Assembly: GCA_022508925.1 (NCBI GenBank)
Contig: JAFLUF010000005.1
Coordinates: forward strand, 1-38,254
Length of the DNA stretch: 38,254 nucleotides
Source of the DNA: Oscillospiraceae bacterium
Lineage (GTDB): Bacteria; Bacillota; Clostridia; Oscillospirales; Ruminococcaceae
Direction: 5' to 3'
The notes beneath the pieces were generated by a model. The model ran no database searches. It was not told the origin of the DNA and worked only from the letters and a program-made list of their open reading frames with translations. Below are positions 1-38,254 of the stretch, one piece after another. Each line of letters begins with the position of its first letter. Position 1 is the first letter of the stretch. A program made the position numbers and the translations under genes.

Positions 1-54
1 ACCTATGACCCTCTGCTTGTAAGGCAGATGCTCTCCCAGCTGAGCTAAACTTCC
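1..54 (-). tRNA. tRNA-Val (anticodon UAC), 3' end truncated by window edge
   Basis: Reverse complement reads GGAAGTTTAGCTCAGCTGGGAGAGCATCTGCCTTACAAGCAGAGGGTCATAGGT: D-arm TTAGCTCAGCTGGGAGAGCA, anticodon stem TCTGC/GCAGA with loop CTTACAA (UAC). Confidence 0.9.
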
Positions 55-92
55 GTTAAATCAAAATAGTAAAAGCGTTTAACGCACCTATT

Positions 93-121
93 ATTCTACA
101 ACTTTTTTCAAAGTTTGTCAA
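93..121 (-). promoter_or_regulatory. Sigma-A type promoter for tRNA-Val
   Basis: Minus strand TTGACA (116-121) - 17 nt - TAGAAT (93-98), about 40 bp upstream of the tRNA 5' end. Confidence 0.65.
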
Positions 122-285
122 TAGTTTTTTTCAATCCGTAAAAATTGAGCAATTCTATACAATTTTGTCCGAATTTCGGAAAATTATTCATCAAAATTCT
201 ACAAATAATCGTTATAATTTACCTCGCATAAAGCTTTGATTACATCAAATAATAACGCTGAAAAGCTTGATAAGGAGGGATCATT

Positions 286-492
286 TTGGACAAGCTTGCT
301 CTTACGCTGCTTATAATAGGCGGTCTTAACTGGGGTCTTGTGGGAATTTTCCGATTTGACCTTGTAGCGTGGCTGCTTGGCGGACAGACCTCGGTTTTCA
401 GCCGAATAGTATACGTTATTGTCGCTCTCGCGGCAATCTGGGCTATTCCAATGCTTTTCCGCGGCAGAAAAACAACCGCCGCCGAAGTATAA
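286..492 (+). CDS. DUF378 family small membrane protein
   Basis: 68 aa, MDKLALTLLIIGGLNWGLVGIF...; two hydrophobic segments; GGxNWGLVG motif; SD aaggaggg upstream. Confidence 0.85.
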   Translation: MDKLALTLLIIGGLNWGLVGIFRFDLVAWLLGGQTSVFSRIVYVIVALAAIWAIPMLFRGRKTTAAEV

Positions 493-495
493 TCG

Positions 496-530
496 ATCGG
501 AGCAAAAGAAATTCTTTTGCTCCGATTTCT
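496..530. terminator. Bidirectional intrinsic terminator between DUF378 gene and nadA
   Basis: Inverted repeat atcggagcaaaagaa / ttcttttgctccgat (496-510 / 512-526) in the convergent intergenic region. Confidence 0.75.
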
Positions 531-540
531 TATTAAATTT

Positions 541-1452
541 TTAATTTCCAAGTTTCAGCATTTCGTCAATGCACTTTTTAGCTTTAAGCCTCTGCTCTTC
601 GTCCATCGTTATCTCAAAGCCGCTTCTTCCCTCGAGAGTATGAAGCACATCGGCGATAGTCGTAACCTTCATATTGTGGCAAACGCAGTCCTTTGAAAGC
701 GGGTGAAACAGCTTTTCGGGGTGCTGTATTCCGAGGTGCTGGACTATGCTGTTTTCCGTGCCGATGATAAACTCCTCCGCGTCGCTTTTCGCCGCATAGT
801 CCATAATTTCCGTGGTGCTTCCGACAAAGTCCGCGAGAGCCACCACCTCGGGCTGACACTCGGGATGAACAAGAAACAGCGCGCCGGGGTGAGCCGCTTT
901 AGCCGCCTTTGCCTCCGCCGCCGTAAGCTTTGCGTGAGTGGGACAGCCGCCGCTTATAAGCTTTATCTTCTTTTCGGGGATCTGCTTCTTTACATAATCG
1001 CCGAGGTTGCAGTCGGGAATGAACAGGATATTGTCCGAGTCGAGCTTTTTTATGATCTTTACTGCCGATGATGACGTAACGCACACATCGCACAGCGTTT
1101 TAAGCTCGGCGGTGGTGTTTATGTACGCCACCACCTTGTGGTCGGGATATTTTTGTTTAAGCTGTAACAGCATATCGGGGTCGAGCTGCTCAGCCATAGG
1201 ACAGCCCGCCTCCTCGCGCGGGATAAGCACGCGCTTTTCGGGCGAGAGTATCTTCACCGTCTCCGCCATAAAGCGCACTCCGCACATTATTATCGTTTTG
1301 TTTTTAGCAACCGCGGCTTTTTGCGCGAGACCGAAGCTGTCGCCGACATAGTCAGCGATTTCAAGTATATCGTGCGTCTGATAGCAATGAGCGAGAATAC
1401 ACGCGTCGTTTTTCTCCTTAAGCTCGATTATCCTTTGCTGAATTTCGTTCAT
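541..1452 (-). CDS. nadA: Quinolinate synthase A
   Basis: 303 aa; CILAHCYQTHDILEIADYVGDS, FIPDCNLGDYV, GGCPTHAKLTA, LVHPECQPEVV motifs. Confidence 0.93.
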   Translation of the reverse strand: MNEIQQRIIELKEKNDACILAHCYQTHDILEIADYVGDSFGLAQKAAVAKNKTIIMCGVRFMAETVKILSPEKRVLIPREEAGCPMAEQLDPDMLLQLKQKYPDHKVVAYINTTAELKTLCDVCVTSSSAVKIIKKLDSDNILFIPDCNLGDYVKKQIPEKKIKLISGGCPTHAKLTAAEAKAAKAAHPGALFLVHPECQPEVVALADFVGSTTEIMDYAAKSDAEEFIIGTENSIVQHLGIQHPEKLFHPLSKDCVCHNMKVTTIADVLHTLEGRSGFEITMDEEQRLKAKKCIDEMLKLGN

Positions 1453-1470
1453 AATGCCTCCCGATTTAAA

Positions 1471-1599
1471 TTATCCCGCCATCTTTGACATGACAGTCAG
1501 AATTATTATAGCCGCAAGCGAAGCGCCGAGGATTATCCAGTTTCGTATTATCGTGCGCTCGAGGCGGTTGTTATTATCCTTTTTGAATTTCTTAGCCAT
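1471..1599 (-). CDS. 42-aa single-pass membrane micro-protein (not in supplied ORF track)
   Basis: MAKKFKKDNNNRLERTIIRNWIILGASLAAIIILTVMSKMAG; ATG starts 1 nt after the PNP TGA stop; SD GGGAGA upstream; basic N-terminus then one hydrophobic helix. Confidence 0.7.
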   Translation of the reverse strand: MAKKFKKDNNNRLERTIIRNWIILGASLAAIIILTVMSKMAG

Positions 1600-1600
1600 A

Positions 1601-2437
1601 TCATTCTCCCGCGATCTCGGTGATAGCCGCCGTTACAAGCTTTCTGAACATCGGCGCGGCTTTGTCCGCAGTTTCCTGGACCTCCTGGTGCGAAAGCGGA
1701 TTTGCGGAAATTCCCGCGGCAAGGTTTGAAATGCACGAAATGCCGCATATCTCCATTCCCATGTGGCGCGCCGCCATTGCCTCTACGGCAGTGGACATTC
1801 CCACCGCGTCCGCGCCGAGTCGTCCGTAGGCGCGTATCTCAGCGGGAGTTTCGTAGTTCGGTCCCGTGGTCTGGATATACACTCCGCGAACAAGAGGCAC
1901 GCTTACTTTCGCGGCGGTGTTTTCAATTATTGTACGCAATCTCTTGCTGTAGACCTCGCTCATATCGGGAAATCTCACGCCAAGCTCCTCAATGTTCGCG
2001 CCGATAAGCGGACTTGGCACAAGCGAGCTTATGTGGTCGGTTATCAGCATAAAATCTCCCGCGTGAAATGACGGGTTTATTCCGCCCGCGGCGTTGGTGA
2101 GAAACAGCGTTTTCGCTCCCATAAGCCCCATAAGGCGCGTCGGAAGAACAACGTCCTGTACCGAGTATCCCTCATAATAATGCACTCTGCCCTGCATAAC
2201 AACGACAGGAACGCGCTTTTCTCCGCAATATCCGAAAACAAAACGCCCCTTATGCCCCAGCACGGTGCTTATCGGAAAGCCCTCTATCTCGCCGTAATCG
2301 AGTGTTTCCTTTATTTCAAGAGTGTCGCAGAAATCGCCTAAGCCGCTGCCTAAAATAAGCGCAAGCGAGGGCTTGAAGCTTATTTTCTTTTCGACCTGAT
2401 CGTGGCATTTCATCAACTTTTCGTAAACTTCGTTCAT
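1601..2437 (-). CDS. Purine nucleoside phosphorylase, trimeric PNP family
   Basis: 278 aa; ALILGSGLG, VVVMQGRVHYYEGY, TNAAGGINP, GPNYETPAEIRAYGRLGADAVGMSTAVEA motifs. Confidence 0.92.
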   Translation of the reverse strand: MNEVYEKLMKCHDQVEKKISFKPSLALILGSGLGDFCDTLEIKETLDYGEIEGFPISTVLGHKGRFVFGYCGEKRVPVVVMQGRVHYYEGYSVQDVVLPTRLMGLMGAKTLFLTNAAGGINPSFHAGDFMLITDHISSLVPSPLIGANIEELGVRFPDMSEVYSKRLRTIIENTAAKVSVPLVRGVYIQTTGPNYETPAEIRAYGRLGADAVGMSTAVEAMAARHMGMEICGISCISNLAAGISANPLSHQEVQETADKAAPMFRKLVTAAITEIAGE

Positions 2438-2439
2438 GG

Positions 2440-3588
2440 TTATTTTTTCCTTTCGTCGCGTTTGGTCTGAGTGTTTGTGTTATTGTTGTCAGCGGGCAGG
2501 ATCACCGTAAAGGTCGTTCCCTCTCCCAACACGGAGGAGACCGATATCCTTCCGCCGCTGAGTTCAACTATCTTCTTCACAAGCGAAAGTCCGAGTCCGT
2601 TTCCCTTTGACGCGTGAGAACGGTCCGCCTGATAGAATTTCTCGAAAATATGCGGCAGGGCTTCTTCGGAAATACCGCAGCCGCTGTCGGAGATATCCAC
2701 GGTTATCTGCCCGTTTTGCCGCTTTAATGAAACGTTTATGCTCCCTCCGCTCGGAGTGAATTTTACGGCGTTATCGAAGAGATTATGCCATACATGAGAC
2801 ATAAGCTGCTCGTTGAAATAAAACTGCGCTTCGTCCATCTCGCTCATATTAAGCTCGATGTTTTTTCCGCTCCAGACAGGCTCAAGACTGAGCATACAGT
2901 TTCTTAACTGCTCGTCGAGAGAGTACCGCTTTTTATCTTCGATAATTCCCTTGTTGTCAAGGCTTGTGAGAAGCTGTGTATTTGCCGCGAGAGAGGACAG
3001 ATATTCCGCCTCTTCAAGAATTATCCTTGAAAACTCGCGCCGCTGTTCTTCGGTTATGTCGTCGTCGCAGAGCTGACGCGCAAAGCCGCTTATCGACGAA
3101 AGCGGCGTTTTGAACTCGTGAGAGAAATTCGACACGAAGTCGTTTCTGAACAGCTCGGTATTCGCAAGCTCGGCGGTCATTATGTTAAAGTCGGAGATAA
3201 GCCTCTGAAGCTCCTTTAAGGTGTGACGTGTAAGAAAATCGTCCTCGTCTACCTTTACGGTATAATCGCCGTTTCTCACGCGCCTTGTCGCTTTTGTAAG
3301 GCTCGAAAGGGGCTTTAGGATAGTGTTTGTAACAAAAAACGCCATTATCGCGCCTATCAGTATACTCGCGCCCACAGAGCCTATTACGGTGGAAATATCC
3401 GCCGCGCCGTCGGTGACAAATCCGATAACGATAGTAGAGGTAAAGGTGAGAACATCGGAAGCGACGATTATCAGAAGCGTAAAGATCATCATCTTCATTC
3501 CGAGACGGTTTACTCTCTCAAACGGCTTGAACATATGCTTAAGCCGCTGCTTTAATTTTTTAAACGCCCGTTTCATATTTACGGTCAC
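2440..3588 (-). CDS. Sensor histidine kinase (two TM, HAMP, HisKA, HATPase)
   Basis: 382 aa; NFSHEFKTPLSSI H-box, LFDNAVKFTPSGG N-box, DSGCGI, GNGLGLSLVKKI G-box; 4-bp overlap with the upstream response regulator. Confidence 0.92.
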   Translation of the reverse strand: MTVNMKRAFKKLKQRLKHMFKPFERVNRLGMKMMIFTLLIIVASDVLTFTSTIVIGFVTDGAADISTVIGSVGASILIGAIMAFFVTNTILKPLSSLTKATRRVRNGDYTVKVDEDDFLTRHTLKELQRLISDFNIMTAELANTELFRNDFVSNFSHEFKTPLSSISGFARQLCDDDITEEQRREFSRIILEEAEYLSSLAANTQLLTSLDNKGIIEDKKRYSLDEQLRNCMLSLEPVWSGKNIELNMSEMDEAQFYFNEQLMSHVWHNLFDNAVKFTPSGGSINVSLKRQNGQITVDISDSGCGISEEALPHIFEKFYQADRSHASKGNGLGLSLVKKIVELSGGRISVSSVLGEGTTFTVILPADNNNTNTQTKRDERKK

Positions 3589-4268
3589 TCCTGCTGCGTC
3601 CTGACCTCGGCTTTATAACCAAGACCTCTTACGGTCGTTATTGAAAAATCCTCGTTATCGTGAAAGCGCTCTCTGAGACGGTTTATGTGTACGTCTACCG
3701 TTCTTGCCTCGCTGTCCGAGCCCATTTCCCAGAACTCCTCCATAAGCGCCGTTCTTGTAAAGGTTTTTCCCGGAAAGGACAGGAGCTTGAACAATATCTG
3801 AAACTCCTTTCGCGGAAGAACCGCCACCTCGCCGTTTACACTGACCGAAAACGCCCCGTAATCAAGCTCGGTTTTCCCGACGGTTATCTTCTGCTCCTCG
3901 GCTATTTTGCTCCTTCTGAGCAAAGCCTTTATCCTTAAGATCATCTCGACCTCGTCTACGGGCTTGGTCATATAATCGTCCGTTCCGAGCATAAAGCTTT
4001 TGTGGATATCGGCGGTGTTGTCCTTGGCGGTTATTATCAGTACGGGCAGGGTGCTTCCACTGTCGCGGAGAGCCTTAAGCGTATCCCACCCGTCCATTTT
4101 CGGCATCATAAGGTCTAACACCATAAGGTCGATGTGCGTGCTTTCGATTATCTCAAGCGCCTTTTCGCCGTTTTCGGCGGTGTACGCCTTAAAGCCGTTT
4201 TTCTCAAGCGTATATTCAAACAGCCGCCTGATGTTTGCCGTATCGTCTGCTACAAGTATGTTGAACAA
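3585..4268 (-). CDS. OmpR/PhoB-family response regulator
   Basis: 227 aa; receiver domain ILVADDTANIRR..LDLMMPKMDGW..ITAKD, winged-helix C-terminus with RTVDVHINRLRERF and TVRGLGYK. Confidence 0.94.
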   Translation of the reverse strand: MFNILVADDTANIRRLFEYTLEKNGFKAYTAENGEKALEIIESTHIDLMVLDLMMPKMDGWDTLKALRDSGSTLPVLIITAKDNTADIHKSFMLGTDDYMTKPVDEVEMILRIKALLRRSKIAEEQKITVGKTELDYGAFSVSVNGEVAVLPRKEFQILFKLLSFPGKTFTRTALMEEFWEMGSDSEARTVDVHINRLRERFHDNEDFSITTVRGLGYKAEVRTQQE

Positions 4269-4306
4269 ACCTCCACCCCCTCGGACTTTCTTTCAAATGC
4301 TTTGTG

Positions 4307-4828
4307 TTATTTTAAGATATTATGTGTTTCCGCGGTGTAATCATCTTGAATAAGAATATAGTCAAGCTTGTATTCAATACAGTTTTTCAGATAATACCGG
4401 TTTTCACTGAGCGTTGTTTCAAGCGTTAAATCGTTATCGTCAAGCCGCTGTTCAATGACATTCGCGTACTTTACGATATCGTCAAAATGCGCGCGGATAT
4501 AATTTTCGCTGAAAACCAGACAAGTGTATTTTATTTTGCTCAGATACTTTTTGTCAAGATCCTTTTTCCAATCGAAAGGGATATAACAGCCCTCGACAAT
4601 AAGATCCTGCTCGTTCTCTATTGCCGTCTTTATTATTTCCCTTACGATGTTCCAGAGATATTCCGTAAGCTCTTTGTCGTCATAAGGCGTGAGACTTGTA
4701 TTTCCGCTGCGTATCAAGCCCATTTTCAAAAGGTCAATTGAAAGATACGGATATTTATACCGCTCAAGAAGCTTTTGCGCCAAGTTTGTTTTTCCGGTAT
4801 GAGAAGCGCCCGAAATCAATATTATCAT
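4307..4828 (-). CDS. Small P-loop (adenylate-kinase/zeta-like) kinase
   Basis: 173 aa; Walker A GASHTGKTNLAQKL, then YLSIDLLKMGL and DLIVEGCYIP, typical of small nucleotide/sugar kinase-like P-loop proteins. Confidence 0.65.
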   Translation of the reverse strand: MIILISGASHTGKTNLAQKLLERYKYPYLSIDLLKMGLIRSGNTSLTPYDDKELTEYLWNIVREIIKTAIENEQDLIVEGCYIPFDWKKDLDKKYLSKIKYTCLVFSENYIRAHFDDIVKYANVIEQRLDDNDLTLETTLSENRYYLKNCIEYKLDYILIQDDYTAETHNILK

Positions 4829-5286
4829 GAGTTGAACATTTTTACCGAGGAGTCGAGCATTTCATCAACATAATCGCCGTCGCTCATTGTCGCGAAGAAA
4901 AGAATGTCCTCCCGCTTGAAGCCGTTTTTGCTGAAGATATCGTCGGGGAGCTGTTTGATATTTTTCTCCAAAACAGTAAGCAAGGTCAGCGCAAAATCCC
5001 ATTTTTCATCGGACGCGCTGAGTAAATCAATATCCTTGGTATTATCAACCATATCAACCAGCGGCTGATACAGAAAATCGGGGTTGCTTCCGTTTTCCCA
5101 ATCATAATACTCGTCTATATCATGAGTGTAGTCCCACGACAGGTACATACCGTAAAAATCGTCCGTGGTTATAAAACCGATAGCGCAGGCTTTTTTTCGC
5201 TTTGCTTTTTTCAGTATCTTGCCTATTTCTTTCGGCAGATTTTCGGAGCAAGCAATATCGAATTTTTCAAATCTTGAAATATCCAT
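4825..5286 (-). CDS. DUF4303-like hypothetical protein
   Basis: 153 aa acidic soluble protein; family call from memory of the pattern GFITTDDFYGMYLSWDYT..; 4-bp overlap (ATGA) with the P-loop kinase. Confidence 0.45.
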   Translation of the reverse strand: MDISRFEKFDIACSENLPKEIGKILKKAKRKKACAIGFITTDDFYGMYLSWDYTHDIDEYYDWENGSNPDFLYQPLVDMVDNTKDIDLLSASDEKWDFALTLLTVLEKNIKQLPDDIFSKNGFKREDILFFATMSDGDYVDEMLDSSVKMFNS

Positions 5287-5315
5287 GTTTTATTTCCTTT
5301 TTAACATAGTTTCGA

Positions 5316-6563
5316 TTACTCGTTTAAGTACGCTATCTGCTCGGGAGTGAGTTTGTCAATGGTTATTCCCCACGCGTTAAGTTTTCTTTCCGCAACCTTC
5401 TGGTCGATCTCCTTCGGAACATTGAAGGTCATAGAGCCGCCGTTTTTCTTGAGCTGTGCGCCGTTTTTCGCGATGTACTCCGCCGAAAGCGCCTGGATAG
5501 CAAAGCTCATGTCCATGATCTCCGCGGGGTGTCCGTCGCCCGCCGCGAGATTTACGAGTCTGCCCTCGGCGATAACGAATATCGTGTTTCCGTTTTTCAG
5601 CTTATAGCCCATTATGTTGTTGCGGGCAAGATAGCTGTCGACCGCTATCTCGCGGAGCTTCGCCATATTTACCTCTACGTCGAAATGTCCCGCGTTGCAG
5701 CAGATAGCGCCGTCCTTCATGTTTACAAAAGCCTGCTCGCCGATAACGTCGTTGCAGCCCGTAACAGTAACGAAAAAGTCGCCTGTTTTCGCCGCCTCAT
5801 TCATCGGCATAACCGTAAAGCCGTCCATGACAGCTTCCATAGCCTTTATCGGGTCGATCTCGGTTACGATCACCTTCGCTCCCAGACCCTTTGCGCGCAT
5901 AGCCACGCCCTTTCCGCACCAGCCGTAGCCCGCGACAACCACATACTTTCCCGCGACGATAAGATTTGTCGTGCGGTTTATGCCGTCCCAGACGGACTGA
6001 CCCGTGCCGTAGCGGTTGTCAAAAAGGTGCTTGCAGTCCGCGTCGTTTACGAGCGCCATGGGGAACTTCAGCTTTCCCGCGCCGTCCATCGCTTTCAGGC
6101 GGATAATGCCGGTAGTAGTCTCCTCACAGCCGCCGAGAACGTTTTCAATAAGCTCGGGCTTTTCGGTGTGGATATAGTTTACCAGATCGCCGCCGTCGTC
6201 GATGATTATGTTCGGTCCCGCGTTTATCACGCTCGCGATGTGGCGGTGGTATTCCTCGTCGGTGGAGTTATACCACGCGTAAACGTTAAGTCCGTCATGT
6301 ACCAGCGCCGCTGCCACATCGTCCTGAGTAGACAGGGGATTAGAACCCGTGACATACATCTCAGCTCCCCCTGCCGCGAGAACTTTGCACAGATACGCGG
6401 TCTTCGCCTCGAGATGAACAGACAGCGCGACTTTCATTCCCTTAAAGGGCTTTGTCTGCGAGAAATCGCGCTCTATACCGTTTAACAGCGGCATATTTCT
6501 TTTTACCCAGTCGATCTTGCGTTTTCCGCTTTCCCAAAGTTTTTCATCTCTGATTTCGCTCAT
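5316..6563 (-). CDS. ahcY: Adenosylhomocysteinase
   Basis: 415 aa; CNPLST-like GSNPLSTQDDVAAAL, GCEETTTGI, VAGYGWCGKGVAMRAKGLGAKVIVTEIDP, NAGHFDVEV. Confidence 0.95.
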   Translation of the reverse strand: MSEIRDEKLWESGKRKIDWVKRNMPLLNGIERDFSQTKPFKGMKVALSVHLEAKTAYLCKVLAAGGAEMYVTGSNPLSTQDDVAAALVHDGLNVYAWYNSTDEEYHRHIASVINAGPNIIIDDGGDLVNYIHTEKPELIENVLGGCEETTTGIIRLKAMDGAGKLKFPMALVNDADCKHLFDNRYGTGQSVWDGINRTTNLIVAGKYVVVAGYGWCGKGVAMRAKGLGAKVIVTEIDPIKAMEAVMDGFTVMPMNEAAKTGDFFVTVTGCNDVIGEQAFVNMKDGAICCNAGHFDVEVNMAKLREIAVDSYLARNNIMGYKLKNGNTIFVIAEGRLVNLAAGDGHPAEIMDMSFAIQALSAEYIAKNGAQLKKNGGSMTFNVPKEIDQKVAERKLNAWGITIDKLTPEQIAYLNE

Positions 6564-6606
6564 AATAAATTCCTTTCATGAATATATTTTTCCGAGGTGA
6601 TTTTAT

Positions 6607-6990
6607 ATGTCAAAATTTGCATATATTGAAAACGAGCGCCCCGTTTTGTCCGCAAAGCTTCGCGGAACGGACGGATACGAAAATGTTGTCGGCGAGGTTC
6701 TGGTGCACAAGCTCGAAAACGGGCTGTGCCTTTGCGCAAGCTTTTCGGGTCTCCCAGCTTCGCAGGCTCTGCCGTTTCATATCCACGAGGGCACAAGCTG
6801 TGAAAACGCGGGAGGACATCTTTTAGAGCTTCCCGATATTATGTCAGACCGAAACGGCGAGGCTTACGCGCATTATTGCTTTGACAGGCTGAACTTGTCG
6901 GAAATATCCGAACACGCGATCATGCTGCACGTCAGGAAAAACGGCGAAGAGCCGGCGATCGCCTGCGGAGTTCTTAAGCACGTGCTGTAA
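6607..6990 (+). CDS. Cu/Zn superoxide dismutase-like protein lacking the zinc loop
   Basis: 127 aa; FHIHEGTSCENAGGH ... IMLHV ... ACGVL pattern of the SodC fold; SD gaggtga; no signal peptide. Confidence 0.7.
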   Translation: MSKFAYIENERPVLSAKLRGTDGYENVVGEVLVHKLENGLCLCASFSGLPASQALPFHIHEGTSCENAGGHLLELPDIMSDRNGEAYAHYCFDRLNLSEISEHAIMLHVRKNGEEPAIACGVLKHVL

Positions 6991-7055
6991 ATAACGCAGT
7001 CGTGGCGGTGTTATATCCAAACATTAAACCATCACGACCATGTCATAGCCGAGTA

Positions 7056-7688
7056 TCAGCCCTTTACTACCGCAAGTGAATTCACTACTCTTTCAAGCTC
7101 GTCCTGAAGACCGCTGTAAAACAGCGTAAACAGGATATCACAGCTTCCGAACAAAAACAGGTTTCTGTTTGTTATAGCCGAAAGCGCGGGGACATATCCG
7201 TAGACATAGCTTTTAAACCACTCGGCGTCGTATGCCGGAACGGGCTTTTTGCTTTTTACAAGCCTTTGTATCTCCTCGAAATCGTCGACGATTATGTTTT
7301 CAAAATTTGCCGCGCCCTTTTCGCAAACGGTATCGAAGATAGTTTTTATCTGCTTGTCGTTAAGACTTCCCCCGCTTGTTTTTATGTTTTTAAGCTCGGG
7401 CAGTCTCACCGCAAACGAATATACCATAAGAGATAAGACCCGCTCGTACTCGGGAGAGTTCATCTCCTTACAGCGCTCCTTGTCGAGCTTTATCCCGGTG
7501 TTGTAAAGCGCGGTGGTGTCGGTTATGTTTTTAAGCGCTATCTTGAAAATATCCTTTACGCTTACGTTGTAAAAATCCCTGTCGGAGATCAGATAGACAT
7601 ATTTTACGGCGTTGAAAAGCGAGACTCCCGCTTTTACCACCGTTTCCGAGATCATTGTATAGGCTGTGCGTTCACTTACAAATTCCAC
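7056..7688 (-). CDS. Hypothetical protein, 210 aa
   Basis: Full-length ORF in operon-like spacing (27 bp) after tcdA; no family recognised. Confidence 0.65.
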   Translation of the reverse strand: MEFVSERTAYTMISETVVKAGVSLFNAVKYVYLISDRDFYNVSVKDIFKIALKNITDTTALYNTGIKLDKERCKEMNSPEYERVLSLMVYSFAVRLPELKNIKTSGGSLNDKQIKTIFDTVCEKGAANFENIIVDDFEEIQRLVKSKKPVPAYDAEWFKSYVYGYVPALSAITNRNLFLFGSCDILFTLFYSGLQDELERVVNSLAVVKG

Positions 7689-7715
7689 TGTACTTATTGC
7701 CCTTCCTTAATAGTA

Positions 7716-8438
7716 TTAACTCTCTTGCTGTTTGGGTCCTTCCGAAAGCAGATCCTTTACAACTTCCGCCGCTATGATTATCCCCGCTGCCGCGGGTGCA
7801 AACGCGCAGCTTGCGGATATTTCGCTGCTTGTCTTTGAAAGCTCGGTCGAAAAAACCACCTTAAGCTTTTCTATCCCGCGGTTTCTCAGCTCATGGCGAA
7901 ACACCCTTACCGCGGGGCTTACGCTCGTCGAAAAAATATCGCAGACCTTAAAGCTCATCGGACTGAACCTGCCTTCGGTGCCCATAGAGCTTATAAGCTT
8001 AACGCCAAGCCTCTCGCATATCTCCGCCAGAAGCACCTTTGCCGCCGTGTCATCCATAGCGTCTATGATATAATCGTACTCGGAAAAATCAAACGCTCCC
8101 GCGCTGTTTTCGTTAAGAAAAAGCGGATATTTCCGCAGTATTATCTCGGGGCTGATGTCTGAAAGACGCGCGCCGAGAGCCTCGGTTTTAAGCATTCCCA
8201 CCGTACTGTGCAAAGCGGCTGTCTGCCTGTTTATATCCGAAAGCGAAACCTTGCCGCCGTCGATGAGGTCGATGGCTCCTATCCCGCTTCTCGCCAAGGT
8301 CTCCGCGGCATAGCCTCCCGCTCCTCCAAGACCGAAAACCGCTACTTTCACCTTGCACAGCTTATCGATAGCTTCTTCGCCCAGAAGCGCGGCTGTTCTT
8401 GATAATTCTTCCGCCACTTGTATCATTCTGTTCACCAC
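7716..8438 (-). CDS. tcdA: tRNA threonylcarbamoyladenosine dehydratase (ThiF/E1-like)
   Basis: 240 aa; VAVFGLGGAGGYAAETLARSGIGAIDLIDGGKVSLSDINRQ, DYIIDAMDDTAAK, SSMGTEGRFSP. Confidence 0.85.
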   Translation of the reverse strand: MVNRMIQVAEELSRTAALLGEEAIDKLCKVKVAVFGLGGAGGYAAETLARSGIGAIDLIDGGKVSLSDINRQTAALHSTVGMLKTEALGARLSDISPEIILRKYPLFLNENSAGAFDFSEYDYIIDAMDDTAAKVLLAEICERLGVKLISSMGTEGRFSPMSFKVCDIFSTSVSPAVRVFRHELRNRGIEKLKVVFSTELSKTSSEISASCAFAPAAAGIIIAAEVVKDLLSEGPKQQES

Positions 8439-9346
8439 GGCTGTACCTGTCCGACAATTTCGGACAAGGACTTTATCTCGTTTTCTTCCATATATTCTTC
8501 TATCCCGTCTATTACTTTAAGCGGAGAATACGGGTCGGTAAATATCGCTGTTCCCATCTGCACCGCCGACGCTCCCGCAAGCATCATCTCGATAGCGTCC
8601 TCCGCGGTTGAGATCCCGCCCATGCCGATTATCGGTATCTTTACCGCCTTATAACACTGCCATACCATTCTCACCGCTACGGGGAAAACCGCGGGTCCGC
8701 TCAAACCGCCCATGTTGTTTTTAAGAATGGGTCTGCGCGTCTTTACATCTATTCTCATTCCCAACAGCGTGTTTATAAGCGAAACGCAGTCCGCACCCTC
8801 GGCTTCCGCCGCTTTTGCTATCTCCGTAATATCCGTAACATTAGGCGTAAGCTTTACGATAAGCGGTTTTTTCGTGGCTCTGCGTACAGCCGAAGTGACC
8901 GAAGCCGCCCCCTCGCGCGAGATGCCCCACGAGGCCCCGCCCTGCTTTACATTCGGACAGGAGATGTTAAGCTCTATCATATCAACGTCCGACGCGTCCA
9001 ATACCTCAGCCGCCGCGACATAATCGTCAATAGTCGCGCCCGCGACGTTTGCAATGATCACGTTTCCCTCTTCCTTCAGGGTAGGGAGATAGTATTCCAC
9101 AAAGCCGTGAACGCCGATGTTCTGAAGTCCTACCGAATTTAAAATTCCCGAATAGCTTTCGGCAATTCTCGGCGGAGGATTTCCGAGCTTCGGCTCAATG
9201 GTCATACCCTTGCACGAGATGCCGCCGAGCTTTGACAGCGGGTAAAGGTCGGTATAGCATTCGCCGTTTCCGTAGGTTCCGGAGGCGGCGATAACGGGAT
9301 TAGGAAACTCGACTCCCGCGATCTTTACGGACATATCAACCACCAA
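8432..9346 (-). CDS. pyrD: Dihydroorotate dehydrogenase B, catalytic subunit
   Basis: 304 aa; NPVIAASGTYGNG, ELNISCPNVKQGG, VKLTPNVTDI, GMGGISTAEDAIEMMLAGASAVQMGTA. Start ambiguous (TTG 9346, GTG 9343 or ATG 9334). Confidence 0.94.
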   Translation of the reverse strand: MVVDMSVKIAGVEFPNPVIAASGTYGNGECYTDLYPLSKLGGISCKGMTIEPKLGNPPPRIAESYSGILNSVGLQNIGVHGFVEYYLPTLKEEGNVIIANVAGATIDDYVAAAEVLDASDVDMIELNISCPNVKQGGASWGISREGAASVTSAVRRATKKPLIVKLTPNVTDITEIAKAAEAEGADCVSLINTLLGMRIDVKTRRPILKNNMGGLSGPAVFPVAVRMVWQCYKAVKIPIIGMGGISTAEDAIEMMLAGASAVQMGTAIFTDPYSPLKVIDGIEEYMEENEIKSLSEIVGQVQPW

Positions 9347-10109
9347 GCTTCACCTCCTCGGCATTAAATACAGGCCCGTCCTTGCAGACGCGCGCATAGT
9401 GCTCCTCGCCGTTTCTTACGGTCATACACGAGCATACAACACAAGCTCCCACTCCGCAGCCCATGCGCTGTTCGAGCGAAACCTGACACGGCACGTCATA
9501 CTGTTCGCAGGTCTTTATGATCGCCTTTATCATAGGCTCGGGACCGCACGCGCACACCAGCGCGTAATTTCCGCTTTTCAGCTCTTCTTCAAGCGGAGAA
9601 GTCACGACTCCATGCACTCCCACGCTTCCGTCGTCGGTGCAGAGGATCGTTTTCGTACCGAATTCCTCAAACTCGTCGTTGAGGATAATTCTCGTATAAT
9701 CTCTAAAGCCGAGTATCGCCGTACACAGCGAGCTTGTTTCGCGGGCTATCTCAAGCAGCGGCGGCACTCCTATCCCTCCGCCTACGACGATTATTTTCTT
9801 CCCTTCGGGAATCTTAAAGCCCCGTCCGAGAGGCGCAAGAACGTCGAGCGAATCACCCTCGGAATGCTGTGCGAGAGCGTACGTTCCCTTTCCCCTTACC
9901 TCAAACACAAACCTCAGCGTTCCGCGCTCTCTGTCAATTTCACAGATAGAGATCGGCCGACGAAGCGTAAAGCCGGGGATACCGATATTGGCGAACTGCC
10001 CCGCCTCGGCCTCGTCCGCAAGCTCGGGCGCGTCGATTATTACCGAGTAAATTCCCTTTGCGAGAGTGCGCTTTTCAATTATGGGATATTTTCCGCAAAA
10101 AAAACTCAT
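9336..10109 (-). CDS. pyrK: Dihydroorotate dehydrogenase B, electron transfer subunit
   Basis: 257 aa; FTLRRPISI, VVGGGIGVPPLLEIAR, C-terminal 2Fe-2S cluster MGCGVGACVVCSC. Confidence 0.93.
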   Translation of the reverse strand: MSFFCGKYPIIEKRTLAKGIYSVIIDAPELADEAEAGQFANIGIPGFTLRRPISICEIDRERGTLRFVFEVRGKGTYALAQHSEGDSLDVLAPLGRGFKIPEGKKIIVVGGGIGVPPLLEIARETSSLCTAILGFRDYTRIILNDEFEEFGTKTILCTDDGSVGVHGVVTSPLEEELKSGNYALVCACGPEPMIKAIIKTCEQYDVPCQVSLEQRMGCGVGACVVCSCMTVRNGEEHYARVCKDGPVFNAEEVKLGG

Positions 10110-10657
10110 TTCTTCTCCTTCTTTTCATCAGCCTCTGCAACGTCGGAGCTTATGAAAACAGTATTGCTTTTTTTATTATCCGTCTTTGTAAGCGAGGTTA
10201 TTCTGTGCGCCGAAAAGCGGATTATTATAACTAATATCAGCGCGCAGAGAACAAACGTAACGCTGAAAAAGCTCTTTTCCAGACCCAACAGCCGCTCTTC
10301 GACGATAAACTCCGCCTCTATCGCCGAAAACAGAAGCGGGAGCTTGCAAAGAGAGACCGCAAACACAAACCAATCAAACACGCTCTGCGCGTTGTCTTTG
10401 GTTATATTATACTTCTCAAAACGGCGGCTTTTAAGGGTCACAACAATGTAGATCAAAATAACCGCCGCGCATACCGCGGGAAAGACCCACAGCGAGATAA
10501 GGTCCATCCGAGCCATTTCAAGCTGAATTTCCGGGTGAGCCGAAGAAAAGCTTGCCGCCGAGATAGCCGAAAACGCCGCCATTGCGAGGGAAATAATATC
10601 GCTGATGATCCGCGCGGGCTTAAAGGAATATTTTACAGTATGATTTCCGATCTTCAT
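10106..10657 (-). CDS. Hypothetical multi-pass membrane protein inside pyr operon
   Basis: 183 aa, about four hydrophobic segments; 4-bp overlap with pyrK and 3-bp gap to carB. Confidence 0.75.
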   Translation of the reverse strand: MKIGNHTVKYSFKPARIISDIISLAMAAFSAISAASFSSAHPEIQLEMARMDLISLWVFPAVCAAVILIYIVVTLKSRRFEKYNITKDNAQSVFDWFVFAVSLCKLPLLFSAIEAEFIVEERLLGLEKSFFSVTFVLCALILVIIIRFSAHRITSLTKTDNKKSNTVFISSDVAEADEKKEKK

Positions 10658-10660
10658 TTC

Positions 10661-13600
10661 TTAAATTTTAGTAATATCCACAAGCTCTACGCCGTCAATG
10701 CTTCTGTTCGCTTCGAGACAGTCGAGCAGAGCGCTTGCGGTATCTATCGCCGTAAGGCAGACGATAGAACGTTCTACCGCCTTTCTCCTCATTCTCACGC
10801 TGTCGAGCGAGGGCTTTCTTCCGGTTTCCGAGGTGGACACAACATAGCTCACCGCGCCGCTTTCAAGCAGGGAGATAACGTTCGGCTGCTGCTCTTCGTG
10901 TATTCTGTAAACGTGGTTTGCGGCTATCATGTTTCTGTTTAACACAGAAGCCGTACCGCCCGTCGCGTAAACGGTAAAGCCGAGGTCCTCAAATCTTGAG
11001 GCAATTTCTATGATCTCGTTCTTATCGCTGTCGCGCACGGAGATAAGAACTCCGTATGTTCCGTCGGGAGAATCGGGATTTTTGCCGTCGCTCGGGTGGC
11101 AGAACTTATAGCCCGCCGCCGTAAGACCCTTGTAAATTGCTTCGCCGAATGTCTTGGCTATTCCGAGGCATTCGCCCGTAGACTTCATTTCGGGGCCGAG
11201 CTGATTGTCAACATCGTGCAGCTTTTCAAAGCTGAACACGGGGACTTTTACCGCCACATACTCGGCGTTGGGATAAAGTCCGCTCGTATAGCCCATGTCC
11301 TTCAGCTTTTTGCCGAGGATAATCTTTGTCGCGAGGTCTACCATAGGCACGCCCGTAACCTTGCTGATATACGGCACTGTTCTCGAAGAGCGCGGATTTA
11401 CCTCTATTACATAGACCTCGTGGTTGTAAACAACGTATTGGATATTTACAAGACCGATAACGTGCAGAGCCTTCGCTAACTTTTCGGTGTAGTCTATTAT
11501 TACCTTCTTTATGTGCGGCGTAAGATTCTGCGAGGGATAAATGGAAATACTGTCGCCGCTGTGGATTCCCGCGCGCTCGACGTGCTCCATAATACCCGGT
11601 ATTACAAAATCCTCGCCGTCGCAGATAGCGTCTACCTCTACCTCCGTGCCCATCATGTACTTGTCTATAAGCACGGGATTTTCAAGCTCGTGCGAGGTGA
11701 TTATCGCCATATATTCCGAAACGTCGCTGTCGCCGTGTGCTATTATCATATTCTGTCCGCCAAGAACATATGACGGACGGAGCAGAACGGGATAGCCGAG
11801 TTTATTCGCGGCTTTGAGCGCTTCCTCTGTCGTAAACACCGTTTCTCCCTGCGGACGGGGAATATTGCACTTTTCGAGCAGCTCGTCAAACAGCTCTCTG
11901 TCCTCCGCCGCGTCAATGTCTGCGGCCTGTGTTCCGAGGATACGCACTCCCATTTCCGTGAGGTGTTTCGTAAGCTTTATCGCCGTCTGACCGCCGAACT
12001 GCACCACGCAGCCATATGGCTTTTCCGTTTCGATAAGCGCCTCGACGTCCTCTTTGGTAAGCGGGTCGAAATACAGGCGCGTGCCCGTGTCGAAATCGGT
12101 GGAAACAGTTTCGGGGTTGTTGTTGCAGATGATAGCCTCGCAGCCCTCTTCTTTCAGCGTCCATACGCAATGAACGGAGCAATAGTCAAACTCTATTCCC
12201 TGTCCTATTCTGATAGGACCGCTTCCGAAAACGATGACCTTTTTCTTATCCGAGGGGTGCTGTTCGATAAATTCCTTTGCCTCGTTTTCCTCGTCGAAAT
12301 CGTTGTAGAAATAAGGGGTATCAGCCGAAAACTCCGCCGCGCAGGTATCGACCATTTTATAAACGGCGAGCCTGCGGCTTATGTTCCTGTCCGCGAGCTT
12401 CTGCCCCGAAAGTCTCTCGATCGTGCTGTCAAGATAGCAGTACTTTTTCGCGAGGTCGTATTTTTCCTGGGTAAGCCCGCCCTCCGCTAAAAGCTTTTCA
12501 AGCTCGGCGAGGTTTTTCAGCTTTGCGATAAACCACTTGTCTATTTTCGTTATGTCGTGGATATCATCAACGGATATCCCGCGCTTGAGTGCCTCAAACA
12601 CGCAAAACGCCCTGTCAACATCAACATCATACAGCTTTTCGCGCACCTGCTCGTCCGAAAGCTCGGTAAACTCGCGCTTTGTGAGTGTGTCCATGCCAAG
12701 CTCTATCGAGCGCACAGCCTTTATCATTCCCGCCTCGAATGAGGGCGCGATAGCCATGATCTCGCCCGTCGCCTTCATCTGAGTACCAAGCGTTTTCTTT
12801 GCGTAAACAAACTTGTCAAACGGCCACTTCGGGAATTTTACCACAAGATAATCAAGAGCAGGCTCAAAGCAGGCGTAGGTCTTTCCCGTCACTTGATTTA
12901 TTATCTCGTCGAGCGTATATCCCACCGCGATACGCGCCGCGACCTTGGCTATCGGATAACCCGTCGCCTTGGACGCGAGCGCCGACGAGCGCGACACACG
13001 CGGGTTTACCTCAATTACCGCGTACTCAAAGCTGTCGGGCTTTAACGCGAACTGACAGTTACAGCCGCCCTCAACCTTAAGCGCCTGAATTATATCCAGC
13101 GCGGCGGTGCGGAGCATCTGATATTCTTTATCCGCAAGCGTAACGGTAGGAGCTACTACGATAGAATCTCCCGTATGTACTCCCACAGGGTCGAAGTTTT
13201 CCATAGAGCATACGGTGATAACGTTGCCCTTGCGGTCGCGCATTACCTCAAACTCTACCTCTTTCCAGCCCGAGATGCACTTTTCCACAAGTATCTGAGT
13301 TATCGGCGAGAGTCTCAGTCCGTTTGTCGCTATTTCGTGAAGCTCCTCGCGCGTCTCCGCGATACCGCCGCCCGTGCCGCCCAATGTAAACGCGGGGCGC
13401 ACTATCACGGGATAGCCTATCTCCTCCGCGAACGCCATTGCGTCCTCAAGGTTTTCAACGACCTTTGAGGGAATACACGGCTGTCCTATCTCCTCCATTG
13501 TATCCTTAAACGCCTGTCTGTCCTCGGCTTTGTGGATAGTCTCGGGATTGGAGCCTAACAGCTTTACGCCGTGCTCTTCAAGATATCCGCTCTCGGCAAG

Positions 13601-13903
13601 CTGCATAGAAAGCGTAAGTGCTGTCTGTCCGCCCAGGTTTGAAACAACGCTGTCGGGCTTTTCTATCTCAATAACGCGCTTTACAACGTCCAGCGTGAGC
13701 GGCTCTATATATATCTTGTCCGCCATGTGCTTGTCCGTCATTATCGTCGCGGGGTTGGAGTTTATCAGCACGACCTCGAGTCCCTCCTGTTTGAGGGCGC
13801 GGCACGCCTGCGTTCCCGCATAGTCAAACTCCGCAGCCTGACCTATAACGATAGGACCCGAGCCGATTACCAAAACCTTTTTTATATCACTTCTTAACGG
13901 CAT
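10661..13903 (-). CDS. carB: Carbamoyl-phosphate synthase large subunit
   Basis: 1080 aa; VLVIGSGPIVIGQAAEFDYAGTQA, two ATP-grasp halves, C-terminal MGS-like domain. Confidence 0.97.
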   Translation of the reverse strand: MPLRSDIKKVLVIGSGPIVIGQAAEFDYAGTQACRALKQEGLEVVLINSNPATIMTDKHMADKIYIEPLTLDVVKRVIEIEKPDSVVSNLGGQTALTLSMQLAESGYLEEHGVKLLGSNPETIHKAEDRQAFKDTMEEIGQPCIPSKVVENLEDAMAFAEEIGYPVIVRPAFTLGGTGGGIAETREELHEIATNGLRLSPITQILVEKCISGWKEVEFEVMRDRKGNVITVCSMENFDPVGVHTGDSIVVAPTVTLADKEYQMLRTAALDIIQALKVEGGCNCQFALKPDSFEYAVIEVNPRVSRSSALASKATGYPIAKVAARIAVGYTLDEIINQVTGKTYACFEPALDYLVVKFPKWPFDKFVYAKKTLGTQMKATGEIMAIAPSFEAGMIKAVRSIELGMDTLTKREFTELSDEQVREKLYDVDVDRAFCVFEALKRGISVDDIHDITKIDKWFIAKLKNLAELEKLLAEGGLTQEKYDLAKKYCYLDSTIERLSGQKLADRNISRRLAVYKMVDTCAAEFSADTPYFYNDFDEENEAKEFIEQHPSDKKKVIVFGSGPIRIGQGIEFDYCSVHCVWTLKEEGCEAIICNNNPETVSTDFDTGTRLYFDPLTKEDVEALIETEKPYGCVVQFGGQTAIKLTKHLTEMGVRILGTQAADIDAAEDRELFDELLEKCNIPRPQGETVFTTEEALKAANKLGYPVLLRPSYVLGGQNMIIAHGDSDVSEYMAIITSHELENPVLIDKYMMGTEVEVDAICDGEDFVIPGIMEHVERAGIHSGDSISIYPSQNLTPHIKKVIIDYTEKLAKALHVIGLVNIQYVVYNHEVYVIEVNPRSSRTVPYISKVTGVPMVDLATKIILGKKLKDMGYTSGLYPNAEYVAVKVPVFSFEKLHDVDNQLGPEMKSTGECLGIAKTFGEAIYKGLTAAGYKFCHPSDGKNPDSPDGTYGVLISVRDSDKNEIIEIASRFEDLGFTVYATGGTASVLNRNMIAANHVYRIHEEQQPNVISLLESGAVSYVVSTSETGRKPSLDSVRMRRKAVERSIVCLTAIDTASALLDCLEANRSIDGVELVDITKI

Positions 13904-13942
13904 AGATATCTCCTTTGTGTTTTATTATGTTCTACACTTTGC

Positions 13943-15040
13943 TCATGCCTTGTTTTCTTCCATAAGATTTATAAACTCATCGAAAAGATACGACGTATCG
14001 TGCGGCCCTCCGCACGCCTCGGGGTGGAACTGCACGGTAAACGCGGGCGCGTTTGTATATCTCACGCCCTCGCAGGTGCCGTCGTTGCCGTTGATATGCG
14101 AGACCGCGCCGACTTCCGCGGGCACGCTGTCTCCGATGACCGCGTAGCCGTGGTTCTGAGAGGTGATGTATGTCTTATCCCGCGCGATGTCCTTTACGGG
14201 CTGATTTCCGCCGCGGTGACCGTATTTGAGCTTTTCGGTCTTGGCGCCGTTTGCGAGCGCCAAGAGCTGATGTCCCAGACATATCCCGAACGTCGGTATT
14301 TTCGCCGAAACAAGCTCGCGCAGTGTTTGTATCGACCCTACATTGTCCGCGGGGTCGCCGGGGCCGTTTGACAGCATTATGCCGTCGGGATTTGCCGCCT
14401 TTATCTCCTCGGGAGTCGCGTTGTACGGCATTACCGTGACATTACAGCCGCGCTTTACAAGCTCCCTGCGTATGTTGTACTTATAGCCGTAATCCATAAG
14501 AACAACATTGTACTTCGCGTTTTCGGCGGTGAAAATTTCCTTTTCCTTTACCGAAACTTTAGGCACGACCTCGCCGACCTTATACGCCTTTATTTCTTTC
14601 AAAAGCTCGTCCTTGTCGAACTCGCCGCTTATTATCGCTCCGTTCATAACGCCGCTTTCGCGGATAATCCTCGTAAGGCGGCGCGTGTCGATATCACATA
14701 TCCCTATAATGCCGAACGATTTTAGGTAGCTGTCCAGATCTCCCTCACAGCGAAAGTTTGACGGGACCTCGCAGTACTCTCTCACGATATATCCCGAAAC
14801 TGCGCTTGTTTTGCTTTCGGGGTCGATATTATTCACGCCGTAATTTCCTATCAGCGGAAAGGTCTGCGTAACTATCTGCCCGCAATAGCTCGAGTCGGTA
14901 AGGGTCTCCTGATAGCCCGTCATCGCCGTTGTAAAGACTATCTCGCCGACTGTCTTTCCCTCCGCGCCGAAGCCCTTTCCCTCGAAAACCGTTCCGTCGG
15001 CAAGGATCAGCGCCGCTTTTCTTTTGTTCTCAAAAATCAT
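13943..15040 (-). CDS. carA: Carbamoyl-phosphate synthase small subunit
   Basis: 365 aa; FTTAMTGYQETLTDSSY, LSNGPGDP, FGICLGHQLLALA, FHPEACGGP. Confidence 0.96.
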   Translation of the reverse strand: MIFENKRKAALILADGTVFEGKGFGAEGKTVGEIVFTTAMTGYQETLTDSSYCGQIVTQTFPLIGNYGVNNIDPESKTSAVSGYIVREYCEVPSNFRCEGDLDSYLKSFGIIGICDIDTRRLTRIIRESGVMNGAIISGEFDKDELLKEIKAYKVGEVVPKVSVKEKEIFTAENAKYNVVLMDYGYKYNIRRELVKRGCNVTVMPYNATPEEIKAANPDGIMLSNGPGDPADNVGSIQTLRELVSAKIPTFGICLGHQLLALANGAKTEKLKYGHRGGNQPVKDIARDKTYITSQNHGYAVIGDSVPAEVGAVSHINGNDGTCEGVRYTNAPAFTVQFHPEACGGPHDTSYLFDEFINLMEENKA

Positions 15041-15093
15041 TTTGTTCCTCCGGTATTGAGAATTTCCCGCCCGTTTATCTCTCTGTTATGTAT

Positions 15094-16032
15094 TTACTCC
15101 TGCTCGGCTGTTATCTTTCCGACAAAGCCCATTATCTCGTCGCGCATACGGATAGCCTCGCGGCGCGCCGCCAGAGCGTACTCGCGCTCGTCGCACTTTT
15201 CCTTCTGATACGCGCACATAATTCCGCGCGAGCTGTTTACTATACCGCCAAGCCCGTTTTTATCAAACGCCGCGGCGATGTCCTTTGCCGTCGCTCCCTG
15301 CGCTCCATAGCCGGGAATTAGGAAAAACGTGTGCGGAAGAATTTCTCTCAGGCGCTTTATCTGCTCGGGATATGTCGCTCCCACAACGGCTCCCACGCCG
15401 CTGTAGCCGTACACTCCCGGAAGCTCCTCGCCCCACTTTTCGCACATTTTTCCCATATACTCGTAGATCGGTATTCCGTCCACAAGCTTATCCTGAAGCT
15501 CGCCGCTTGACGGATTTGAGGTTTTCACAAGCACGAAAATTCCCTTGTCGTTTTCAAGACAGGTCTTTATCAGCGGCTTTATCCCGTCGCTTCCGAGATA
15601 ACCGTTTACCGTCAGCGCGTCGCCCAAAAACGGCTCGTGCTCCTCCGCGCCTACCTTCACTTTGCCGAGATGCGCCGCGGCGTAGGCTTCCATGGTCGTA
15701 CCGATATCGTTGCGCTTTCCGTCGGTTATCACGTACATTCCCTTTTGGCGCGCGTATTCCTGGGTTTTATACAGCACCTTCATTCCAAACGGGCCGTACA
15801 TCTCATAGTACGCCGCCTGCGGCTTTACCGCGGGAACTATATCGCAAAGCGCGTCGATAAGCCCCTTGTTGAATTCAAGCAGCGCCTTTGCCGCGCCTTT
15901 CAGCGTCTCGCCGTATTTTTCAAAGCACTTTTCCCTGATATACTCGGGAACATAGTCGAGCTTAGGGTCAAGTCCCGCGACGGTGGGATTCTGCGTCTGC
16001 TCGATTTTTTCGATAAGTCTGTCAAGTGACAT
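15094..16032 (-). CDS. pyrF: Orotidine 5'-phosphate decarboxylase (long, PyrF type 2)
   Basis: NPTVAGLDPKLDYVPEY, VITDGKRNDIGTT. ATG at 16032 is preferred over the listed TTG at 16056 because GAAAGGACGG precedes it. Confidence 0.92.
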   Translation of the reverse strand: MSLDRLIEKIEQTQNPTVAGLDPKLDYVPEYIREKCFEKYGETLKGAAKALLEFNKGLIDALCDIVPAVKPQAAYYEMYGPFGMKVLYKTQEYARQKGMYVITDGKRNDIGTTMEAYAAAHLGKVKVGAEEHEPFLGDALTVNGYLGSDGIKPLIKTCLENDKGIFVLVKTSNPSSGELQDKLVDGIPIYEYMGKMCEKWGEELPGVYGYSGVGAVVGATYPEQIKRLREILPHTFFLIPGYGAQGATAKDIAAAFDKNGLGGIVNSSRGIMCAYQKEKCDEREYALAARREAIRMRDEIMGFVGKITAEQE

Positions 16033-16065
16033 AAGTTCCGTCCTTTCTGTGTTCAATAATTTTTG

Positions 16066-17340
16066 TCAGGCATTGTCCTCGTAAACGATCTCCCCGTCAA
16101 CTATCGTCATCTTCACTCTGCCTTTAAGCGTCATTCCTTTAAAGCAAGTGTTCTCCGACTTCGAGTGCAGCTTTTCGGGGTCTACTTTCCATTCCTCGTT
16201 CAGATCGACCACCGCGATATCCGCAGGCTCGCCCGCCGAAAGGCTTCCGCCCGATATCCCGAGTATCCTTCGGGGATTTACGCACATAAGCCTTACTATC
16301 TTGCTCAACGACACCTTCTCTGTGTGATAAAGCGCGGTAAGCGTAGCCGCAAGCGAAGTCTCAAGACCGATAACGCCGTTGGGCGCGGTTTCAAAATCCG
16401 CTTTTTCCTCGGGAGCGTGCGGCGCGTGGTCTGTAACTATACAGTCCACCACGTCGGCGCATATCGCCTCAATTACCGCCTCAACGTCCGCCTTTGTCCT
16501 CAGCGGCGGATTCATGCGATAGTCCGCGTCGCGCTTTCTCAGCTTTTCGTCTGTCAGCATGAAATAGTGCGGAGCCGTCTCGCAGGTCACCATTACCCCT
16601 TGGTCCTGTGCTGTCTTTATCAGCCTCAGACTCGTGGCTGTGGAAACATGGCAGATATGTACCGGCATTTCAAGGTCGCCCGCCAATACAAGCTCCCTTG
16701 CCGTTGAGATATCCTCGGACAGCCTGTGCATTCCCTTTACGCCGAGCAGCTTTGAGACCTCGCCGCTGTTCATTATGCCGCCGTCTATTATGTCTAAATC
16801 CTCGCAGTGAGAAACCACTCTCAACCCCGCATAGTGTGCCTTTACAAGCGCCTGAGCCATAAGCCGCGCGTTTCTCACGGGCTTTCCGTCGTCCGATACC
16901 GCCACGCACCCGGCCTTTTTGAGTGCCTCAAAGTCGCACAGCTTTTCTCCTTTAAGCCCCTTTGTTATACAGCCCGTGGGATAGACCTTTATCTTTGCCT
17001 GCTTTGCTTTTTGCAGGATATATTTAACGGTTTTTATGGTGTCAACAGGCGGCGTTGTATTAGGCATACACAGCACCGCCGTTACTCCGCCCGCCGCCGC
17101 TGCCTCCGAGCCGCTTATGATGTCTTCTTTGTGGGTCTGTCCCGGGTCGCGGAAATGAACGTGCATATCGCATATTCCCGGAATAACCGCCTTTTTTTTG
17201 CAGTCCACCGTTTTGTCGGCTTTATCCCTGATGTTCTTGGCGCGCTTTACAATAACGCCGTTGTCGATAAGCAGATCGCAAACGCCCTCAAATCCGTTGG
17301 CGCTGTCAACAACATATCCGTTTTTCAGCAGAAGCGACAT
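16066..17340 (-). CDS. pyrC: Dihydroorotase
   Basis: 424 aa; DMHVHFRDPGQTHKEDI, MNPPLRTKAD, IVTDHAPHAPEEK. Confidence 0.95.
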   Translation of the reverse strand: MSLLLKNGYVVDSANGFEGVCDLLIDNGVIVKRAKNIRDKADKTVDCKKKAVIPGICDMHVHFRDPGQTHKEDIISGSEAAAAGGVTAVLCMPNTTPPVDTIKTVKYILQKAKQAKIKVYPTGCITKGLKGEKLCDFEALKKAGCVAVSDDGKPVRNARLMAQALVKAHYAGLRVVSHCEDLDIIDGGIMNSGEVSKLLGVKGMHRLSEDISTARELVLAGDLEMPVHICHVSTATSLRLIKTAQDQGVMVTCETAPHYFMLTDEKLRKRDADYRMNPPLRTKADVEAVIEAICADVVDCIVTDHAPHAPEEKADFETAPNGVIGLETSLAATLTALYHTEKVSLSKIVRLMCVNPRRILGISGGSLSAGEPADIAVVDLNEEWKVDPEKLHSKSENTCFKGMTLKGRVKMTIVDGEIVYEDNA

Positions 17341-17371
17341 AAGCTCTCCTTTTCAAATCAAACCCTGTTGT

Positions 17372-17400
17372 ATAAAATAAAAGCCGCAGCAAAGCGGCAC
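17372..17400 (-). terminator. Leader terminator/attenuator hairpin upstream of pyrC
   Basis: Minus strand GCCGC TTTGCT GCGGC TTTTATTTTA, between the promoter and the pyrC SD. Confidence 0.6.
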
Positions 17401-17450
17401 AACACTAATCTCCGATAATATAGCGCGCAAAGCCGCAATTACCACTCTTT

Positions 17451-17479
17451 ATTATAATATATTTACGCCGTCTTGTCAA
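17451..17479 (-). promoter_or_regulatory. Consensus promoter of the pyr operon
   Basis: Minus strand TTGACA (17474-17479) - 17 nt - TATAAT (17451-17456). Confidence 0.8.
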
Positions 17480-17493
17480 GGGGATTTTTACTT

Positions 17494-17528
17494 TTAGAGG
17501 TTAGAAGTAAGAAGTTAGAAATTAAAAC
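17494..17528. repeat. Heptamer tandem repeat (TTAGAAG-type, about 4-5 units)
   Basis: ttagagg ttagaag taagaag ttagaaa ttaaaac read directly. Confidence 0.75.
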
Positions 17529-17567
17529 CCGATACTGACTTTTTGTTTCTGCTCCCCCGATTGCTAA

Positions 17568-17592
17568 TAAAAACGCTCCCGAAAAGGGAGCG
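17568..17592 (-). terminator. Intrinsic terminator of lipoprotein gene
   Basis: Minus strand CGCTCCC TTTTC GGGAGCG TTTTTATT, 12 nt after the stop codon. Confidence 0.8.
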
Positions 17593-17604
17593 CTTTGTAA
17601 AATA

Positions 17605-18279
17605 TCAAAAATCAAACGCGGGGTCGGGAGCGATCGACGGATCAACCATTACAATTTCGGGAAAACCGTCATAAGTAGCCGAGCCGTATTTTTTCAAAAG
17701 CGGCTTTGCAAGATCAAGCTTTATCTCCTCAACTGTCATATCCGCGTATTTCTCGGGAATATGGGCAATGCCCTCATAGCAAGAGCTGTTCCAGACAGGA
17801 ACAACACCCCACTCGTTGCTGAATGCCGCCATATCAAAATCCTCTGAAATAACGTAAACGTCTATCCTGATTTCCTTTACGGCTCCGTTTTCAAACTCGG
17901 TCTCCTGAAGCACACGATAGGTGTCATATTCACTTGCTACCTTAAACAAATTGCCGTCTTCGCTGTCGTTTAATCCCCACGCGGGAACAGGACAGGTAGA
18001 AAGACATATCCCGTCGTTTACGCTCGGATCAGAATTTTCCGACTCGCCTTCTGAAGAAGAATCCTCTGTCTCCCGCTTGTCATCCGAGTTTTCCGAACTC
18101 TCCCCGCCGTTTGCGGAGACATCGGAAGAACCGCCCGTGTTTTCAGCCGACGAGTTCTGCGGGACAGAATTTTCAGATGAAGAATTTTCCGTGCCCGACG
18201 GGTCTTTTGCATTGTCAGCACAGCCCACGAGCATCGCCGCGCCCGCCGCAAGAATAAATGCAAGAATTATCTTTTTCAT
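17605..18279 (-). CDS. Hypothetical lipoprotein with Ser/Glu/Asn-rich linker
   Basis: 224 aa; lipobox MKKIILAFILAAGAAMLVGC, low-complexity linker, then a globular C-terminal domain. Confidence 0.85.
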   Translation of the reverse strand: MKKIILAFILAAGAAMLVGCADNAKDPSGTENSSSENSVPQNSSAENTGGSSDVSANGGESSENSDDKRETEDSSSEGESENSDPSVNDGICLSTCPVPAWGLNDSEDGNLFKVASEYDTYRVLQETEFENGAVKEIRIDVYVISEDFDMAAFSNEWGVVPVWNSSCYEGIAHIPEKYADMTVEEIKLDLAKPLLKKYGSATYDGFPEIVMVDPSIAPDPAFDF

Positions 18280-18332
18280 GCCGTTCTCCTTAGAAGCCGT
18301 CCGCAGGTCTTAACCGTTCTTTTGTCTATGTA

Positions 18333-18611
18333 TTATGACTTCTTGCGGGAAATAACCACAACAGCTCCCGCGAGCGTAATTATTCCGACAACCGCCGCTA
18401 CGCTTCCGATACCGGTGTCAACGTTTGACACTTCGCCGTCATTTACAACAACAACGGATTGTACGCTGAGCTCGTCTGTCTGCGCGGAAATCTCTTCGAT
18501 ATTTGCCGAATTATCGCTCTCCACAACCGCCGAGCCGTTCTCCGAAGCAGACGCACATACTGTCAGCGAGCAGAAAACCGCCGCCGCAGTGATCAGGTGC
18601 TTTATTTTCAT
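18333..18611 (-). CDS. Small secreted protein with NVDTG-type sorting-like C-terminus
   Basis: 92 aa from ATG 18611 (SD GGAGG); signal peptide MKIKHLITAAAVFCSLTVCASA; C-terminus NVDTGIGSVAAVVGIITLAGAVVVISRKKS. Confidence 0.8.
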   Translation of the reverse strand: MKIKHLITAAAVFCSLTVCASASENGSAVVESDNSANIEEISAQTDELSVQSVVVVNDGEVSNVDTGIGSVAAVVGIITLAGAVVVISRKKS

Positions 18612-18717
18612 AAAAATCCTCCGAAAAGCAATTGATATAATCGACTTTATAAAATGGTAAGATTTTGTGAACAGTAAGGGTGATTTTGTGGATAGAAGCT
18701 TAATGAGATCAATAACC

Positions 18718-18753
18718 GGCTTTAAAACGATCATGCCCGATCGTTTCAAAGCC
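18718..18753 (-). promoter_or_regulatory. 15-bp hairpin in the 5' leader of the NVDTG protein
   Basis: ggctttaaaacgatc / gatcgtttcaaagcc, loop atgccc; one G.U in the minus-strand RNA. Confidence 0.7.
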
Positions 18754-18765
18754 TCATGTATTTTT

Positions 18766-18794
18766 ATTATACTATAATTTACCTGAAATTTCAA
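18766..18794 (-). promoter_or_regulatory. Promoter of the NVDTG protein gene
   Basis: Minus strand TTGAAA (18789-18794) - 17 nt - TATAAT (18766-18771). Confidence 0.75.
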
Positions 18795-18934
18795 TCGGCA
18801 TTTTCAACACATTTTTAAATTTGCTCGGAGAGAATTCGACAATTTTTACAAATATTTTTACTGTGATACAAAACTCAATAAACGCACAATTAGTCTCAAA
18901 CTGTGTAGTTTTACGTTTCTTTTCGGCGCAAAAT

Positions 18935-19054
18935 TAAAGCCCCCGAAGGCGAGCCGCCTTTGGCAATCCGTCTCACTTGTGAAACGTTTGCCAAAGGCTG
19001 TTGCTCGATTCGTGCGATACTTCTGTATCGCACCTTCCTTAAACGGAGGCTTTA
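18935..19054. repeat. Dispersed structured intergenic element, copy A
   Basis: Near-identical in long blocks to 29511-29610; 11-bp terminal pairing TAAAGCCCCCG/CGGAGGCTTTA; internal hairpins. Confidence 0.8.
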
Positions 19055-19117
19055 GCTTATGATATCCAAATACGTCAGCCAAGCTTGAGCGTTTTTACGG
19101 ACAAGCCTGAGATTTTT

Positions 19118-19684
19118 TTAGCCGCGGCGCTTGTTTGCCGTAACTGCCACTCCGAGCGCACCGAGAACTGCCATTCCGGCTATATAGCCGAAAGAAATAC
19201 CCGTGTCGGGGTTACCGCCCGCGGCGCCTTCCATATAAGCTCCCGAGAGGCTGTCGTCGGAGCTGTCCGTGTCGTCCTCATCATCGTCATCATCGTAGTC
19301 ATCGTCGTCATCGTCTGACGATATCAGATAATCACCGTCGTAGTACTCGGTTTTATCATATCCGTAAAAGTTTTCCGAATCGTTGTAATCGGATCCGAAC
19401 GAGGAATTCGATTCATCATAATCTGTCATGCCGTGATCTGTCATGCCGTGGTCCGTGCCGGTCATTCCATATCTGTCATCCGAGCCGCCGGTAAGACCGT
19501 CCGCGATATCGCCCGCCGCGTCGCCCACGCCGTTTGCTATATCCTCAGCCACGCCCGCGGCGCCGTCAACTATATCCTCTGCCGCGCCGGCTATACCGTC
19601 AACAATGCCCTGCGCGCCTGCCGAAGCCGAAAACGCCAAAATACACAAAGCGCCTAAGACACAAGCCGTTATATTTTTAAACAT
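19118..19684 (-). CDS. Surface protein: signal peptide, four 11-aa repeats, Asp-rich tract, NPDTG C-terminal anchor
   Basis: 188 aa; signal peptide; GIVDGIAGAAE/DIVDGAAGVAE/DIANGVGDAAG/DIADGLTGGSD; DDDDDDYDDDDDEDD; NPDTGISFGYIAGMAVLGALGVAVTANKRRG. Confidence 0.85.
   Translation of the reverse strand: MFKNITACVLGALCILAFSASAGAQGIVDGIAGAAEDIVDGAAGVAEDIANGVGDAAGDIADGLTGGSDDRYGMTGTDHGMTDHGMTDYDESNSSFGSDYNDSENFYGYDKTEYYDGDYLISSDDDDDDYDDDDDEDDTDSSDDSLSGAYMEGAAGGNPDTGISFGYIAGMAVLGALGVAVTANKRRG
19271..19319. repeat. GAY trinucleotide tract encoding poly-Asp
   Basis: tcctcatcatcgtcatcatcgtagtcatcgtcgtcatcgtctgacg. Confidence 0.8.
19497..19613. repeat. 33-bp period tandem repeat within the surface-protein gene
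   Basis: CCGT-started units at 19497, 19530, 19563 and 19596 spaced exactly 33 bp. Confidence 0.8.
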
Positions 19685-19836
19685 CTTGTTTCTCCAATCT
19701 CTGCAAATTAAATTTACGCAAACAGATCCGCGACGGTTAAATTAAAATTTTCCAATGTCTGTCGCGGATTCTTTGCGCGTTATATTATCTGCATCAAAGG
19801 TAAAAATATCAGCAGAGAAATTTTGCTTCGGGTAAT

Positions 19837-20328
19837 TTACAATTCAGGAGTTTTTTTCACAAATTTCATAAATCTTATGTTTTTACCGTTGGTTTCAAGC
19901 ATCTCCGAGCATTCGACAAGCTCCCAGTTTTTGTCATTTTCAATGTCATAAAAGAAAACGTCGCCGCCGAAGCTGTCGTAGACGCGCGTGATGATCGCCT
20001 CGCCGCAATATGGCAAAAGCAGTTTGTATATCTCCCCGCCGCCTATCACGAAAACCTTTTTATCAAGCGTTTTTACATAAGACAGCATTTCTCCGACATC
20101 GTTAAAAACAGTCGCGCCCTCGATTTGCGATGAATTTCGCGAAAGCACGATATTCTCTCTTCCGGGCAGGGGTCTTTTCGGAAAGCTTTCATAGGTTTTT
20201 CTTCCCATAACCACCGCCGCGCCTTTGGTCGTCTCGCGGAAATGCCGCATATCAAGCGGCAGGCTGTACAAAAGCCCGCCGTTTTTTCCGATCGCGAAAT
20301 CGTTGTCCATCACTAAAATAATCGTCAT
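19837..20328 (-). CDS. folA: Dihydrofolate reductase
   Basis: 163 aa; DNDFAIGKNGGLLYSLPLDMRHFRETT, VVMGRKTYESFP, PLPGRENIVLSR, FVIGGGEIYK. Confidence 0.93.
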   Translation of the reverse strand: MTIILVMDNDFAIGKNGGLLYSLPLDMRHFRETTKGAAVVMGRKTYESFPKRPLPGRENIVLSRNSSQIEGATVFNDVGEMLSYVKTLDKKVFVIGGGEIYKLLLPYCGEAIITRVYDSFGGDVFFYDIENDKNWELVECSEMLETNGKNIRFMKFVKKTPEL

Positions 20329-20361
20329 AATTGTCCCTCGTTCTTAAAATGTTATACATTG

Positions 20362-20390
20362 ATATTAACATAATTTACGGAAAATTTCAA
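20362..20390 (-). promoter_or_regulatory. folA promoter
   Basis: Minus strand TTGAAA (20385-20390) - 17 nt - TAATAT (20362-20367). Confidence 0.65.
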
Positions 20391-20501
20391 GAGGGATTAC
20401 AGTCGGTAAGAAAAATCTGCAACCTTTTTTCTGTTCGCTCGGTATTATTGTCAGAAGGAAGATTTGCTCAAAAAATTAACATAAAGAAACGAGGAATCAA
20501 C

Positions 20502-21785
20502 ATGAAAAAATTTACGGCATTATTCGCGGCAATTGCGGTAATACTCACCGCCTCGGGCTGCTCGTCCGAGAACATGATATTTGACCCCGAGGACATTATC
20601 AACGGATTTACGGATATTGCTCCGGAATTGGGCGCGGGCTTTGGCTTAGGCGCGGCAGCGGGCGCCGACGGTCACTCGGGCGGCGCGGCTGACGCGGGAG
20701 AGGCGTTATATGATTATGACACGGCGCCCTCGGCTTCGTTTATCGAAACCCCCAAAAACGAAGGCTCGGAGAATTTCATTCAGCCGCAGGCGGGGCTTCT
20801 CACGGGCGGCGAATGGAACGACAACGCACACTGGAGCGACTGGCTCGCGCTTTACCGGAACCGCGAGGACTGGAACAGTTATAAGACAAGCTGGAGAATA
20901 GGCTGGGACGAGAGGATATGCGTTAAAGTGACCGCCAACGGTCAGCCCCTCGAAGGCGCAAAGGTTTACTGCCCGACCGCGAAGATTTCTTCCGTAACGG
21001 ACAACAAGGGCACGGCTTATCTGTTTTTCAGCTCCGTCGAAGATGTTGAAAGAACTATCACCGTCGAATACAACGGCGAGACGAAAACAATTGACCAGCT
21101 TCAAATTTCGCAGGGCGGGGAGGTTTCCGTTGAATTTGACAGCGCGGCAGACCGCGAAAAGTCGCTTGACCTTATGATAGTCTGCGACACGACAGGCTCT
21201 ATGAGCGACGAGCTTGAATATCTGAAAACCGAGCTTTCGGAGATAATCAGGCGCATAAAAAATGAAAACGCGGATCTTCCGACAAGGGTCTCGGTCAACT
21301 TCTACCGTGACGAGGGCGACGAGTATGTTGTCCGTCCGTTTGATTTTACGACCGATATAAACACGGCGGTCTCTCAGATAAGTATGCAGAGCGCCTACGG
21401 CGGCGGGGATTTCCCCGAGGCTGTTCACTCCGCGCTTAACAACGCCGTAAACGAGCATGACTGGAATAAAGATTCGGTAAAGATAATGTTTCTTGTGCTT
21501 GACGCTCCCGCGCACAGTGACGCACAGATAATCGACAGTCTCAACAAGTATGTGGCGAAAGCGGCGGAGATGGGTATAAGGATAATCCCCGTAGCTTCAA
21601 GCGGAATTGACAAGTCTACCGAATATCTTCTGCGCGCTATGGCTATACAGACAGGCGGCACCTACACCTTCCTTACCAACGACAGCGGCATTGGCGGCGA
21701 CCACCTCGAACCCACCGTAGGCGCGTATAACGTCGAAAAGCTCGGGGATATGATGGTGAGGATCGTGGGAGAATACCTTTCATAA
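20502..21785 (+). CDS. VWA-domain lipoprotein with carboxypeptidase-regulatory-like domain
   Basis: ATG 20502 preferred (SD gagg; MKKFTALFAAIAVILTASGC lipobox). MIDAS DTTGSMSDE; GGGDFPEAV; Ig-like segment GQPLEGAKVYCPTAKISSVTDNKGTAYLFF. Confidence 0.88.
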   Translation: MKKFTALFAAIAVILTASGCSSENMIFDPEDIINGFTDIAPELGAGFGLGAAAGADGHSGGAADAGEALYDYDTAPSASFIETPKNEGSENFIQPQAGLLTGGEWNDNAHWSDWLALYRNREDWNSYKTSWRIGWDERICVKVTANGQPLEGAKVYCPTAKISSVTDNKGTAYLFFSSVEDVERTITVEYNGETKTIDQLQISQGGEVSVEFDSAADREKSLDLMIVCDTTGSMSDELEYLKTELSEIIRRIKNENADLPTRVSVNFYRDEGDEYVVRPFDFTTDINTAVSQISMQSAYGGGDFPEAVHSALNNAVNEHDWNKDSVKIMFLVLDAPAHSDAQIIDSLNKYVAKAAEMGIRIIPVASSGIDKSTEYLLRAMAIQTGGTYTFLTNDSGIGGDHLEPTVGAYNVEKLGDMMVRIVGEYLS

Positions 21786-21817
21786 AATGCGTAATTCGTA
21801 ATGCGTAATTCGTAATT
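21786..21817. repeat. Heptamer array (TGCGTAA/TTCGTAA), left arm
   Basis: aatgcgtaattcgtaatgcgtaattcgtaatt. Confidence 0.9.
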
Positions 21818-21831
21818 ATTATTGATGATAA

Positions 21832-21859
21832 AACGCGCTCGGTATTTTCCGAGCGCGTT
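21832..21859. terminator. Bidirectional terminator-like hairpin
   Basis: aacgcgctcgg TATTTT ccgagcgcgtt between convergent VWA and pcrA genes. Confidence 0.7.
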
Positions 21860-21873
21860 CTGTCATTATAGCG

Positions 21874-21904
21874 ATTACGAATTACGCATTAAGCATTACG
21901 AATT
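21874..21904. repeat. Heptamer array, right (inverted) arm, overlapping pcrA stop codon
   Basis: attacgaattacgcattaagcattacgaatt. Confidence 0.9.
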
Positions 21905-24256
21905 AATCTTCGTCATTCTTGCGTAATTTCTCATCACGGCTTTTTCGCCTATCTGATCGAAATTGACCGTGACCATCGCGTCGTTGCCCATTTGCTTTAT
22001 CTTTGTCACGACTCCCTCGCCGAACTTCGAGTGGCGCACCCTGTCGCCGACGGCGATATTTTCCGCCGCGCCCTGCGCTGCGGGCGTTTTGAGCTTTTCC
22101 GACTGCTCCTTTAAGAAGCTGTGCGCCTTGGGCTTTGAAAACGACGAAAACTCCCTTGAAAACGCGGGAATTTCCTCCGTCAGTTCGCAAAGCTCCTCGG
22201 GGATCTCACGCGCAAAGGTCGAAAGCTTGTTCGCGCTGGTTCTTCCGAAAAGCATACGGTAGTTTGTATGGGTTATGTACAGTCTCTCTTTCGCGCGGGT
22301 TATCGCGACATACGCGAGCCTGCGCTCTTCCTCCATTTCGCTCGGCTCGCCTATGCTCATCATCGACGGGAAAACATTGTCCTCTGCCGCGACCATAAAC
22401 ACCGTCGGAAACTCAAGTCCCTTTGCGCTGTGCATCGTCATAAGCGAAACGCGGTCAGACTCTCCGTCGTAGCTGTCAATATCGGAAACCAGCGCCGTCT
22501 GCTCGAGAAAATCGGGCAGAGCCGCGTCGGGCTGTTCGTTCATAAGCGAAACGGCGTTTGATTTAAGCTCCGCGATATTTTCAATGCGCGGCACACCCTC
22601 GTCGCCCTGCGCTTTAAGCATATCAATATAGCCTGTTTTCTCCGCCACCGCGTCAATAAGCTCGTCAAGCGGAAGCGTGTCTGCAAGCTCGTCAAGCTCG
22701 TCGAAAAGATTAGCCGCCGCTTTGAGAGCGTTTGCTTTTCTCGACAGCGTTTCATATTGCGCCGCGTCGCGGCAGACTTCGATCGGGTCTATGTTCAGCC
22801 CCTCCGAAACACGGATTATTTCCTCTACAGTCGCGTCGCCTATACCGCGCTTTGGCTCGTTTATGACTCTCCTGAACCTCACCGCGTCATACGGGTTGTT
22901 GATGATAGCGAGGTAGGACAAAATGTCCTTTATTTCCTTGCGGTCGTAAAAGCGCAGTCCGCCCACCATTTTGTACGGTATCTTCTGCCGTGTAAGCGCC
23001 GTTTCCACGCTTCTTGACAGCGCGTTTGAACGGTAAAGCACGGCGAAATCCGAGTATTTCGCGCCGCTTTCCACCTCTTCGGAAATTATATCGGCAATTC
23101 CCTTTGCCTCGCTCTGCTCGCTCGAATATTTTCGTATCTGAATTTTCCCGCCCTCGCCAAGCTCGCTCCAGAGCTTTTTGTCCTTGCGGCGGGAGTTGTT
23201 TTTTATGACCGCGTTTGCGGCGTTTAAGATATTTTCGGTAGAACGGTAGTTCTGCTCGAGCCTTACCACGGCGCAGTCTTTATACTGCTTTTCAAAATTG
23301 AGAATGTTTTCAATCGTCGCTCCCCTGAAGCGGTAGATAGACTGATCATCGTCGCCCACGACGCACAGATTTGCGTTTTCTCCAGCCAAGAGCGAGACTA
23401 AGCGGTATTGCGCGACGTTTGTGTCCTGATACTCGTCTACCATTATGTATTTGTAAAGATTCCTGTAATGCTCCAGAGCGTCGGGAAAGCTTTCAAACAG
23501 CTCTACCGTAAGAAAGATTATGTCGTCGAAATCAACGGCGTTTGCGTTTTTAAGCGCGCTCTGATACTCTCGGTAGACCTGCGCCACAAGCTTTTCGATA
23601 TAATCAGAGCTGTCCGCATGGTCCTTCGCGTAATCCTCAGCCGAAACAAGCCTGTCCTTAAGCGACGAAATACGGTTTTTGAAAACCTTTATGCCGACAG
23701 CCTTTTCATCTATGTTCAGGCGCTTCATGATATCCTTTAAAAGCCTTTTTGAATCATCGTCGTCGTAAATAGTAAATCCCGAGCGATAGCCGAGCTTTTC
23801 GATCTCGCGGCGCAGAATTTTTACGCACGCCGAATGAAAGGTCGAGGCGTTTATTTTGTCCGCTTCTTCTCCGAGCATCTGCGAAAGTCTTGCGCGAAGC
23901 TCTCCCGCCGCCTTGTTTGTAAACGTGATAGCTAAGATGTTCCACGGCTTTACGGGATTTACGGCGATAATTTCCGCAAGTCTTGCCGCGTTTTCGGGAG
24001 TTTTCTCCAGCTTCGGAAAATCGGCTAAAAACCGCTCCTGTTCGGGAGAAAGCCCGCGTATTTCCTCGGCGTGATATGCGTTTCCGAAAAGCGTCATATT
24101 CGCTATCCTGCTGACAAGCACGGTGGTCTTTCCGCTGCCCGCGCCCGCTATGATAAGCTGAGGTCCGTTTACGCGGAAGATAGCCTTTTTCTGCATATCG
24201 TTCGCGCGGGAAAAAAAGCTTTCAAGCGCCGCCCTTTTAAGTTCTGTGTAGTTCAA
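21896..24256 (-). CDS. pcrA: UvrD/PcrA-family ATP-dependent DNA helicase
   Basis: 786 aa; AGAGSGKTTVL, AITFTNKAAGELRARL, VDEYQDTN, VVGDDDQSIYRFRGA, TMHSAKGLEFPTVFM, RRLAYVAITRAKERL. Confidence 0.94.
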   Translation of the reverse strand: MNYTELKRAALESFFSRANDMQKKAIFRVNGPQLIIAGAGSGKTTVLVSRIANMTLFGNAYHAEEIRGLSPEQERFLADFPKLEKTPENAARLAEIIAVNPVKPWNILAITFTNKAAGELRARLSQMLGEEADKINASTFHSACVKILRREIEKLGYRSGFTIYDDDDSKRLLKDIMKRLNIDEKAVGIKVFKNRISSLKDRLVSAEDYAKDHADSSDYIEKLVAQVYREYQSALKNANAVDFDDIIFLTVELFESFPDALEHYRNLYKYIMVDEYQDTNVAQYRLVSLLAGENANLCVVGDDDQSIYRFRGATIENILNFEKQYKDCAVVRLEQNYRSTENILNAANAVIKNNSRRKDKKLWSELGEGGKIQIRKYSSEQSEAKGIADIISEEVESGAKYSDFAVLYRSNALSRSVETALTRQKIPYKMVGGLRFYDRKEIKDILSYLAIINNPYDAVRFRRVINEPKRGIGDATVEEIIRVSEGLNIDPIEVCRDAAQYETLSRKANALKAAANLFDELDELADTLPLDELIDAVAEKTGYIDMLKAQGDEGVPRIENIAELKSNAVSLMNEQPDAALPDFLEQTALVSDIDSYDGESDRVSLMTMHSAKGLEFPTVFMVAAEDNVFPSMMSIGEPSEMEEERRLAYVAITRAKERLYITHTNYRMLFGRTSANKLSTFAREIPEELCELTEEIPAFSREFSSFSKPKAHSFLKEQSEKLKTPAAQGAAENIAVGDRVRHSKFGEGVVTKIKQMGNDAMVTVNFDQIGEKAVMRNYARMTKINS

Positions 24257-24264
24257 TGTTTACC

Positions 24265-25122
24265 TCACTCGCTGTCAGTATCTCCGAGAGCCACAAAGGG
24301 ATTGACATCGCCTCCGACTACCTGAGGAAGCTCGCCGTTCCATCTTTGTATCTTGAGATAGTCGATATATCTCGGGCTGTTCTGAAGCTGCTCCTGTACG
24401 GTCTTAATGGCGTAAGCCTCGGCGTCCGCCTTGATTTTCTGCGAGTCTGCCTCCGCCTGTGCCGCGATGACCTTCTGCTTGGCTTCCTCTTCCTTTTCGG
24501 CAGTCTTATTCTGCATTTTAAGAGCGTCCTGCGCGGCTATTACCTTGTCCTGGATAGACTGCTCAAACGCCGCGTCAAACGAAAGGTTTTCGATAGCGAA
24601 AGCCGTTACGATTATACCGCTCGGCGCGAGAGTATCTCTGAGTGATTCATAAATCGCGTTCTGAACCTCCGAGCGCGTCTGGACCAGATCCTCGGCCTTT
24701 ACCTTTCCTATCTCGTTTTTAGCTATCTTCGCAACATTCGGGACCAACAGCTTTGTTTCCACGTTTGAGATCCCGATATTTCTGATGATATCCGAAAGCT
24801 TTGTTCCGTCGTAATAATAGTTCATCTTAAGCGAAAGCTCGTCGACCGTCTGCGTGTCGCTTGTATAGGCGTTGGTCTGTATCGAGTATATCTGCTCGCG
24901 CGTGTCTACCTGCTGAATTTCCTCGATAAAGGGAAGATGAAAATTAAGTCCCGCCGAAAGGTCGCTTCCGACAATTCTTCCGAACTGATATTTTACTCCG
25001 ATAAATCCCTCGTTTACAACCGTAAAGCAGTTGAACAGTACCAGCACCAGCAAAACCGTTATCACCGCCGCAAGGGCAATGGTAGCGTAATTCATTTTTC
25101 CGTTCTTTTTATCTTCAGCCAT
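24265..25122 (-). CDS. SPFH/prohibitin-domain membrane protein
   Basis: 285 aa; N-terminal TM, VVNEGFIGVKYQFGRI, GLNFHLPFIEEIQQVDTREQ, coiled-coil KQKVIAAQAEADSQKIKADAEAYA. Confidence 0.9.
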   Translation of the reverse strand: MAEDKKNGKMNYATIALAAVITVLLVLVLFNCFTVVNEGFIGVKYQFGRIVGSDLSAGLNFHLPFIEEIQQVDTREQIYSIQTNAYTSDTQTVDELSLKMNYYYDGTKLSDIIRNIGISNVETKLLVPNVAKIAKNEIGKVKAEDLVQTRSEVQNAIYESLRDTLAPSGIIVTAFAIENLSFDAAFEQSIQDKVIAAQDALKMQNKTAEKEEEAKQKVIAAQAEADSQKIKADAEAYAIKTVQEQLQNSPRYIDYLKIQRWNGELPQVVGGDVNPFVALGDTDSE

Positions 25123-25176
25123 TTTTTATTTCCTCCGTTTGTCAGTTGTACTTTTACTTTTGTCTTTTATGCCGGC

Positions 25177-25206
25177 GCAAGCTCTGCTGCTTTCAGCAGA
25201 GCTTGC
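25177..25206. repeat. Perfect 13-bp inverted repeat
   Basis: gcaagctctgctg CTTT cagcagagcttgc between the dehydratase-activase and SPFH genes. Confidence 0.85.
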
Positions 25207-25212
25207 GTGATA

Positions 25213-28200
25213 TTATGCGTTGATCAGCTCGGAATATTTGTCGTTTATACTGAATTCCGCCGCGACCGATTTCCTGCTTATGCCCTCGTTTGCAAACGCC
25301 TGAGTAAGCATAAGCTTTATTCTGTTGACCTGATTTACCTCCGAGGCTCCCGGGTCGAAATCCACCGCCACGATATTGCTTTCGGGGTGCTGGCGGCGAA
25401 GCTCGCCGATAACGCCCTTTCCCGTCACATGATTTGGCAGGCACGCAAAGGGCTGCATACAAACGATGTTAGGCACGCCCTCGCGGATAAGCTCGAGCAT
25501 CTCCGCCGACAAAAACCAGCCTTCTCCCGCGATGTTTCCGTTGGAAACAATGGGAGTTACGCTTTCCATCATTTCAAAGATATCGCCGGGGCTTCCGAAT
25601 TTAGTTCCCTTTACCGCCTTGCGATAGCTGCCCTCCATAAATCTGAACGCCTTTATCACCGCGTTCTGGACGGTCCTTTTAAGCCTCGTGCTGTATAACA
25701 GCTTGTATTTAGTGACCCCGTGAGAGCAGATGTAGTAGAAAAATCCCATGAGGTCGGGCACGACGACCTCGCAGCCCTCGTTTTCGAGCAAGCCGATTAT
25801 GTCGTTGTTCGCGACAGGGTGGAATTTTACGAGAATTTCCCCGACAAGTCCGATCTTCGGCTTCTTTACATCGCGCACGGGAAACTCCGAAAACTCCTTT
25901 ACGATGTTTCTTACGTTTTCATTAAATCGCGGAAGCGAGGTAGATTTAAGCTCGTCGCGGAGATATACTCGCCATTTTTCATAAAGCGCGTTTGCCGAGC
26001 CTTTTTCAACCTCGTACGGTCTGACCTTGTACAGACACCTCTGCAAAACGTCGCCGTAAATTATACTCATAAACGCGCGTATCGCCATTCCCGCGCTGAT
26101 CTTAAAGCCGCTCTGTTTTTCAAGCCCGACAACATTCAGCGATATAAGCGGAACGTTGTCATAGCCAGCGTCCTTAAGCGCTTTTTTGAGCATTCCGACG
26201 TAGTTTGTAGCTCGGCAGGCTCCGCCCGTCTGGGTTATCATCACCGAGGTGTTTTCCAGATCGTACTTGCCGCTGTTGAGCGCGTGGATAAGCTGACCGA
26301 CGATGAGTATGGACGGATAGCACGCGTCGTTGTTTACATACTTTAATCCCTCGTCGACCACCGCCTTCGAGCAGTCGCGCAGAATTACTATGTTATATCC
26401 CGTGTGTATAAACGCCGCCTCGAGCAGATCGAAGTGTATCGGCGCCATCTGCGGGCAGAGAATGGTATGCTTTTTACGCATTTCCTCGGTAAACTCGGGC
26501 TGTCTTATGTAGCCGACGTGTCCGCGCACGGGCTTATACTGATGTCTCGCGCGCTCGTCAACCACCGAGATAAGCGAGCGCAGGCGAATCCTCGCCGCGC
26601 CGAGGTTGTTTACCTCGTCTATCTTCAGACAGGTATACAGCTTTCCGAAGCTGTGCAGAATTTCCTGTACCTCGTCGGTAGTTACCGCGTCAAGTCCGCA
26701 GCCGAAGGAGTTTAGCTGTACAAGCTCGAGACAGTCGTTTACTCCGACAACGTGTCCCGCGGCGTAAAGTCTGGTGTGATACGTCCACTGGTCGACTACG
26801 CGGATAGGTCTTACTACCTTTTCAAGATGCGCTATGCTGTCCTCTGTCAAAACCGCAAAGCCGTATCCCGAAACCATTTCGGGCAGTCCGTGGTTTATCT
26901 CGGGGTCTACATGATACGGTCTTCCCGCAAGCACTATCCCGCGTTTTCCGTTTGCTTTCAGAAATTCGAGCGTTTCCTCGCCCTTTCTGCGCATCTCCGC
27001 CTTAAACTCCCTGTCCTCGGCATACGCTTTTTCAAGCGCCGCCTTTATCTCGCCTTTGGTTATTTTAAGCTCGGGGAGACTCGCGGAAAATTCCTCAAAC
27101 AATCTTTCCGCCATTCGCTTTTCGTGGAAAATGGGCAGAAACGGATTCAAAAACTTTACGCTTGTGCGTAATTCGGGTACGGAGTTTTTGATGACCTCGC
27201 TGTATGTAGCCACAACGGGGCAGTTATAGTGGTTGTCGCCGCCGTTTTCGTTTTCCATTTCATACGGCATCGAGGGGTAGAAAATAAGCTTTACGCCGTC
27301 GTCAATAAGCGCCTGGATATGTCCGTGCGCCAATTTCGCGGGATAGCACACGCTCTCGCTCGGCATGGTTTCAATGCCCATGTCATAGATAGCTCTTGAC
27401 GACTTCGGCGAGAGCTTTACCGAAAAGCCAAGCTCGGTAAACAGCTTGTGCCAGAAGGGATAATTCTCGTACATTCCGAGTACGCGCGGAAGCCCTATCA
27501 CGCCGCGCTTTGCCTCACCCTCGGGCAGACACTCTCTATCAAACAGCAGATGATATTTATAGTCGTAAAGATTAGGCAGCTTTTCTTCAGCCGAAACATT
27601 TCCCGCTCCGCGCTCACAGCGGTTGTTGCTTATGTACCGTTTGCCGTCGGGGAATTTCGTAATTGTAAGCAGACAGTTGTTCGAGCATTTTCCGCAGCGC
27701 GCCGCGGATTTTTCGACCTTAAAGCTTTCCAAACTGTCAAGAGAAGCGATGGTGCTTCCCTTTCCGTCGTCGCGCTCAAGCGCAACAAGCGCCGAGCCGT
27801 ACGCTCCCATCAAGCCCGCCTTGTCGGGGCGAATGACATTTTTCCCGACAATAAGCTCAAACGCGCGCAAAACGCTGTCGTTCATAAACGTTCCGCCCTG
27901 AACGATTATCTTTTTGCCCATTGATTGGGTATCTCTCAGCTTTATTACCTTAAACAGCGCGTTTTTGCAGACGGAATAGGACAGACCAGCCGAGATATCC
28001 GCAACGGTCGCGCCCTCTTTCTGCGCCTGCTTTACGCGGGAGTTCATAAACACCGTACAGCGCGAGCCGAGGTCTACGGGATTTTCCGCGGAGAGTCCAA
28101 GAACGGCAAATTCCGCACTGGTCATTCCGAGAGCGTTTGCGAAATTCTCGATAAACGAGCCACACCCCGACGAGCACGCCTCGTTCAGCAGAATGCTTTC

Positions 28201-29496
28201 GATCTCGCCGTTTTTAACACGCATACATTTCATATCCTGACCGCCGATGTCGAGTATAAACTCCGCTCCCGGCAGTATCCTGTCCGCGGCTTTATAGTGA
28301 GCCATGGTCTCTATCTCACCGAAATCCGCCCCGAGCGCCGCCTTTATAAGATGCTCGCCGTAGCCCGTCGTGCAGGTTTTCGCGATATACGCGCCCTTGG
28401 GCATAAGCGGGTAAAGCTCTTTTAAAATGCCTATCACGGATTTCAAAGGGTCGCCGTGGTTGCTGTCATAATGAGAGTACAATATCTCCGCGTTTTTGCC
28501 AATAAGAACCGCCTTTGTGGTGGTAGAGCCGGCGTCAATTCCCAGATAGCACTCGCCCTCATAAGAGCCGAGGTCCGCCACGGGAATTACGGATTTAGCG
28601 TGACGAGCGCGGAAATCCCTCAGTTCTTCTTCGTTTTCAAAAAGCGGAGCAAGGCGCTCGACTTCGTTGAGCTGATTATCCGAAAGCGCGTTTCCTCTTT
28701 CGCAAAGCTCGTCTATCGGAAACTCCTCCGCCTCGTCCGAAAGCGCGCAGCCCATTGCCACGAAAAGATTGGCGTTTTCGGGGAAGATAACGTTTTCGGG
28801 CTTTAAGTCAAGCGTTTCGATAAAGCGCTGTCTCAGCTCCGAAAGATAGTGCAGGGGTCCTCCTAAAAACGCCACGTTTCCTCTTATCGGCTTTCCGCAG
28901 GCAAGCCCGCTTATGGTCTGATTTACCACCGACTGGAAAACCGACGCGGCGATGTCGCTGCGCTTTGCGCCCTCGTTAAGCAGCGGCTGAATGTCGCTTT
29001 TCGCGAAAACTCCGCAGCGCGAGGCTATCGGATAAATTGTCGTGTGGTTTTTCGACAGCTCGTTAAGTCCGCCGATATCGGTATTCAACAGCGCCGCCAT
29101 CTGGTCTACAAACGCGCCCGTGCCGCCCGCGCAGGAGCCGTTCATTCTCTGCTCGAGTCCGCCCGTAAGGTATGTAATTTTGGCGTCCTCTCCGCCAAGC
29201 TCTATCGCGACGTCGGTTTCGGGAATAAGCGCCTTTATCGCGGCAGTCCCCGCGGCGACCTCCTGAGAAAACGGAATTCCGAGCCATTTGGACACGGAAA
29301 TTCCGCCCGAGCCAGTGACCGCGACAAGCGCGCGTTCTCCCTTAAGCTCAGTGCCTACCTCGTTTAAAATATCCGAAACTGTTTTTCTTATATCGGAAAA
29401 ATGTCTCTGATAGCGGCTGAAAACAAGCTGTTTGTTCTCGTCAAGCACAGCCGCCTTTACTGTTGTCGAACCTATGTCAAGCCCTACGCGTTTCAA
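25213..29496 (-). CDS. Acyl-CoA dehydratase-activase fusion (two BadF/BadG-type ATPase modules + DUF2229/2-hydroxyacyl-CoA dehydratase-like region)
   Basis: 1427 aa; MKRVGLDIGSTTVKAAVLDE and YLGIDAGSTTTKAVLIG; SCAGGTGAF and ACSSGCGSF activator cysteine motifs; C-terminal HgdB-like cysteine-containing domains. TTG start. Confidence 0.88.
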   Translation of the reverse strand: MKRVGLDIGSTTVKAAVLDENKQLVFSRYQRHFSDIRKTVSDILNEVGTELKGERALVAVTGSGGISVSKWLGIPFSQEVAAGTAAIKALIPETDVAIELGGEDAKITYLTGGLEQRMNGSCAGGTGAFVDQMAALLNTDIGGLNELSKNHTTIYPIASRCGVFAKSDIQPLLNEGAKRSDIAASVFQSVVNQTISGLACGKPIRGNVAFLGGPLHYLSELRQRFIETLDLKPENVIFPENANLFVAMGCALSDEAEEFPIDELCERGNALSDNQLNEVERLAPLFENEEELRDFRARHAKSVIPVADLGSYEGECYLGIDAGSTTTKAVLIGKNAEILYSHYDSNHGDPLKSVIGILKELYPLMPKGAYIAKTCTTGYGEHLIKAALGADFGEIETMAHYKAADRILPGAEFILDIGGQDMKCMRVKNGEIESILLNEACSSGCGSFIENFANALGMTSAEFAVLGLSAENPVDLGSRCTVFMNSRVKQAQKEGATVADISAGLSYSVCKNALFKVIKLRDTQSMGKKIIVQGGTFMNDSVLRAFELIVGKNVIRPDKAGLMGAYGSALVALERDDGKGSTIASLDSLESFKVEKSAARCGKCSNNCLLTITKFPDGKRYISNNRCERGAGNVSAEEKLPNLYDYKYHLLFDRECLPEGEAKRGVIGLPRVLGMYENYPFWHKLFTELGFSVKLSPKSSRAIYDMGIETMPSESVCYPAKLAHGHIQALIDDGVKLIFYPSMPYEMENENGGDNHYNCPVVATYSEVIKNSVPELRTSVKFLNPFLPIFHEKRMAERLFEEFSASLPELKITKGEIKAALEKAYAEDREFKAEMRRKGEETLEFLKANGKRGIVLAGRPYHVDPEINHGLPEMVSGYGFAVLTEDSIAHLEKVVRPIRVVDQWTYHTRLYAAGHVVGVNDCLELVQLNSFGCGLDAVTTDEVQEILHSFGKLYTCLKIDEVNNLGAARIRLRSLISVVDERARHQYKPVRGHVGYIRQPEFTEEMRKKHTILCPQMAPIHFDLLEAAFIHTGYNIVILRDCSKAVVDEGLKYVNNDACYPSILIVGQLIHALNSGKYDLENTSVMITQTGGACRATNYVGMLKKALKDAGYDNVPLISLNVVGLEKQSGFKISAGMAIRAFMSIIYGDVLQRCLYKVRPYEVEKGSANALYEKWRVYLRDELKSTSLPRFNENVRNIVKEFSEFPVRDVKKPKIGLVGEILVKFHPVANNDIIGLLENEGCEVVVPDLMGFFYYICSHGVTKYKLLYSTRLKRTVQNAVIKAFRFMEGSYRKAVKGTKFGSPGDIFEMMESVTPIVSNGNIAGEGWFLSAEMLELIREGVPNIVCMQPFACLPNHVTGKGVIGELRRQHPESNIVAVDFDPGASEVNQVNRIKLMLTQAFANEGISRKSVAAEFSINDKYSELINA

Positions 29497-29510
29497 TTTA
29501 AAAAATCACT

Positions 29511-29610
29511 CCCCAAAGGCGAGCCGCCTTTGGCAGTCCGTCCCGCACGCGGAACTTCGCCAAAGACAGATGCTCGAATGATATGCTACTTCTGTATAGC
29601 ACGCTCTTTA
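29511..29610. repeat. Dispersed structured intergenic element, copy B
   Basis: AAAGGCGAGCCGCCTTTGGCA.TCCGTC...GCCAAAG...TGCTCGA...CTACTTCTGTAT.GCAC shared with 18935-19054. Confidence 0.8.
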
Positions 29611-29643
29611 AGTATGCCATTCTGTTTTTAACGTTCACTACAT

Positions 29644-29672
29644 ATTGTAGCATATTTTTGCTTAAAAGTCAA
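29644..29672 (-). promoter_or_regulatory. Promoter upstream of element B / dehydratase-activase gene
   Basis: Minus strand TTGACT (29667-29672) - 17 nt - TACAAT (29644-29649). Confidence 0.7.
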
Positions 29673-29708
29673 CAAGCAATAATTTGAAAAAATTGTGAAA
29701 ATCAGACA

Positions 29709-29740
29709 AAAACAGCAAAAACTCCGCCCGAAGGCGGAGC
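29709..29740 (-). terminator. Intrinsic terminator after khpA
   Basis: Minus strand CTCCGCC TTCG GGCGGAG TTTTTGCTGTTTTTG. Confidence 0.85.
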
Positions 29741-29757
29741 TTCTTTCTGACAAAGCC

Positions 29758-29994
29758 TCAGTCGATCTCTACCGAGATCTTCTCGTTTACGCGAACCGCG
29801 CCCGCGCGCATAACAGTGCGGATAGACTTTGCTATTCTGCCCTGCTTTCCGATAACTCTTCCCATATCGTCTGCTCCGACGTGGAGATGATAAACGACAA
29901 CGCCCTCTTCGTTTGGCTCGTCAACCGTGACTACCACTGCGCTCTTATCCTCTACAAGAGCCGCGGCGATAGTGATAAGAAGTTCTTTTAACAT
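29758..29994 (-). CDS. khpA: KhpA/YlqC KH-domain RNA-binding protein
   Basis: 78 aa from ATG 29994 (MLKELLITIAAALVEDKSAV...GRVIGKQGRIAKSIRTVMRA); the listed N-terminal extension is heptamer repeat sequence. Confidence 0.9.
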   Translation of the reverse strand: MLKELLITIAAALVEDKSAVVVTVDEPNEEGVVVYHLHVGADDMGRVIGKQGRIAKSIRTVMRAGAVRVNEKISVEID

Positions 29995-30016
29995 ATCCTT
30001 GCCCTTCCATTTTAAC

Positions 30017-30049
30017 AATGCGTAATGCTTAATTCGTAATTCATAATTA
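30017..30049. repeat. Heptamer array between rpsP and khpA, left arm
   Basis: aatgcgtaatgcttaattcgtaattcataatta. Confidence 0.85.
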
Positions 30050-30146
30050 TTTTTGAACAAAAAACGCAATTACACGGCGGCTGTGTGTAATTCTAAACCG
30101 TCCGACCACACAATCCGCTTTGCAAAAACGTAATGATTATAAATTT

Positions 30147-30185
30147 AATTACGCATTACGCATTACGAATTACGAATTACGAATT
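30147..30185. repeat. Heptamer array between rpsP and khpA, right (inverted) arm
   Basis: aattacgcattacgcattacgaattacgaattacgaatt. Confidence 0.9.
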
Positions 30186-30194
30186 GATTTTCTC

Positions 30195-30464
30195 TCAGCC
30201 CTTAAGCAGACGCTTAACGGTATCTGTAGGCTGTGCGCCCTTTTTGATCCACTCTTCAGCCTTTTCCTTGTTGATGTTTACAACAACGGGCTCTTTGGTG
30301 GGGTCATAATAACCGATCTCCTCGATAAAACGACCGTCTCTCGGATAGCGGCTGTCCGCAACGACTACGCGGTAGAACGGAGCCTTCTTAGCGCCCATTC
30401 TTCTCAGTCTGATCTTAACTGCCATTCGGATTTTTCTCCTTTCAAAAAATATTATATAAATCAA
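30195..30464 (-). CDS. rpsP: 30S ribosomal protein S16
   Basis: [41 protein letters not shown]; first Met likely MAVKIRLRR at 30423 rather than the listed start. Confidence 0.95.
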
Positions 30465-30489
30465 GCAAAAGCTTGTTTTACACCGAAAT

Positions 30490-30876
30490 TTATATCAGAA
30501 ACAGCATAAGTCCCGCCATAAATACCGCAAACACGGACATGATTATGTTTGCCGCCGCGCTTGTCCGAGGGTCCTTGTCGTCCTCTTCGATATGCTTAAG
30601 CCATACCGCGTTTGCCGCGGCGTTTATTACGGCAACCGCAACGGCGCTCCAAAGCCCCGCCTTTATCCCGAACGCGAGCCATATTTCCCCGACTATACCC
30701 ATCGCGAAAAATATCACGCCGACAGTTGTCAGCTCATAAGGCGAATAAATGCCGCGGGGATTATAGAATACCGCGTCTTCGTTTTTCCAATCCCATATTC
30801 CCTTGTGCTTTAACACCTGCGATATGACTATCATAGTCACCCCGACAAGCAGCAATACCAAGAAAATGATGTTCAT
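30490..30876 (-). CDS. Hypothetical four-TM membrane protein between ffh and rpsP
   Basis: 128 aa strongly hydrophobic; 29 bp from the ffh stop. Confidence 0.75.
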
Positions 30877-30905
30877 ATATGCCGTTCCTCAATACCCTTT
30901 AAGCC

Positions 30906-32261
30906 TTACATTCCCGGGAATCCGCCCATACCGCCCATGGGGAAGCGGGGCAAGCGTTTCTTTTTGCCCTTTCCGGTAAAGCCCATCTGCTTCATTACCT
31001 TCTGCATCTGCTCAAACTGTCTCAAAAGCTGGTTTACCTCTTCTACCGACGTACCCGAGCCCGCGGCGATCCTGCGCTTTCTCTTAGCGTCAATGATGGA
31101 GGGCTTTTCGCGTTCGCGCTTGGTCATTGAGGAAATAATGGCCTTTGTATGCGGCATTTTCTTTTCGTCAATGTCCTCGTCCTTCACCTTTCCCGCAACG
31201 CCCGGTATCATATTGAGCAGACTTTTTATGTTGCCCATTTTTTCTATCTGCTCAAACTGAGCGTACAGGTCGTTTAAGTCAAACTTGTTTTCCTCAAGCT
31301 TTTTTACGGTCTTCGCGGCTTCTTTTTCGTCAAACGCCGTCTTCGCCTTGTCGATAAGCGTAAGCACGTCGCCCATTCCGAGAATACGCGACGCCATTCT
31401 GTCGGGATAAAACGGCTCGATGTCCTCGGGCTTTTCGCCTATTCCCGCAAACTTTATCGGCTTTCCCGTAATAGCAAGCACCGTAAGCGCCGCACCGCCT
31501 CTTGTGTCGCCGTCGAGCTTTGTCAATACAACGCCCGTTATGTCGAGCGCCTCGTTAAAGCTTTCCGCAACGTTTACCGCGTCCTGACCCGTCATCGAGT
31601 CGACAACAAGCAGGATTTCGTTGGGGCTTGTTTTTTCCTTTATGTTTTTAAGCTCGTCCATAAGCGTTTCGTCTATGTGCAGACGACCCGCCGTATCGAG
31701 CAGAACGGTGTCAAATCCCTGGTCTTTCGCGTACTTAATTCCGTGCTCGGCTATCTCAACGGGGTTTCCCTGACCTTCCTCGAAAACGCGCGCGCCGACC
31801 TTTTCTCCGACGATCTTAAGCTGTTCGATAGCCGCGGGGCGGTAAACGTCGCACGCGACCAAAAGCGGTCTGCGGTTCTGTCCCTCAAGCCACTTTGCGA
31901 GCTTTGCGCAGTGGGTGGTCTTACCCGCTCCCTGAAGTCCGCACATCATAATAACGCACGGCGGCTTTGACGGGAAATCGAGCTTTGCGGTAGACGTGCC
32001 CATAAGCTCGATAAGCTCGCCATGGACAATGTCGATGACCTGCTGCGCGGGCGTAAGGCTTTCCATAACCTGCGCGCCGAGCGCCTTTTCGCTTACCTTG
32101 TTTACAAAATCCCTCGCGACTTTAAAGCTTACGTCCGCGTCCAAAAGCGCCATTCTTACCTCGCGCATCGCGTCCTTTATATCCTTTTCGGTGAGCTTTC
32201 CGTGGTTTTTAAGCTTTCCGAAAACGTTATTAAGCTTTTGCGAAAGTCCCTCAAAAGCCAT
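30906..32261 (-). CDS. ffh: Signal recognition particle protein Ffh
   Basis: MCGLQGAGKTTHCAKLA, LLDTAGRLHID, TKLDGDTRGG; ATG 32261 (MAFEGLSQKL) with SD GGTGAG preferred over the listed upstream start. Confidence 0.95.
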   Translation of the reverse strand: MAFEGLSQKLNNVFGKLKNHGKLTEKDIKDAMREVRMALLDADVSFKVARDFVNKVSEKALGAQVMESLTPAQQVIDIVHGELIELMGTSTAKLDFPSKPPCVIMMCGLQGAGKTTHCAKLAKWLEGQNRRPLLVACDVYRPAAIEQLKIVGEKVGARVFEEGQGNPVEIAEHGIKYAKDQGFDTVLLDTAGRLHIDETLMDELKNIKEKTSPNEILLVVDSMTGQDAVNVAESFNEALDITGVVLTKLDGDTRGGAALTVLAITGKPIKFAGIGEKPEDIEPFYPDRMASRILGMGDVLTLIDKAKTAFDEKEAAKTVKKLEENKFDLNDLYAQFEQIEKMGNIKSLLNMIPGVAGKVKDEDIDEKKMPHTKAIISSMTKREREKPSIIDAKRKRRIAAGSGTSVEEVNQLLRQFEQMQKVMKQMGFTGKGKKKRLPRFPMGGMGGFPGM

Positions 32262-32292
32262 TGCACTCACCTCTTGTCTGCAGTTTGTCGGC

Positions 32293-32640
32293 TCACATCG
32301 CCTCTTCGATCTCCGAAAAAATCTCCAGAAGCTCGGACACTTGTTCGTTATTCTCGCCTGAACTCTCGGCAATCGCGCTTACGACTGTTCTCGCCCGTTT
32401 GATCTTCTCCGAAACGAGCTTAAGCCGCCTCGCGTTTCCGAGAGCGTCCTCAAGCTCCCTCAGCCGCTTTTCGCCCTTTTTCCGCGCGTCGTTTGCGGCG
32501 GGGCGTGAGATACCGCCCATCTCCTCGGCGATCTCGGACAGCGACAGGTCGGAATTGTATTTCAAGTCAACCGCCTCTCGCTGATTTTTAGAGAGCAATT
32601 CTCCGTAAATATCCAGCAGAAGCGCATAATTTTCGTCCAT
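32293..32640 (-). CDS. ylxM: YlxM/p13-like DNA-binding protein, SRP-operon associated
   Basis: 115 aa; LLSKNQREAVDLKYNSDLSLSEIAEEMGGISRPAANDARKKGEKRL. Confidence 0.9.
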   Translation of the reverse strand: MDENYALLLDIYGELLSKNQREAVDLKYNSDLSLSEIAEEMGGISRPAANDARKKGEKRLRELEDALGNARRLKLVSEKIKRARTVVSAIAESSGENNEQVSELLEIFSEIEEAM

Positions 32641-32683
32641 AAGTTACCCTGTATCATAAAAATGCTTTACACCGACAAAAGCT

Positions 32684-32712
32684 ATTATAACAAATAAAAT
32701 CCGATTTGTCAA
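32684..32712 (-). promoter_or_regulatory. Consensus promoter of ylxM-ffh operon
   Basis: Minus strand TTGACA (32707-32712) - 17 nt - TATAAT (32684-32689). Confidence 0.8.
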
Positions 32713-32810
32713 GGGGATTTATGAAATTTCCCAAAATTTTAAAAAACCGCTTTTCAAACCGCTTATAATGTGGTATAATTCAAATGTATTTACTTAAAGA
32801 AAGGTTATTT

Positions 32811-33425
32811 ATGTCAAAATTAAAGGAAATTTTCTTAAAGCTATTGCCGATGCTGATAGTTCTCGTGTCAACGGGGCTTTTCATGTTCGCGATAAAATTG
32901 GTTATCGGCATTTTCTACGACCCGAAGGACACGGTCTACGAAAAGACATACGGCGGCGAAAAATTTGTCGTTGTACAGTGTTATCAGAATCCGTCGAGCC
33001 ACTATTACGTGCTTTCGGGTGATTTTTCGTACAACGCCGACAATTACAAAAACGTAGCGTCCGAACACGACAGGGCGCATATGAAGGACAGCCCCATCGC
33101 TATTTTCACGCTTAACGAAACGCCGCTCGACATGGAAAAAACGACCGTGAAAACGCTTTTTGAGGGAAACGGACTTATCGCGCTACAGTTCGGGGAATTC
33201 GTTATTTACAAGCTCGAGGGAGAATACGGCGTGTTCGCGCCGCTGAGAGATTATAAGGAAAGCGCGACCAAGCGCAAAAACGATCTGTATGTGGTAAGAC
33301 AGCTTTTAAAGGAAGAACGCTATAAAAATTTCGACCTGCCGGCTTGGGAGACCGAAGAGGATTTTCTGAATGATCTCGAGAAAATAGAATGGCATCTCGA
33401 CGCGGAATACGCCGAAGATAATTAA
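32811..33425 (+). CDS. Hypothetical membrane-anchored protein
   Basis: MSKLKEIFLKLLPMLIVLVSTGLFMFAIKLVIGIFY: one N-terminal TM, soluble remainder; 14 bp before lepA. Confidence 0.75.
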   Translation: MSKLKEIFLKLLPMLIVLVSTGLFMFAIKLVIGIFYDPKDTVYEKTYGGEKFVVVQCYQNPSSHYYVLSGDFSYNADNYKNVASEHDRAHMKDSPIAIFTLNETPLDMEKTTVKTLFEGNGLIALQFGEFVIYKLEGEYGVFAPLRDYKESATKRKNDLYVVRQLLKEERYKNFDLPAWETEEDFLNDLEKIEWHLDAEYAEDN

Positions 33426-33439
33426 GGAGAACGTAAATA

Positions 33440-35251
33440 ATGAGCGAGTATCTTGATAAAATACGAAACTTCTGCATAATTGCGCATATCGACCACGGAA
33501 AATCCACGCTTGCCGACCGTATCTTAGAGCAGACCGAAACGGTGGCTTTAAGGGATATGGAAGAGCAATTGCTCGACAATATGGACATCGAGCGCGAGCG
33601 CGGAATTACCATAAAAGCGCGCGCGGTGCGTCTGAAATATCACGCGGACGACGGGGAGGACTATATCTTCAACCTCATCGACACTCCCGGTCATGTTGAC
33701 TTCAACTACGAGGTGTCGCGCTCGCTGGTCGCCTGCGAGGGGGCTGTGCTTATCGTTGACGCGTCGCAGGGAATAGAGGCGCAGACGCTCGCCAACACCT
33801 ATCTTGCCGTGGAAAACGACCTCGAAGTAGTACCCGTCGTAAATAAGATCGACCTCCCCTCCGCTCACCCCGAGGAGGTAAAGCGCGAGATAGAGGACGT
33901 TATCGGGATAGAAGCGATGGACTCTCCCGAGATCTCCGCGAAAATGGGAATAAATATCCACGCGGTCATGGAGGAAATAGTAAAGAAAATTCCCGCGCCC
34001 AAGGGCGACACCGAAGCGCCGCTGAAAGCGCTTATCTTCGACAGCTATTACGACAGCTACAAGGGCGTCATCGTCTACGTCCGCGTAAAAGAGGGCTGTG
34101 TAAAGCCGGGAGATAAGATCAGAATGATGGCGTCGGGCGCTGAGTTTACCGTAGTCGAAACGGGATATATGGGAGCCACCGAGCTTGTTCCCGCAAGCGG
34201 GCTTAAGGCAGGAGAGGTAGGCTATATTTCCGCTTCTATAAAATCCATTGGCGACACAAAGGTGGGAGATACCGTTACAAACGCGAACAATCCCGCCGCC
34301 GAGGCTCTCCCGGGCTACCGCGAGGTAAGCCCCATGGTATTCAGCGGAATTTACCCCGCCGACGGCGCTAAATACGGCGATCTTCGCGAGGCGCTCGAAA
34401 AGCTCCAGCTCAACGACGCGTCGCTGTCGTATGAACCCGAAAGCTCCATTGCGCTCGGCTTTGGCTTTCGCTGCGGATTTTTGGGACTTCTGCACATGGA
34501 TATAATTCAGGAGCGAATTGAACGCGAATATAATCTCGACATAATCACCACAGCGCCGTCTGTTGTGTACAAGATAGAAATGACGGACGGCTCGACCGTG
34601 ATGATAGACAACCCCACCAACTACCCCGACACAACGCTCATTGCCAAGAGCTATGAGCCTGTGGTAAACGCGCACGTTTATTCTCCGTCTGATTATGTCG
34701 GTTCTATCATGGAGCTTTGTCAGAACAGACGCGGCGTTTTCAAGGACATGAAATATATCGACGAAAAACGCGTGGACTTACACTACGAGCTTCCGCTGAA
34801 TGAAATAGTATACGACTTTTTCGACGTGCTTAAATCACGCACGCGCGGCTACGCAAGCTATGATTATGAGATGAAGGGCTTTGCGCCGTCAAAGCTTGTA
34901 AAGCTGGATATTATGCTAAACGGCGAGGTTATAGACGCGCTTTCGTTTATTATCCACGCCGACAGCGCCTACGAGCGCGCCCGCAGAATGGCAGAAAAAC
35001 TGAAGGAGCATATCCCGCGCCAGCTTTTCGAGGTGCCGATACAAGCGTGCATAGGCGGAAAGATAATCGCGCGCGAAACGATAAAGGCGCTCAGAAAAGA
35101 CGTTCTGGCAAAGTGCTACGGCGGCGATATAACACGAAAGAAAAAGCTGCTTGAAAAGCAGAAAGAGGGCAAAAAGCGTATGCGCCAATTCGGCACGGTA
35201 GAGGTCCCGCAGGAGGCGTTTATGGCAGTCTTAAAGCTTGAGGACGACTGA
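33440..35251 (+). CDS. lepA: Elongation factor 4 (LepA)
   Basis: 603 aa; [47 protein letters not shown]-terminal [27 protein letters not shown]. Confidence 0.97.
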
Positions 35252-36309
35252 TGCGCGGGCTTTATATACACGTTCCGTTCTGCGCGAAAAAATGCCCTTA
35301 CTGTGATTTCTATTCGCTTCCGATCTCAGTGCAAAAAGCCGGGGAATACAAAAACGCGGTCATTCGGAATTTGTCGAAGTACAGCAAAGAACAATTTGAT
35401 ACAGTCTATTTCGGCGGAGGAACTCCCGCGCTTATCTACGATAAGATCAAAGAAATTCTCGGCGCGGTAAATTTCACAGAAAACGCGGAAATTACTGTAG
35501 AATGCAACCCCGAAAGCGCGGACGAAACCGTTCTGCGCGAGCTGAAAAACGCGGGAGCAAACCGCCTTTCGTTCGGTGTTCAGTCGCTTGACGAGAGCGA
35601 GCTTTCCGCTCTCGGAAGAACGCATTCCGCGCAAAACGCAATAGACGTTATCTTGCTTGCTAATTCGCTCGGCTTTGAAAACATCTCGGCGGATATAATG
35701 CTCGGCGTTCCGAATCAGACGCTTGATTCTCTCGAAAAAACGATAGAAGAGCTTTGCGGTTTGCCGATAACGCACGTTTCGGCGTATATTCTGAAAATAG
35801 AACAGAACACGGTTTTCGGGAGAAAAACGGACGAAATTGAGTTACCGGACGAGGACTTGCAGTCCGAACTTTATCTGCGCGCGGCCGAACTGCTTGAAAG
35901 CCGCGGATTTACGCAGTATGAGATAAGCAACTTCGCGAAAGCGGGCTTTGAAAGCAGGCATAATCTGAAATATTGGCGCGCGGAGGAATACGTCGGCATA
36001 GGTCCGTCGGCGCATTCATATCACAACGGAAAACGCTTCGCGGTTTCGAGAAATCTCGCGAAATTCCTTGAAGATAATTTTCAGCATGAAGAAATTACCG
36101 ACGAATCTCCCGACAAAGACGAGGAAAAAATCTTGCTGGGGTTAAGGCTTTGCGAAGGTCTTGAACTTTCGGAGAAGTTGTCGGAGAAAATAAAAAGGCG
36201 GTTGGTTTTAATTCCGCGGGAATATTACAAGCTGAGCGACAACAGGCTTTCGCTCACCCCGCACGGGTTTCTTGTTTCAAACGAGATAATAGCGACATTG
36301 TTAAAATAA
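35251..36309 (+). CDS. hemW: HemW-like radical SAM protein
   Basis: 352 aa; YIHVPFCAKKCPYCDFYS, YFGGGTPAL, NPES, RLSFGVQSLDESELSALGR; start overlaps lepA stop by 1 nt. Confidence 0.92.
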   Translation: MRGLYIHVPFCAKKCPYCDFYSLPISVQKAGEYKNAVIRNLSKYSKEQFDTVYFGGGTPALIYDKIKEILGAVNFTENAEITVECNPESADETVLRELKNAGANRLSFGVQSLDESELSALGRTHSAQNAIDVILLANSLGFENISADIMLGVPNQTLDSLEKTIEELCGLPITHVSAYILKIEQNTVFGRKTDEIELPDEDLQSELYLRAAELLESRGFTQYEISNFAKAGFESRHNLKYWRAEEYVGIGPSAHSYHNGKRFAVSRNLAKFLEDNFQHEEITDESPDKDEEKILLGLRLCEGLELSEKLSEKIKRRLVLIPREYYKLSDNRLSLTPHGFLVSNEIIATLLK

Positions 36310-36336
36310 AAACCCTTTGGTTTTCCAAAGGGTTTT
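36309..36336. terminator. Bidirectional terminator between hemW and dgkA
   Basis: aaaaccctttgg TTTT ccaaagggtttt followed by U-rich sequence. Confidence 0.85.
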
Positions 36337-36787
36337 ATTTTTCCTTTCTTCTCGGAAATATCACAAATATAGCCATCAGCACAAGTACTGCCGCAAGTAT
36401 CACGATACGCAAAGGCTCGGAGAAAAAATTTAAAATTTCCGAAAACTTTTCTTCTCTCCAGAACAAGCTCACTCCGACAGCGACGGCGAAAACCGAAATT
36501 ATAAGCGAGCCGCCCGCCGCGCAGTCCTTGCATTTTCGGATAAGCTCGTCCTTTTCGCCGCAGACCTTGTCCGCAAGCCGCTCGACGCTTGTGTTTACCG
36601 CTTCGATGCTTAAAACCGCGCCGACGGTCAGAAACATCACCGCCCATTCCGCCGCGGATAATTCATAAAACCTCGCCGCGAAGAAGATCACAAGCGCGCC
36701 TATGCAGAGCATTATTTTGAAATTTCTGCCCTTTGCCGCTTCAACAATTCCTCTTGCGGCGCAGTAAAAGCTCCTGAAAAATCTCAT
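36335..36787 (-). CDS. dgkA: Diacylglycerol/undecaprenol kinase
   Basis: 150 aa; three TMs; AVLSIEAVNTSVERLADKV and KCKDCAAGGSLI motifs. Confidence 0.9.
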   Translation of the reverse strand: MRFFRSFYCAARGIVEAAKGRNFKIMLCIGALVIFFAARFYELSAAEWAVMFLTVGAVLSIEAVNTSVERLADKVCGEKDELIRKCKDCAAGGSLIISVFAVAVGVSLFWREEKFSEILNFFSEPLRIVILAAVLVLMAIFVIFPRRKEK

Positions 36788-37254
36788 CTTGTTATCCCCA
36801 ATTTTTCGAGGACCCTCTCCTGTTTTTCAAACATTTCCGTTTCTTCCTCGGGAGTTTCATGGTCATACCCGAGCAGATGAAACAGTGAATGGGTTATCAG
36901 AAACGCGACCTCGCGCTTAAGCGAATGCCCGTATTCCTCGCTCTGCGAAACGGCTTTTTCAAGCGAGATGACGATATCCCCAAGCAATATCGCGTCGTTA
37001 TCGCAGTTTACCTCAAAGCCGTTTTCATCGCCAAGCGGAAAGGAAAGCACGTCGGTTTCGCAGTCGATATCGCGGTGTATTCTGTTTAATTCGCGTATAC
37101 TTTCATTATCGACAAACGTCACCGAAACCTCCGCGTCGTCCTCTATTTCCTCTTCAACAAGAGCCTCCCTCGCGCAGGCTTCGATAAGCTCTTCGGCTGA
37201 AAAATCGAGCGTGATCTTATCTTGCTCGTCGCTGAGATCAATGTAGATTTTCAT
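36784..37254 (-). CDS. ybeY: Endoribonuclease YbeY
   Basis: 156 aa; ETDVLSFPLGD, LLGDIVIS, THSLFHLLGYDHE. Confidence 0.95.
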   Translation of the reverse strand: MKIYIDLSDEQDKITLDFSAEELIEACAREALVEEEIEDDAEVSVTFVDNESIRELNRIHRDIDCETDVLSFPLGDENGFEVNCDNDAILLGDIVISLEKAVSQSEEYGHSLKREVAFLITHSLFHLLGYDHETPEEETEMFEKQERVLEKLGITR

Positions 37255-37286
37255 AAACGCTCCTTAACGGTTGTTCTTTTCTTGCG

Positions 37287-38254
37287 CTATCTTTTTCTCC
37301 TATCGCGCCTGACGCTATTATAAATAACTTCCGAATGCTCCGCATACGCTCTTACGATATCCTGAACCAGCCTGTGACGCACAACGTCCTTTTCGGTAAA
37401 TAAATTCTGACCTATATCCTCTACGTTCTTCAGTATTTTCAGCGCCTCTACAAGTCCCGATTTTTTAGCCTCGGGCAAATCGATCTGGGTTACGTCTCCC
37501 GTTATTACCATTTTGGAATTGAACCCAAGGCGCGTCAAAAACATCTTCATCTGCTCGCGGGTGGTGTTCTGCGCCTCGTCGAGAATGATAAAGCTATCGT
37601 CGAGAGTTCTTCCGCGCATATACGCCAAAGGCGCGACCTCAATAACCCCGCGCTCGTGAAGCTTCGCGAAGCTCTCCTGCCCGAGCATCTCAAAAAGCCC
37701 GTCGTAAAGAGGTCTTAAATACGGGTCGACCTTGTTCTGCAGGTCTCCCGGAAGAAATCCGAGCTTTTCTCCCGCCTCTACCGCGGGGCGCGTAAGGATT
37801 ATCCGCTGGACTTGCTTTTGTTTGAGCGCGCTCACCGCAAGCGCCACCGCAAGATAGGTCTTTCCCGTGCCCGCGGGACCCACTCCGAAAGTAATGGTGT
37901 TTTTGCGGATAAGGTCGCAGTATTTCTTCTGCCCGACGGTTTTCGGCTTTATTGGCTTTCCCGCGTATGAAACGCACACGCAGTCTCCCGATACCGCCGC
38001 TATTTCTTCTTCGTTTCCTTCGTTTACCATTGCGATAGCATACCTCACCTGCTGTTCTTCGATGGCTTCTCCGCGCGCGAAATAACCGCACAGCGTTTTT
38101 ACCGCCTTTTCGGCTTTCGCGACGGATAGCTCGTTTTCGCCCGTTATCTTCACCTCGTCGCCGCGCGAAAATATTTTAACCGAAAACGCCCTTTGTATAA
38201 GGTTTATATTTTTGTCAAAGTCTCCGAAAACCGCGCTTATCTGCTCCGCGCCGT
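37287..38254 (-). CDS. phoH: PhoH-like ATPase (5' end beyond window)
   Basis: GVGPAGTGKTYLAVALAV, FIILDEAQNTTREQMKMFLTRLG. Reading frame stays open to the window edge (...EQISAVFGDFDKNINLIQRAFSVKIFSRGDEVKITGEN), so the listed start at 38153 is not the true start. Confidence 0.93.
   Translation of the reverse strand, partial: GAEQISAVFGDFDKNINLIQRAFSVKIFSRGDEVKITGENELSVAKAEKAVKTLCGYFARGEAIEEQQVRYAIAMVNEGNEEEIAAVSGDCVCVSYAGKPIKPKTVGQKKYCDLIRKNTITFGVGPAGTGKTYLAVALAVSALKQKQVQRIILTRPAVEAGEKLGFLPGDLQNKVDPYLRPLYDGLFEMLGQESFAKLHERGVIEVAPLAYMRGRTLDDSFIILDEAQNTTREQMKMFLTRLGFNSKMVITGDVTQIDLPEAKKSGLVEALKILKNVEDIGQNLFTEKDVVRHRLVQDIVRAYAEHSEVIYNSVRRDRRKR

Follow-up and report, generated by a model that had tools for sequence, protein, structure and literature searches.

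The window, a stretch of 38,254 nucleotides from the 2.18-Mb draft genome of a gut-type Oscillospiraceae bacterium (136 contigs; G000), holds two full copies of a short repeat, A and B. Copy A splits a hairpin 3' of a minus-strand open reading frame (ORF; 19118-19684, no Pfam match), and copy B lies in the 5' leader of a gene for a CoA-dehydratase activase:

18936..18945, no strand assigned: left arm of a host terminator hairpin (AAAGCCCCCG), adjoining the run that gives a U-tract on the minus strand
18946..19042, plus strand: copy A (host AA followed by GGCG...TTAA), matched by covariance model R1 with 106 bits (E 3e-25)
19044..19053, no strand assigned: right arm of the host terminator hairpin (CGGAGGCTTT), pairing with the left arm
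25213..29496, minus strand: CoA-dehydratase activase ORF with a TTG start, downstream of copy B (BcrAD_BadFG 2e-55, DUF2229 4e-91)
29509..29514, minus strand: Shine-Dalgarno-like GGGGAG of the activase gene (from the sequence and a Shine-Dalgarno/start scan)
29516..29611, plus strand: copy B, in the 5' leader of the activase gene, matched by R1 with 85 bits
29644..29672, minus strand: promoter-like TTGACT-17-TACAAT upstream of copy B (consensus scan; putative function)

Much of this agrees with a first-pass annotation of the sequence. The blocks reported as common to A and B are present, in line with the two model matches, the promoter-like pair was located at 29672-29644 (minus strand), and both domain matches bear out the activase. 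That annotation, however, described a two-copy element, and what we find is a repeat family. A similarity search of the genome itself returned about 40 similar places, many of them 82-88% identical to copy A, and model R1, built on 27 copies and applied at E ≤ 0.001, gave 41 matches. Run on the relatives as well, as had been proposed, the same model recovered a dispersed family in 9 of 43 genomes of the genus, with 38, 20 and 12 matches in the sister genomes G006, G047 and G022, which together with G000 are the main carriers. Ten diverged copies occur in G013, in a subfamily whose interior differs while both ends are kept, and the remaining minor carriers in the genus have one or two each. Outside the genus, two copies were found in G135, the sole such genome among 199 family genomes searched. 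An exact pattern of the element matched the Oscillospiraceae metagenome assemblies HAN070, HAN071 and HAN073 and no viral contig. The element is about 95 bp long (ends GGCGAGCCGCC ... CTCCTTAA), its copies have unrelated genes as neighbours, and tandem copies are arranged head to tail. As a short, non-coding, dispersed repeat with insertion sites that are polymorphic between close relatives, it resembles a MITE; its ends have in common only AAGG/CCTT and a weak extension (A1 consensus). Among the own-genome and model matches in these draft genomes, no split copy with separated ends, as expected of an autonomous partner, was seen. Two altered copies were also noted: one site (L019) holds in G006 an internally deleted element reduced to its 5' part (L116; G006:C136:4967-5079), and a degraded minus-strand copy lies on the window's contig, outside the window (L316; G000:C82:42648-42743), in a terminator that has a plus-strand copy in G006.

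The long minus-strand stem with an apical hairpin, already described for A and B, was found in the folds of both (z = -8.5 and -3.6, respectively). Stable folds of this kind, a few compensatory pairs and the placement of about a dozen copies, like B, close upstream of a Shine-Dalgarno sequence and start (by scan) would suit a conserved structured RNA, with A and B as instances of a riboswitch-like cis-regulatory leader. Yet two-sided changes occur in 4 of 32 pairs over 27 copies, and 437 of 500 shuffles reach as many, so that the compensatory changes claimed in the first-pass annotation are not significant, even though the apical pair 28-37 does covary (in 8 copies C-G has become U-A). Covariation in the 3' hairpin is modest, with 6.47 of 9 pairs formed within own copies versus 6.13 after swapping (99 copies; 0 of 20,000 permutations). 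Overall, internal covariation across the family is weak, and covariance models of Rfam gave no family match above the gathering score. Moreover, the copies sit mostly at gene ends and in both orientations, close relatives are polymorphic for their presence, and the orthologous activase leaders of G006, G022, G005, G007, G010 and G002 hold unrelated sequence in place of copy B. Judged from these leader sequences, copy B was inserted specifically in this lineage; it is not a conserved RNA switch. We therefore consider a conserved leader RNA largely refuted and a structured-RNA reading of the family quite improbable; of the three options first offered, the MITE/REP-like mobile repeat survives, and the conserved or co-opted leader is not supported, given the absence of B from those six leaders, the weak covariation and the unrelated neighbours. 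The element looks strongly folded because it lands mostly inside terminator hairpin loops.

Copy B is one of a minority of copies inserted immediately before a ribosome-binding site. Its end is one base from GGGGAG, and its flanks are unpaired (-2.2 kcal/mol), placing it outside any host hairpin; it may have a regulatory effect on the activase. A second placement class, in which at most about 15 nt separate the copy from the Shine-Dalgarno sequence and start codon downstream of it, was noted at loci L256, L250, L191, L192, L203, L220 and L231. Separately, a second repeat family in the relatives, with ends CAGACTGTAGAGAAAGCCCC ... GGGGCTTTATATACAGTCTG (loci L132, L133, L137-L140, L146, L147 and L117), shares some intergenic places with the element, including the activase leader.

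The key to the element, missed in the first-pass annotation, is that the flanks of copy A pair with each other. The two arms join in the minimum free energy fold, with a flank duplex of -14.4 kcal/mol, and the site is also filled in G006 (L120). Copy A is clearly a terminator-loop insertion. Elsewhere, flanks vary from copy to copy but are complementary within each copy (e.g. ACCCCCGAAT..ATTCGGGGGCT and AACCGTCTTTTC..GAAAAGACGGTT). For 22 sites, the mean duplex energy was -15.0 kcal/mol with a copy's own flanks, a value reached in 0 of 100,000 permutations, versus -7.2 kcal/mol with swapped flanks, and the excess of own over swapped pairing recurs separately in G006, G022 and G047. Among 102 sites, a set that is not fully independent because G000 and G006 share some orthologous positions, the proportion with a flank stem at or beyond -15 kcal/mol is 40%, compared with 2% of AA points taken at random 22-150 nt from the sites. 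The alternative raised at first pass, random intergenic placement, does not hold: the choice of site is strongly non-random. At most strong sites the element begins 0-3 nt from the stem, and by a simple ORF rule most of them border directly on a gene end, with no evident bias in orientation relative to that gene. Many stems are preceded by an A-rich run and followed by a T-rich one, an arrangement typical of intrinsic terminators. The diverged subfamilies in G017, G135 and G013 retain the hairpin habit; about 40% of sites, copy B included, have no convincing flanking stem.

Sites lacking the element were sought by joined-flank searches, ten genomes per search. The hairpin is kept at the empty counterparts of L012, L018, L004, L007 and L022, and of L257, L243 and L242, for instance as ATCTCCGATGCCAATAGCGTCGGAGAT, AAAGGGTGTGAGAAGTATCACACCCTTT and GCGCTATTCCGCTTGAACGGAATGGCGC, and also TACCGCGTTCTTACAAATAAAGAGCGCGGTA and CCTCCTTATTAAAGGAGG. 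Folded as DNA, four empty sites form hairpins; the insertion point falls within the loop in three of them and where loop meets stem in the fourth (L243). The L243 flank also contains a high-copy repeat, AAAGTCTTTGGAAAATGGGTATGGGGAAAAACCTTTCTACAGAAAGGTTTTTCCCCAT (query bases 2884-2941), with many matches per genome in G000, G006 and G022. Each strong copy is closed by an outer stem, which could in principle be the element's own, diversified by compensatory mutation, rather than a host hairpin. In relatives without the element, however, that stem or one like it closes an ordinary short loop, and stem sequence and length are unrelated among copies, leaving this reading a negligible probability. 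At the junctions, the L018 site reads TGTGAGAA|GTATCACA and the L257 site CTTACAAA|TAAAGAG, and neither has a target-site duplication. The order at the best-resolved junctions is host ...AA, GGCG...TTA(A), host sequence, with an ambiguity of 1-2 nt at several sites owing to A-rich ends. A two-base AA target duplication, suspected at first, was ruled out by the empty L257 site.

Of G000 and G006, each has sites that are filled there and empty in the other, so the family has either been active since the species split or been precisely excised. Both orientations are seen directly, in two cases at one terminator. At the L008 site the element lies in opposite orientations in G000 and G006, within a diverged stem, and at the L248 site a full plus-strand copy in G006 contrasts with a degraded minus-strand copy in G000. 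In each case the two species apparently acquired the element in the same terminator independently. These cases bear on the possibility that insertion is random and that selection retains mainly terminator copies, others being harmful. Terminators are indeed tolerant, and their arms survive insertion. Nevertheless, tolerance would spread copies throughout 3' intergenic DNA, whereas most strong sites have the element 0-3 nt from the apex, and an apparently independent hit on one terminator in two species is a further difficulty; we hold selection of this kind to be improbable.

Taken together, we consider it likely that the repeat is a non-autonomous, MITE-like element of about 95 bp that targets the loops of intrinsic terminators, inserting just 3' of AA, in either orientation and with no target-site duplication. 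Because insertion leaves both terminator arms in place, a branched terminator can still form in the host, and the effect of an insertion is probably close to neutral. Since the element ends in TTAA, the end of each copy supplies a new AA, which may explain the head-to-tail tandems. Mechanistically, we propose a recombinase acting in trans that would prefer single-stranded or extruded hairpin DNA, reading the unpaired loop as its target and the element's subterminal hairpins as its ends; the two observations that suggest single-strand targeting are the loop position and the absent duplication. We suggest more tentatively, as a possibility somewhat short of even, that unpaired AA in terminator loops of any sequence is a general, nearly harmless landing site for a single-strand-specific recombinase not yet recognised.

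A search for the mobilising enzyme covered families known to act on unpaired DNA or on related targets, and identified none. Among the four main carriers, the Y1 transposase (PF01797) occurs in G006 only and not in G000, G022 or G047; it sits in an IS200-like element whose fetched 1.5-kb flanks contain no copies of the repeat. That element (L267; G006:C133:39339-39695) has terminal hairpins of its own and a sequence unrelated to the repeat. The IS91-type Y2 transposase (PF04986) was found in 1 of 14 genomes and in none of the four main carriers, the IS110/IS1111 DEDD transposase in 0 of 12 genomes, the four main carriers among them, and the group II maturase (PF08388) is absent from G000, G006, G022 and G047, with one partial match in G013. 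The distribution of Y1, IS91 Y2, IS110 and group II maturase is inconsistent with that of the carriers, and all four were rejected as mobilisers. Serine recombinases are present in 12 of 12 genomes searched, carrier or not, and so do not discriminate carriers. A mobilising enzyme may have been missed because the draft assemblies are about 90% complete. The maturase result also bears on retrotransposition, in which the repeat would be a tiny relative of the terminator-seeking group IIC introns. These introns do use intrinsic terminator motifs of unrelated sequence as insertion sites (PMC4424553), but the main carriers lack the maturase, insertion occurs within the loop and in both orientations, and 95 nt is too short for group II intron domains; retrotransposition is accordingly highly improbable in our judgement, and terminator targeting is what the introns, as ribozyme retroelements, have in common with the element.

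The likely loop-targeting element resembles MITEs and REPs and, in its missing duplication and 3' hairpin, single-strand (HUH) elements, yet departs from each of them in tested defining features. With bacterial MITEs and small repeats (RUP, BOX, SPRITE, QMITE), as portrayed in passages of one review (PMC10969869), it shares a short, non-coding, multicopy, intergenic and folding nature and, presumably, mobilisation in trans; it differs in having no clear terminal inverted repeats, no target-site duplication and a hairpin loop as target. The passages of that review on terminators and target sites make no mention of terminator loops. REP/TnpA-REP and IS200-IS605 systems (PMC8266576) likewise combine near-end hairpins, absence of duplication and a junction beside a short motif, and their single-strand activity would be common to the element too. 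Unlike REPs, it has no GTAG-type tag, is about 95 nt long with several hairpins, and is carried by genomes three of whose four main representatives lack Y1. IS1397, ISKpn1 and IS621 are also mobile DNA entering extragenic palindromes, in their case REP palindromes (PMC1525189); they target one repeated sequence, whereas the stems entered by the element all differ and have only hairpin shape and AA in common. The resemblance to IS91/Helitron-like elements is in shape only. Absence of duplication, a 3' subterminal hairpin and tandem copies are features of such elements, and all three are seen here. Searches of open-access text turned up no small DNA element described from terminator loops; the nearest cases were group IIC introns and the REP-targeting insertion sequences.

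Mobile DNA needs places where it does little harm, and loop targeting by shape would offer hundreds of harmless sites per genome; if true, it would also expose enzymes that read folded DNA in living cells. The pairs of empty and filled sites make the targeting rule directly testable. The family illustrates, in addition, how repeats that fold strongly and lie beside genes can pass for riboswitch-like RNAs. Elsewhere in the window, at 21786-21905 and 30017-30185, we also observed AATTACGCATTACG-type repeats, arranged both inverted and in tandem.
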